Positions 1 through 45,616 of a stretch of DNA of 45,616 nt are shown piece after piece. Source of the DNA: a virus. The stretch spans positions 1 to 45,616 of IMG/VR virus record IMGVR_UViG_3300045284_000393; one strand, written 5' to 3'. The notes beneath the pieces are model-generated. The model was not told the DNA's origin, did no database searches, and saw nothing but the letters and a program-made list of their open reading frames with translations. The translations under genes were made by a program, and so were the position numbers. Within the stretch, counting starts at the first letter, position 1; each line of letters begins with the position of its first letter.

Positions 1-511
1 AACCGCGACACGAGACCACGATGTTCTCGAGGCTGTTGTCGCCTCGCGGCCTCACGTGGTCATACTGCCCGCCGAGCGGACCGCGTCGGTCCTTCCAATT
101 CACCCGCCGCGCGCAATAGCGGCAACGGTCCTGATCTCGCTTCCGAATCGTCGTGACGAGTTCAGGGTCCGAATACAGTTCCTTGCGCCGCCGGTCCCAT
201 TCCCGGTTCGCTTTGACCTCCTCTGAACGCGGGTTGTATGCGTGGTAGTCGTGAATCTGAAACCCGCCGTCTGTTCGTTCCCACAGGTCGGCCGCGACCA
301 TTGCCTCAGCCACCTTCATAGGGTGATCTGCATGCTTCAGTCGGCGAACAACTGGCGCCGGCAGAAACCCATCGGTCAGGTGCTTATTGCTGTAGAGAAT
401 GCCGGCCACGTAAAACCCGAGCGCAATCGCCGGCCCGTTGCGCCCGATGCGGTCTCCCGCGTCGAAAATCTTCCGATGGTCGAGCAAGCTGTCGTCGAGC
501 TTCGCCCACAT
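1..511 (-). CDS. HNH endonuclease with N-terminal replication-protein-like domain (cut by window edge)
   Basis: 170 codons lie in the window, from ATG 511 preceded by AAGGGA at good spacing. Residues 1 to about 95 form a helical region of the kind found in phage proteins near replication genes (begins MWAKLDDSLLDH). Residues 130-170 are a clear HNH domain: CxxC at 130-133, the DH pair at 151-152, a conserved Asn at 159 and a Cys at 168. The second CxxC is incomplete at base 1. Joining base 1 to base 45616 on the minus strand supplies the missing Cys (giving CRGC) and a stop after 13 codons, for 183 residues. HNH proteins nick or cut DNA and often accompany packaging or replication genes; the exact role here is not known. 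Confidence 0.85.
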   Translation of the reverse strand, partial: MWAKLDDSLLDHRKIFDAGDRIGRNGPAIALGFYVAGILYSNKHLTDGFLPAPVVRRLKHADHPMKVAEAMVAADLWERTDGGFQIHDYHAYNPRSEEVKANREWDRRRKELYSDPELVTTIRKRDQDRCRYCARRVNWKDRRGPLGGQYDHVRPRGDNSLENIVVSCRG

Positions 512-561
512 CGACAGACGTCCCTTCTGCCCCGCCGCGTATGTGAATTTGAAAGTTGGTC

Positions 562-1251
562 CTATGCCGTTGTCGTCGCTGCCGCGTGCTCGGCCTGGTT
601 CTGTTCCGCGAGCTCGCGCATGAACTCAGGAAGCGTGTCCTCGGTGCCGACGGCCGCCCACGTGCCAGCCTGGTTCTGCTGCTCTTCGCTCCACGCGTCG
701 ATCGTCTCGATGGTGGCCGCGAGGTAGCCGGCCTCGACGAGTCGCTCGTAGAGCCCCTCCGCGCGCGTGTATTCGGGTTCGATGATGTAGTCGTCGCCGT
801 CCTGCGCGGCGGCTGCGGCCGCCTCCGCCTCCTGGGTGAAGAGCGGGAGCGCGCCGGGCACGGCGGAGAGTCGGCCGACGACGGTGAGGAACGTCTCGAC
901 CTCGGTGTCGTAGTGCTTCTTGGCTTCCTTCGCGGCGTCCTTCTTGGTCTCGTAACGGTCCTGGGCTTCCATCACGCGATTGCGGGCGCGCTCGATTTCC
1001 TGCAGGCGCTTGGTGAGGGTCTCGGTCGTTTCCGCCGGCGGCATCGGCGCGTCGCTGACGAGTTCGCGGTTCGCCGCTTTGAACGCGTCCTCGGCGGCCA
1101 TCGTGGCGCCGGCGCCGATCGGGAGCATGGGAGTTCGATCGTTCGGACAGAGGATGTTGCCGTTGCCGTCGCGCTCGTAGGTCACGTCGGGATGGTCGGT
1201 GTCCGCGAGTCGAAGGGAGCAGGTCGAGCACTGCACGGTCACACTGGTCAT
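562..1251 (-). CDS. hypothetical protein, N-terminal Cys pairs and central coiled coil
   Basis: About 229 residues. The N-terminus has CSTC and a later ILCPND, three Cys in a zinc-finger-like spacing. Next comes a long charged helical stretch (ETLTKRLQEIERARNRV, YETKKDAAKEAKKHY) that should form a coiled coil. The C-terminus is acidic and Ala-rich, ending in an alanine/threonine tail. ATG 1251 is preferred because GAGG lies five bases upstream; the in-frame GTG two codons earlier overlaps that site. It lies 50 bases before the HNH gene in the early operon. I do not recognise the family, and no function is claimed. Confidence 0.7.
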   Translation of the reverse strand: MTSVTVQCSTCSLRLADTDHPDVTYERDGNGNILCPNDRTPMLPIGAGATMAAEDAFKAANRELVSDAPMPPAETTETLTKRLQEIERARNRVMEAQDRYETKKDAAKEAKKHYDTEVETFLTVVGRLSAVPGALPLFTQEAEAAAAAAQDGDDYIIEPEYTRAEGLYERLVEAGYLAATIETIDAWSEEQQNQAGTWAAVGTEDTLPEFMRELAEQNQAEHAAATTTA

Positions 1252-1340
1252 GTGCACCTCGGTTTCTGGAATCGGACGCCGATCGTCTCCCCCGCTCGGC
1301 CAACACGGGCGTTACACCGCGATCTGCGCGGCTCGGAGCT

Positions 1341-1796
1341 TCAGAACCGACCGTTGAACGAGATCGACGCGTTCGCGTTCATGTGCGCGTCGATGATGTT
1401 GCGCAGGGTCACCGATCGGAAGCGGCCCGGCGGGCACGTGCGCAGGATGACCTTCGCGGCCGCGGTCAGCGCGTCGCGCACCTGGTCGCCGCGGTCCTGC
1501 TGGAAGTGGTCCCACGGCTGATAGCGCATCGCGTCCTCGATGTTGTCGAGGGAGAGCTCCTCGCTGCCGGGACGCGGGCCCTGCGTCTGATACCCGATGG
1601 AGGCACCCGCGCCGGCGATGGGCTGCGCCTTCACCTCGTTGGCGTAGTGGCGCCGTTTCTCCTCCTCCATGAGTGCGTTGGTCAGCCGCTCTCGGTCTCG
1701 CCCGCCGAGGCGCGCGATCTGCCGCGCGATGTGGTGCACGTTCTCGGTCTCTACGTCTGCTGCGTACGCTTCGGTCGTCGGTGTCATCGGTGTCAT
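1341..1796 (-). CDS. candidate Acb2/Tad1-like hairpin-domain protein (possible anti-CBASS/anti-Thoeris)
   Basis: 151 residues. The last 45 residues (about 107-151) read as two helices: an amphipathic helix (DALTAAAKVIL), a turn TCPPGR, then FRSVTLRNIIDAHMNANAS and ISFNGRF. The order P-x-(S/G)RxxSxxLxxLxxAxMxANAxI resembles the two-helix hairpin of the phage Acb2/Tad1 family, which binds cyclic nucleotide signals made by CBASS or Thoeris. The N-terminal 100 residues are polar and unfamiliar. Its place at the end of the recombination part of the early operon suits a small early accessory protein. A second in-frame ATG lies at 1787. The gene call is firm; the family call is from pattern memory only. 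Confidence 0.5.
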   Translation of the reverse strand: MTPMTPTTEAYAADVETENVHHIARQIARLGGRDRERLTNALMEEEKRRHYANEVKAQPIAGAGASIGYQTQGPRPGSEELSLDNIEDAMRYQPWDHFQQDRGDQVRDALTAAAKVILRTCPPGRFRSVTLRNIIDAHMNANASISFNGRF

Positions 1797-1950
1797 TCAC
1801 TGCCGCCTTTCCGTTGTCGCTGTCCGATTTGGAACAGTCGAAAGCTGCTCGTTCTACCTATCCTCACGACGTGGCGCCGTTGCTCTCCTCCACCGCCGCA
1901 CACATCGCCGAACTCAAAGCTCTGATCCGCGCGATCCTGCGCGGCTCGTT

Positions 1951-2646
1951 CTAGCGAACCGGGATCTGCTCGCTGTAGAACTCGATGCCGGGAATTTTCG
2001 CGGTCTCCTTCATCGTCCGACCGTAGGCGCCGATCTTCTTCTCGTCCGAGCACATGTACTCGCGCGGAATGAGTTGCTCGGCGCGCGCGCGGTCGTTGTT
2101 GACGTAGCGCCATTTCCACTCGGTGCGGAATTTCAGCCCTTCGACCTTGGTCCGGTCGGGCAACACGACGATCGGCGCCGGCGCCGCGAGTGCCGTCTCG
2201 ATGACCGCGGCCGCCATCGCGTGATCGCCGGACCGCTCGAGGTGTGCCGCCTCCTCGGCCGCGCGTGCCTCGTCCTGCCGGCGACGTTCGTTGGCCTGGC
2301 GCTGCTCCTCCTCGCGTTTCAGGCGGTCCTGCTCGGTCTTGTAGTCGGTGATGGCGCGCTTCAACTTGTCGTCGAGCGCGACGATGGGCCCGAGTACCGC
2401 ATTCTCGCGGTCACAGAGCCCGCGCCAGAGCGCGTGTGCCTGTTTCTTGAACGGCTCGAAGAACGCTTGCACGGCCTTCGTGCGCGCGCCGAGGTCCTGC
2501 CGATCGAACACGGCTTGCTCGAGGTCGGCGACGGTGGCGATCTTGACGTTGGCGAGTCGGCCGACGGCGAGCTTCGTCTCTTGCTCGAGCTCGGCGCCGA
2601 CGGCTGCGGGGTTCGTCGGGAGTGCTGCTGCTGTTGCGGGGGTCAT
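1951..2646 (-). CDS. coiled-coil protein of the RecT recombination module
   Basis: 231 residues. The centre (about 85-150) is a charged coiled coil (TEQDRLKREEEQRQANERRRQ). The C-terminus has a compact motif set: GLKFRTEWKWRYVNNDRAR, then IPREYMCSDEKKIGAYGR and KIPGIEFYSE. This arrangement is familiar from phage proteins encoded beside RecT and exonuclease genes, where it is usually left as hypothetical. Start ATG 2646 overlaps the stop of the exonuclease-like gene (ATGA), which implies translational coupling. It probably acts in DNA binding or annealing with RecT; that is inferred from its position. Confidence 0.75.
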   Translation of the reverse strand: MTPATAAALPTNPAAVGAELEQETKLAVGRLANVKIATVADLEQAVFDRQDLGARTKAVQAFFEPFKKQAHALWRGLCDRENAVLGPIVALDDKLKRAITDYKTEQDRLKREEEQRQANERRRQDEARAAEEAAHLERSGDHAMAAAVIETALAAPAPIVVLPDRTKVEGLKFRTEWKWRYVNNDRARAEQLIPREYMCSDEKKIGAYGRTMKETAKIPGIEFYSEQIPVR

Positions 2647-3314
2647 GCTGCCTCCGATGCCCAGGCACGCGCTTCGCCGCGATACATCTCGACGACGCGA
2701 CGCGCATCGACCAGGGCAAGAAATTCGCTGTGGTTGCGGGGGTCCTTGTAGCGCTCAGGGGTCGGGAGCTTGCCGTCTTTCTTCAGCCGGACGCCGTAGC
2801 GCTCGACGATCCGGTGTCGTTGGTAGAAGTCCTTGAGCACGTCCTCGCCGGGCTCGTTCGCCCACTCGCGCGCCGCAGCGTCGTAGCCGGCGGTCTGCAG
2901 GAACTTCGCGGCGTCTTCCGGATCGCCGGTGGCGAAGTCGAGGATCGCGCCCTTGCCGTCGAACTCCCCGACCCAGTCAATCGTGCCGGCGTAGCGATGG
3001 CGCCTCGAGGCGACGCGATGCTCGCAGAGCACCGTCTTCAGGCGGCCGCTCGAGAGCAGGGCCCGCCACGACTCGACGTAGCCGGCGTACTTCGGGAAAT
3101 CTGAATTGAATTGCGCGAGGTCGAGGTCGTTCTCGTTCAGGTAGTGGATCGCCTGGTGGACCTTGCGCCCGCGCTCGAGCGCCGCGAGGAGAATGCGCTC
3201 AGGGATGTGACTGAAGTCGATCAGGCCGGACACCTTAAGGATCTGGGTGACCGACTGCAGCACGAGGCCGTCGAGCGTGTAGACGTGGTCGACTGGATCG
3301 AATTCGAGACTCAC
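2643..3314 (-). CDS. PD-(D/E)XK (RecB/Cas4-like) exonuclease-like protein, catalytic Lys absent
   Basis: 223 residues from GTG 3314, chosen because GGGAGG sits seven bases upstream; an open frame extends further 5' but is arginine/serine-rich shadow sequence. The fold is that of phage RecB-like exonucleases: ERGRKVHQAIHYL near 47-59, Glu98, GTIDWVGEFDG at 110-120 with Asp113, ILDFATG at 124-130, then FLQTAGY at 138-144 (the LQ-x-A-x-Y motif). In active members the third motif is D-x-K; here it is Asp126-Phe-Ala128, so the lysine is replaced. The partner would be RecT, two kilobases upstream. It may be an inactive paralogue or may use another residue. Confidence 0.8.
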   Translation of the reverse strand: MSLEFDPVDHVYTLDGLVLQSVTQILKVSGLIDFSHIPERILLAALERGRKVHQAIHYLNENDLDLAQFNSDFPKYAGYVESWRALLSSGRLKTVLCEHRVASRRHRYAGTIDWVGEFDGKGAILDFATGDPEDAAKFLQTAGYDAAAREWANEPGEDVLKDFYQRHRIVERYGVRLKKDGKLPTPERYKDPRNHSEFLALVDARRVVEMYRGEARAWASEAA

Positions 3315-3424
3315 CGGTGTTCCTCCCCGCGCGAGACACGGAACGCGACCGTGACGAGCCACCAGACCAGCCGGATCAGCTGAATCAGCGCCAGCCCGGT
3401 CAGGAGTCCGTCGCGCCACGTCAT
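3311..3424 (-). CDS. 37-residue single-pass membrane protein
   Basis: ATG 3424 overlaps the TGA of the preceding gene (ATGA) and the stop overlaps the exonuclease-like GTG start, so both ends are tied to coupled translation. The peptide begins MTWRDGLLTGLA and has a hydrophobic helix to about residue 29 (LIQLIRLVWWLVTVAF), ending in charged RVSRGEEHR. This is one membrane segment. No family is recognised. Confidence 0.6.
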   Translation of the reverse strand: MTWRDGLLTGLALIQLIRLVWWLVTVAFRVSRGEEHR

Positions 3425-3642
3425 CAGATGTCCATCTGCGTGAAGTGCTCGAGGTGCTCGGCGCACGTCGGGCAGGTGATGAGGTCGCGGTGTGTCGCGA
3501 GCTCGCGCTCGGTCGCCCACGTGCCGCACCAGGTCGGCTTGCGCGGCGACCGCCGGCGGTAGGCCCCTGAGTCGATGTCCGCGAAGTGCAGCACGCGCGT
3601 CGTCGGGGTCGGCGTGGCTTCTTGTTCGACGATTTCAAGCAT
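3424..3642 (-). CDS. small Cys/His protein, probable zinc binder
   Basis: 72 residues. The sequence has a conserved look: HFADIDSGAYRRRSPRKPTWCG, then ELATHRDLITCPTCAEHLEHF. The Cys near residue 39, the CPTC pair and several His residues could bind one zinc ion. Similar short proteins occur in phage early regions without known function. It overlaps its neighbours by eight bases upstream and by a TGA/ATG overlap downstream, so it sits inside one polycistronic unit between RecT and the exonuclease-like gene. Confidence 0.65.
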   Translation of the reverse strand: MLEIVEQEATPTPTTRVLHFADIDSGAYRRRSPRKPTWCGTWATERELATHRDLITCPTCAEHLEHFTQMDI

Positions 3643-3838
3643 CGGGGTTCCATCCTTGGTGACACCACGAACAGATGAAATGACCAGGGGTGACTCTCGA
3701 GAGGAAGGCGCCGCGTTGACCGCAGGTCGGGCAGACCGCCGACGTCAACTTCGAGCGCAGCTCGCGGTCGGCCGGCAGCTTCATCATTGAGCGCTTGCCG
3801 GCCGGCTTGATCCCGAGTTTTTGATTGATGCGACTCAC
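3635..3838 (-). CDS. 67-residue zinc-ribbon protein
   Basis: Start GTG 3838 overlaps the TGA of the gene upstream (GTGA) and has GGAGGAGG about eight bases before it. The C-terminal half is a textbook Cys4 zinc ribbon: CPTCGQRGAF, then FICSWCHQGW. The N-terminal half is basic (QKLGIKPAGKRSMMKLP). It is likely a small DNA- or RNA-binding accessory protein of the recombination module; the partner is unknown. The longer open frame that continues upstream is a shadow of the 156-residue gene. Confidence 0.65.
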   Translation of the reverse strand: MSRINQKLGIKPAGKRSMMKLPADRELRSKLTSAVCPTCGQRGAFLSRVTPGHFICSWCHQGWNPDA

Positions 3839-4305
3839 CGAAGGGCCTCCTCCGGTGCCGGCGGCAGCGCGCGCGAGAGGTCGAACTCCCCCGCCTTCAG
3901 GCGCGGCACGAGGAGCTCGCCGAGCGTCTGATTGCGGCCGGGCACGACGATGAAGGCGAGGAACTCCTCCTCGAAGATGGCGAGGTCGGCTTCGACGGCT
4001 TCGATCTTCGCGCGGATGACGAGATAGAGCGCTCGCCACCGCTGCCGGTCGGCCTGCTCGATCGCGGCCTGGATCTGCCGGTCGTTCCGCCACGAGCCCG
4101 ATGGCGCGATCTTGAAATCGTCCGGCCGCGGCCGCTTCAGGACGAACCGGATCTGTTTCCCCTGCCAGAGGAATTCGATGACGTCCCGGTTGTTGTCCCA
4201 CCCGGTGTGATAGCCCTCGACCTTGCGCGTCTGGAGCAGAAGCTCGATCTGCTGCTTCGAGCGCGAGACGGGGACCTCGGTTTCGGCCGCGTAGCGGGTC
4301 GCCAT
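3835..4305 (-). CDS. hypothetical protein next to RecT
   Basis: 156 residues. Motifs seen: VPVSRSKQQIELLLQ near the N-terminus, then WDNNRDVIEFLWQGKQIRFVL and RWRALYLVIRAKIEAVE, followed by IFEEEFLAFIVVPGR. This order is common in phage proteins encoded directly beside RecT or single-strand binding genes; the usual annotation is hypothetical. Its ATG overlaps the RecT stop (TGATG), so it should be made together with RecT. Confidence 0.75.
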   Translation of the reverse strand: MATRYAAETEVPVSRSKQQIELLLQTRKVEGYHTGWDNNRDVIEFLWQGKQIRFVLKRPRPDDFKIAPSGSWRNDRQIQAAIEQADRQRWRALYLVIRAKIEAVEADLAIFEEEFLAFIVVPGRNQTLGELLVPRLKAGEFDLSRALPPAPEEALR

Positions 4306-5276
4306 CAGTCCGCGATCGCGAAGGACTTGAGTTGCAGGTTGCCGTCGGCCGCCTTCAGCGCGACGAGGCGCACCTTGTGCGACGTGCCCTTGAACCCCTC
4401 GAGCGCGGCCGCCTCGTTCATCTCCGTCGTGTCGACTTTCGTGCCATCGCCGAGCGTGACCGTGAACCCGCCCATGAACTGCTGCACGTCCGAGACGGCC
4501 AAGGGTCCGAGCGACACCTCGGTCGCCGGCGGGACGGCGGCGATCTGGTCGGCCGACGTCTCGGCCGGCTTCGGGGTCTCCGAAATGCGCTTGACCTCGC
4601 GCGGCTGGAATGCCTCGACGTCGATGTCCGGCGGCGTGTCGAGCGCCTCCTCGGTCGTCGAGATGCCGCGCAGGACGTCAGGGAACCCATCGCGGCCGGC
4701 CCACGAGCGCGCCCGCATCGCCAGCATGCGATCGGGATACGACTGCCAGGGGCCCTCCTTCCCGAGCAGGCCAGCCTTCTTCGCCTGTGCGATGGTGAAG
4801 CGCCGTGTGATCGGCGACGCCTTGCCGCGCCGGATGAACGTGCAGACCCCGGCGGTCGTGTCTTTCTTGATGTCCTCGGCTGTCAGGCCGTCGCGACGCT
4901 GGCCGTCGACCTCGTAGTACTCGTCGTGGTCGGCGTACGCGGCCGACGCCATAATGAGCGCGAGGAATCCGTCGCCCCAGACCGACGGCCGACCGTTGAT
5001 GACGGCGATCGACTGCAACGCCTGCATCGGCGGCAGGCCGATCTCGGCGCCCATCTGGATCGCGACGATGATGTCCTCGGCCTTGCCCCGGAAGTTCTTC
5101 GGGACGAGCTCCGACTTCGCCATCATCGTGGCGAGGCGCCAGCCCTCCTCGACGGACGACGGCGCGACGCCCATGCGCGCCGGCACCGGCGTCGCGACGA
5201 CGCGCGCGAGCGGCGCGGCTGGCTGTGGCGGTGGCGCTGTCTGGGTCTGTTCCTGGTCCTTGGTCTCGGTCGGCAT
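4305..5276 (-). CDS. recT: RecT-family single-strand annealing recombinase
   Basis: 323 residues from ATG 5276 with GAGGAG upstream. After a Gln/Pro-rich leader (1-35) comes the RecT core: KSELVPKNFRGKAEDIIVAI, QMGAEIGLPPMQALQSI, VINGRPSVWGD (about 92-102), then a strand-rich region ending near WQSYPDRMLAMRARSW. These are hallmarks of phage RecT-type annealing proteins. It coats single-stranded DNA and pairs it with a complementary strand during recombination-dependent replication. Expected partners are the exonuclease-like protein at 2643 and RusA at 44256. The C-terminal 110 residues are less conserved and include a beta-rich domain. Confidence 0.92.
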   Translation of the reverse strand: MPTETKDQEQTQTAPPPQPAAPLARVVATPVPARMGVAPSSVEEGWRLATMMAKSELVPKNFRGKAEDIIVAIQMGAEIGLPPMQALQSIAVINGRPSVWGDGFLALIMASAAYADHDEYYEVDGQRRDGLTAEDIKKDTTAGVCTFIRRGKASPITRRFTIAQAKKAGLLGKEGPWQSYPDRMLAMRARSWAGRDGFPDVLRGISTTEEALDTPPDIDVEAFQPREVKRISETPKPAETSADQIAAVPPATEVSLGPLAVSDVQQFMGGFTVTLGDGTKVDTTEMNEAAALEGFKGTSHKVRLVALKAADGNLQLKSFAIAD

Positions 5277-5284
5277 GATGCTCC

Positions 5285-5620
5285 TCAGTTCTTCGTGGGG
5301 TCGTCGGCGGCTTCGTTCATGGCGTTGACGATGTTGCCGCGCAGCACGCGGCGCGCATTCCGCAGGGCCTGGTTGAACACGTCCTCGATGTCGTCCGGTC
5401 GCAGTTGGCGTGTCAGGCCCCAGAGCGTGCAGACGTTCGCGGCTTCGCCGAGCAGCGCGGACATCAGGAGGCCCGGCGACACCGGCTTGTTCTCGCGAAT
5501 CGCGTAGGCGGTCGTGTGCTCCTTGATGGCGGCACGGATGGCGGTGACGACGCCGGCAAACTCCGCGTACTCGCTCTCGAGCGAAGCAACGTCGAGGCGG
5601 GCCGGCTGGTCGTCGCTCAT
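5285..5620 (-). CDS. hypothetical helical protein
   Basis: 111 residues, mostly alpha-helical by eye (ESEYAEFAGVVTAIRAAIKEH, then LLMSALLGEAANVCTLWGL and DVFNQALRNARRVLRG). No motif is recognised. Its ATG overlaps the TGA of the KTSC gene and it ends nine bases before RecT, so it is part of the recombination operon. Confidence 0.65.
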   Translation of the reverse strand: MSDDQPARLDVASLESEYAEFAGVVTAIRAAIKEHTTAYAIRENKPVSPGLLMSALLGEAANVCTLWGLTRQLRPDDIEDVFNQALRNARRVLRGNIVNAMNEAADDPTKN

Positions 5621-5844
5621 CGCTTAGTGAACTCGTGCGCGTTTTTGACGTGCTTCAGGAAGTGGCCGCCGAGGGACTTCGCCGCCATCATGTCGGCGTG
5701 CACCGCGGGCTCGACGCCGTGATAGGTGTAGATCCCGCCGTTGCCAAATTCGACGTGGAGCTCTTTCTTGTCCGCGTCGTAGCCGATGCTCTTCAGGAGC
5801 TTCGACTCGACGCCGGTGCGCGGGTAGAGCGTTTCGGTCTTCAC
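5617..5844 (-). CDS. KTSC-domain protein
   Basis: 75 residues. The pattern ESKLLKSIGYDADKKELHVEF, then GGIYTYHGVEPAVHADMMAA and KSLGGHFLKHVKN matches the KTSC domain, a small beta-alpha fold often found alone in phages or at the end of lysyl-tRNA synthetase-like proteins. It is thought to bind nucleic acid, but the role is not established. The GTG start overlaps the stop of the 51-residue gene (GTGA). Confidence 0.8.
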   Translation of the reverse strand: MKTETLYPRTGVESKLLKSIGYDADKKELHVEFGNGGIYTYHGVEPAVHADMMAAKSLGGHFLKHVKNAHEFTKR

Positions 5845-5996
5845 TGCCCTGCCTCCGGTAACCGCCCCACCACTTTCACCCGCGGGATGCGCGTCGTCCG
5901 GCCCTGCGTCGCGCGCAGCTTGTCGATGACTTTCTGAATGGTGGCCTTCTCGTTCTCGAGTTCCTCAATGACACGGTCGACGGCGGTCTTCTTCAT
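5841..5996 (-). CDS. 51-residue helical peptide
   Basis: ATG 5996 has AAGGAG eight bases upstream and overlaps the TGA of the gene before it. The product begins MKKTAVDRVIEELENEKA and continues as one amphipathic helix to about residue 32, with a basic tail (TTRIPRVKVVGRLP). It could form a coiled-coil dimer. Function unknown. Confidence 0.6.
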   Translation of the reverse strand: MKKTAVDRVIEELENEKATIQKVIDKLRATQGRTTRIPRVKVVGRLPEAGQ

Positions 5997-6331
5997 CGCT
6001 GCATCTCCTTCAGCCTCTGCGCACGTTCTGCTCGAACCGAATCAACGCGGAGGGTCTCATCGCGAGGAGCGCCGCCGGCGCGCGGAACGCCGAAGGGTCC
6101 TCTTCGGTTGTCCAGCCTGGCGATGCGTGTCCGCAGGTCTGGCACTGCAGAAACATCCGCGGGGGCTCGAACTGCAGCGTCGAGTTGTGTCCGCCGCGCA
6201 TCCGACACCAGATCCGCCGCAACACGTCTCGCATGTCGTCGGTCCTCCAATTTGTCGAGCGCGTAAATCGCGCCGACGCAGATCACGACCAGCACGAAGA
6301 GCCCGAGCGCGACTTCAGGCGGAGCGAACAT
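5993..6331 (-). CDS. membrane-anchored small protein
   Basis: 112 residues from ATG 6331, with GGGAGG four bases upstream. Residues 8-25 are hydrophobic (ALGLFVLVVICVGAIYAL), then the chain turns charged (DKLEDRRHARRVAADL), suggesting one membrane segment with a cytoplasmic tail. Its TGA overlaps the next ATG. A second reading frame, 6010-6234, lies wholly inside it and has its own ribosome site and a zinc-ribbon motif, so the C-terminal part of this protein may be a by-product of that frame, or both may be made. Confidence 0.55.
   Translation of the reverse strand: MFAPPEVALGLFVLVVICVGAIYALDKLEDRRHARRVAADLVSDARRTQLDAAVRAPADVSAVPDLRTRIARLDNRRGPFGVPRAGGAPRDETLRVDSVRAERAQRLKEMQR
6010..6234 (-). 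CDS. nested zinc-binding protein (overlapping reading frame)
   Basis: 74 residues from ATG 6234, with GGAGG nine bases upstream. The core RRIWCRMRGGHNSTLQFE, then RMFLQCQTCGHASPGW is a conserved pattern in small bacterial and phage proteins (Cys, His, CxxC, then PGW), and probably binds one zinc. It lies entirely inside the 5993-6331 frame. Which frame is translated cannot be settled by reading, but the conserved motif and ribosome site favour this one being real. Confidence 0.55.
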   Translation of the reverse strand: MRDVLRRIWCRMRGGHNSTLQFEPPRMFLQCQTCGHASPGWTTEEDPSAFRAPAALLAMRPSALIRFEQNVRRG

Positions 6332-6536
6332 CGGACCTCCCGCACAGTGCTTCCGCGCGCCGCAGCGCGAGGAGCTCGAGCCGGTCGACCTGGGTGTAGA
6401 CCTCGCGCAGGCGGTCCGCGAGCACGAGCGCCGAGTCGACGGTGTCGAGGTATTCGAGCTCGAGCTCGAGCGTCGTCAGTGACAGCACGACCGAGCGCAA
6501 GGCGTGTGTGGCGACCGGGTGTAGGTTCTTCTTCAT
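6315..6536 (-). CDS. hypothetical helical protein
   Basis: 73 residues, ATG 6536 with GGAGG seven bases upstream and overlapping the stop of the gene before it. The sequence is a run of amphipathic helices (LRSVVLSLTTLELELEYLD, then SALVLADRLREVYTQVDRLELL). No known family. It overlaps the start of the membrane protein by 17 bases. Confidence 0.6.
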   Translation of the reverse strand: MKKNLHPVATHALRSVVLSLTTLELELEYLDTVDSALVLADRLREVYTQVDRLELLALRRAEALCGRSDVRSA

Positions 6537-6898
6537 CGCCGAGCCTCCATCAGCACTCGACTGACTTCCGCCAGGAGTCCCGCCGCGCGGTCGAGTGGAT
6601 GCACGCGCGCGTCACCGAACTGCTCGAGCAGCAGCGCCCCGAACTCTGCGGCGAACTCGTCGCCGAGCACCTCGAGGCGCGCGAGCGTGATCGACCCGTC
6701 GTTCAATTGCCGCGAGAGATGCCCCTCGTTGATCTGCATGTCGATCGCGGCCGCCTTCTGACTCGTCACGCGTCGAAGGGCCTCGGCGGCAACGGTGCGC
6801 AGTGAAGTTGCGCCCGGTTGCGTGTGAAGGTCGGCCTTCGCGGTCGAGGTACGAATCCCCGCAAGGGTGTCTCGTGGGATTGCGCAGCCGAACGGCAT
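6533..6898 (-). CDS. helix-turn-helix protein, CII-like position
   Basis: 121 residues. The centre reads as an HTH: SLRTVAAEALRRVTSQKAAAI, then QINEGHLSRQLNDGSITLARL, with the second helix resembling phage regulators that bind DNA as tetramers or dimers. Its start overlaps the stop of the excisionase-like gene (TAATG) and has GGAG upstream. Third in the early operon after Cro-like and excisionase-like genes, it holds the place CII-type activators occupy in lambdoid phages; that role is inferred. Confidence 0.6.
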   Translation of the reverse strand: MPFGCAIPRDTLAGIRTSTAKADLHTQPGATSLRTVAAEALRRVTSQKAAAIDMQINEGHLSRQLNDGSITLARLEVLGDEFAAEFGALLLEQFGDARVHPLDRAAGLLAEVSRVLMEARR

Positions 6899-7116
6899 TA
6901 CCGTGCTCCTCGGTGAGCCGCACCGATGGCTTTGTCGAGGTCAGACCGCCGGTAGAGCGGTCGATCGCCGCGATACGCGCACGCGATGCCCTGGCGGCGG
7001 GCGAATTTCCGAAACGCGTTCACCGGGTCGACGCCGCGGAAGTCGAGGTACTCGGCGGCACTCTCCGCGGTGAGCCACGGGCCGTACTCGCGCGCGCTCG
7101 CGCTCGTCGGGCTCAT
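6898..7116 (-). CDS. excisionase-like / winged-helix DNA-binding protein
   Basis: 72 residues. The pattern LTAESAAEYLDFRG, then AFRKFARRQGIACAYRGDRPLYRRSDLDKAIG is that of MerR/AlpA-type excisionase domains, where a helix-turn-helix is followed by a small wing ending with a conserved Tyr-Arg-Arg-x-Asp-Leu. It probably directs excision with the integrase at 8469 or regulates early genes. Its ATG overlaps the XRE stop (ATGA). Confidence 0.7.
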   Translation of the reverse strand: MSPTSASAREYGPWLTAESAAEYLDFRGVDPVNAFRKFARRQGIACAYRGDRPLYRRSDLDKAIGAAHRGAR

Positions 7117-7334
7117 TGGGATACGGCCTCATTCGGCGCCACGCCGAAGCGCAGCGCGCGGGGGTCCAGGCCCAACGCGTCAGCCAACTTGATCAGCGTG
7201 GAGGAGTTCGGGTCTTGAACCGCTCCGCGCTCGATCGCGCTGATGTTGGCCTGCGTGACGCCAGAGAGGGATTCCAGTTGTTCCTGAGTCAGGCCGCGCC
7301 GCTGTCGTGCCTCACGAAGAGTGATTCGCTTCAC
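7113..7334 (-). CDS. XRE-family Cro-like regulator, leaderless start
   Basis: 73 residues, almost all HTH: LREARQRRGLTQEQLESLSGV, then TQANISAIERGAVQDPNSSTL and KLADALGLDP. GTG 7334 has no ribosome site; instead TATATT ends eight bases before it, so the transcript probably begins at or next to the GTG. It is the first gene of the minus-strand early operon and diverges from the repressor at 7459, so it is the likely Cro counterpart that represses the lysogeny promoter. Confidence 0.85.
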   Translation of the reverse strand: MKRITLREARQRRGLTQEQLESLSGVTQANISAIERGAVQDPNSSTLIKLADALGLDPRALRFGVAPNEAVSQ

Positions 7335-7342
7335 GAGGAGAG

Positions 7343-7371
7343 AATATAGTGCTGGAATACTAATATGTCAA
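7343..7371 (-). promoter_or_regulatory. early promoter, consensus sigma70
   Basis: On the minus strand TTGACA (7366-7371), a perfect -35 box, is followed after 17 bases by TATATT (7343-7348). The predicted transcript starts around 7335, directly at the GTG of the XRE gene. It drives the whole minus-strand early operon. The -35 box lies inside the palindrome at 7360-7377. Confidence 0.8.
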
Positions 7372-7377
7372 CATTAG
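7360..7377. promoter_or_regulatory. candidate operator palindrome
   Basis: CTAAT at 7360-7364 and ATTAG at 7373-7377 form an inverted repeat with an eight-base centre that contains the early -35 box. A third CTAAT copy (CTAATGTT, 7402-7409) lies on the plus strand upstream of the repressor promoter. The placing suits binding by the repressor or the Cro-like protein. Confidence 0.55.
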
Positions 7378-7424
7378 ATTCGGCGATTTTCGAGAAATAC
7401 GCTAATGTTCTGCCACTCATACAC

Positions 7425-7451
7425 TTGCAGCGATACACATCCGCCTATACT
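7425..7451 (+). promoter_or_regulatory. lysogeny (repressor) promoter
   Basis: TTGCAG (7425-7430) and TATACT (7446-7451) are separated by 15 bases (16 if CTTGCA is taken as the -35). The predicted start falls on the GTG at 7459, so the repressor message would be leaderless, as for lambda cI from its maintenance promoter. Confidence 0.65.
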
Positions 7452-7458
7452 CAACCGC

Positions 7459-7971
7459 GTGGATCTGGAGCAGGTCCGAGCCAAAGTCGCTGCGGAGATG
7501 AAGCGCGTGGGATTGAACCCGACGCGTCTAGCCGACAAGGCCGACGTCAATCAATCAGGGCTCGCGAAATGGTTGCGCACGACACCGGCCACCAGCGAGG
7601 GCATGACTGTCCGCGTCCTCTTCCAGGTCATCGAACGCGGACTCGGGCTTACGGTTTCGTCGTTCTTCGCACAAATCGAGGGCTTGAACCTGCAGGTGAC
7701 ATCAGGAGACAATCTCGAACTCCAGGGACCGAGCCGCCCGGATGGCGAAAACCTTACGATTCCATCGCCGCGAGATTCCCAGGTCGTCCTGCGCGAGCTC
7801 TCGCTCGCGTTCTTCGCGGCGTCCCGTCACGCCAATCGCGCTACGACCAAAAGCCTCTTCGCGGAACTCGCCTTCGTCTGTCGCGCTACAGCCGACGCTG
7901 GGCCAGAAGCTGCAGCAACTCGTCCGCGCGCGACCCGAGGACGTGGGCGTCATCGAGGCGATGGTCGATAG
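7459..7971 (+). CDS. phage repressor-like HTH protein, C-terminus probably frameshifted
   Basis: 170 residues from GTG 7459. Residues 1-60 carry an HTH: VRAKVAAEMKRVGLNPTRLA, then DKADVNQSGLAKWLR. The middle is polar and could link to a dimerising domain. After about residue 140 the frame turns Arg/Gly-rich, whereas the +1 frame at the same place reads LGQKLQQLVRARPEDVGVI, a normal protein. A one-base shift near 7879-7893 would explain this, either real or a sequencing error. Divergent from the Cro-like gene with its own promoter, it is the likely CI counterpart. Confidence 0.7.
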   Translation: MDLEQVRAKVAAEMKRVGLNPTRLADKADVNQSGLAKWLRTTPATSEGMTVRVLFQVIERGLGLTVSSFFAQIEGLNLQVTSGDNLELQGPSRPDGENLTIPSPRDSQVVLRELSLAFFAASRHANRATTKSLFAELAFVCRATADAGPEAAATRPRATRGRGRHRGDGR

Positions 7972-8017
7972 CTGCCTGGCCGAGATTCCCGCTGCAGTCT
8001 TCAGTGTCGGAGGGACT

Positions 8018-8263
8018 ATGAGTCGCCGCCCCGTGCCACTCGTCGCGTCTGGTTGGCAGGGTCACGGGGGCGGCTGGGTCAATCCCCGCCCGCCCGCTGT
8101 GCCGGCTACGCTTCAACTCTCACTGGAGGAGTACTACGCCGCTGCGGCGCTCATGGGTTTGCTTGCCGCGCAAACCGGGGAACCCGACATGGATTGGTGC
8201 GCCGAGTGGGCCGTCAAAATGGGGCGGGAACTGGCTGCCAAGACACGCAAGGCGCGCCGCTGA
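8018..8263 (+). CDS. hypothetical protein, lysogeny region
   Basis: 81 residues from ATG 8018, with GGAGG four bases upstream. The N-terminus is rich in Pro, Gly and Trp; the C-terminal half is helical (LSLEEYYAAAALMGLLAAQ, then WCAEWAVKMGRELAAKT). The same frame continues upstream through the likely lost C-terminus of the repressor, so this could also be the end of a longer ancestral repressor. No family recognised. Confidence 0.6.
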   Translation: MSRRPVPLVASGWQGHGGGWVNPRPPAVPATLQLSLEEYYAAAALMGLLAAQTGEPDMDWCAEWAVKMGRELAAKTRKARR

Positions 8264-8469
8264 TGTCGATGAAGACCATGGTCGCCGTCGGCGTCGTCAC
8301 GCTCGCCATCGTCTTCCACGCGCTGTTCCCGCGGTACGAGTGGCGTGATGTACGAGGCGTGCCGATCATGCGCGTCGATCGCTGGACGGGCCACGCGGAG
8401 ATCGGGCGGTTCGTCGACGGGCAGTGGCAACGGAACGCCGTCGCCGACCTGCGCGACCTCGTGAAGTAG
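8263..8469 (+). CDS. small membrane protein before integrase
   Basis: 68 residues. Start overlaps the stop of the gene before it (TGATG). Residues 5-22 form one membrane helix (TMVAVGVVTLAIVFHALF); the rest is soluble and strand-rich (WRDVRGVPIMRVDRWTG, then IGRFVDGQW). Its TAG overlaps the preferred integrase GTG. Lysogenic phages often carry short membrane proteins here that change the host envelope or exclude other phages; that role is only inferred from place. Confidence 0.6.
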   Translation: MSMKTMVAVGVVTLAIVFHALFPRYEWRDVRGVPIMRVDRWTGHAEIGRFVDGQWQRNAVADLRDLVK

Positions 8470-9536
8470 TGGGCATCTATCGCCGGCCCGACTCGCTCTT
8501 CTGGTGGATGAAGATCGAAGGCACGCCCCTGCGTCTCAGTACCGGCGTACCGGTCGAGGGCGGATCGCCAGCACTCAACAAAGAACTGAAGCGCCAGGCG
8601 CAGGAAATCTACGCCGCTCGCACCGGCGACGCCGCTCGAGGTCGCCACGGGCTGACGATGAAGCGCTCGAGCGCGCCGACGTTCGAGAAGTTTGCCGCGT
8701 GGTACGAGCAGCACGTCGCCGCGAAGCACCGCGGCGCCGATCGCGAGCGCGAGATCCTCGCCACGCTCACCGCGGCCTTTCGCAGCGTCGCGATCGATCG
8801 GGTTTCACGCCGGCGCGTCGAAGAGTGGACCACCGTGCGCGCGAAGACCGTCTCGCCGCGCACCGTCAATCGAGAAGTCGACCTCCTGAAGTCGATCCTG
8901 CGGAAAGCCGCCGAGCTCGGGCACCTCCAAGTGTCGCCGCTCCTCGGCATGAAACGCCTCCGCGCGATCGCCCCGAAGCGCCGACTGCTCTCGCCGGCGG
9001 AAGAGCGTCGACTCCTGGCCGTCGCCGACCAGACCGAGCGCGCGCTCCTGATTCTCGGCATGGACACGCTCGTACGCCTCGGCGACCTGCTCGACGTGCG
9101 ACGCACCGATCGCCGCGGCGCCTGGCTGTACATTCGCGATCCGAAGAACCCGACGCAGGGGGAACCCTACGAGGTCCCGCTCTCACTCCGTGCGCAACGA
9201 GCTCTGGGCAAGGTCCCGTACGACGGCCCGTACTACTTCGAGCGCTTTCGGACGGCGAAGAAGGCGCGCGACTGGCGAGGCTCCGTCCGGCAGATGCTTG
9301 AGCGCCTCTCCGCGGCCGCCGACGTGCCGTTCGGGAAGGCGGAAGCCGGCATCACGTTTCACTGGGCGACCAGGCGGACCGGCGCGACGCGCCTGATTCG
9401 CAAGGGCGTCGACGTCAAGACGGTGCAAGAGATCGGGCATTGGAAACGCTCCGACGTCGTGCTAGAAATCTACAGCGAAGCTGACAAGCACGGCATGCTG
9501 AAGGCCGTCGGCGGACTTCAGAAGAGACGTCGATGA
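8469..9536 (+). CDS. int: tyrosine site-specific integrase
   Basis: 355 residues from GTG 8469, which overlaps the preceding TAG; another in-frame GTG lies at 8424. Residues 60-150 form the SAM-like core-binding domain (TFEKFAAWYEQHVAAKH). The catalytic domain shows Arg203 (TLVRLGDLLDV), Lys226 (RDPKNP), the box HWATRRTGATRLI at 298-310, His324 (EIGHWKR) and Tyr335 as nucleophile. In the usual HxxR box one residue fewer separates His and Arg; here Trp holds the usual His place and His sits one before. It should recombine the attP at 9860-9909 with a host tRNA gene. Confidence 0.93.
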   Translation: MGIYRRPDSLFWWMKIEGTPLRLSTGVPVEGGSPALNKELKRQAQEIYAARTGDAARGRHGLTMKRSSAPTFEKFAAWYEQHVAAKHRGADREREILATLTAAFRSVAIDRVSRRRVEEWTTVRAKTVSPRTVNREVDLLKSILRKAAELGHLQVSPLLGMKRLRAIAPKRRLLSPAEERRLLAVADQTERALLILGMDTLVRLGDLLDVRRTDRRGAWLYIRDPKNPTQGEPYEVPLSLRAQRALGKVPYDGPYYFERFRTAKKARDWRGSVRQMLERLSAAADVPFGKAEAGITFHWATRRTGATRLIRKGVDVKTVQEIGHWKRSDVVLEIYSEADKHGMLKAVGGLQKRRR

Positions 9537-9808
9537 TGAGATGTGCGGACTGCGGCCGATGGAAGTTTCGACCTGGGCGCCACGGCGTGAACCTCTGCGC
9601 GCCAGCGGTCGAAGTGATGGCCTGTGTGTTCTGTGTCGATCAGGCCACGGGCGAGTACTGGCCCGCGATCGCGCTCGTCACCGCGAGTGGGACACGTCAG
9701 ATCATCGCCTACGATTTCCGGTGGACGTCGGCCGACATCTACCAGCACCTGACCGCGGCCGCCGCTGAATACCGGCTGCCTATCTCGCACAACCGCGAAC
9801 ACGCTTGA
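9533..9808 (+). CDS. small Cys protein downstream of integrase
   Basis: 91 residues, ATG 9533 overlapping the integrase stop. N-terminal MRCADCGRWKFRPGRHG has CxxC, followed by VNLCAP and CVFC, four or five cysteines that could hold zinc. The rest is an alpha/beta stretch (IALVTASGTRQIIAYDF). It is the last plus-strand gene before attP. Function unknown. Confidence 0.6.
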   Translation: MMRCADCGRWKFRPGRHGVNLCAPAVEVMACVFCVDQATGEYWPAIALVTASGTRQIIAYDFRWTSADIYQHLTAAAAEYRLPISHNREHA

Positions 9809-9859
9809 CTCTGGGTCACGCGACGTTCACGTCGAGGGCAAATCCCCCTATGAGCAGGG

Positions 9860-9909
9860 CGGCGTTCGCAACGCGGAGGTCGGGAGTTCGAGCCTCCTGC
9901 CGTCCACCA
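9860..9909 (+). other. attP core: 3' part of a tRNA gene
   Basis: The segment holds an anticodon loop TTCGCAA (anticodon CGC, alanine type, 9865-9871), variable bases AGGTC, a T-arm with TTCGAGC loop (stem GGGAG/CTCCT, 9882-9898), the 3' acceptor strand GCCGTCC, discriminator A and encoded CCA (9907-9909). No D-arm or 5' acceptor strand is present upstream, and the anticodon stem has a G-G mismatch on its 5' side. This is what an attachment core looks like when a phage restores the 3' end of a host tRNA gene on integration. Confidence 0.8.
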
Positions 9910-9978
9910 CTTTTCTAAGGATTTCTCGAAGGGGCACCTGACCTAGACGGCCCCTTACGGCCCCTACAGCCTATCGCT

Positions 9979-9998
9979 GGTCACGTGTCGGTCACGTG
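9979..9998. repeat. GGTCACGTG direct repeats, candidate integrase arm sites
   Basis: GGTCACGTG occurs at 9979-9987 and 9990-9998, and GGTCACG again at 9814-9820 on the other side of the attP core. Each of the two full copies holds the palindrome CACGTG. Direct repeats flanking a tRNA-type core are typical of arm-binding sites for tyrosine integrases or excisionase; nothing else supports the role. Confidence 0.4.
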
Positions 9999-10210
9999 GC
10001 CTTCCGGACGTACTTGCGGAGGTGTGCCGGCACGGTGGCGCCGCTGCGCAGCGTCTTGCCGAACGACTTCGCGAGCAAGCTCGAGACACTCTCGCGCGCG
10101 ACGGCCGGACGTTCTTCGGCTGTTGGTGTGGAACGCGGTGGAGGAAAGTGGGGGCGGAACACTTTCTCGTCGGGGTCCCACTGGATCGACGGATCGCTGC
10201 GGCGTCTCAG
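9992..10210 (-). CDS. small basic protein without a standard start codon
   Basis: An open frame of 73 codons ends at 9992. It contains a protein-like sequence: SDPSIQWDPDEKVFRPHFPP, then VARESVSSLLAKSFGKTLR and VPAHLRKYVRKAT. There is no ATG, GTG or TTG at a suitable place. CTG 10210 overlaps the TGA of the gene before it (CTGA) and has AAGGGG about eight bases upstream, in the same style as the ATGA and GTGA overlaps elsewhere in this genome. It may start at CTG or be reached by frameshift from the gene upstream. Confidence 0.45.
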   Translation of the reverse strand: MRRRSDPSIQWDPDEKVFRPHFPPPRSTPTAEERPAVARESVSSLLAKSFGKTLRSGATVPAHLRKYVRKAT

Positions 10211-10545
10211 GAGAGGTGCCCCTTCTTGCGCAGTCGGCGAAAGGCCGCGACGTCGTCCTTGCGGTCGGCCGGCTTCTCCTTCTCGGCGCGCTCCTCGGCC
10301 GCGCTCTCGCCGCTCTCCTCGTCGTCCTGGTCGCGCCCGAACATCTGCGCGAGGTGCTTGGTCACGTGCGCGTGCGCGGCGCCGTGGTCGTTGAAGGCGT
10401 GCTCCTGCGGCGGTTCGTACTCGTTCGCGACCGGAGAGTCGCCCTTCGTCGACTTGTGTTTGATCGGCTCGGTCTCATGTCGGATCGTGACGCCGTTGAC
10501 GGCGCGTCGAACCTCGAGACTCTTCAGGCGACGATGTTTTGCCAT
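10207..10545 (-). CDS. hypothetical acidic protein
   Basis: 112 residues. The N-terminus is basic (MAKHRRLKSLEVRRAVNG); the middle has AFNDHGAAHAHVTKHLAQMFG, a helix seen in other phage hypothetical proteins; the region after it is strongly acidic (DQDDEESGESAAEERAEKEK). It follows the G8-domain gene by nine bases at the end of the late unit. No function is known. Confidence 0.65.
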   Translation of the reverse strand: MAKHRRLKSLEVRRAVNGVTIRHETEPIKHKSTKGDSPVANEYEPPQEHAFNDHGAAHAHVTKHLAQMFGRDQDDEESGESAAEERAEKEKPADRKDDVAAFRRLRKKGHLS

Positions 10546-10554
10546 AGCTCCTTT

Positions 10555-13230
10555 TTACTTCACGACGAGCTCGACGCACGTTGTCGCGGTCGGGCAGACA
10601 AAGAACCGATTCTGCGCGGCACCGTTGACGAACAACTGGAACACCTGGCCGGCCGGCTGTTTCGTCTCCGTCGGCGTCGGCGCGACACACGCGCCAGTCG
10701 CCGCGTCCTCGATCGTCCCCATCGCACAGAGACACTGCCCGTTCACCAGTACGCGGCCCATCGGCACCGTCGTCTGAATCCCCATGATGTTCGGGCAGAT
10801 GTCGACGGGCGGCGCCACCGAGCCGACCGTGAACGCAAACGTCAGCAGCGAGCTCGCGATCTTCGCGTGCGCCAGGTCGCGGCGCCACGTCCGAACCTCG
10901 TGGGGACCGGTCGCGACGTTGTTCGTCACCGTCGTGCGGATGTCGGGCGTCGAGCCCGTGCCATCGCCTGGGCCCGCCAGTACGTCGGCGCCGCCGTCGA
11001 CACTGACGATCAGGACGTCGTCGGCCGCCATGTAATCACCGGTCAGGATCGCGTGCAGCGTGATGCCGCCGTCACGGATGACCGCCGGCTCGCGACTGTT
11101 CGGCGACGTCACCACGCCCTTCGGAGCCCCGAGCGTCGTCGTTGCGCCGGCGACCGCGAAGCCATTGATCAGGCCCTCGAACGGTACGACTTTGGTGTCG
11201 TCGAACGCCTCGCCGCGATAGGCCATCCCGTACTTTGCCCACGCCTGCGCCTCAGTGATGCCGGCTTCCGGCTGCGTGTAGGCGTCTGGGTACTGGTCTC
11301 CGGTCGCGTACGGCGCCGCGAGGCTGCCACGCTGCGCGGAGTGGAACAGCCGGAAATCCTGGCCCGCCGTGCCCTGGTTCGCGAACACCTTCAGCTGCGT
11401 GCCGCGCTGTCGAATCCATTCGCTGACGCCCTGCGACGGCTTCGCGTCGAGGACGAGATATTGGGGCGGGTTCGCGCCGTACCGTTTGTGCGTCACGCGC
11501 GTGTAGGTGATCGACAGCGGCAACTGCGTGTAATCGGCGTCGATGATGTTCTGCAGGACGACGTCGGTCATTGTCGTCAGATTGCCGCCGCCGCCGTGAA
11601 TGCCGTAATCGGTCCCGACGATCCGCCCCTTTTCGAGCGTGAGGGTAAACGAGTAGGCCGGCGAGACGTGGATCCCGAACGATCGCCCCTGCCCGACGAG
11701 CGTGAAGTCCGTCAGCCACGGCGAGGCCCCCTCGGACTGGGCCTGAAATAGTTGCCCGACGCCACTGTTCGCCCCGATCGCGCCCTTGTTCTGGAAGCGC
11801 GGCACGCCCCAGTACTCGAACGACGTCGACTCGTTCGCCGCCGCCACGTTCTTTTCGAACGCGATCGGGACCGCGACAAACCGGCTGAACGTCGTGTCGT
11901 GCTCGCCCCCGGCTTGCGACGGATACATGCCGGGCGCCTGCGTCTGATTGAACAGGTTGATCCCGATATGGTTATTCCACGCCTCGTTGCCCTCGAACCG
12001 GTTCATCACGCCGCGGAACCAGAAGCCGTTGCCAGTCCCGCCAGGGTTGTTCGCCGAGGCCGCGCCGGTGCCGGTGGCCACGGCTTCGGCGTTGAGGTCA
12101 TCTGTCGGGGCGCCCAGGTTGAAGATGGCGAAGTTGCGGAGGTACTGATTGCGGACTTCGTAGCCGTCTTCCGTCACGAACCCGGAGCCGTTGAAGCCGA
12201 CCGCGACGTTATCGGTGATCGGTTCGTCGTGCGTGCCGTGCTGTGAAAATCCCCACTTCCCGACGCCGGCGACGTAGGCGTTGCCCACGGTCGCCGAGCC
12301 GAAGCCGTACCCGTGGTGATGATGTTCCTCGTAGCGCCCAACCTGATTCGTACCGGGTTTGTTGTCGGCCTGCGAGTTGAGCGTGACGTTCTTCGTGCGG
12401 CCCAGCCCGTCAAATCGGACATAACGGGTCTGCCAGTGCGCATCCGCGCCGACGCTGGCGGTATGGCCCGGTGTGCCCTGCGGGTTCTCGGACTTGATGA
12501 CGACGTTCCGCGAGAGGTTCGCGACACGCCCTTGCAGGACGACCGCGCCGTCAGGGTCGAGGATCGCCTTATGGTCGAAGACGAGCGGCGTACTGAGGGT
12601 GACGGTGCGGCCGGCGATGGCGGCGACCGTGAGGCCCGGCTCGCGACGCGGGCGCGCGGCCGGCGATTGCTGCGCGGTGTCCGTCATCACGAGCTCGTCA
12701 CCCACGGCCCACCCCTGCGGGTCGAATGCGAGGCTGAGCGTCGTCGCGCCCTTCACGGCTTCAGCGGCGAGCGGGCCCCAGGTCGCCTTGCCCGCACCCA
12801 CCAGCGACCGCGTGCCGAAGTTCAGAAAGCCGTTCCCCCACTGGAACGGGTCGCGCGCGGTGTCGATCGGGACGTCGCGCACGATGAGCGTGACGCGGCG
12901 CGTCGCCGGAATCGGATCGGCCTCAGTGCCGCAGTCGAAGACGCCGCCTGGCAAGACGAAGAAATGCGTGAACCGGGCGACGGTGTCGCGCGACCGGTCG
13001 CACTTCAGCGTGCCGGCGACCTCGATGTAGTCGAACGTTGCGTCGGCCGGCAGCGTGACGGTTTGCCCCGCGCCGACAACCAACTTGTTCGGCAGGTCGA
13101 GGTACCGCGGCACGAAGTCGGTCCCGATGAGAATCCGGTCGGCTTGGACCGTGATCGTCATGCCGTGGACCGCGCCGAGCGGCCGCGTGAGACAGGTGAG
13201 CAGCAGCGCACACGCGAATAGTCGTCTCAT
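10555..13230 (-). CDS. exported G8-domain, right-handed beta-helix protein
   Basis: 891 residues from ATG 13230 with GAGG upstream; the open frame further 5' is arginine-rich shadow. Residues 1-20 form a Sec signal peptide (MRRLFACALLLTCLTRPLGA). Residues about 45-130 fit the G8 domain (VVGAGQTVTLPADATFDYIE, then GTLKC and LPGGVFDCG), the unit found in CEMIP/TMEM2-like and bacterial carbohydrate-active proteins. A long beta-helix follows (repeated N-x-x-x-G turns, EEHHHHGYGFG). The last 130 residues hold Cys pairs (CPN, CLC, GACVA). It probably binds or cleaves a surface polysaccharide. A signal peptide is unusual for a tailspike. Confidence 0.75.
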   Translation of the reverse strand: MRRLFACALLLTCLTRPLGAVHGMTITVQADRILIGTDFVPRYLDLPNKLVVGAGQTVTLPADATFDYIEVAGTLKCDRSRDTVARFTHFFVLPGGVFDCGTEADPIPATRRVTLIVRDVPIDTARDPFQWGNGFLNFGTRSLVGAGKATWGPLAAEAVKGATTLSLAFDPQGWAVGDELVMTDTAQQSPAARPRREPGLTVAAIAGRTVTLSTPLVFDHKAILDPDGAVVLQGRVANLSRNVVIKSENPQGTPGHTASVGADAHWQTRYVRFDGLGRTKNVTLNSQADNKPGTNQVGRYEEHHHHGYGFGSATVGNAYVAGVGKWGFSQHGTHDEPITDNVAVGFNGSGFVTEDGYEVRNQYLRNFAIFNLGAPTDDLNAEAVATGTGAASANNPGGTGNGFWFRGVMNRFEGNEAWNNHIGINLFNQTQAPGMYPSQAGGEHDTTFSRFVAVPIAFEKNVAAANESTSFEYWGVPRFQNKGAIGANSGVGQLFQAQSEGASPWLTDFTLVGQGRSFGIHVSPAYSFTLTLEKGRIVGTDYGIHGGGGNLTTMTDVVLQNIIDADYTQLPLSITYTRVTHKRYGANPPQYLVLDAKPSQGVSEWIRQRGTQLKVFANQGTAGQDFRLFHSAQRGSLAAPYATGDQYPDAYTQPEAGITEAQAWAKYGMAYRGEAFDDTKVVPFEGLINGFAVAGATTTLGAPKGVVTSPNSREPAVIRDGGITLHAILTGDYMAADDVLIVSVDGGADVLAGPGDGTGSTPDIRTTVTNNVATGPHEVRTWRRDLAHAKIASSLLTFAFTVGSVAPPVDICPNIMGIQTTVPMGRVLVNGQCLCAMGTIEDAATGACVAPTPTETKQPAGQVFQLFVNGAAQNRFFVCPTATTCVELVVK

Positions 13231-13238
13231 GGGTCCTC

Positions 13239-13427
13239 TTACGTCTTCGGGTGTGAATCGAGAAACGCCTGCCCGATCGCGTTGCCGTCGGTCACGTCGA
13301 GCTCGAGCTTCGCGAGCGCCTCTTCTTCGGTGACGACTCGGCCTTCGGCACGCAGCTGCGCCAACCACGCGAAGAGTTCGGGTATCGCGATTCGGCCGAT
13401 CAGCGCGGCCAGTAGTTCAGGGCTCAC
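13239..13427 (-). CDS. 62-residue helical protein
   Basis: GTG 13427 overlaps the stop of the lipoprotein gene (GTGA) and has GGAGG upstream. The peptide starts VSPELLAALIGRIAIPELFAWL and continues AEGRVVTEEEALAKLELDV, an amphipathic helical protein. It lies in the holin-like/lipoprotein group. Function unknown. Confidence 0.6.
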   Translation of the reverse strand: MSPELLAALIGRIAIPELFAWLAQLRAEGRVVTEEEALAKLELDVTDGNAIGQAFLDSHPKT

Positions 13428-13801
13428 TGCAGTCCTCCGATCAGACTGTCGACCGCCGCCATGGCGGCCACGATCGCGGGGTTCGTCACGCCGACGAGTC
13501 GAGCCTTCGCGACGGCCCAACCTTCTTTCGCTGACGCCTGCCAGCCCTGCGGCGTGGCCTTCAGGACCGAGCGCACGTCCATCAGTGTCTTCACGACGTC
13601 GTGTGCGGTGTTCGTCGGGATCGTGTTCGGCGCGCATTGCGGCGCCGGTCCGCAGTAGTCGATGACCGCGGCCTGGAGCTCATTGACGCGTATAACGACG
13701 GCGTCGGCCTTGATGGCGGCGCCGGCTTTCGGGGTGGCCGGGGTGACTTTCGCGCAGCTCGCCGAGAGACAGAGCGCGAGAACAAGCATCAGTCGTTTCA
13801 T
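13424..13801 (-). CDS. lipoprotein
   Basis: 125 residues. MKRLMLVLALCLSASCAKV is a lipoprotein signal with lipobox SASC (Cys16). The mature part is helical and Ala-rich (AIKADAVVIRVNELQAAVID, then a short Cys loop CGPAPQC). It sits in a group of exported small proteins just downstream of the holin-like gene, where outer spanins are often found, but it lacks the Pro-rich short form of a typical outer spanin. Confidence 0.65.
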   Translation of the reverse strand: MKRLMLVLALCLSASCAKVTPATPKAGAAIKADAVVIRVNELQAAVIDYCGPAPQCAPNTIPTNTAHDVVKTLMDVRSVLKATPQGWQASAKEGWAVAKARLVGVTNPAIVAAMAAVDSLIGGLQ

Positions 13802-13813
13802 ATGGGGGCTCCT

Positions 13814-14074
13814 TCAGGGCAGTCTCTTAACGACCTCTGCGACGGGCTCGGACGTCTTCTGTGCCTGCTCTAGCGTCTTGGGCTTCATGTCCGCCAGGGT
13901 CTGCGCCGAGGTCACCTGCGACCGGGTGAACAGTGTGAGCACGGCCTCGAGCGCCAGTAGCGACGCCACGAGTTGCGGCATGGTCAATTTCAGGCCAAAC
14001 GTCATCCCCGCCAGTGCCACCAGGCGCACGGCGTTGACGATCGCGACGGCCTCGGTGTTGAGCGGGTTGTTCAT
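13814..14074 (-). CDS. holin-like membrane protein
   Basis: 86 residues from ATG 14074, overlapping the stop of the gene before it (ATGA). Two hydrophobic stretches are visible: IVNAVRLVALAGMTFGL and PQLVASLLALEAVLTLF, then FTRSQVTSAQTLADM and a charged tail. The layout of two helices followed by SQVT resembles small phage membrane proteins often listed as holins. A hole-forming role is likely but not shown. Confidence 0.6.
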   Translation of the reverse strand: MNNPLNTEAVAIVNAVRLVALAGMTFGLKLTMPQLVASLLALEAVLTLFTRSQVTSAQTLADMKPKTLEQAQKTSEPVAEVVKRLP

Positions 14075-14238
14075 CTGGATTTCTCTCGGCGCAGCAGCTT
14101 CGTGTAGTCGCGGAACGACATGAGGACGACGGCGTAGCCGCGACGCCAATCCGCCCGCGCTCGCCGGACCATTGCCTCGAACTGGCGCATGCGTGCCCGC
14201 TGTTCAGCGGCGGTGTATTTCGGTTCGCCCTTCATCAT
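14071..14238 (-). CDS. small basic protein
   Basis: 55 residues from ATG 14238 (second ATG three bases later), with GAGGGA directly upstream and overlap with the stop before it. The sequence is basic and helical (AEQRARMRQFEAMVRRARAD, then YAVVLMSFRDYTKLLRREK). No family recognised. Confidence 0.55.
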   Translation of the reverse strand: MMKGEPKYTAAEQRARMRQFEAMVRRARADWRRGYAVVLMSFRDYTKLLRREKSR

Positions 14239-14462
14239 TCCCTCGCGTGCAGCGCTTTCCACTCCTCCGACGCCTGCAACCAGGCCCGCATCGTCTCAGT
14301 CGTCCCGCCCCTGAGCGCTTGCAGGAGAAGGTCGGCGACGACGGTGTCGTCGGCGTTCTCGAAGTCAGGGATGCGGTGCAGTTCTTCCCGACAGAGCGCC
14401 ATCGCCGTGCCGAGGTACATCTGCAGGTTCGGCACGTTCAACGTGATGGGAAGCGTGACCAT
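14235..14462 (-). CDS. hypothetical protein
   Basis: 75 residues. MVTLPITLNVPNLQMYLGTA, then LCREELHRIPDFENADDTVV and LLLQALRGG resemble short phage proteins of unknown role. Ribosome site is weak, and the first 98 bases overlap the end of the Cys-rich gene upstream. Confidence 0.55.
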   Translation of the reverse strand: MVTLPITLNVPNLQMYLGTAMALCREELHRIPDFENADDTVVADLLLQALRGGTTETMRAWLQASEEWKALHARE

Positions 14463-14679
14463 GTCGCTTACGCCTGACTGCCGCTGCTCGTGCCGCGCGA
14501 TCGATCGCGTGCTTGCGACAGACCGTCAGCCAGAGGTACGCCGGCTCTACGCACTCGGTACAAAGCCCCTTCTCCCGCTGCCGTGCCCGCCATCGGCGTG
14601 AATACTCGGCACAGTGCTGCTTGATCCGCGCCGGCCGCTTCTTTCGCCGCCAGGCCCCTCGCCATTTCCCGCTGCTCAT
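14365..14679 (-). CDS. basic Cys/His protein, probable zinc binder
   Basis: 104 residues from ATG 14679, overlapping the lipoprotein stop (ATGA). The first 65 residues look real: a basic start (KWRGAWRRKKRPARIKQHC), then YSRRWRARQREKGLCTEC and LTVCRKHAIDRA, so C-x2-C and C-x3-H could bind zinc. The last 35 residues overlap the next gene in another frame and are rich in His, Pro and Ala; a frame slip near 14470 would shorten it. Confidence 0.5.
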   Translation of the reverse strand: MSSGKWRGAWRRKKRPARIKQHCAEYSRRWRARQREKGLCTECVEPAYLWLTVCRKHAIDRAARAAAVRRKRHGHASHHVERAEPADVPRHGDGALSGRTAPHP

Positions 14680-14870
14680 CCCTTCGGCACGTACTCGCCC
14701 TTGATGCGGTCGAGCACGTCGCGCGTCACGGTCGGCTGCCCGCCTGGGCAGACCTGCGGCGTCGGCCCCGTGATGCCGAACGCGTCGGTCAGGTTCCACT
14801 GCTGACACTGCGACGAGGCGCAGGCTGAGGTCGCGCCGGCGAGGAGTGCGACGACGAGCACCCTGTTCAC
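14676..14870 (-). CDS. small lipoprotein
   Basis: 64 residues. MNRVLVVALLAGATSACAS gives a lipobox-like TSAC (Cys17), followed by SQCQQWNLTDAFGI and VCPGGQPTVTRDVLDRIKG. The mature part has two more Cys. It could be an outer-spanin-type protein of the lysis group, but no inner-spanin partner is evident. Confidence 0.6.
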   Translation of the reverse strand: MNRVLVVALLAGATSACASSQCQQWNLTDAFGITGPTPQVCPGGQPTVTRDVLDRIKGEYVPKG

Positions 14871-14914
14871 GACAGACGTTTCGGCCGAGGGCCGAGGGGA
14901 TGGCCGGCGACGAA

Positions 14915-17900
14915 TTACGGATTCGGCTGGAGGGCGAACGCTGGCGGGCCGACGGGAAGCTCACGGCTCCTGCGGTACCTATCGCGAAGCTGGAGGCGGT
15001 CGTCTGGCGCCGCGTTGCGGAGTAGCTTGCCTTTATGAACGAGAAGTGGGCGCAGTTGAGCGCGCTCGGCCGGCGTAGCAGTCTCGTACACCTTGATCGC
15101 CTGATCAAGCGTCAGTTTCTTGAATCCGGCCTGTAGTGCTGTCAGGCGCGCAGTCCGAGCCGTCGCAAGGATCGAACGGCGACCCAGTTCGCCGCTCTGC
15201 TTGATTTCCTTAGCTCTCTCGGCATCGCCGTCCTGGATCGCCTGCCTTAGCTCCTGCCGCTTCTGTCGGTTCGCCTCCTGTTTCAGGGTGCGCGTGTCTT
15301 CGGACTTCGTGAAGCCGTAAATCATCTGCTCGGCCGGGGACTGACTGAGCCACGCCGGCGCCGTGCCGACGCCGAGGAAACTGCCGAGGCCCGATCGACC
15401 GGTCTCGCTCGCCCGGCGCGCGTTGCTCATCGAGATCGGTTCGACCTTCTCGAGCGCGTACTTGCCGACCTGCTTCGCCTGTTCGCCGAGGGGGGCTTCA
15501 GGGTCGCGAACCTGCACGCCCTTCCAGTCGCGGTTCTCGGCGAGCTCCGTGAGGCCCGTCAACATGTCGTGGAGCTTGTTCTTGAACGTGCTCCCGGGGT
15601 GATGGGCCACCTCGTAGAGGTCGCCGGCGTAGGTCCAGAGCTTCAGGCGTTCGTCGTGGCCGGACGGGGTCTTGCGGCCCGTGCGCGGAAAAATCATGTC
15701 CTTGACGTCGCGGGGCTTCTCCCCGGTCATCAGGTACTGCATCACCGTGCCCTGCATCAGCACGCCGACGCCGGCGAGCGCCAGGCCGTACGCCATCTTT
15801 GGCGTCATGTCCGGCTGCTTCCCGCTGAGGAGCGCCTTCGCGTACTTGCCGGTGTCGATCGCCGCGCCGCCGACTTCGCGCACGGTACCGGCGTTCCAGC
15901 CGAGCGCGCGGAACGTGACTTGCCCGGCGTCCTTCACCCATCGCGGCCAGAACAGGTTGTCGTAGACGAGCTCGCCGAACCGGTTGTCGATCGAGTCCCA
16001 GGCCCGGCCGAGTGCGGCCTGCACGTCCGTCTGACTCGCTTCGGCCGGCAACTTCCGCAGCTCGTAGCGTGCCAGGTCGAGGTACGCGCCGACCTTGAGG
16101 CGTGGGACCAGGTGCCCCATGATCGGGTGCGCGAGCGCTTCCATCGCGGCAAACGGGGCCCGGATGATGGCGCCCGGGTAGTTGCCCTCGCGCGCCGCAT
16201 CGACGAACCCCTTCGCCATGTTGCTCTTGTAGAAGTCGTCCCACTTCACGCGGCCGCCGCCCTGAATGATCGTGTCGACCATCGAGCTCTCGACGGAGCC
16301 GACCGGGTCCTTCGTGAAGTACTCGCGCAGCGCTTTCGCGCCTCGGAAGTAGTCGACGAACGGCGCGACGACGATCTCGCCGGCTTTCTTCGCGCCCTCG
16401 AGCGGCATGCCGGCGCCGCCCAGTCGCCGCGGCGTGACGTACTGCATGGACAGCGCGGCCTTCGACAGGACCGATTCGCTCGCCTCGAACAAGGCGTGGA
16501 ACGCGGACAGCGCGAACTTCGCCTGGGTGACGAGGTTGCCGGTGCCGCGATAGACGTCAAAGAGCGCATTGCCGGCGAGGCCCGGCGACAGATGCTGATT
16601 CAGGACGTGCGCGCCTTCCGCCGGCGCCCACCAATGGCCGTTCACGACCATGCCGCCGATGCGCGTCGAGTCCTCGCGCGCTGAGAGCCTCATCGACGGT
16701 TTGATGTCACGCAGTTGCTGCAGGACCGGCGTCGTGTCGACGAGCTCGTCGAAGACGTTGAAGATGTTCGGCGCGACGCGTTTGAATTCGGTTGGGGCGT
16801 GCACGTACGCCTCGACCATGTTCGCGATTTTTTCTTCCTTCTTCCGAACGTACTTCTTGAACGAGTCCGGTACCTCCTTGCCCTCCCAGGTGAGGTCGGT
16901 CAGCGCGCGCAGTTCTTTGTTGACGTTCCAGCCCTCGTACCCCTGCGCCTTGTACCCCTCGGCGTCCTTGTGGATGCGACGCCACAGCCCGAACTTGTCG
17001 TCCATCTGGTGCCCGATCTCGTGCGCAATAACCTGCTCGGGCCCACCGGTGCGCGTCTGGATCTTGCTCTGTCCCTCGTGCGAAAGACCCCACGCGCCGC
17101 GAGGTCCGCCCTTCAGCCTGGTCGAGCGCTCGTGCTTGACGCCGAGGTCCTCTGCGAGTTGGTTGAGCCCTTTGAACAGCGACTCGTCGAACGCTTCATG
17201 CACCGGCACGTTCGGGTTGCCGTAGACGGTCCCGATCGGATCGTTGATGCGAACCCATCCCTCCGGCGCTTCGGTCCCGACCGGCACGTACTTCGCCACG
17301 CCGTTGGCTTTCATGTCCTCGAGCGCGTCGTGCCCCGTGATCCATTTGTCCATCTCCCGTACCTTGAGGAGCGTCAAGGTGACAGGGTTGTTCGAGACCG
17401 GTACCAGGCCCCTCGCGCGGCCTTCCGCCGTCGTCCCGATCGAGCGCTTCTTGAGGAAGCTCTTCGGGCCCTGCAGCGGACGTCGACCGAAGAGCGAGCG
17501 CAGCCACGACTGCGCCTGGTTCGGGTCCTTCCAGATGTGCGGGAAGTAGTCGGCGATGACCTGATTGAGGCGGCCGCGCGCGCGCACCTCGCGACGTCGG
17601 CCGTCGAGCATCGCGCGCAGCGCCTTCTGCACCGGCGCGAGCTCGGCGACGTCGGTCTTCTGGCCGTGCTCAATGTCGTCGATGAATTTGAAGTTCTGCT
17701 CGGCCGGCTTGCGGTCGAACATCCGACCGAACGCCTTCAACGCTTCGCCGGCTCGAGCGGTCCGGTGCGCGAGCTCCGCGCTCCGCGCGCGGATGATGCC
17801 GGCGGTGATCTTCGCGGCGTCGCCGCGCGAGCCCGCGGCGAACGTGCGCTGGATGTCGTCGGCGGCGCGCGTGATCGTCTCGCCGGCGGCTTTCAGCGCG

Positions 17901-19927
17901 GGCCCGACGTCCTTCTCGGCGAATTCCTTCACGCCTGGCAGCACCGTTGACTGCAGGGTCGTGCCCTTCTCCTCGGCCGGCAGCGCGTACCGACCGCGGC
18001 CGCCGAACGTCGGTTTCTCAGACTTGAACAGGTCGGACTGCACCTCGCCACGGTCCGCCGACTCCGACGTGAGTGAGAACGGCGCCTCGGCGACCTTCGG
18101 GCCCTCGTTGATCGCGCGCGCGAGTTCCTCGATGGGATTCGCGGCCGGCGTCTCTGCGGGTGCTGGCGCGTGCTCTTCGCTGACGAGTCCCTTGAGTTCC
18201 TCGATCGGGCTGTGCTCGACGGGTGATTCTGCGGCCGCTTGCTGCTTGAACCAGTCGCCGAGGTCCTCGACGCCGGCCGGCTCCTCCGCGAGATCCAAAA
18301 TATTTTCTTTCGGATTCGTAAAACCATTTTCCGTTTCGGCCGGCTTCGGCTCGAGCCGTGTCGGCATCTCGCCGACGTTGCGCGGCAGTTCCGGCGTCGA
18401 CAGCGGTCCATCGCCCGGTATCCGCTGCGCACCCTCCTTGCGCAGGCGCGCGATTTCGAGCGCGCCTTGAACGGCCTGCGTCGGCTTCTTCATCTTGCCG
18501 GACAGGAACCGCTCGAGTTGGTCCTGCACGACGCCGCGTGACGCCTTCGAGGACCCCGGCGCGATCTGAAAGATGTCGTCGTAGACCTTCGCGCCGGCCT
18601 GCCGCGGCCGCTTCATGTAGTGGCCGCCGCCGGCGTTGCCTTCGTTGAGGCCCGGCTCCTGCGTCACGTCCGTCCACGTCTCGGACGTGTAGCCCATCGC
18701 ATCGAGCTCGTGCACGATGCGGCGTACTTCCGCCAGGTGCGCCTCGTCTAGCTCCGAGACATGCGAGGGGGCGCGAGCCGCAGCTTCGGCACGCTCGGCT
18801 GGCGTGGCGCCTTCGGCCCCTTCAGCGCCGCGAGCAGCTTCGGCTTCCCGGTCGTAGAAGAAGTCTTCCGAGCGTTCGACAGGGCGATTGCGACGATCTG
18901 CTTGTGCGACCGCGGCCGGCTCCCGTGGTGTGTCAGTTCCGAGATGTTCGCCGAGATCGCCGATCGGCTGTTCCCCGGTTGCAGTGGCATGTTCCTCTCC
19001 TACCAGGTCCTTCAGTTCGTCGATCGGGTTGTCATGGCGCGCGGCTTCGGCGCGCTGCTTCATCTCGTCGGCCTGCCGAATGAGATCGGGATTGTCGCGG
19101 AGGTCTTTGCGTACCTGTTCGGCCGGCGTGAGGCGACGCTCCTCGAGGCCCTCGGGCGGTACTCCGCTCGGCGTGACACGACGCTCGGGCCCGGCGTAGC
19201 CGCCGAGTTCGCGGCCGCCCTCGTCGAGGATCGGCGCGACTTCCGGTTGCGGGCTGACTTCTGAGATAGGTGGAGTCGGCTCGACGACGGGTTGCTCGAG
19301 CGGCCGACGGAGGCGCTCCATGATGCGCGGCCGCGCGTGGATGCCGGTCTCGACGGCACCAGGCACGACCAAGCCGGCGACGTTCGACGCGAGGCGGGTC
19401 GCATCAGGCGAGAGTCCGACGGCCGGTCCTGCGGTCTCTGTGGCCTTCTGGGCCCCGATGCCGGTGACGAGCGCGCGCAGCGCGAGGATCGGGTTCGCGA
19501 GCGCGCCGCCGATCATGGCCGGCGTCGCCGCCTGCATCGAGCCCTCGATGATGTCCGAGGCGGCGTTCATGCGACCGCCCTCGCCTGTGACGAGGTGCTT
19601 CGCGCCGGCGCCGGCTTGGGCGACGCCTGCTTCGACTGGGAGGTCGAGCAGATGCGCACCCTCTGGTGTCGGCCGATACAGCGAACCCGTGCGCGACCGG
19701 GCGAGGGGCGTGGTATCCGGGTTCGGAATCGCCGGCGGTTTCAGGGTGAACGCGGGCGGGAGTTTCGGCGCGCGCGCGACGACGTCGAGTTCGTCGCCGG
19801 TCGGCTCAGGCGACACGCGCGACGGTGCGTCGATCAGTTGCTGGAGTTCGTCGAACGAGGAGCGCGTTGGGGGTCGAGACGGCGACTCAGAGACGAGCGC
19901 GCGAAGCTCGGCGAAGGGATCGGCCAT
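14915..19927 (-). CDS. giant polyvalent/internal virion protein with metallopeptidase motif
   Basis: 1670 residues from ATG 19927. The first 650 residues are mostly Pro/Glu-rich linkers with repeated short motifs of the type (F/I)xEL(R/Q/K)xLV/I (AELRALVSE, DELKDLVGE, EELKGLVSE), spaced along the chain. A metallopeptidase motif HEIGH is at 969-973, with a further Asp/Met stretch DDKFG. C-terminal parts are helical, with a hydrophobic stretch near residue 1390 (GLALAGVGVLMQG). The design matches large phage proteins packaged in the head and injected with DNA. It is flanked by other internal-virion-like genes, so ejection into the host is the likely role. Confidence 0.75.
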   Translation of the reverse strand: MADPFAELRALVSESPSRPPTRSSFDELQQLIDAPSRVSPEPTGDELDVVARAPKLPPAFTLKPPAIPNPDTTPLARSRTGSLYRPTPEGAHLLDLPVEAGVAQAGAGAKHLVTGEGGRMNAASDIIEGSMQAATPAMIGGALANPILALRALVTGIGAQKATETAGPAVGLSPDATRLASNVAGLVVPGAVETGIHARPRIMERLRRPLEQPVVEPTPPISEVSPQPEVAPILDEGGRELGGYAGPERRVTPSGVPPEGLEERRLTPAEQVRKDLRDNPDLIRQADEMKQRAEAARHDNPIDELKDLVGEEHATATGEQPIGDLGEHLGTDTPREPAAVAQADRRNRPVERSEDFFYDREAEAARGAEGAEGATPAERAEAAARAPSHVSELDEAHLAEVRRIVHELDAMGYTSETWTDVTQEPGLNEGNAGGGHYMKRPRQAGAKVYDDIFQIAPGSSKASRGVVQDQLERFLSGKMKKPTQAVQGALEIARLRKEGAQRIPGDGPLSTPELPRNVGEMPTRLEPKPAETENGFTNPKENILDLAEEPAGVEDLGDWFKQQAAAESPVEHSPIEELKGLVSEEHAPAPAETPAANPIEELARAINEGPKVAEAPFSLTSESADRGEVQSDLFKSEKPTFGGRGRYALPAEEKGTTLQSTVLPGVKEFAEKDVGPALKAAGETITRAADDIQRTFAAGSRGDAAKITAGIIRARSAELAHRTARAGEALKAFGRMFDRKPAEQNFKFIDDIEHGQKTDVAELAPVQKALRAMLDGRRREVRARGRLNQVIADYFPHIWKDPNQAQSWLRSLFGRRPLQGPKSFLKKRSIGTTAEGRARGLVPVSNNPVTLTLLKVREMDKWITGHDALEDMKANGVAKYVPVGTEAPEGWVRINDPIGTVYGNPNVPVHEAFDESLFKGLNQLAEDLGVKHERSTRLKGGPRGAWGLSHEGQSKIQTRTGGPEQVIAHEIGHQMDDKFGLWRRIHKDAEGYKAQGYEGWNVNKELRALTDLTWEGKEVPDSFKKYVRKKEEKIANMVEAYVHAPTEFKRVAPNIFNVFDELVDTTPVLQQLRDIKPSMRLSAREDSTRIGGMVVNGHWWAPAEGAHVLNQHLSPGLAGNALFDVYRGTGNLVTQAKFALSAFHALFEASESVLSKAALSMQYVTPRRLGGAGMPLEGAKKAGEIVVAPFVDYFRGAKALREYFTKDPVGSVESSMVDTIIQGGGRVKWDDFYKSNMAKGFVDAAREGNYPGAIIRAPFAAMEALAHPIMGHLVPRLKVGAYLDLARYELRKLPAEASQTDVQAALGRAWDSIDNRFGELVYDNLFWPRWVKDAGQVTFRALGWNAGTVREVGGAAIDTGKYAKALLSGKQPDMTPKMAYGLALAGVGVLMQGTVMQYLMTGEKPRDVKDMIFPRTGRKTPSGHDERLKLWTYAGDLYEVAHHPGSTFKNKLHDMLTGLTELAENRDWKGVQVRDPEAPLGEQAKQVGKYALEKVEPISMSNARRASETGRSGLGSFLGVGTAPAWLSQSPAEQMIYGFTKSEDTRTLKQEANRQKRQELRQAIQDGDAERAKEIKQSGELGRRSILATARTARLTALQAGFKKLTLDQAIKVYETATPAERAQLRPLLVHKGKLLRNAAPDDRLQLRDRYRRSRELPVGPPAFALQPNP

Positions 19928-19930
19928 CGC

Positions 19931-20824
19931 CTACGCTCCGATGTCGTCTTCGTCATCGTCGTCCGTGCCGTCGTCGAAGCCGTCGTCGTCCTGGTCGTCT
20001 GGCGTCCCGCTCGGCGGCGCGGCCTGCATGCTCGAAAGGAACTTCGCCGCTTCCTTCTTCAGCGCGGCCGCGCCTTCGAGGTCGCCCTTCGCGTTCGCGT
20101 CGCGGATCTTCTTGACGTAGTCGGCAGCGGTCGCGAGATGTTCCGGCTTCGGTGCCGCCCCAGTCGGCCCCGCCGTCGGTGCGCCTGCGGCCGCCGCCGG
20201 CTGCATCCCCGACGGCTTGAGGTCGGGCGCGAGTCCCTGCGACTTCATCCACGTGCCGACGTCCGGCTTGAGCTCGACGTCGCCGGCGCCTTCTTGGAGC
20301 GGGTCCCTGAGATTCGGCCGAGGCCGGAATAGGGTGCCGTAGAGCGACTGGGCCGACGCTCGATCGCGCGCGCCGGCGCCGATGGTCGCGGCGTTGACGC
20401 GTGACTCTGCGCCGAGCTTGGCGGCGCCCATCGTGGCGCCTGCGCGGACGTTCGCACCCTTCAGGCCCGTGTCGGCGGCGTACTTCCGCCCCGTGAGCCC
20501 TTGGTCGGCCGTGTAGCGGCGTCCGCGCTCGCCGAGCTCGGCGGCGTACTCGCGCGAGCCCGCGTAGCGATTCGCGGCTTCGGTCCGTCCGGAGTAGGCG
20601 GCGTCGGCGGCGTAGCGGCGCGCGCCGGCGGTGGTGTCGGCGGCGTGGGTCTGCGCGTCGGCACGGACGAGGGCGATCTGCTGCATCATCGCGTCTCGCC
20701 GCTTCGCCTCATCGATCGCCGCCTGCGCCTGGCGCTCCTGAAATTTGCGCGCGAGCGACGACTTCCACTCGTTGAGTCCGGTCGTCAGCGCGTCGCCGAG
20801 AGCGAATCCAGCTTCTTGACCCAT
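19931..20824 (-). CDS. repeat-rich internal virion protein
   Basis: 297 residues. After a helical start come repeats of (R/K)Y(A/T)AD or RYAGS spaced 10-16 residues apart (about 68-130), changing to Ala/Gly-rich repeats (GATMGAAKLGAES). The C-terminus is very acidic (DDQDDDGFDDGTDDDDEDD). It lies between the giant protein and other virion-like genes, four bases from the former. It probably forms part of an ejected core or tail interior. Confidence 0.6.
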   Translation of the reverse strand: MGQEAGFALGDALTTGLNEWKSSLARKFQERQAQAAIDEAKRRDAMMQQIALVRADAQTHAADTTAGARRYAADAAYSGRTEAANRYAGSREYAAELGERGRRYTADQGLTGRKYAADTGLKGANVRAGATMGAAKLGAESRVNAATIGAGARDRASAQSLYGTLFRPRPNLRDPLQEGAGDVELKPDVGTWMKSQGLAPDLKPSGMQPAAAAGAPTAGPTGAAPKPEHLATAADYVKKIRDANAKGDLEGAAALKKEAAKFLSSMQAAPPSGTPDDQDDDGFDDGTDDDDEDDIGA

Positions 20825-20828
20825 AGCG

Positions 20829-22298
20829 TTATGCGCTCAGATCGTGTGTGTCGAGGTACGAGTGCTGCCAGTCGTCGTTCTCCATCTGATGTTGGAGACT
20901 CGCGGCTTGTAGCCCGAACTGGCTCGCCTGCAGCATGAGGTTCTCGGTGAATTCCTGGCCCTGCTGACGGAGCGCGGCGGCGCTGATCTTGTGGCCGGTC
21001 TGCGCCTCGAGCCATTGCGCCTGAATCTGGTACGCGTCCTGTTTGCTCTTCGCCGCGGCCTGGGCGACCGACTCGCGCAGCGCGAGACGATTGCCGGTGA
21101 CCGTCGCGCGCTGCAGCCCCGCGTTGACCGTGTCCATCACCTGTTGACTGCGCGCGTTCTGGTACGCCTGGCCGACGCCGGCGCTCGCGATCTTCTGCGC
21201 CTGGCGGGTCTTCCCGGCCTCGATGTCGATGTTCTGGCCGCCCGCCGCGATCGCCTGCCCGGTCGAGCGACGCGCGGCTGCGCGCTCGGACGCGAGCCAC
21301 GGCGAGTCGCCGATGCCGAGGAGACCGGCTTGCCCTTTCGAGTACTCGTCCTCGAGTTGCCCCTGCTCGGCAAGGGTGTCCTTCATCTGCGCCTTCATCG
21401 TGTCGACCGTGTGGTCGTCGAGCGATGTGGGGTTGTCCTCGATGCCCTGCACCAGGCGATCGAGGGACGACGAGGCGCCGCCGGCGTTCATGCGCGCCTG
21501 CAGGCTCTCGGGTGTGAAGTCAGGGATGTCACCGAAGCCGATTTCGCCCGGCTGATAGGTCGGAATCCCGCCCTCGGCGGCCCACGGCGCGTCGGGCAGG
21601 TCGATGTTTGGGAAGAGATTCTCTTGGCCGGCGAAGCTGAAGCCGCTCATATCCGAGCCCGGCGCGCTGTCGTCCATCCCGGGTTCGTACCAGTACTGGC
21701 CGGGCGTCCCCTCGGCGCCCATGATCTTCGTCTTCTGGCCGCCGATGCTCAGTTCGTTGCCGCTCGGCGTCGCGCCATACATGTACGGCGAGACGTCGTA
21801 GCCGGCGGCCTGCATCGCGGTCATGAGTCCGCCCATGCCTTCGCTGACCGGATGCGAACCCTGCCACTGCTGAATGAACTGCTGCGGCGACTGCTGCGGC
21901 TGACCGCCGCCGGCGCCAGTCACCTCGTAGGGGCGGCCGTCGACCATTAACTGATTGCCCTGCCACTTCACGTCGTGGCCGGCCGCCTCGAGCGAGCTCG
22001 CGATCTGGCGTGACTGCTGGTCGTGCGCGACGTCGTCAACCGGCAAGCCGGTCGCGCGCGTTGGCTGCACGGCCGGCGTGTACGACTGGGACCCCGTCGG
22101 CGAGGCCGGGGCCATGTACGACAACGAACTGTCGTACGACGGCGTGCTCGAGAAGCTCGAACCGCTGGTTGACTGCTTCTGGGCGGGGTACTGCGACGAC
22201 GATCCGCCAGGCGTGCTCCCGTAGCTCGGGCCCCATCCGTCATTGCGCGACTCTTGGTCGCCGTAGAGGCCGTACTCCGCGTCGTTCGCCATGCCCAT
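20829..22298 (-). CDS. internal virion/tail protein
   Basis: 489 residues from ATG 22298, just after the TAG of the gene upstream. The N-terminal half is rich in Gly, Ser, Gln, Pro and Tyr (repeats such as SYGSTPGGSSSQYPAQKQS), while the last 200 residues are helical with many Gln and Ala (RQAQKIASAGVGQAYQNA, then RLALRESVAQAAAKSKQD). Similar composition is seen in ejected proteins of podoviruses. No enzyme motif found. Confidence 0.6.
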   Translation of the reverse strand: MGMANDAEYGLYGDQESRNDGWGPSYGSTPGGSSSQYPAQKQSTSGSSFSSTPSYDSSLSYMAPASPTGSQSYTPAVQPTRATGLPVDDVAHDQQSRQIASSLEAAGHDVKWQGNQLMVDGRPYEVTGAGGGQPQQSPQQFIQQWQGSHPVSEGMGGLMTAMQAAGYDVSPYMYGATPSGNELSIGGQKTKIMGAEGTPGQYWYEPGMDDSAPGSDMSGFSFAGQENLFPNIDLPDAPWAAEGGIPTYQPGEIGFGDIPDFTPESLQARMNAGGASSSLDRLVQGIEDNPTSLDDHTVDTMKAQMKDTLAEQGQLEDEYSKGQAGLLGIGDSPWLASERAAARRSTGQAIAAGGQNIDIEAGKTRQAQKIASAGVGQAYQNARSQQVMDTVNAGLQRATVTGNRLALRESVAQAAAKSKQDAYQIQAQWLEAQTGHKISAAALRQQGQEFTENLMLQASQFGLQAASLQHQMENDDWQHSYLDTHDLSA

Positions 22299-22299
22299 G

Positions 22300-23229
22300 C
22301 TAGGCCGCCGTGCCCATGTAGCTCGGGGTGAATCCGCCGGCAGCCGCGGCACCCTCGCGGCCGGCGGCGCGCTTGATGTTCTCGACCGACATCTGCAGCC
22401 GCGGGTCGCTCACGGTAAACGAGCCGTTCCCCGTCTGCGACTGAATCTCTGCGTCGCTCGGGTCCCGATTCAGGTACTGGCGGTAGGCGTTCCGAATGAC
22501 GTCCGCGACCGGATTCGCGCCGAGGGTCGAGCCCTGCGCCGGTGCACCGCTCGTCATCGAACTCGCGAGCCGCGGGTCTTTCGTCCCTTGCGCGATGCTC
22601 AGGAGGTCGAGCGCGCCGGTCTTGCCGTAGTTCGCGGGGTTCGTCATGGACGGGTCGGCCTGGCCCGACAGGACGCTCGTCTGCGCCGCGCGCGCCGCTC
22701 CAGTGAGCTCAGGGCTCTCCTGGTAGCTGTAACCGCCGGTCGACTGCGGCACGAACCGCGCGAAGGGTCCGCCGATGTTGAGCCGTCGCGGTGCCGTGGT
22801 GGCATTGGCGACGCGGTCCAGTTTCGCGACGTCACCGATCTGCGCCATGCGCGACCGGAAGGGGTCGAGCGTCGACTCCTTCGAGGCCAGCGCTTGCGTG
22901 TCCTGGGCGGCGTTCGCGTTGATGGAATTCGTCTGCAGGTTCGTCTGCTGCTGGCGGTTCAGTTCGGCCTGCTTGTTCGCGTTCCGCATCGCGAAGAGCG
23001 AGGTCAGGAAGGAGCCGGCCGCGCCGACGCCCGGGAGGACCATATCGGCCAGGCCCATGCCGCTCGAGAGCGCGCCGCCGCCGCCCATCCCCTGCGAGCT
23101 CCCGCCAGGCATGGACATGTAGCTCGGCATCCCGGTCCCGAAGGAGTCGAGCGCGTCGCCGTACGGGTCGTAGCCCGACGGCATCCCGAACGGGCGACTG
23201 TTCAGCGTCGGCGGCTTCAGAGTCGGCAT
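22300..23229 (-). CDS. internal virion/tail protein with Gly/Met-rich N-terminus
   Basis: 309 residues. Residues 1-60 are Gly, Pro, Met, Ser-rich (MPGGSSQGMGGGG), then a hydrophobic stretch (LADMVLPGVGAAGSFLTSLF) and a Gln/Asn-rich helix (NANKQAELNRQQQTNLQTN). The last part contains YRQYLNRDPSDAEI, a motif that resembles the DUF4214-like repeat linked with virion or adhesion proteins. Its start overlaps the stop of the membrane protein at 23229. Confidence 0.6.
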   Translation of the reverse strand: MPTLKPPTLNSRPFGMPSGYDPYGDALDSFGTGMPSYMSMPGGSSQGMGGGGALSSGMGLADMVLPGVGAAGSFLTSLFAMRNANKQAELNRQQQTNLQTNSINANAAQDTQALASKESTLDPFRSRMAQIGDVAKLDRVANATTAPRRLNIGGPFARFVPQSTGGYSYQESPELTGAARAAQTSVLSGQADPSMTNPANYGKTGALDLLSIAQGTKDPRLASSMTSGAPAQGSTLGANPVADVIRNAYRQYLNRDPSDAEIQSQTGNGSFTVSDPRLQMSVENIKRAAGREGAAAAGGFTPSYMGTAA

Positions 23230-23474
23230 TACTTGACCATCCTGATGATGTAGTCGATCTTCTGTTCGACCAGGGCGACCCGTTTGTCGAGGGTCGCGTA
23301 CGCGAGGGTGATCGTCACGATGATCGTGCCGACGATGATGACGGTCTGCAGCCAGGCCGGCCAGCGCGTGTCTTGTGTCCCCCGGGGCTCGCCGTACCGT
23401 TCGATCCGCTCGCGGTCCCTCGCCTCGAGGACGTTGAGCATGGCGGTGTAGACCTCGTCGTAGGTGTTAGGCAT
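23229..23474 (-). CDS. small membrane protein (holin-like candidate)
   Basis: 81 residues. A charged N-terminal helix (VYTAMLNVLEARDRERIERYG) is followed by one membrane segment (LQTVIIVGTIIVTITLAYATL) and a short cytoplasmic or periplasmic helix (VALVEQKIDYIIRMVK). The layout fits a class III holin or inner spanin; no direct evidence for either. It sits between the fibre-like gene and the internal virion genes. Confidence 0.6.
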   Translation of the reverse strand: MPNTYDEVYTAMLNVLEARDRERIERYGEPRGTQDTRWPAWLQTVIIVGTIIVTITLAYATLDKRVALVEQKIDYIIRMVK

Positions 23475-23526
23475 GTGCCTTACATCATCCTATCGGGCCG
23501 GGAATCGACACGCTCAGCGGGTTTAT

Positions 23527-24873
23527 TTACCCCTCGACCCATCCGAAGATGCCGGCCTGCAACTTCTGCGCGTTGCCGTTGTCGCCTGCCCAGGTCGTGG
23601 TGTTCGACGCGGTTGACCGTTCAAGCCAGGTGTAGAAGTGCCGACCGACCGCCGGATAGTGTGCGCTCAAACGGGCGATGACCGGCTGATAGGACGTGGA
23701 CCCTGGCCGCGCCACACCGGCCTGACCAAGGACGTTACTCATGGGGCTCGTGCCGTCTTCCCCGATCGAGACCCAGACCGGCACGTCGGACGTGTCGTTG
23801 ACTGCGAACGCGATGACCGTGACATCGAGCGCGGCATCGTTCCAGCCGACGAGCACGTCCACCTGATTGCTGGCCTGCGCCCGCGCCTGCTGATAGGCGT
23901 CGAGCGTGTAATTCCACGTGTCCGTCGCCTCGACGACGCGGACCACGCGACGCGCGCGGTGGTAGTAGGACGAGACGTAGCGCTTCGCGGCAGAATCTTC
24001 CGTCTGGCCGCTCGAACCCGTGGTTCGGAAGGAGCCGATGAAGCGGCGGGTCGTGTCGCCGTTCTTCACGCGGACGTTGTCCTGCAGGGCGAGCGCCGTC
24101 GCGCGTGCCGTGTCGTTGGTCCACGCGGTTGTATCGCAGGCGATCGTGCCGGCATTGTTGCGGCACCACACGTCATAGACCGTGTTCGTCGTCGCCGGCA
24201 CGCTGATCGTGACCTGGCTGTTCTGCAGGACGGTCCACTGCGCCGAGCCGTCGTAGAACGCGCACTGCCCGCCATCGACCGGAGTGACGAAGACGCTCGT
24301 CTTGGCGAGTTGATCGGTCGTCGACACCGGCACGCCGGTTTCGAGCGTCAGGCGCAGGTCGCAGGTGCCCAACGTCTGCGTGGGCAGCGCCCAGGCGAGC
24401 GTGCCGCTGCCGTTCGTGCGCAGGAAGTAGTTCGCCGTCTGCGCGCCCGGCCAGGTGTAGGCGAGGCTGTTGAACGTGGTCGTGCCGGCCGTGACGAACG
24501 ATCCGCCGGTCACCGCCCCGCCGGCCGTCATGGCGCCGGAGAAGTTCCCCGTCGTATAGCGATGCGCCCCGTCGCCGAGGGTGTAGGTCGCATCGACGGC
24601 CGGCGTGACGTTCTGCGTGGTGAGCGTACCGGTCATCGTCCCGCCGGTGCGGTTGAGCGCCTGATTCGAGAGCGCGGCGAAATTCGCGTTGACCTGCGCC
24701 GGGTCAGCCGTCGTACCGAGAGTGAAGTTCGGAAACGGAACTGTGACCTGCGCGTCGACGATGACGTAGACCGCCAGGGCGGCCACGAGCGCCGGCGTGA
24801 CCGCCGCGCCGAAGACCTTACCCAGGAATCGCACTCTGTCGGAGCGCTTTGAATCGGATGATGGCGTGTGCAT
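23527..24873 (-). CDS. tail-fibre-like protein with N-terminal membrane segment
   Basis: 448 residues from ATG 24873. Residues 17-39 form a hydrophobic helix (LGKVFGAAVTPALVAALAVYVI), followed by QVTVPFPNFTLGTTADPAQV and NANFAALSNQ, then GGTMTGTL (77-82), the short repeat seen in phage tail fibres. The rest is beta-rich with five scattered Cys. The membrane helix is odd for a fibre and may indicate a protein displayed on the host surface or anchored during assembly. It overlaps the small gene at 24818 by 56 bases. Confidence 0.65.
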   Translation of the reverse strand: MHTPSSDSKRSDRVRFLGKVFGAAVTPALVAALAVYVIVDAQVTVPFPNFTLGTTADPAQVNANFAALSNQALNRTGGTMTGTLTTQNVTPAVDATYTLGDGAHRYTTGNFSGAMTAGGAVTGGSFVTAGTTTFNSLAYTWPGAQTANYFLRTNGSGTLAWALPTQTLGTCDLRLTLETGVPVSTTDQLAKTSVFVTPVDGGQCAFYDGSAQWTVLQNSQVTISVPATTNTVYDVWCRNNAGTIACDTTAWTNDTARATALALQDNVRVKNGDTTRRFIGSFRTTGSSGQTEDSAAKRYVSSYYHRARRVVRVVEATDTWNYTLDAYQQARAQASNQVDVLVGWNDAALDVTVIAFAVNDTSDVPVWVSIGEDGTSPMSNVLGQAGVARPGSTSYQPVIARLSAHYPAVGRHFYTWLERSTASNTTTWAGDNGNAQKLQAGIFGWVEG

Positions 24874-25129
24874 TGTTGGCGTCCGCTTGAAGAAACGCGA
24901 GGGTTGTGGTCCAGAGCTTGCCGGGGACCGCGTGTATCTGCGCATCGGCAAAAACGATGCTGTAGCCGTCAGGGATCACGTTGAGACCGTGTACGACGTC
25001 GCGCGAGGTGTTCGCGACCGGAAAGGTGACGCTGAGCGCTGGGCCGTAGAAATCGCCGTCGCCCTGCACTTCGCGGCGGAAGCGCTCAAGGAGCGCGTCG
25101 TCCTCGTGGGAAACGCCACGGCTAGGCAC
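24818..25129 (-). CDS. small tail-region protein
   Basis: 103 residues from GTG 25129, which overlaps the nozzle gene stop and has GAGGG upstream; earlier TTG/GTG codons are possible. A helical start (ALLERFRREVQGDGD) is followed by strands LSVTFPVANTSRDVVHGL, then VIPDGYSIVFADAQIH and KLWTTTLAFLQADANN. The pattern of VVHGLN-x-x-P-D-G-Y is common in small phage tail proteins that connect fibres. Function inferred. Confidence 0.6.
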   Translation of the reverse strand: MPSRGVSHEDDALLERFRREVQGDGDFYGPALSVTFPVANTSRDVVHGLNVIPDGYSIVFADAQIHAVPGKLWTTTLAFLQADANNAHAIIRFKALRQSAIPG

Positions 25130-27284
25130 TCGCGGCCCTCTGTCCGACCAGTGGGTCGGCACCAAAACCGTACGCCGTCACGGTCCAGGGCTGGTTCGGC
25201 ATGTAGTTCGAGAACCGGAACTGCGCGTACGCGAACCGCCGGTTGATCCGGTGCTTCTTCATCGCCTCGGGGGGATCGCCGCCCCACAGATCGCCCCAGA
25301 CGCCGACACCCCAAACGAGCCCCGTCGTCGAGTACTGGACGGGGAACGACTGATTGATGACCAGGTGCTGGTCGAGCCGCACGGCGACATTCACAGCGAA
25401 CTGCGAGCTCGGCACGCGACCCTGCAGCGAGAACCACCGCGCGATCTTCTTCATTTCGGGGTCGTCGAAATCGATCTGCGGTGTCCACCAGTAGCCCTCG
25501 ATGCCACCGACCACGAGGGTATAGGTCGCATCGGGAAGCGGGCTCACGAGAGCGCCGTTCACGGTGTCGACCGTGATTTGCGTGCCGCTGTTCGACGCGA
25601 TGATGCCCCAGGTCCAGTCACCGGACGCGTTCCGGAGTGCGTAGGGCATGCCCGCCAAGCCGTTGCCGGTCGTGTAGAACGAGACGGCCGTCGCGCTCGT
25701 TGTTACGCTGCCGTCGGCGTTGACCATCTGCTCGAAGTCGCAGGTGATCGTCGAGCTCGTCGCGGATGAGACGCGCGCGATCATCGAGCCGGCCGGCACG
25801 CCGTCGTTCTCCTGCCCGTACATCTGGTAAACGCGACCCCAGTAGTCGCCGAAATACAGGCCCGCGTTGCCGGCCGTCGTGGTGAAGAGCGACAGCGAGC
25901 AGTACTCCATGCCGGTGCGCGGCGGCATCCAGCGGTCGAGGACGTAGTTGTACCGGAGCAGGGTGCGCTTTCGGGGCGACGTCGTCGGCACGGAAAAGAC
26001 GATCAAGGTGTTCGTCGAGTCGTGTTCCGCCCGAATCTGGTCCAGCGCGAGCCGGTTGACGCTGCGCACGGCGTTTGCGATCCGGTTGTCGCCGAGCGGA
26101 TGCCAGTCGACGAGGTTCGTCCGGTACGGGCCGACGATCTCGTCCCACCCGTAGAGCCACCCGCGCACCTCGAGGGCACTCTCCTGGCTGACGTTGCCCA
26201 GACTCGAGTGAATCGGCTTGATCTGGAATGGCAGCGTGCCGTTCGGCGCGAGCACGCGGTAGCTTTTCCGCGGCTTCTGGAGGATGACCTCCTCGCCGTA
26301 CTTGCGGATGCTCCGGACCGGCTTACTGTCACCCTTGCCGCCGACCGGAAACTGATTCTTCGGATTCCAACTCTCGGCGTCGAACTGCTTACTGACGTTC
26401 AGCATGGAGCTCGCCGAGGGCACACCGAGGGCAAAGCCGAGCCACTCCTCGATCATCGCGAATGCCTGCGACGGTGGCAGGTTCTCGTTCACGTTCGCGC
26501 TCGGAATGACGCGCGCCAGGTCCGAGACGCTCTCGAGCAGCGTGACCGTTCCGATCGCGACGGTCCCGACGAGGAAGTAGTTGCGCTCGTTTGTATCGAC
26601 ACGGCGACAGTAGACGCGCCACTTGTCGACATTCGTGGGCGGGCTGCCGGCCGGCTTGGTCCACTGGCGTAGGCGGCTCCCGCCCAGGACGAGTTGCGAC
26701 GAGATCGGGCTCCAGTCGCTCTCGTGGTCCATCACCGAGTCGTACCAGACCGCAAAGCCCTCCCACGTGGCGGCCGGCAGCGATCCGCCGGCGCCGCCAT
26801 CGGCCAGGCCGGGCGCACCGGTCGGCGCGGCGAAGCCAAGCGGGAAGCACTGGGTGCCGTTGTAGCGCAGGTTCTGATTGCCGTCGACGAACACGGCGTT
26901 GTTCCGAAACACGGACATCCGTACCGGGCTGCCGGGGGTGAATCCCGTGCCGCCCGTAATCGCGGCGAACGTGTTGACGTTGTCGAACGCGTAGAGCGCG
27001 CCGTTGCAGGCCGCGACGAGTTGTCCGTTCGCGTTCTCGCGCAGGAACTCGAAGAGGCCGTCGACCGACTTCTGCGCCGCGATGGCCGTCGGGTTCAGGA
27101 GGAGCGCGCCGGCGTCGCGCCGAATGACCGCTCGTCGCTTCGTCTGGTTCTCGACGCTGACGAGCAGGCAGTTCTTCGCGTCAGGCGAGGCGCCGGGGTC
27201 GAGCGTGTCCGATTCCGGTGTGTCGAGGAACCCCTCGGAAAAGTCACGCTGCAGAAGGCGGTGCTGCGGTCGGAGGTAGCTCAT
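25122..27284 (-). CDS. tail tube/nozzle protein (podovirus tubular protein B-like)
   Basis: 720 residues from ATG 27284, overlapping the adaptor stop (ATGA). A beta-propeller-like chain shows repeats of hydrophobic strands ending in Trp or Tyr: FVDGNQNLRYNGTQCFPLG, WRVYCRRVDTNERNYFLVG, YGEEVILQKPRKSYRV, YGFGADP. Proteins of this size directly after the adaptor form the nozzle at the end of short tails. It should bind the adaptor ring and hold fibres. The assignment rests on length, order and fold-like pattern. Confidence 0.7.
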   Translation of the reverse strand: MSYLRPQHRLLQRDFSEGFLDTPESDTLDPGASPDAKNCLLVSVENQTKRRAVIRRDAGALLLNPTAIAAQKSVDGLFEFLRENANGQLVAACNGALYAFDNVNTFAAITGGTGFTPGSPVRMSVFRNNAVFVDGNQNLRYNGTQCFPLGFAAPTGAPGLADGGAGGSLPAATWEGFAVWYDSVMDHESDWSPISSQLVLGGSRLRQWTKPAGSPPTNVDKWRVYCRRVDTNERNYFLVGTVAIGTVTLLESVSDLARVIPSANVNENLPPSQAFAMIEEWLGFALGVPSASSMLNVSKQFDAESWNPKNQFPVGGKGDSKPVRSIRKYGEEVILQKPRKSYRVLAPNGTLPFQIKPIHSSLGNVSQESALEVRGWLYGWDEIVGPYRTNLVDWHPLGDNRIANAVRSVNRLALDQIRAEHDSTNTLIVFSVPTTSPRKRTLLRYNYVLDRWMPPRTGMEYCSLSLFTTTAGNAGLYFGDYWGRVYQMYGQENDGVPAGSMIARVSSATSSTITCDFEQMVNADGSVTTSATAVSFYTTGNGLAGMPYALRNASGDWTWGIIASNSGTQITVDTVNGALVSPLPDATYTLVVGGIEGYWWTPQIDFDDPEMKKIARWFSLQGRVPSSQFAVNVAVRLDQHLVINQSFPVQYSTTGLVWGVGVWGDLWGGDPPEAMKKHRINRRFAYAQFRFSNYMPNQPWTVTAYGFGADPLVGQRAASA

Positions 27285-28243
27285 GGCCGCCGATAGGCAC
27301 GCACCTGCATCCGGGGTTTTGAGGCGTTCTCGTGCGCGATGAGATCGTTGAGGGCCGGGCGTGGCGCCGCGTTGGCCTGGCTGCTCGAAATGTCGCCGGT
27401 GTTCACACGCCACTGCATGATGAACTCCTCGAAGAGCGCCGGCTCCCAGAGGTCCGGTACCGGGTCGGCGTCATGAAACAGGCGCTTCGGCCGGCGAATC
27501 AGCGGAATTGCAATCGTGTCGGCCGCGCTCGGCATCGGGTAGATGCGCAGGATCTGATGCTCGCGACTGCTCTCCTGTGGGAACAGCTTTTGGAGCTCGA
27601 GCGCCCCTGACGTTTTGCGCAGCGTGACGTTTCCCGCGGAGGATGTCAGGTCGGTCGTCGGCGTCACCGAGCTCAGGTACGCCTTCGCGAACTCGTCAAT
27701 AAAGGCCCACGTGCCGATCGAGACAGGCGTCGTCCCGTTCAACGTCACCTGGTTGCGGGTCCAGTTGCCGTTCACGTCGTCGCCGGTGATGGCACAGACG
27801 ACGCTCGTGTCACTGGCGCTGTCGCTGAGGACCTCGAGGGCCTCGCCGGTCGAAAGGGGTTGCGTGTGAGCGCCGCACATGCCGAGGAGCTCGTAATTGC
27901 GCGGGGCGCCGGCCACCTCGCTGGTGGTGCCGGCCCACGGGTAGTCGACCTCGAGTTGCCCGTCCTGAAGCGGCATGATGGGCAGGCCGCCCTGCGTGAT
28001 GTTCCGAGGCATGCCGGGCCCGATGCGGCCGAAGTAGTCGGGCAGCGAGTAGCGGGGCTGGTTCGCCACGAGCGCCATCGTGAACGGCACCGGCGACCGA
28101 AAAATCTTCCAGTCCCGCTTGAGCCAGATCGACGTCAGCGCGCGATTGAGGACGCGCTTCGCGGTCGAGCGGGCGCCTGAGTCCTCTCTCTCCCCGACGA
28201 AATCAAGGAGATCGTCGAGCAGTTCGCGTTGCGACTTGTGCAC
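27281..28243 (-). CDS. head-to-tail adaptor (tubular protein A-like)
   Basis: 320 residues from GTG 28243, with GGGAG five bases upstream and overlap with the TAG of the preceding gene. N-terminal helices (RELLDDLLDFVGERED, then AKRVLNRALTSIWLKRDWKIF) are followed by beta-rich sequence (YSLPDYFGRI, then ILRIYPMPSAADTIAI) and a helical C-terminus (WEPALFEEFIMQWR). This is the usual form of podovirus adaptor proteins, which join portal and nozzle. It directly precedes the nozzle gene. Confidence 0.7.
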   Translation of the reverse strand: MHKSQRELLDDLLDFVGEREDSGARSTAKRVLNRALTSIWLKRDWKIFRSPVPFTMALVANQPRYSLPDYFGRIGPGMPRNITQGGLPIMPLQDGQLEVDYPWAGTTSEVAGAPRNYELLGMCGAHTQPLSTGEALEVLSDSASDTSVVCAITGDDVNGNWTRNQVTLNGTTPVSIGTWAFIDEFAKAYLSSVTPTTDLTSSAGNVTLRKTSGALELQKLFPQESSREHQILRIYPMPSAADTIAIPLIRRPKRLFHDADPVPDLWEPALFEEFIMQWRVNTGDISSSQANAAPRPALNDLIAHENASKPRMQVRAYRRP

Positions 28244-28404
28244 TACATCTCCCGCTTTGGAGCGACGTGCACGATCGGACCGGAGCGGCCGCCACCATCG
28301 GCCGGCACGATGGGACCCGAACGATGACCGAACGTGTGCGGCACGGTCGGCGTGGTGGTCTGTCCCCAGGCGAACCCGAGATTCATCACGAGCAGCAGGG
28401 TCAT
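28243..28404 (-). CDS. small exported peptide
   Basis: 53 residues from ATG 28404, overlapping the stop of the gene before it (ATGA). MTLLLVMNLGFAWGQ is a short signal peptide; the mature part is Pro/Thr then Gly/His-rich with two GPIV motifs (RSGPIVPADGGGRSGPIVH, about 29-47). It ends on the adaptor start. No family known. Confidence 0.5.
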   Translation of the reverse strand: MTLLLVMNLGFAWGQTTTPTVPHTFGHRSGPIVPADGGGRSGPIVHVAPKREM

Positions 28405-29252
28405 GGATGCTCCTCGCAGCCGACGCCCATAAGGCGCAGCGATGCACACGGGTGCGACGTCGCCCCACCGCCGGCTGCCGCCTTGAAGGCCGCCGTGACG
28501 TTCACGCCCGTGCCCGAGGCACCATCGGACCATCCCGGATTGATGCTCCCCGATGAAGGCTGTACGAAATCAGCGATGGTCGCCCCGTAGGACACGCCGC
28601 CCGTGCCCTGTACAAAGTTCTGCCGCGTGAGACTGGAATCCACGGTCGGTGGCGGCGAACCAATCGGGCCACCCGTGCCAGAGACGATCAGATCCCCGTT
28701 GGCCGTCGTCGCCAAGGCGGACGAGCATTGCGTCGCACTCCCGCCTGCGTTCCCTGAGCAGGTGCCGTCCGTCGGAGTCGCCGTATTCGTCCCGCTGTAG
28801 GCGTTCACCGTGACCCCACACAGCGTGCCCCCGCAGGTAAAGGTGTGAGTCGCGCTCGTCGACGGATTGTTGACGTAGCAGAGCGAATACGTGCCGGCGA
28901 ACCCGCCGCCCGTGATGTTGACGGCATTGGTCCAGGAGTTGCCTTGGCTATCGGTAGGACACGTCGCGCTATTCGTGCCGTTGACGGCCGTGAGCAGCGT
29001 CGCCGTTGACGTGCCGACACCCGACCCGCCGCAGGTCGGCCCCGGAGAACCGCTGGGGTCGCCACATTTCGAGAGCAGGCTGACCGCCGCATAGAGACGC
29101 GCCACCGGCGCCGGCAGCCGCCGCCAGGCAATTTCGAACGACGGCGCATACCGGTGGACGAACCACGCCGGCCGCTGAACGTGCGGCTCCCACAGCGCAC
29201 ACAGCGCCGCCACCGCAACGCCGACGATCAGCCCGCGAGGGATCCGCTTCAC
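28401..29252 (-). CDS. exported Cys/Thr/Gly-rich beta protein
   Basis: 283 residues. Residues 7-20 form a signal or anchor helix (GLIVGVAVAALCAL). A basic amphipathic stretch follows, then from about residue 60 a Gly, Ser, Thr-rich beta region with Cys pairs (KCGDPSG, PTCGGSG, FTCGGTLCG). The C-terminal pattern SLTRQNFVQGTGGVSYGA, then SGSINPGW resembles beta-sandwich surface proteins. Its stop overlaps the small exported peptide. Confidence 0.6.
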   Translation of the reverse strand: MKRIPRGLIVGVAVAALCALWEPHVQRPAWFVHRYAPSFEIAWRRLPAPVARLYAAVSLLSKCGDPSGSPGPTCGGSGVGTSTATLLTAVNGTNSATCPTDSQGNSWTNAVNITGGGFAGTYSLCYVNNPSTSATHTFTCGGTLCGVTVNAYSGTNTATPTDGTCSGNAGGSATQCSSALATTANGDLIVSGTGGPIGSPPPTVDSSLTRQNFVQGTGGVSYGATIADFVQPSSGSINPGWSDGASGTGVNVTAAFKAAAGGGATSHPCASLRLMGVGCEEHP

Positions 29253-29626
29253 TGCTTGAAATACCCCGCCATGTTCGAGAGCTGCGCGTCACAGGCCGTC
29301 TGCACCAACGAATCGGCCACTGTCGACGGCACCGTCAACGGCGTCATTGGATTGTTCGCCTGCGAGGCCAAGACGATCGAGAAGATCGGCATGAACTTCG
29401 CCGGGTCCTGCAGCACGCGCACACACAGCTGCATGCGTTGCAGGTGCCCAGTGACCGTGACCGCTTCGGTCATGGCGTTCGCGCAGGTTTGAATCATCGC
29501 GACCTGGACCTGCCCTTGGAAGACGCCATCATTGGCGAGCGCGGCTTGCTGCGTATAAGTCGCCGAGAGCGCGGTCGGCAGCAGCAGGATGAGGGCGAAG
29601 CACAGAGTCGTCAGCACTTTCCGCAT
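29249..29626 (-). CDS. exported helical protein
   Basis: 125 residues from ATG 29626 with AGGAG upstream; a GTG four codons earlier is possible. MRKVLTTLCFALILLLPTALSA is a clear Sec signal peptide. The mature part is helical with four Cys (MIQTCANAM, MQLCVRVL, VQTACDAQL). Its TGA overlaps the next ATG. Function unknown. Confidence 0.65.
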   Translation of the reverse strand: MRKVLTTLCFALILLLPTALSATYTQQAALANDGVFQGQVQVAMIQTCANAMTEAVTVTGHLQRMQLCVRVLQDPAKFMPIFSIVLASQANNPMTPLTVPSTVADSLVQTACDAQLSNMAGYFKQ

Positions 29627-29634
29627 GAGTCTCC

Positions 29635-30786
29635 TCACTTGTATTTGATGGTCACGTAGACCCCGGTCGCGGCGTTGGTGTTGTCCGTGCTCGAACCGCC
29701 GCCCGTCAGACAGAAGCCGATGCCGGTGCCGTACGCGTCGGGCACGCTCATCGTCCGCCCATTGATGCCGCCGTTCGCGCTCGCGCCGAGCGCGGGGATC
29801 GTTTCGACGAAGCCGGTCGACGAGGAACAGGTCGGCGCGCTCGAGAGGTTGTACATGCGCAGGAAGTAGTTCGTCGTCGTCGTGTTCGTGACGTGAATGA
29901 CGTAGACGTTGCCCGCCGAGCCCTTACAGTTCGTGGAGTTCGTGCTCGCCGCCGACGTGATGTAGCAGGTCGACGCGCCATCGGTGGTCGTCGCGGTAGC
30001 GACCGGGATCGTCTCGAAGGGCGTGTTGTCCGAGGCCACGGCCACGCGTTGCACACCGGTGCCCGCAGTGCCGTTGTTCATCGTCACCGCGACGCCGTTC
30101 ATCTGCGAGACGTTGACCGACTGATTCGCCGGCAGCGCGACGGAATCCGGAGTCACGAGCAGCTTGTTCGAGTTCGCCCCGGTGTTCGCGAGGCTCACCT
30201 GCACCGGCGTGCTCGAGGTCCCGATCTCTGTCCCGCTGGCGTTCCGCAGGTTCGTGAACAGCGCGCGTTGCGCCGTGACCTGGAGCGCGCCCATCTGCAG
30301 GTTGGTTAGCGCGTTGTTGGTCGCGGTCGTTTGGAAGAACCCGCCGACCGGGCTCTGCGGCGTCGTGCTCGGCGTAAACGTCGACGCGTCGGCCGGCGCC
30401 GTCGAGCTCGAGCACCCCGAGTCACAGACCATGTGAAGATTCGACCCGGTCGCCTGCGTGACGGCGAGCGTGCCGGTCGAGTTGTTCGCCACCGTGACGC
30501 GGAGCGTGCCGCCATCGGCGGGCCCGTTGTTGACCGAGACGGTCGTGCCGGCGATCTGCGCCCAGTTGATCTTGAACGTCGTCGTCGGATCGGCGCCGTT
30601 CGTTGCGAGCGTAATGCGCAGGGTGCCGTTCGAGATGTTGCCGCTGTTCGCGTCGACGGTCGTGCCGTTGACCTGGAAGAAGTTGATCGCTTGCTGCGCA
30701 CGAGCCGGTGTCGCCCAGGCGACGAGCGCGGCGATCAGGAGCGCCGCTCGAGCCCTACTTGTAATCAACGTCCACCACGCAATCAT
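29635..30786 (-). CDS. exported beta-repeat protein
   Basis: 383 residues from ATG 30786; a TTG at 30773 is an alternative start that still keeps the signal peptide (ALLIAALVAWATPARA, cleavage near 30). At least three short repeats of form (I/M/V)-N/A-G-x-x-V-(5-8)-G-x-x-R-(V/I) occur at about 40-62, 79-101 and 229-252 (NGTTVDANSG...TLRITLA, AGTTVSVNNG...TLRVTVA, NGVAVTMNNG...VQRVAVA). Six Cys are scattered. The repeats are common in phage decoration or tail proteins, but export is odd for one. Confidence 0.65.
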   Translation of the reverse strand: MIAWWTLITSRARAALLIAALVAWATPARAQQAINFFQVNGTTVDANSGNISNGTLRITLATNGADPTTTFKINWAQIAGTTVSVNNGPADGGTLRVTVANNSTGTLAVTQATGSNLHMVCDSGCSSSTAPADASTFTPSTTPQSPVGGFFQTTATNNALTNLQMGALQVTAQRALFTNLRNASGTEIGTSSTPVQVSLANTGANSNKLLVTPDSVALPANQSVNVSQMNGVAVTMNNGTAGTGVQRVAVASDNTPFETIPVATATTTDGASTCYITSAASTNSTNCKGSAGNVYVIHVTNTTTTNYFLRMYNLSSAPTCSSSTGFVETIPALGASANGGINGRTMSVPDAYGTGIGFCLTGGGSSTDNTNAATGVYVTIKYK

Positions 30787-31309
30787 TGGCGACCACCGAG
30801 GTGTTGTCGTTGTCCGCAATGCCCTTCACGATCGCGATCGAAATCCCGTTCACAAAGGCGAGACCCTTCGGGATGTCGTCGTCGCAGCGCACGCCGGACT
30901 GCATCGCGATGGTCCGGACCGGCGTGTCGGCTGCCGGATTCGGCGCGGACGCCTTGTCGTAGAGCTTCACGTAGACGGGATACAGCGCGAGGTTGATGCC
31001 CTGCACGCCGTAGACCTGGCCGGCGGCGTTTTTGATGTTGGCCGCGTTGTTCGAGCCGGCCGCCACCTTGTGGTAATCCGAGCCCCCGCCGCTCGTGGTC
31101 GGGTAGTCGGCAGTCGGCACGGGGTTCGACGTCGAGATGAGGCCGCCGTCGACAGTCGCCGCGCCGAGCTGCAGCTTGACGACCTGCGTATGGACCCCGC
31201 CGATGACGTCGGTCTTGCCGGTGACGCCGCCGACGCCCGCGTTGAGCGTGACGTCCCAGAGGTACCCCTCGGGCGACTGGGTGAGACCCCGCAGCCAGAA
31301 CGGTGTCAT
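30755..31309 (-). CDS. capsid-region beta protein
   Basis: 184 residues. The second half is typical of a widespread phage structural protein: SDYHKVAAGSNNAANIKNAA, then GQVYGVQGINLALYPVYVKL and KGLAFVNGISIAIVKGIADN, ending in VDVDYK. Such proteins lie between capsid and tail genes and are taken as decoration or tail components. Its end overlaps the next gene by 32 bases. Confidence 0.6.
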   Translation of the reverse strand: MTPFWLRGLTQSPEGYLWDVTLNAGVGGVTGKTDVIGGVHTQVVKLQLGAATVDGGLISTSNPVPTADYPTTSGGGSDYHKVAAGSNNAANIKNAAGQVYGVQGINLALYPVYVKLYDKASAPNPAADTPVRTIAMQSGVRCDDDIPKGLAFVNGISIAIVKGIADNDNTSVVANDCVVDVDYK

Positions 31310-31315
31310 AGCAGC

Positions 31316-31666
31316 CTACGGCTGGCCTTCGTAGTAGCCCTCGGCGACGACATGCACCGACGGACCGGCCGCTGCCGGGCTAATCGTGAGAGCCTGGCCT
31401 GCCTGTCCGACGATGCCTTGAATCATCGGCCCGAAGAAGCTCTCCGTGCCGACGACCTCACTCGCCTTCAGGCGACGGAGATTGACGCTCCCGATCTTGA
31501 TGTCGACGTCCTGCGCCGCGGCGACGAGAATGCGCGCGACCAGGTGCGTACACACGATCGCGGTCGTCCCAAGACCGGGGGCCGCGACGAGCGTTTTCGT
31601 CGTGTCCGCCGCGCCGAGCGTGATCTCAGCACTCCACCGCTTTTTCGTCTCTTGCGGGATTCCCAT
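31316..31666 (-). CDS. capsid-region beta protein
   Basis: 116 residues from ATG 31666 with GAGGGAG upstream. Strand-rich: WSAEITLGAADTTKTLVAAP, then IVCTHLVARILVAAAQDVDI and GQALTISPAAAGPSVHVVAEG. It resembles small phage virion proteins that decorate the head. No enzyme motif. Confidence 0.6.
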   Translation of the reverse strand: MGIPQETKKRWSAEITLGAADTTKTLVAAPGLGTTAIVCTHLVARILVAAAQDVDIKIGSVNLRRLKASEVVGTESFFGPMIQGIVGQAGQALTISPAAAGPSVHVVAEGYYEGQP

Positions 31667-31681
31667 CGCGTCTCCCTCGTA

Positions 31682-31710
31682 GAGAGGGGCGACTCGCGCC
31701 GCCCCGTCTC
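31682..31710 (-). terminator. intercistronic hairpin
   Basis: GAGAGGGGCG (31682-31691) pairs with CGCCCCGTCTC (31700-31710), ten pairs with one bulged base and an eight-base loop. It stands between two capsid-region genes. No U-run follows, so it is more likely a partial terminator or an RNA-stability element than a full stop. Confidence 0.45.
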
Positions 31711-31714
31711 AGGT

Positions 31715-32203
31715 TTACGCGACGGTGTAGGTCACGCCGACCGTGTCGCCGTTCACGTGCCACGACGTGCCATCGCAGGTCGCACGGATGTGCGCGCCAA
31801 TCTTCGCGCCGGCGGTCGAACAGGTCACCGACGTTGCGGCCGCGTTGTTGAACGTGACCACGACGGCCGACGGGGCCGCGACGGCGAACGTCTGGTTCGC
31901 GACGCCGACGAAGTCGTAGAACGTCTGCGCAAGCGCCGCCGACGGCGCCGGCAGGGTGAACGTCACCGCGCCTGCCGCCCCACGGTTCGTGAACAACGTC
32001 CCCGACGGGTCCGACGCCGCGAGGATCGTGTAGTTGGTGGCCTTGTCGGAGATGAACGAGGCGCGGATGCCACCGAGCGCGTCGGTGAATCCGATTTTCG
32101 CCATCAGCTTGATGAGGTCGGCGGTCGGGTCGACCTTGACCGCCATGCCGAAAGCCAGCGCGCTCAGACCGACGGCGATGAGAACCTGAATCGTGTGCAA
32201 CAT
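31715..32203 (-). CDS. exported/capsid-region paralogue A
   Basis: 162 residues from ATG 32203, with AGGAG nine bases upstream. Residues 1-22 are hydrophobic (MLHTIQVLIAVGLSALAFGM), like a signal peptide. Residues 60-162 match the next upstream gene closely: LFTNRGAAGAVTFTLPAPS, then IGAHIRATCDGTSWHVNG and GVTYTVA at the end. It is therefore one of a tandem duplicate pair, with this copy having gained, or kept, an N-terminal signal-like segment. Confidence 0.65.
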   Translation of the reverse strand: MLHTIQVLIAVGLSALAFGMAVKVDPTADLIKLMAKIGFTDALGGIRASFISDKATNYTILAASDPSGTLFTNRGAAGAVTFTLPAPSAALAQTFYDFVGVANQTFAVAAPSAVVVTFNNAAATSVTCSTAGAKIGAHIRATCDGTSWHVNGDTVGVTYTVA

Positions 32204-32235
32204 GACTGAAAGCTCCTCTATGTGGCTGAAAAGGT

Positions 32236-32601
32236 TTAGGCCACCGTGTAGGTGACGCCGATCGTCGAGCCGACGAGGTGCCAGCTCGTGCCGTCCCACG
32301 TCGCGGTAATCAGCGCGCCGATCTTCTGGCCGCCGGTCTGGAACGCGAGGGACGCGCAGGCGGCGTTATTGAACGCCACGCCTTTGCCCGCGCCGGCCGA
32401 CACGATGACGGTCTGATCGGCGACGCCGAGGAACTCGAACTCGAGGCCCACGCGCTGATTCGACGCCGGCGTCGGGAGCGTGAAGGTGACCGAGCCACCG
32501 GCGCCACGGTTCGTGAATCGGGTCTGTGGCCGGTGCTGGTTGAGGTCGATGGTGTACGCGGCAGTCTTCGGGACGATCTTGCGGTAGCCAGTCAGTTGCA
32601 C
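32236..32601 (-). CDS. capsid-region paralogue B
   Basis: 121 residues from GTG 32601 with GGAGG upstream. RFTNRGAGGSVTFTLPTPAS, then FNNAACASLAF and IGALITATWDGTSWHLVGS, ending GVTYTVA, nearly the same frame of motifs as the next gene downstream. It has no signal-like segment. Both probably form beta-sandwich virion or surface proteins; such domains appear often in phage baseplate or head decoration. Confidence 0.65.
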   Translation of the reverse strand: MQLTGYRKIVPKTAAYTIDLNQHRPQTRFTNRGAGGSVTFTLPTPASNQRVGLEFEFLGVADQTVIVSAGAGKGVAFNNAACASLAFQTGGQKIGALITATWDGTSWHLVGSTIGVTYTVA

Positions 32602-32616
32602 GGGCCCTCCCTCGGT

Positions 32617-33135
32617 TTACGCCGGTTGCGGGGCGTAGCCGCTCGGCACCGAGACGCGAGTCCGTTCGGTGCCGTCTGGGTTTCCGATTCGATTCAGAAT
32701 GTCGAAGTGATCGAGCGCGATGTCTCGGAAGAGTGCGAGCCGACGTCGCCGCCGGCTCTCTTTCATCATCGCTTTCTCATATTCGACCTCGTCCAACACC
32801 TTGTCGGCCCCTCCGACCGCCCAGATGTCGCGACCGGTTTCTTTGAGATTGGCGACGATGGCCCACGGACGCGCGACGACGTTCGGATGGACGCTCGCGA
32901 CGTGGATGTAGCCATCGCGCGCCTGAACGTGGATGTCGGAGTAGTCGCGCATGGCCGTGTTAACGGCCGGCCGCCGGCGACAGCGACGCTCGAGCACGTA
33001 GACGTGCGGGGTCTCGGCGCTTCGCCGTAGCCGCAGGTCTCGGTCGAACGCCGCCACGTACCGTTGCGCGAACCTGAGCGCCTTCGGAAGCTCCAGGTGC
33101 TTCGGCACCGGCACGTGGTCGACGTACGTGCGCAT
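32617..33135 (-). CDS. hypothetical virion-region protein
   Basis: 172 residues from ATG 33135, separated from the stop of the gene before it by one base. Strand-rich basic N-terminal half (DLRLRRSAETPHVYVLERRC), then RDGYIHVASVHPNVVARPW. The C-terminal half has a basic helix with ESRRRRRLALFRDIALDHF. Position between capsid and decoration-like genes suggests a neck or head protein; no known family. Confidence 0.6.
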   Translation of the reverse strand: MRTYVDHVPVPKHLELPKALRFAQRYVAAFDRDLRLRRSAETPHVYVLERRCRRRPAVNTAMRDYSDIHVQARDGYIHVASVHPNVVARPWAIVANLKETGRDIWAVGGADKVLDEVEYEKAMMKESRRRRRLALFRDIALDHFDILNRIGNPDGTERTRVSVPSGYAPQPA

Positions 33136-33136
33136 C

Positions 33137-33739
33137 TCAGGCTTCGGATTCGGCGTTGAGGCGGTCGACGCGCTCTTCGGCCGTCTCGTCAGGCGGGGCC
33201 ATGACCTCGTCGCGGTCGATTTCCTTACCGGTCGCCGTCCGACCGGTTCGCGTCGCGCCGGCTTTGCCGCGGCCGCTCGACTGCCCGCGGCCGACGGGGA
33301 GCTTGCCCTCCATGATGGCTTTGTTGACCGACTTGACCTCGACCTTCTCGCCGTCCTCACGCGCGACGGCCTCGAACCGGAGGGAGAACTCATTGCACTC
33401 CTCTTCGGTGAACGGCTCGCACATGTACGGCGGGTCGATTTCGATCTGTTCGGGCCAGCCGGGTTGATCGGTCCGGATGATGCCGAGGTACGACTGCTCG
33501 ATGCCGCTCTCGACGTGGCGCGTCCCCGGTACCGTCGTGTGTTTCTGAAAGTGCAGCGCGGCCGCGTACGGCATGCGTATCAGGCCCTGCGTGTGGGAAT
33601 GCAGGGGGTAGTCGAGCGCGTCGAACTTGCGCACGAGGGTCTCGTACCCGCGATTGATGACGACGACCGGCGTCTCTGGCGTGAGCACCGGCTTCCCGGT
33701 CGCGGTCGGCGTGAGGTCGATGATCTTCTGTTCCGTCAT
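33137..33739 (-). CDS. virion-region protein with basic C-terminus
   Basis: 200 residues from ATG 33739 with AGGAG upstream. The first 115 residues are folded (VVVINRGYETLVRKFDALDY, then YMCEPFTEEECNEFSLRFEA). The last 60 residues are rich in Gly, Arg, Thr and Lys (GRGQSSGRGKAGATRTGR) and likely disordered, perhaps binding DNA or the capsid. It follows the major capsid gene after a hairpin. Confidence 0.6.
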   Translation of the reverse strand: MTEQKIIDLTPTATGKPVLTPETPVVVINRGYETLVRKFDALDYPLHSHTQGLIRMPYAAALHFQKHTTVPGTRHVESGIEQSYLGIIRTDQPGWPEQIEIDPPYMCEPFTEEECNEFSLRFEAVAREDGEKVEVKSVNKAIMEGKLPVGRGQSSGRGKAGATRTGRTATGKEIDRDEVMAPPDETAEERVDRLNAESEA

Positions 33740-33760
33740 GTGTGCTCCTGCGCGGTCGAG

Positions 33761-33786
33761 ACGAGGCGGCCCGAAGGCCGCCCCGT
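33761..33786 (-). terminator. hairpin with UUCG loop after the capsid gene
   Basis: On the minus strand an 11-pair stem (one mismatch) closes a TTCG tetraloop, between the capsid stop (33798) and the next start. No U-run follows. Such stable hairpins just after capsid genes often protect the abundant capsid message or lower downstream transcription. Confidence 0.55.
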
Positions 33787-33797
33787 CCTCACTGCGC

Positions 33798-35138
33798 TTA
33801 GTAGCTGTGAATCGCGACTTGCGTCGTGGTGATGCCGTCCGCTCGGAAGTTCCGAGCCGGCGCGTGGCAGTGGTAGTTCTCGAGCAGGAAGTAGAACGCC
33901 TGCCACTGGTCGAAGCCCGGCACCCACCGGATGGTGTGGCCGTCTTCGTCCGCCCACTTGCCTTTCTGCAGGACGTAGCGGACCCACGACGCTTTGTTCA
34001 CCCCGAACAGCGAGCCGTACAGGCCGTCACGGTCGCCGAAGAACGGGATGTCGCCGTAGGTGATGCGCGCTTTCGAGCCCGTCGGCTTCTTGGCGCGCGA
34101 ACTGCCGGCGTCGGGCCGCATGAGATCGGTGCCGGTGTAGCGGCGGTCGAGCTCGGTCAGGGCGAGGTAGGCGCGCAGGACGCCGAGTTCCCCGAGGAAC
34201 ATGTCGACGGTCTTGCTGACCTTGATCGCGACGGCGTCGATCCACTGCTGGATGGCGTCCGCGCTCAGCAGCCCGACGCTGGTGAACACGGGCGACTGCA
34301 GAATCGGGTACGTGGTCCGGCTGAGGCCGTGATACGTCCCGACGTAGGTGCCGTCGTCGATGCCGGCGAGCAGGCCCTCGGGTTCCTTGTTGAACGAGGT
34401 CTGCGTCGGCGTCTGCGCCAGCACGACGTAGTCGCCATCCGATCCGGTGATGGCGGTGTCGAGCGTGGCCGTGTTGCCGTTGGCCGAGATCGCCGTGATG
34501 GTCCCGACGCCCTTGATGTTCCCCGACGTGTCGGTGACCGCGACGTACATGCCGGATGTGGCGTCGCCGAACACATAGCGGTTCGGGTTGACCGTGCCGG
34601 TGACGTTGCCGGGGTTCTTGAGCGTCAGGGTGGTCGTCGCCGTGTGCGTGCCAGACAGCAGCGCAAGGATGCCGCTGCCGTAGAACCAGCCGATCCGGTT
34701 GCGGGTGAACGACAGGTCCTCGACCAGGCCGTTCATTTCCTGCGGCACGACGTACGCCCAGGAGCCTTTCTTGTTGCGCGACTGCTCCATGACGTAGCGC
34801 TCGAAGCCCACCGCGCCGTAGACGTCTTTCATCGGCACGAGGAACTTCTGGTACGAGCCGCGGCCCTTCTGAGGGATACCGCCGCCGGCGCCGATCGAGC
34901 CGACCGACCAGTTGCGGCCGATCTTCACGGGGACGTACTTTTCTTTGCCGGTCCAGGAGTCGTCGGCCAGTTCTTCGGCCATGAACGCCTGAATCGGGTT
35001 CTCTTCCGAGAGCTCGTTCTGGATGATGGGCGCGTAGTCCTCTTTGAGGAGCGCGTCCCACGAGGTGAGGTCAGCGCCGGGCATGTGCAACAGCCCGTCG
35101 GGGCTCTGCGTCAGCACGGCGGGAATCAAGTTCCGCAT
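33798..35138 (-). CDS. major capsid protein
   Basis: 446 residues. Placed directly after the scaffold gene, as in most tailed phages. It shows features of HK97-fold capsids: helical N-terminus (LTSWDALLKEDYAPIIQNEL), then TGKEKYVPVKIGRNWSVGSI, then a beta insertion (about 165-250), a long spine-like helix region (LSADAIQQWIDAVAIKVSK) and RITYGDIPFFGDRDGLYGSLFG near the C-terminus. Start ATG 35138 has AGGAG ten bases upstream. Confidence 0.82.
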   Translation of the reverse strand: MRNLIPAVLTQSPDGLLHMPGADLTSWDALLKEDYAPIIQNELSEENPIQAFMAEELADDSWTGKEKYVPVKIGRNWSVGSIGAGGGIPQKGRGSYQKFLVPMKDVYGAVGFERYVMEQSRNKKGSWAYVVPQEMNGLVEDLSFTRNRIGWFYGSGILALLSGTHTATTTLTLKNPGNVTGTVNPNRYVFGDATSGMYVAVTDTSGNIKGVGTITAISANGNTATLDTAITGSDGDYVVLAQTPTQTSFNKEPEGLLAGIDDGTYVGTYHGLSRTTYPILQSPVFTSVGLLSADAIQQWIDAVAIKVSKTVDMFLGELGVLRAYLALTELDRRYTGTDLMRPDAGSSRAKKPTGSKARITYGDIPFFGDRDGLYGSLFGVNKASWVRYVLQKGKWADEDGHTIRWVPGFDQWQAFYFLLENYHCHAPARNFRADGITTTQVAIHSY

Positions 35139-35166
35139 GACCGTTGGTCTCCTGAATGAGCCGCGT

Positions 35167-36261
35167 CTAGCGCGCGAACTGCCGCGACAGGTTCCGGTTG
35201 AACTCTTCGAGTCGCGGGACTCGACGCGCTGCCGGCGACGCGGGAGAGCCGCTCCCTGGCGCCGGGCGACGTGGCAGGTTGTTGTTGCGCTCGGCCGTCT
35301 TCTGCTTCGCGGCGGCGGACGCGCGTTCCTTTTGCTTGTCGGAAACCTTCAGGGGCTTCAGGTAGTGGTCGATCACCTGCTGAACGCTCAGCTTGTGTCG
35401 ACCCGAGAGCGAGCCTTCGGCGGCGCTCAGCACGGCGTCGAGGAATATCTGGCGCACGCCGGGCTCGAGCTTCTCAGCCGCGGCCGTGGCGGTCGTTTTC
35501 CAGGTATTCATCGTGGTCGCACGTTGCTGCGCGACCGTCGTGCTCTCGATGCGTCCGACGCGCGTGTCGAAACTCTTCTCGATGCGCTCGAGACGGTCGA
35601 GGATCTCGTTCTGGGCCTTCGTGCTCCCCTGATGGAATTCCTGCATGAAGCGACCGACTGGGTCGTTCACGTCGAAGGGATACTCGACGGGTTCCTCACG
35701 CGCGGCGGCGCGACGCGTGTCGGCCGGCGGGTCGTCGGAGTTGCTGCCCTCGAGCAACGCTCGCAGGCGGGGATTCGCCTGCAGACTGGCCTCGAAGGCG
35801 GCGAGCCGTTGATGACTCGAGAGGAGCGTGCGGAGGTCGACGCCCGCTTCGCGCAACGCCTGCTGGATCGGGAGGCTCTTCTTGAGCGACTTCTCGAGCT
35901 TTCGAGCGCGCTTGCTCAGAGCCTTGTAGCGATCCTCGATCGGGCGCGATTGCGTCTGTTCGTCCTGCTCGTCGCGAGTCGTGAGGAGGTCGAGGGGATC
36001 GGCATCCTCGTCGACGTCGTCCGCGTCGGCGTCGGCGTCAGCCGAGGCCCGTGCAGGCGTCTCGTCGTCGGAGGAGTCGTCGCCGGCCTCTGCCGACGTC
36101 TCATCGGCGGCCGCAGCCGCCGGTTCCGGTTCCGGCGTGCGGCCGGTGTCGAGGCCGAGCTCTGACGCCGGGCCATCCCAGTAGCAGATTTCGTCTGCAC
36201 TCGGGTTAGCCTCCGCGTCGACGGTCAGCCAGGTCTGCTCGAACGGGTTCGGGATTCGCAT
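35167..36261 (-). CDS. capsid scaffolding protein
   Basis: 364 residues from ATG 36261 with AAGGAG upstream. N-terminal acidic, Ala/Asp/Glu-rich region (ADADADADDVDEDADP), a coiled coil (RYKALSKRARKLEKSLKKSL, then ILDRLERIEKSFDTRVGRIE), and a basic C-terminus (NNNLPRRPAPGSG, then RRVPRLEEFNRNLSRQF). This charge pattern, and its place between portal and capsid genes, are typical of scaffolds. The C-terminal basic end would bind the capsid. Confidence 0.75.
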   Translation of the reverse strand: MRIPNPFEQTWLTVDAEANPSADEICYWDGPASELGLDTGRTPEPEPAAAAADETSAEAGDDSSDDETPARASADADADADDVDEDADPLDLLTTRDEQDEQTQSRPIEDRYKALSKRARKLEKSLKKSLPIQQALREAGVDLRTLLSSHQRLAAFEASLQANPRLRALLEGSNSDDPPADTRRAAAREEPVEYPFDVNDPVGRFMQEFHQGSTKAQNEILDRLERIEKSFDTRVGRIESTTVAQQRATTMNTWKTTATAAAEKLEPGVRQIFLDAVLSAAEGSLSGRHKLSVQQVIDHYLKPLKVSDKQKERASAAAKQKTAERNNNLPRRPAPGSGSPASPAARRVPRLEEFNRNLSRQFAR

Positions 36262-36808
36262 CGGTGCTCCTTGGCGTGGCAGTGGTTGGGGCATGTGCCC
36301 CGTCCTTCGCCTCGCCGGCCGGTGCGGCCTTCTTCGGCCGACCGGGGGTTCGCATTACGAATCCGGTTTCGGCCTGCACCTGCTGGAGCACCCTGCGATG
36401 AATTAATTTCTGATTGTGGAGGCGCCCTCGGATGTGGCGCCACTCGCGGCGCAAGGCGGCGACTTCCTGCTGCAGCACCCCCATCGCGTCGGCCGTGACC
36501 TTGAGCGCTTGCTTGTCGATGGCGAGCTGCGCCGAGCGACAGGCGGCCGAGCACGTACCGCCAACTTTGTCCGCCGGACAGCCGACGAAATGCCCGCCAG
36601 GCTTTGCGAAGTGCTGCAGCGCCTGCACCAGGCGCGCGATGCGCGCGTCGCGGTCGCTGACGACGTCGGGTTCGATGTCGACGAGTCGGCGGTCCTCGTC
36701 GGCCAGGGCATCGCGGAGCGGGGCGAGCGGGCTGCCGGCTTGAATCCGAGCCTCTTGCTCGATTTCGTGCAGCAACGCGCGCACGGCATCGCGCAGACGC
36801 GCGCTCAC
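36206..36808 (-). CDS. coiled-coil protein between portal and scaffold
   Basis: 200 residues from GTG 36808 (GTGA overlap with the gene upstream). Helical throughout, with a Cys pair region (GCPADKVGGTCSAACRSAQ) near residues 77-95 and a basic C-terminal part (MRTPGRPKKAAPAGEAK). It overlaps the scaffold start by 56 bases. It may be a minor head protein or an assembly factor; no family recognised. Confidence 0.6.
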   Translation of the reverse strand: MSARLRDAVRALLHEIEQEARIQAGSPLAPLRDALADEDRRLVDIEPDVVSDRDARIARLVQALQHFAKPGGHFVGCPADKVGGTCSAACRSAQLAIDKQALKVTADAMGVLQQEVAALRREWRHIRGRLHNQKLIHRRVLQQVQAETGFVMRTPGRPKKAAPAGEAKDGAHAPTTATPRSTDANPEPVRADLADRRRGG

Positions 36809-37041
36809 TGGACGCTCGGGCCGCCGACACGGTCGGTGCCGGTCATTGGGATCTTGAGCTCAGAGAGCGCCTTGGCCGGACATCGCGGGTTCCGGTTGAA
36901 GTGGTGGCGCGCAATGTGACGGACGGCCAGATCCATCCACGTTCTCACGTCCTCGTCACCTCGGGCGGGCACGTCACAGGGCACGTCGACCGCGCGACAG
37001 AGCTCGCAGGAGTAGAGGCAGCGGACGGTGAGTCTGTTCAC
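36805..37041 (-). CDS. small Cys/His protein after portal
   Basis: 78 residues from GTG 37041 (GTGA overlap with the portal stop). RCLYSCELCRAVDVPCDVPA, then LAVRHIARHHFNRNPRCP has four or five Cys and several His that could form a zinc finger of C-x2-C...H-x3-H type. Function unknown; it lies in the head-assembly operon. Confidence 0.6.
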   Translation of the reverse strand: MNRLTVRCLYSCELCRAVDVPCDVPARGDEDVRTWMDLAVRHIARHHFNRNPRCPAKALSELKIPMTGTDRVGGPSVQ

Positions 37042-39503
37042 GCCGGCGGCGCCCCTGCGGGAGGTCCTCCGTTCGGGCCAGCTGGCGGTGCTGGCGGCGC
37101 CGGGCGCAAGTTGCCGGCCGAGAGGTGATGCTCGAGCGTGTCGGGATGTTTCAGAGCCGGGCGCAACGCGCCGGCCTTGAGGTGCGCGTCGAGGACGGTG
37201 CCGTCGGCCTTCTTCGGGGCGTTCGGGTCGGCCGGCGGCGGCGTGTTCTCGACGTGGATGCCCTCAGCCTCAGCGGCGCCGGCGAGTACTTCGCGCGCCA
37301 TCGGATCGCTGAGGTCGCCGCGGAGCCCGATGCTGATTTTCGGCTTGTCGGGCGGCTTCGGCGCGGCCGCCTTCCCGTCCTTGCCGCCGGCGGGCTGCTG
37401 CGCGGCCTGCATCTGGGCGAATTGCTGCTGGAGTTGCTGCACGTGCGCGACCATCGCCTGCCACACCGGCGGATTCGTCTGCTCGATGGCTTCGGCTTCC
37501 TCGGTTTTCAGCCAGTTCGCCTTTTTGGTGAGGTGCAGGGCGACGTTGACGAACGGATTCGGCGGCTTGATCTCCTCGGGTGACTGGGCGACCTTCCACC
37601 GATCGAGCTCGCGCGCGATTTGCTTCTTGTCGACGTCCATCGACGGCCGGAAGTGCGCGAGGTCGTAGTCGGAGAGGATCTGCTCGGCGGTTTCTGGGTC
37701 GCGGACATCGATCGCGCCCATCTTCACGACTTCCTGCAGCCGCATGTGCTGCAGCAGCTGCGACTTCGGCCAGGCGGACGACGGATTCACGTACACGTCG
37801 ACGCTGCCGTGCAGGTCGGCCTGCGAGAACTCCTTGAGCTCCCAGCCACCGTTCTCGCCGACGCTGCGGACGAGCCTCGAGGTCCACATCGACTGACGGG
37901 CCCACTGCAGGAGCAGGTACGCGAGGCGCTTCTCGAAGTCGATCAGGCTGTCGATCGGCGCCTTGAACGTCTTCATGCCGCTCTCTTCGAGGCGTTGCAC
38001 CTCGGAGAACGTCTCGACGCCTTCGGGATGCTGGCCCTCGAGCACGGCATTCAGACCGGACAGGTCATCGAACGCCTTGAGGTTCATCTCGAGCGCTTTG
38101 TAGAGCCCTTCCGGCGGGTTCACGCCCGGGTCGGTGTGCGGCTTGTCGCCCGGCATGTTCGACCGGTAGCGAATCGTCTGCCCGGGCATACCGGTAATGT
38201 CGTCTTCGAGCGTGACGGTCAGCGGGATGTAGGTCCGCGGTGACGCTTCGTGCAGGAGGATGAGCAGGAGCAGGGTCTCGAGCAGGTTGTGCTGTCGCTG
38301 CAGCACGCCGAGGTCGTCGGCCGGCGGAATCCCGAACGGCGAGCCCGGCGACGCCACGTACTGGCGCAGCACGATCGGCTTCATCGGCGAGCCCTTGTCG
38401 TCCTTCAGCGGGAGCGGGCCGCCCTCGATGATTTGGCCGTCGACCATGACGCCGTCGAACCCTTCCGGGTAGTACACGTCGTTCGCCTCGTCCTCGATGG
38501 GGTCGTGCACCAGGCGGAAGACCGTGAGCGCGTCGATGGTGAGCGGCATGACGCCGCGCTCGGCCGCGTGCGGGCTCGAGATGTTGCGCACGGCGTTCGC
38601 GTACTGCGAGTTCGTCGCCTGCGAGCTCACCTCGGACTTCGCGTTGCGAATGATGGCCCTCGCCTTCGGCCATTCCTTGATGGCGTCCTCGCGCGCCATC
38701 CACGTGTGCGTCAGGATGTACGGGACCTTTTGCTCGTGGCACTCGCGCGCATTCGGGGGCAGAGAGAACTCGAAGCTCGGGATGACTTTCCCGCACATCT
38801 TGCCCTTCGGGTAGTGCACGCCCTGGGGTTCACCGGTGCGCGGGTTCAAGAGCGGCTCGAGCGAGTCGCCCGGTGCGCCGCACTGCGGGCACGTGTCGCC
38901 GGCCTCCTCGACCTCTTGCGGCATGCCGCGCCACTTGCACGCGGGGCACGACAGCGCCTGAATCAGTTCGGTCCCGTACTTCTCGTCGTTGTCGTAGTAG
39001 ACCTCGTACGCGACCTTGTCGGTCAGCGTGACCATGAGGTTGATCAGGTTGCGGGCCGCGTCGTAGTCGGCCTCGTCGCGGAGCACCGGCAGCGCGTCGT
39101 CGACGACTTCGGCGGTGGCGCGCGCCTCGTCGTCGTCCTTCGCCGGCCGCCACTCCTGCGCCGGCGTCGCGCCGTTGAGAATCGAGGCGATGCCGTCGAT
39201 CTTGCGCCGGAAGTAATTCGACGCCGCTCGAGGCACCTCGGCCGGCAGACCGTAGTCGCTGTCATCGTCGGGGATGCGACGCCAGACGTTGTCGGTCTGG
39301 TCCCACGTGACCCAGTGGTTGTCGGGCCCGCCGTGGTACATGAGGATGTTCAGCCAGTCGGCCTTGTCGCGATCGAGACGCGCCGAGTCCTTGCGCACGG
39401 CGGCGATACAGTCCTGCATCAACGCGCGAGCCTTCGGCCCCTTGTAGTCGGGCGCCTGCTTCTTGCCGGCTTTACCGGGTGGGGAGGTCGGCGGCTGAGG
39501 CAT
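37038..39503 (-). CDS. portal protein with inserted zinc ribbon
   Basis: 821 residues. The pattern fits large podovirus portals: NYFRRKIDGIASILNGATPA near 96, ILTHTWMAREDAIKEWPKAR, then LETLLLLILLHEASPRTYIP, YKALEMNLKAFDDLSGLNAV and LIDFEKRLAYLLLQWARQSM, with a long Gln/Ala-rich C-terminal coil. Unusually, residues 186-208 hold two CxxC pairs (CPACKW and CPQCGA), a zinc ribbon inserted near the clip or wing region. The C-terminus is Pro/Gly-rich. It forms the ring through which DNA enters, next to the terminase genes. Confidence 0.85.
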   Translation of the reverse strand: MPQPPTSPPGKAGKKQAPDYKGPKARALMQDCIAAVRKDSARLDRDKADWLNILMYHGGPDNHWVTWDQTDNVWRRIPDDDSDYGLPAEVPRAASNYFRRKIDGIASILNGATPAQEWRPAKDDDEARATAEVVDDALPVLRDEADYDAARNLINLMVTLTDKVAYEVYYDNDEKYGTELIQALSCPACKWRGMPQEVEEAGDTCPQCGAPGDSLEPLLNPRTGEPQGVHYPKGKMCGKVIPSFEFSLPPNARECHEQKVPYILTHTWMAREDAIKEWPKARAIIRNAKSEVSSQATNSQYANAVRNISSPHAAERGVMPLTIDALTVFRLVHDPIEDEANDVYYPEGFDGVMVDGQIIEGGPLPLKDDKGSPMKPIVLRQYVASPGSPFGIPPADDLGVLQRQHNLLETLLLLILLHEASPRTYIPLTVTLEDDITGMPGQTIRYRSNMPGDKPHTDPGVNPPEGLYKALEMNLKAFDDLSGLNAVLEGQHPEGVETFSEVQRLEESGMKTFKAPIDSLIDFEKRLAYLLLQWARQSMWTSRLVRSVGENGGWELKEFSQADLHGSVDVYVNPSSAWPKSQLLQHMRLQEVVKMGAIDVRDPETAEQILSDYDLAHFRPSMDVDKKQIARELDRWKVAQSPEEIKPPNPFVNVALHLTKKANWLKTEEAEAIEQTNPPVWQAMVAHVQQLQQQFAQMQAAQQPAGGKDGKAAAPKPPDKPKISIGLRGDLSDPMAREVLAGAAEAEGIHVENTPPPADPNAPKKADGTVLDAHLKAGALRPALKHPDTLEHHLSAGNLRPAPPAPPAGPNGGPPAGAPPA

Positions 39504-39798
39504 GTGGTTTGACGGTCTCGAACTTGATGCCGCGGCCGCTGCCGACCAGGCCGGCGACGCGTGACACCTTCGTGCCGATGGTCTCGGTCGCGGACGGTGG
39601 CGGCGGCTCGACGTGCACCTGTGCGACGGCGTTCGGCGACGCCTGGCGGACGAGCATGAGGTCGGCGAGGCGCTCGTAGCGGTCGCGGAAGTACTTCGCG
39701 CTGTCGCTGGCGTCGGCGACTTTGAGCTCGAGGTCTCGGATGCGCAGCTTCAAGAGCTCCTCGCGCTCGCGGGCAATCGATCGGAACGGCCACCTCAT
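39472..39798 (-). CDS. hypothetical protein before portal
   Basis: 108 residues from ATG 39798, overlapping the zinc protein stop (ATGA). Coiled coil in the first half (AREREELLKLRIRDLELKVAD, then YFRDRYERLADLMLV), Pro-rich linker (VEPPPPSATET), and a basic tail. Overlaps the portal start by 32 bases. Function unknown. Confidence 0.6.
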   Translation of the reverse strand: MRWPFRSIAREREELLKLRIRDLELKVADASDSAKYFRDRYERLADLMLVRQASPNAVAQVHVEPPPPSATETIGTKVSRVAGLVGSGRGIKFETVKPHASAADLPTR

Positions 39799-39923
39799 GG
39801 CGCGGTGTCCGTGAAGTGCAGGGCCATCGGCTTACCGCACTCGAGGCACGTCGGCGCCTCCTCGACTTCGGTCGAGACGCCGATGCCGCACGTCCGACAG
39901 ACCCAGTTGAAAATCTTGGTCAC
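39795..39923 (-). CDS. 42-residue zinc-ribbon protein
   Basis: From GTG 39923, overlapping the stop of the gene upstream (GTGA), to TGA 39795, overlapping the next ATG. It reads MTKIFNWVCRTCGIGVSTEV, then APTCLECGKPMALHF: two CxxC pairs about 17 residues apart, a complete zinc ribbon. Very short rubredoxin-like proteins of this kind appear in other phages between terminase and portal genes. Confidence 0.65.
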   Translation of the reverse strand: MTKIFNWVCRTCGIGVSTEVEEAPTCLECGKPMALHFTDTAP

Positions 39924-40147
39924 CCTCTAGACCTTTCGGCAATCTTCCGCGCTTCATCCAACGCGGCTTTTATGACGGCCGCGAGTCGAGGGCTGACGAT
40001 CGCGACCTTGTCGTCGGGCCAGTCTTCGATCACGACAATCGGCAAGCCCATGAACTCGTCAGAGCTGACGACCGAAGGCTCGAACGTTGAGTCGACTGGG
40101 GGTTGGTCGTTTCGAGGGCGGCGTGATGCCGAAGCCGACGCCGACAT
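39920..40147 (-). CDS. hypothetical protein after terminase
   Basis: 75 residues from ATG 40147 with GGGGAG eight bases upstream. A polar start (MSASASASRRPRNDQPP) is followed by a folded part GLPIVVIEDWPDDKVAIVS and a basic helix (AAVIKAALDEARKIAERSR). It overlaps the end of the terminase gene by 89 bases in another frame. No family recognised. Confidence 0.6.
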   Translation of the reverse strand: MSASASASRRPRNDQPPVDSTFEPSVVSSDEFMGLPIVVIEDWPDDKVAIVSPRLAAVIKAALDEARKIAERSRG

Positions 40148-41690
40148 CGTTATAGCTCCCCTCGGCCGGCCGCTCGGCCTTCGGGAACGGCGGCCGCGAC
40201 GACAAGAACATGCTCAGGTCGTCGTACGCATGGTCTTCCTGCTTCTTGTCCGCGGCGCCGTGCAGGATGTCGTCGAGGTCGTTCGGGTCGGCGACGAGCT
40301 CCGGGAGCGTGCGTATGAGGTTCGGACACGCGGTCGTGCATTGCCAGTTCGGAAACCCGTCGACGTGCCGGTCGAGGCCGGCAATCATGCGCTGCACGCG
40401 CGCCTTGCGGCTGCCGGCACCCTTCGGCGCGAGTTGGATGTTGATCCCCGTCGGAATGCCGAGCTCCTCCTCGTAGACCTCGAACACGGATTTCGCGAGC
40501 CCGTGCTCCATCCTCGAGCCGAAGGGCAGGTCGCCGACGATGTAGGGCACGTCCCACTGCGACTGACGGCGGTCGGCCTGGTCCTGCCATTCGTCCTCGA
40601 CCCACGTGCGGATGCGCTGCGCCTGCTTCACGTCGCGCACCTTGACCGCGTAGAACTCCTTGAAGGTGACGATGTGCCCATCGGGCATCGCCGCGTGGAA
40701 GTGCGCCGACCACGGGTTGCCGTAGCCGTAGTCGACCGACCCAAACACGCGTACGCTCGAGGGCGGCCGCCAGAACTGATCCGGAATCACGTGCCACGGC
40801 AGCACGGTGCCGATCTCGATACCCGCCTCGACGAGCTCGAGGTCCTTCGACGTCACGTACTTCGACGCGCGCCACATGCCGAACATCTGCCCCTCGAAGG
40901 CGTCCCAGTCGCCGTCTTCGAGCATCCGGCGCGTCATCTCGTTGGGGTTCGCACGAATACGCGCGACGTAGCCGGGGTCCGCCAGCATGCCCGGGACGTT
41001 GTCCGTCATCCGCGCCTGAATGAATTGCCGGCGCAGGGGCTCGTCGTCGGGCAGGTCGGGGTTCGCGATCGGCCGCCAGATTTCCCCGAACGCCGGCATC
41101 GGCCGGTCGCCCAGGTCGACAGGGTCCGGCGTGATGTAGCGCCGCTTCAGCCAGGGGCCGCCGATGTTGCCCGGGTTCGCGCTCAGCCGGATCTTGCACG
41201 GATACCCGCGCGCCGACCGCACGCGCGAGAAGAGATACAAGACCATCGAGATCGTAAATTGCTCGGCCTGGTCGATGAGCAGCAGAATCCACTCGGCCGA
41301 CTGATAGCGGTAGACGTCGTTCTCGTTGTCGCAGTAGCAGAACCAGAGGATTGACCCGTTGAAGAACACGGCCCGCTTCTTCGAGTCGCTGTATTTGGCG
41401 ATCGACCGCGGCACGTAGCGCAGAAAGCGCAGGATGAGCGACGCCTCGAGCTCGCCGCGCGTCCGGCGGAAGATGGCGACCTCGCAGCCCGGATACATCA
41501 AGCATGTCGCGATGGCCTCATGAATGAGGTACTCGGACTTGCCGCCGAACGCGGCGCCGCCGTAGAGGAGCTCGTCGGCGTCAGAGGCATGCGCCTCGGC
41601 CTGCTTCGGGTTGGGATCGCAGGGTGTACCGGTTCGAGCATCGCGATACCCGATGATGAACCGCTCGTCGGTGGCAACAGCAGCACCCAT
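40059..41690 (-). CDS. terL: terminase large subunit
   Basis: 543 residues, ATG 41690 with AGGAG upstream. ATPase: Walker A GGAAFGGKS at 44-52; Walker B ILLLIDQAEQF at 135-145 (Asp140, Gln141); coupling motif SANPGNIGG. Nuclease: SVDYGYGNP with the first Asp, then VGDLPFGS and HAYDDLSMFL with later acidic residues. It packages DNA into the head with the portal. In most relatives the residue after the Walker B Asp is Glu; here it is Gln, with Glu143 two residues on. Small terminase candidate lies upstream at 41959. Confidence 0.92.
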   Translation of the reverse strand: MGAAVATDERFIIGYRDARTGTPCDPNPKQAEAHASDADELLYGGAAFGGKSEYLIHEAIATCLMYPGCEVAIFRRTRGELEASLILRFLRYVPRSIAKYSDSKKRAVFFNGSILWFCYCDNENDVYRYQSAEWILLLIDQAEQFTISMVLYLFSRVRSARGYPCKIRLSANPGNIGGPWLKRRYITPDPVDLGDRPMPAFGEIWRPIANPDLPDDEPLRRQFIQARMTDNVPGMLADPGYVARIRANPNEMTRRMLEDGDWDAFEGQMFGMWRASKYVTSKDLELVEAGIEIGTVLPWHVIPDQFWRPPSSVRVFGSVDYGYGNPWSAHFHAAMPDGHIVTFKEFYAVKVRDVKQAQRIRTWVEDEWQDQADRRQSQWDVPYIVGDLPFGSRMEHGLAKSVFEVYEEELGIPTGINIQLAPKGAGSRKARVQRMIAGLDRHVDGFPNWQCTTACPNLIRTLPELVADPNDLDDILHGAADKKQEDHAYDDLSMFLSSRPPFPKAERPAEGSYNDVGVGFGITPPSKRPTPSRLNVRAFGRQL

Positions 41691-41710
41691 TCACTCCTGA
41701 CTATCGGGCG

Positions 41711-41962
41711 TCACCATGCCAGGGGGTTGCGTGCAGGGACTCGAGGATCAAGCTCGGTGTTGACGGTCTGCCCATTCGGGAGCCCGCCGAAGGTGTAGCC
41801 GCGACGCTCGACGTCGAGCGCAGGTTCCAGCTTGCCGAGGTTCTCGCGCACGTGCTGCACGTGACGCGTGGCCTTGGCTTTCACGCGGCTGCGCTGCAGG
41901 GCGAAGAACTGGTCGAGGCTCGCGTGTGGGTTCCTGGCGCGTGGCCGGCTGCCGCCCCTCAC
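41711..41962 (-). CDS. hypothetical protein between terminase subunits
   Basis: 83 residues from GTG 41962, overlapping the stop of the small terminase candidate (GTGA). Basic N-terminus (GGSRPRARNP), helices ASLDQFFALQRSRVKAKATR and HVQHVRENLGKLEPALD, then YTFGGLPNGQTVNTEL. It could be an accessory packaging protein; the role is inferred from location only. Confidence 0.6.
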   Translation of the reverse strand: MRGGSRPRARNPHASLDQFFALQRSRVKAKATRHVQHVRENLGKLEPALDVERRGYTFGGLPNGQTVNTELDPRVPARNPLAW

Positions 41963-42402
41963 GGCTCGGACTCCGGTGCCGGCGCGTTGAGCGCGTCGAC
42001 GACGGTGTTCTGCCCCTCGAGCTCTCTCGCCGGCCGCGGGATGTTGAACACGAGCGTCGGGCCGGCGCCGCTGGTCTGGATGAACGGCGTGTCGTCCTCG
42101 GGCACGAACGGCTTCCCCCATCCACGGTCGAGGAGGAGCTCAATCGCGCGCAGGCGGTCCTTCATCGTGATATCGAGGTGCTTGTCGTGGAAGACCTTCT
42201 CGACCTGGTCCGGCGTGCCGAAGGCGACCGCGAAGAGCGCGTCGACGAGCTTGCGGCCGTCACGTCCAGACCGGCGCTGCACGAGCGACATGAGCCCTTG
42301 CGGCCGGCCGCCAGGGTTCCCTGACACGCCCTTCGGGTAGCGACGCAGACGGCCGCCCCCATGCGCAGGTACGACGCTCACTGGCTGCGGGAAGTTGTCC
42401 AC
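41959..42402 (-). CDS. candidate small terminase (DUF5681-like)
   Basis: From GTG 42402 about 147 residues; a TTG at 42489 would add 29. RRYPKGVSGNPGGRPQG is the signature of DUF5681-type proteins found before large terminase genes. Helices follow (GRKLVDALFAVAFGTPDQVE, then MKDRLRAIELLLDRGWGKP). It probably binds DNA to begin packaging. GATACT stands 12 bases before the GTG and may be a promoter -10 for the late genes, but no clear -35 was seen. Confidence 0.65.
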   Translation of the reverse strand: MDNFPQPVSVVPAHGGGRLRRYPKGVSGNPGGRPQGLMSLVQRRSGRDGRKLVDALFAVAFGTPDQVEKVFHDKHLDITMKDRLRAIELLLDRGWGKPFVPEDDTPFIQTSGAGPTLVFNIPRPARELEGQNTVVDALNAPAPESEP

Positions 42403-42478
42403 CTGAACGGGGTCAGTATCGTACGGTCGAGGCGTGACTGAGGCGTGAACGGATTCGGGTTCTATGTGGACAAGTGGG

Positions 42479-42694
42479 TTAAGACGCAATCGGTCCGCTA
42501 TAGCCCGGTCGTCGAGCGCGTCGACGCGCGTCGCGGGTCGCGTCCTTCACGCGGCAGCCGCGGCACTTCAAATGTGGCTGGTCCTTCTCGGACTTCTCGG
42601 CGCCGCACTGGATACACCGACCGAGGCGCCGCATTTTCTCCTGCCAACGCTGTTGAGAGCTCTGGTAGTGGTGCCCGCACTTCGGGCACTTCAC
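42479..42694 (-). CDS. zinc-finger protein
   Basis: 71 residues from GTG 42694 with AGGAG eight bases upstream. CPKCGHHYQSSQQRW, then GRCIQCGAE and LKCRGCRVKD give three CxxC pairs, enough for a zinc ribbon with one extra pair. The C-terminus is basic. It may bind nucleic acid near the packaging genes. Confidence 0.65.
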   Translation of the reverse strand: MKCPKCGHHYQSSQQRWQEKMRRLGRCIQCGAEKSEKDQPHLKCRGCRVKDATRDARRRARRPGYSGPIAS

Positions 42695-42727
42695 CGGTAC
42701 GGCTCCTGCAGAGCACGGACGCGGAGG

Positions 42728-43162
42728 TCAGCCATGAGTTTGCTCGGACTTGTCCTCGTCGTCGCGCTGTTCTGCGTCGTCTACTGGGCGGTCCACCGAC
42801 TGATGGCCGCGGCCGGCATGTCGCCGATGATTGTCGCGATCGTCGACGTGATCCTGGTCCTGGCGCTCGCGGTCTGGCTGCTGCAGACCACCGGCGCGCT
42901 CAACGTCGGGCCCCGCATCTCGATTCGGTAGCAGGGCCTCGAGCTCTCCCCAGTCGACAAAGTAACCTTTCGCGCCCTCGAGCTCCTCAGCCTCGTAACG
43001 CGACAGGTCTCGAATCTGATTGGCGAGTTCGTCGAGCGGTCGCGACAAGCGCTTGATGTCGTTGACCAGCCCGCGCACCTCGAGCGGCCCTAATCCGCCG
43101 TCGACGTAACTCGCCGTCGTGATGAGCGCAAGAACGTCGAAGCGGTCGACTAGGTCGGGCAT
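42728..43162 (-). CDS. hypothetical protein, C-terminus antisense to membrane gene
   Basis: 144 residues from ATG 43162 with GGAG eight bases upstream. The first 80 residues look real: RFDVLALITTASYVDGGLGP, then LVNDIKRLSRPLDELANQIR and GYFVDWGELEALLPN. The rest is rich in Asp, Arg, Gln and His, the expected mirror of the membrane gene on the other strand. The gene may truly end in this tail, or the present stop may reflect a lost earlier one. Family unknown. Confidence 0.55.
   Translation of the reverse strand: MPDLVDRFDVLALITTASYVDGGLGPLEVRGLVNDIKRLSRPLDELANQIRDLSRYEAEELEGAKGYFVDWGELEALLPNRDAGPDVERAGGLQQPDRERQDQDHVDDRDNHRRHAGRGHQSVDRPVDDAEQRDDEDKSEQTHG
42734..42931 (+). CDS. two-helix membrane protein on the opposite strand
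   Basis: 65 residues from ATG 42734, with GGAGG six bases upstream. Two membrane segments are evident: LLGLVLVVALFCVVYWAV and MIVAIVDVILVLALAVWLL. It is the only plus-strand gene outside the lysogeny module and is fully covered, in antisense, by the frame at 42728-43162. Short two-helix proteins like this occur in many phages, often listed as holins or unknown. Confidence 0.65.
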   Translation: MSLLGLVLVVALFCVVYWAVHRLMAAAGMSPMIVAIVDVILVLALAVWLLQTTGALNVGPRISIR

Positions 43163-43167
43163 CAGGG

Positions 43168-43437
43168 TTACTCCTTCGGCGCGGGCCCCGTCGAGACGTC
43201 CAGCCGCACCTCGTATTTTTCCATCACCTCGACGCCGGGCGCTGGATTCTGCCCGCAGACCATCCCGACGGGCGACGCGTTCGGCCGGCGCACGACCTCG
43301 ACCCGGAACCCCTTCTCTGCCAGCAGCACGCGCGCCGGATATTCGTCCATCCCAACCAGCCGCGGGACTTTCACCATGACATGATCGCCCGCGCCGAGCA
43401 CCGCCAACACCGCGACCAACACCAGAATCCGCCCCAT
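43168..43437 (-). CDS. exported single-PASTA-domain protein
   Basis: 89 residues from ATG 43437 with AAGGGG upstream. MGRILVLVAVLAVLGAGD is a signal peptide or anchor. The mature part is one PASTA domain: VKVPRLVGMDEYPARVLL, AEKGFRVEVV and VCGQNPAPGVEV, then a closing strand (EVRLDVSTG). PASTA domains bind muropeptides or beta-lactams in cell-wall kinases and penicillin-binding proteins. A lone exported copy in a phage may target peptidoglycan or wall signalling. Confidence 0.75.
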   Translation of the reverse strand: MGRILVLVAVLAVLGAGDHVMVKVPRLVGMDEYPARVLLAEKGFRVEVVRRPNASPVGMVCGQNPAPGVEVMEKYEVRLDVSTGPAPKE

Positions 43438-43497
43438 CACGCAGCCCCTTTCAACGAACGCGAGCGCCGGCCCAATGCCGACGCCCGCGCCTGGATC

Positions 43498-43743
43498 TTA
43501 GCCCTGCCACGGCATCAGGTAGCAGTCGCCGCCATCGAAACAGTAACACTCACCGCACATGCAGCCGCCGTTGTTGTTGCAGATGCACTCGATTGTGCCC
43601 TCCTCGACGCAATACCAGCCGTTGCCGCCCATGTTGATGTAGCACACATACTCGCCGCACGTCGGCTGCTGCGCGGCCGGCTGCGCCGCGTGCAGGGTGA
43701 ACAAGAACAGACCGACGATCGCCGCTCGAATCAGATTCCTCAT
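43498..43743 (-). CDS. exported ten-cysteine peptide
   Basis: 81 residues from ATG 43743, with GGAGG eight bases upstream. Residues 1-26 form a signal peptide (LIRAAIVGLFLFTLHAAQP). The mature 55 residues hold ten Cys in a dense pattern: TCGEYVCYI, WYC, ECICNNNGGCMCGECYCF and DCYL, with Gly and acidic residues. This suits several disulphide bonds or metal binding. A thioredoxin-like gene lies 29 bases upstream and a PASTA protein downstream, so these may act together outside the membrane. Confidence 0.75.
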   Translation of the reverse strand: MRNLIRAAIVGLFLFTLHAAQPAAQQPTCGEYVCYINMGGNGWYCVEEGTIECICNNNGGCMCGECYCFDGGDCYLMPWQG

Positions 43744-43771
43744 TGTTCTGACCTCCAACCTCACTGACCGT

Positions 43772-44236
43772 TTAGTTGAGCGTCGCGATCAGGTCACGTT
43801 GACCATCAGGCGACAAGGCACCGACCCACGATTTAACGACACGGCCCGCCGCGTCCACGACCACGATCGTCGGCGTGCCAGAAAGTTTCGCCCATGCCCC
43901 ACGCGCCACAGTTGCCCGCGGGACCGTCAGGCCGTTGTCGGTCAGATAGCGGTCGAGCACGTCGGGGGCGTCGTTGCTGATGGCGACCACGCGCCGACCC
44001 TTCGCTAGCTCCCGATAGAAGCCCATACTTTCCGTGCAGAAATGGCAGGTGCTCCGCACGAACAGCACGGCCGTGCGCCTGGCCCCCGCGTACGGCAGAC
44101 CCGCGATAGCTGGCGCCTGCTCGCCGGGCGTGTAGGCCGACGGCGGTGTCCGCGTCGGCGTGCGCATCATCGCGATGCCGTAGACCACGGCCACCAACAG
44201 CAACACGTTCACGACTCGATCAAATGTGACTCTCAC
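43772..44236 (-). CDS. membrane-anchored thioredoxin-like (TlpA/redoxin) protein
   Basis: 154 residues from GTG 44236, preferred since AAAGGAC precedes it; an ATG 11 codons earlier overlaps the RusA stop. Residues 8-24 form a membrane anchor (VVNVLLLVAVVYGIAMM). The redoxin domain follows: AVLFVRSTCHFC with the active-site Cys64 and Cys67, FYRELAKGRRVVAI, then GTPTIVVVD with the cis-proline Pro122. The domain should face the periplasm and form, break or shuffle disulphides. Its neighbour, the ten-Cys exported peptide, is an obvious possible substrate. Confidence 0.8.
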   Translation of the reverse strand: MRVTFDRVVNVLLLVAVVYGIAMMRTPTRTPPSAYTPGEQAPAIAGLPYAGARRTAVLFVRSTCHFCTESMGFYRELAKGRRVVAISNDAPDVLDRYLTDNGLTVPRATVARGAWAKLSGTPTIVVVDAAGRVVKSWVGALSPDGQRDLIATLN

Positions 44237-44255
44237 AGGGCCCGTCCTTTCAGTT

Positions 44256-44807
44256 TCAAAAAGGTCCATCGGTCAAAACCGTGCTCTGTCCGGTGTTCTG
44301 AATGCCGGCCTTCACGTAAGCCGGCCCAGGCTCCTCCACCGTCACGAACACACCGGTCGGCGCCCCGATGCCGGCGTAGCGCTTGCGCACCAGGAGGTCG
44401 ATGACTTGCGAGTCGTCGAGCCACAGCACGCCCTTGAGCGCGTCCTCGGTCGAGCGCACGAGCTTCGAGAGGTCCGGCCGTTTGGTCGGATAGATTTGCG
44501 ACTTCGGCCGCGACTTCGGCGGCGGCAGGTAGAACACGAGCGAGAGCGCGATCGCCTCGGTGAACATCTCACCGGTTGCGACTTCGCCGGCGGCGTCGGC
44601 GACGAGTTGCCGCCACTGCTTTAGATTCGGGTTGTCGCTGGTCAGGATGGGACGCGTCCAGCCTTTCGGCGTGAACGCGCGCATCGAGCCCTGCGGTTGC
44701 GGCACGCCTACGACTCGGAAGGTGACGACTCGGCGACGAGTTCCTGTCTGAGCGCTGCGAGGTTCGCCTTCGCGGCCTGCTCCTTCGGTGCTGAACAAAT
44801 CAGACAT
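44256..44807 (-). CDS. rusA: RusA-family Holliday junction resolvase
   Basis: 183 residues from ATG 44807 with GGAG upstream. FRVVGVPQPQGSMRAFTPKG, then LSLVFYLPPP, KRPDLSKLVRSTEDAL and WLDDSQVIDL fit RusA, with catalytic Asp112, Asp122 and Asp131/132. It cuts Holliday junctions made by RecT-mediated recombination or replication so that DNA can be packaged. Its start overlaps the end of the GroES-like gene by 100 bases. Confidence 0.9.
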   Translation of the reverse strand: MSDLFSTEGAGREGEPRSAQTGTRRRVVTFRVVGVPQPQGSMRAFTPKGWTRPILTSDNPNLKQWRQLVADAAGEVATGEMFTEAIALSLVFYLPPPKSRPKSQIYPTKRPDLSKLVRSTEDALKGVLWLDDSQVIDLLVRKRYAGIGAPTGVFVTVEEPGPAYVKAGIQNTGQSTVLTDGPF

Positions 44808-45607
44808 GGTTCTCCCTCGAGGTGCTCGCTGTCGTCGTGGGTGATGAGTGTGAATTTCGCCGCGGGCACGCGGCCCTGGACTTCGTCCTCGAGGAGCATG
44901 AGGCGCTCGAGCTCGTCGAGAATGACCCACGTGCCGGCGTATTTCTGGTAGAGGACCAGGTCGCCGACGGCGACGGTCATCGGCTTTCGCGCGACCGCGA
45001 TGCGGTCCCCTTCTCGCGTCGGGACCGGACCGTCGACGAGTTCACCAGGTCCGACCTTCTCGACGATGGCGCGGTTCTGCGTGTGCCGGCCGGTGTCGGG
45101 CAGGACGATGCCGCCTTGCGTGAGGTCGAGGTCGGGGAGCGGGCGCACGATGAGGCGCGCGCCGATCAGTTCGAGGTGGTCGTAGATTTTGCCCATCGGT
45201 CTGTTCTCCGGTTGCGGTTGTGACTCGAGCGCTTCGCACCGTGCGACGCACTCGACGATTTCTTGAGCGACCAGGCGGGCGGCCTTCAGCATGGCAGCCC
45301 GCGTCTCTGGGATGAGCCGGCCCTTTGGCATCTGACAGACCGACACGCGCAGCTGCTTGAGTAGCGCGCCGGCCTCGTCGCGCGAGAGTGGCAGCGGTTC
45401 AGGGCTGACCGCGTGCATCCGTGTCGGCGGCGTGATGAGGTTCGTGTTCGCTGCCACGACCCCGATCGCCTCGTCGAAGTCTCGTTGCTCGTATCGAATC
45501 CTCAGCCGATTGAGTCGGCGCCGTAGTTCGTCATTCAGGTCTGCGTAGCTCTCAAACCGTTCACCCCGTGCGACTTCACGCACAACCTTCGAGATGAGTC
45601 GCTGCAC
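44708..45607 (-). CDS. GroES-like co-chaperonin fused to a small phage domain
   Basis: 299 residues from GTG 45607 without an internal stop. Residues 1 to about 75 (GERFESYADLNDELRRRLNR, then DFDEAIGVVAANTN) match a short phage protein normally found alone. From residue 138 (ATG 45196, with GGAG nine bases upstream) a chaperonin-10 domain follows: GARLIVRPLPDLDLTQGGIV, then GDRIAVARKPMTVAVGDLVL and YAGTWVILDELERLML. A tail with CLIC and a charged helix ends it. No GroEL-like partner is encoded, so it would use that of the host, like T4 gp31. The 162-residue GroES part might also be made alone. Confidence 0.75.
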   Translation of the reverse strand: MQRLISKVVREVARGERFESYADLNDELRRRLNRLRIRYEQRDFDEAIGVVAANTNLITPPTRMHAVSPEPLPLSRDEAGALLKQLRVSVCQMPKGRLIPETRAAMLKAARLVAQEIVECVARCEALESQPQPENRPMGKIYDHLELIGARLIVRPLPDLDLTQGGIVLPDTGRHTQNRAIVEKVGPGELVDGPVPTREGDRIAVARKPMTVAVGDLVLYQKYAGTWVILDELERLMLLEDEVQGRVPAAKFTLITHDDSEHLEGEPCLICSAPKEQAAKANLAALRQELVAESSPSES

Positions 45608-45616
45608 GCTTTTCGC

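Follow-up and report, generated by a model that had tools for sequence, protein, structure and literature searches.

Gene pair and its surroundings

The window analyzed here comprises the 45,616 bases of an IMG/VR virus from soil (record IMGVR_UViG_3300045284_000393). It encodes the terminase large subunit (TerL), a P22-like portal, a major head protein, RecT, an exonuclease, an XRE-type regulator and an integrase; the integrase and the regulator, together with the tailed-phage genes, identify a temperate tailed phage. A scan with TerL revealed no sister phage in IMG/VR, and the INPHARED matches were all below 60% identity (the best about 30%). The order of genes on the minus strand is Cpn10-domain protein, RusA, redoxin, cysteine-rich peptide, exported PASTA protein, small ORFs, DUF5681 protein (a weak match, at the small-terminase position), TerL and portal (Table 1). 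In the first of these phage-encoded proteins (44708-45607, minus strand) the Cpn10/GroES domain follows an N-terminal extension of ~145 residues. Elsewhere on the same strand (10555-13368), a 937-aa protein has an internal signal-peptide-like start, a G8 domain and a CEMIP beta-helix, and is possibly further exported or tail-spike cargo.

Table 1. Coordinates of the gene pair, its neighbors and the related cassettes of other phages
Feature	Position	Strand	Evidence or remark
Membrane-anchored thioredoxin-fold redoxin, 154 aa	43772..44236	-	GTG 44236; Pfam Redoxin E 7.9e-5; AF2/Foldseek; alignment A2
Predicted redoxin TM helix, residues 12-35 of the 165-aa reading	44165..44236	-	AF2 helix, hydrophobic stretch, family conservation
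CHFC active-site motif, residues 75-78 (165-aa numbering)	44036..44047	-	sequence
Expected cis-proline P133 in SGTPT	43871..43873	-	T132-P133 invariant in 23-sequence alignment
Exported Cys-rich peptide precursor, 81 aa	43498..43743	-	ATG at 43743, stop at 43498; ten Cys after signal peptide
Shine-Dalgarno GGAGGT of peptide gene	43751..43756	-	sequence; perfect site
Predicted signal peptide MRNLIRAAIVGLFLFTLHA	43687..43743	-	heuristic call; cleavage maybe a few residues later
RusA-type Holliday junction resolvase	44256..44807	-	PF05866 E 4e-16, phrog_140 E 2e-32; directly upstream of redoxin
Exported single-PASTA-domain protein	43168..43440	-	PF03793 E 1.6e-8, hydrophobic N-terminus; directly downstream of Cys peptide
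Terminase large subunit	40059..41690	-	phrog_979 E 1e-35; downstream, strand shared with pair
L152 cassette: redoxin / 250-aa protein / exported Cys-rich protein	L152:3187-5771	opposite to head genes	
Same three-gene cassette in a further phage	L155:387-2611, L156:4040-6264, end in L158:2-436	opposite to head genes	

The first-pass annotation had placed a gene pair with a signal peptide, ten cysteines, a CHFC motif and a cis-proline at 43498-44236, and both ORFs were confirmed there, on the minus strand. Its choice of 44236 as the redoxin end is better supported than the alternative start ATG 44269, which would give 165 aa, because a Shine-Dalgarno sequence, AAAGGA (44250-44245), precedes the GTG. 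The ATG of the peptide lies 28 nt beyond the redoxin stop. Depending on the cleavage site chosen, the mature peptide has its ten cysteines within 55-62 residues, partly in C-x-C clusters such as CMCGECYC. No relatives of the peptide were found in Pfam, PHROGs, NCBIfam, PDB, INPHARED phages, plasmids or IMG/VR, and it thus represents a singleton. The AF2 model of the peptide alone (pLDDT 63) is all-beta in the mature part and uninterpretable.

The position of the pair deserves attention, since in lambdoid phages Q and the lysis genes sit between the RusA and terminase genes. The same location here would fit a pair that belongs to a phage lysis or envelope-remodelling cassette, as would the adjoining exported PASTA protein and a holin-like 65-aa ORF with two TM segments at 42734-42931 (plus strand, opposite to its neighbors; no family match). 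Yet we recognized none of the lambdoid lysis genes (endolysin, holin, spanin) at 42.4-44.3 kb and rejected the two genes as recognized lysis genes. Nothing ties the PASTA protein to them either. Two ORFs at 13424-14065 (minus strand), one of 125 aa and lipoprotein-like, the other of 83 aa and hydrophobic, form instead a possible spanin/holin-like pair distant from the RusA-terminase slot. Moreover, a role in lysis leaves unexplained that the related cassettes described below are chromosomal or lie among head genes of other phages. Taken together, we consider a lysis or envelope-remodelling cassette decidedly improbable.

Active site and predicted fold of the redoxin

The two cysteines of the CHFC motif (C75 and C78) as well as T132 and P133 are invariant in the 23-sequence family alignment (A2). 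With 22.9 bits, the window redoxin falls below the gathering score of Pfam Redoxin (PF08534; 26.6 bits), which the redoxin of a related phage, L152, exceeds (29.7 bits); in NCBIfam the window redoxin matched MauD weakly. The AF2 model, built from five sequences (the window, two phage relatives and two chromosomal relatives), shows a TM helix followed by a thioredoxin fold, with a mean pLDDT of 78.7. Foldseek matched this model to DsbE, CcmG, ResA, StoA and SdbA (5um7) in PDB, with E-values down to 4e-8. Against the viral structure library nothing close was found (best E 1.6e-4, TM-score at most 0.52), and viral contigs, phages and plasmids contained no close homologues of the sequence. The family alignment is too diverse for a pattern scan; a scan for the DNA pattern CxFCxES..FY returned just two unrelated chance matches.

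Linkage to exported cysteine-rich proteins in chromosomes and phages

When bacterial genome contigs were scanned with the redoxin alone, two acidobacterial loci emerged. In both of them a ~258-aa protein comes next after the redoxin, and after that an exported protein of 438-467 aa with 23-30 cysteines. A first profile, built from these loci, detected the family in 16/396 genomes sampled across Acidobacteriota, whereas the wider profile A2 detected it in 40/162 genomes of one class and 14/193 of another, two counts that rest on differing E cut-offs. This survey covered Acidobacteriota only; it does not imply that the family is limited to the phylum, and the host of the phage is therefore something we infer. 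The window redoxin is 22-31% identical to the other rows of the A2 alignment. It matches the family signature, namely a TM helix, STC[HR][FY]C-x-[ED]-S...FY, GTPT and an exported cysteine-rich neighbor. Most members have C-[HR]-[FY]-C as their active center; the commonest form is CHFC (25/76), and the third motif residue is aromatic in 69 of 76.

Linkage was analyzed in the flanks of 78 chromosomal loci. Because these were picked by the redoxin and never by the neighbor, the test is not circular. A partner was defined as an ORF that starts like a signal peptide and whose mature part has at least six cysteines and at least 5% Cys, the signal-peptide rule and the ORF starts both being heuristic. 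In 27/78 loci the start of such an ORF is no more than 250 nt downstream of the redoxin, and in 6 loci the ORF lies downstream past one ~250-aa gene; in further loci it is directly upstream, or upstream past one ~600-aa gene. By these criteria an exported cysteine-rich ORF is near the redoxin in 54/78 loci, or in 59/78 if sub-threshold homologues of known partners are added, and about a quarter of the family loci have no partner by the criteria used. The density is 0.45 such ORFs per kb near the redoxin vs 0.003 per kb far from it (1 ORF in 356 kb of flanks more than 2.7 kb away). As a control we took, within one of the classes surveyed, 30 redoxins of the ordinary PF08534 type. None of them (0/30) has an exported cysteine-rich ORF directly downstream (Fisher p 4e-5), and only 3/30 have any exported cysteine-rich ORF within 1.5 kb, compared with 37/78 family loci; since the loci are mutually related, the p values of these control comparisons (4e-5, 3e-4) serve as a guide only.

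The linkage exceeds chance. The redoxin could in principle be a host-derived enzyme for general envelope repair that happens to adjoin a spurious or unrelated small ORF, and the lack of any homologue of the peptide agrees with such an origin. Nevertheless, the peptide gene has a perfect Shine-Dalgarno site, a signal peptide and ten cysteines, the linkage is strong across the family, and it recurs in phages. On the linkage statistics we rejected mere chance neighbors, an explanation to which we assign a very small probability.

Several other genes occur around the chromosomal redoxins. Acidobacterial VWA-domain proteins recur near the redoxin, in L036, L041, L042, L044 (TIGR03436 confirmed), L047, L113, L123 and L133, and VWA-like ORFs in L048 and L049. 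Exported proteins of ~600-740 aa lie upstream of the redoxin in L037, L040, L045, L134, L127, L138, L141, L142, L143, L149 and L151; the two tested had no Pfam match, and in most of these loci a cysteine-rich ORF stands just before. No electron-transfer partner (DsbB, VKOR, DsbD/CcdA) was seen among the recurrent neighbors of the family loci.

Comparison of the partners by BLAST gave about 40 groups without mutual matches at 1e-3, and the window peptide matched none of them at this threshold. The linkage is therefore not that of one inherited operon sequence. Mature cysteines come in even numbers in 50 of the 55 partners; counted by group the figure is 36/40 (p 9e-8), and with the groups of exactly six cysteines excluded it is 30/35 (p 1e-5). 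As fully paired disulfides give even numbers, these counts favor paired disulfides, and they support, at the level of sequence, the use of partner cysteines in disulfides and not as loose thiols. The larger partners share a conserved 190-aa C-terminal domain with DxNGNG-type motifs, which hints that the larger clients may be surface proteins. That the enzyme stays constant while its neighbors vary suggests a part in an arms race or in particular niches.

The cysteine counts also bear on the possibility that the exported peptide binds a metal such as copper or zinc, with the redoxin keeping its cysteines reduced for loading. TlpA serves copper chaperones in this way, most fold neighbors of the redoxin (ResA, CcmG) are reductases, MauD is among the weak family matches, and C-x-C clusters such as that of the peptide suit metal binding. 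The even numbers of cysteines in 50 of 55 partners, drawn from some 40 unrelated families, point instead to paired disulfides. In addition, the family lacks the CxPC signature of TlpA/ResA, having mostly an aromatic third residue, and no metal-transport gene recurs next door. We thus regard metal loading as quite unlikely.

Related cassettes are not confined to chromosomes. A viral scan with a redoxin sub-profile revealed L152 (IMGVR_UViG_3300025941_000099), a phage contig whose TerL, portal and head genes share one strand, with the cassette inserted on the other, between head genes. Scanning with the conserved end of the L152 partner led to a further unrelated phage, represented by L155, L156 and L158 from separate metagenomes. 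The cassettes of these phages consist of the redoxin, a protein of ~210-250 aa and an exported cysteine-rich protein. Two other phage contigs (L154:1903-3507 and L157:8939-10570) carry a large exported cysteine-containing partner with the DxNGNG end and have no family redoxin in the sequenced part. With the window included, at least three unrelated phages carry a redoxin together with an exported cysteine-rich protein. A moron, or lysogenic cargo gene, is an insertion with its own promoter and terminator that the phage does not need for growth. In this regard, the L152 and L155 cassettes run opposite to the head genes; the window pair shares the strand of the late genes, and a search for a promoter gave none, so that its expression in a lysogen is unsupported there.

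In the redoxin tree the window sequence groups with L103, near L099, while L152 groups with L041, L114, L117 and L120, and L155 with L115. The three phage redoxins thus occupy three places, and, although many branches are weak, the starred ones force at least two separate changes. More than one capture of the family by phages is therefore likely, as judged from this tree. The redoxin nearest to that of the window both by path and by identity (37%) is the chromosomal L099; the gene after it encodes an 88-aa precursor, likewise with ten cysteines in its mature part.

A failure of the two genes to co-occur elsewhere had been set beforehand as the condition that would refute their pairing. The pairing survived this test, as redoxins of the family adjoin exported cysteine-rich proteins both in chromosomes of Acidobacteriota and in two further phages unrelated to that of the window. 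The suggestion of the first-pass annotation that an enzyme adjoins its likely client gains support from this co-occurrence. The roles it named, namely a change of envelope redox, a toxin or bacteriocin-like peptide and protection against other phages, are all candidates on these data. Its view of the arrangement as an unusual one in a single phage did not hold: the window pair appears to be a compact form of a module present in Acidobacteriota chromosomes, and a precedent exists in the SPbeta sublancin/BdbB system (PMC6391423, PMC10729301).

Proposed role and comparison with known systems

We propose that the redoxin and the peptide are probably a maturation pair carried as phage cargo, with the redoxin as an oxidoreductase (oxidase or isomerase) devoted to its exported disulfide-rich partner. 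The temperate phage most likely infects an acidobacterium. The small peptide would be exported by the Sec machinery, and in the periplasm the membrane-anchored redoxin would interact with it through the CHFC center; its most likely activity is that of a thiol oxidase or isomerase, assisting the ten cysteines in forming five disulfides. Once folded, the peptide would act outside the cytoplasm, either by changing the cell surface or upon secretion, perhaps as an exclusion factor or in the manner of a bacteriocin, and might in this way benefit the lysogen. We prefer an oxidase or isomerase over a reductase because of the even cysteine counts and the absence of a CxPC motif; SdbA, a disulfide-making enzyme among the fold matches, agrees with this. 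Most characterized ResA/CcmG-type proteins, however, are reductases and not oxidases, which counts against the oxidase reading. The lack of a recurrent electron-transfer neighbor, the singleton status of the peptide and the family loci lacking a partner likewise weigh against the proposal.

A narrower form of this proposal holds that the peptide is a toxin or bacteriocin killing relatives of the host, with the redoxin as folding helper only. Hypervariable partners beside a constant enzyme recall bacteriocins, and SPbeta provides a precedent (PMC6391423). On the other hand, neither an immunity gene nor a dedicated exporter was recognized, and the 190-aa end of the larger partners looks more like that of a surface or adhesion protein. 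We consider the restriction to a bacteriocin rather unlikely.

Returning to the maturation pair, a broader hypothesis can be offered tentatively, at somewhat less than even odds: a previously undescribed redoxin family of Acidobacteriota may act as the general folding partner of ~40 hypervariable client families, and phages may repeatedly capture the module as a portable cassette that changes the surface of the lysogen or arms it against rivals. On these data, carriage of a kit that makes disulfide-rich secreted proteins seems to be a recurrent trait of phages. A literature search, in which few subscription journals were covered, found no description of the redoxin/cysteine-rich linkage. Little is known of the proteins secreted by Acidobacteriota, which abound in soil, or of their phages. 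The redoxin gene offers a handle on a large hidden set of small cysteine-rich secreted proteins missed by sequence search, and the family loci are candidate enzyme-client pairs for producing multi-disulfide peptides. Repeated capture by unrelated phages would point to a benefit strong enough for selection on phage genomes.

Among known systems, the redoxin resembles TlpA, ResA, CcmG and StoA in its thioredoxin fold, CxxC motif and cis-proline (Foldseek E about 1e-7 to ResA/CcmG/DsbE) and in the predicted N-terminal membrane anchor, which is kept in the family. It differs from them in that CHFC has neither the preceding Trp nor the Pro of the WCxPC-like reductase motif, in the conserved E-S after the motif, in the Pfam score below gathering and in the lack of adjoining cytochrome c genes. 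DsbC and DsbG share with the redoxin an aromatic residue at the third motif position (C-x-Y-C) and a cis-proline preceded by Thr, but they are soluble dimers with a dimerization domain that the redoxin lacks. SdbA of Streptococcus gordonii, one of the fold matches (5um7), makes disulfides in secreted proteins (PMC5112981); in contrast to the role proposed for the redoxin, it serves a Gram-positive host as a general oxidase and is not tied to a single client.

The closest parallel in logic, if not in descent, is the sublancin 168 operon (sunA-sunT-bdbA-sunS-bdbB) of the Bacillus prophage SPbeta, in which BdbB forms the sublancin disulfides (PMC6391423; PMC10729301). In that operon prophage-borne thiol-disulfide oxidoreductases adjoin a small exported disulfide peptide, and a corresponding arrangement, with a putative oxidoreductase and a putative disulfide peptide, is present in the window. 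The glycocin ABC transporter/protease and glycosyltransferase are absent from the neighborhood of the pair (RusA, Cpn10, PASTA, small ORFs and terminase), and in the absence of SunT and SunS we rejected its assignment as a glycocin cluster. Sublancin has a leader peptide exported by the transporter SunT, glycosylation by SunS, two disulfides and a Gram-positive host. In contrast, the window peptide has a Sec-type signal peptide and ten cysteines, no transporter or glycosyltransferase was recognized, and its sequence is unrelated. A prophage oxidoreductase beside a disulfide peptide was already known; the present family departs from SPbeta in the enzyme, the export route, the inferred host phylum and the diversity of clients.
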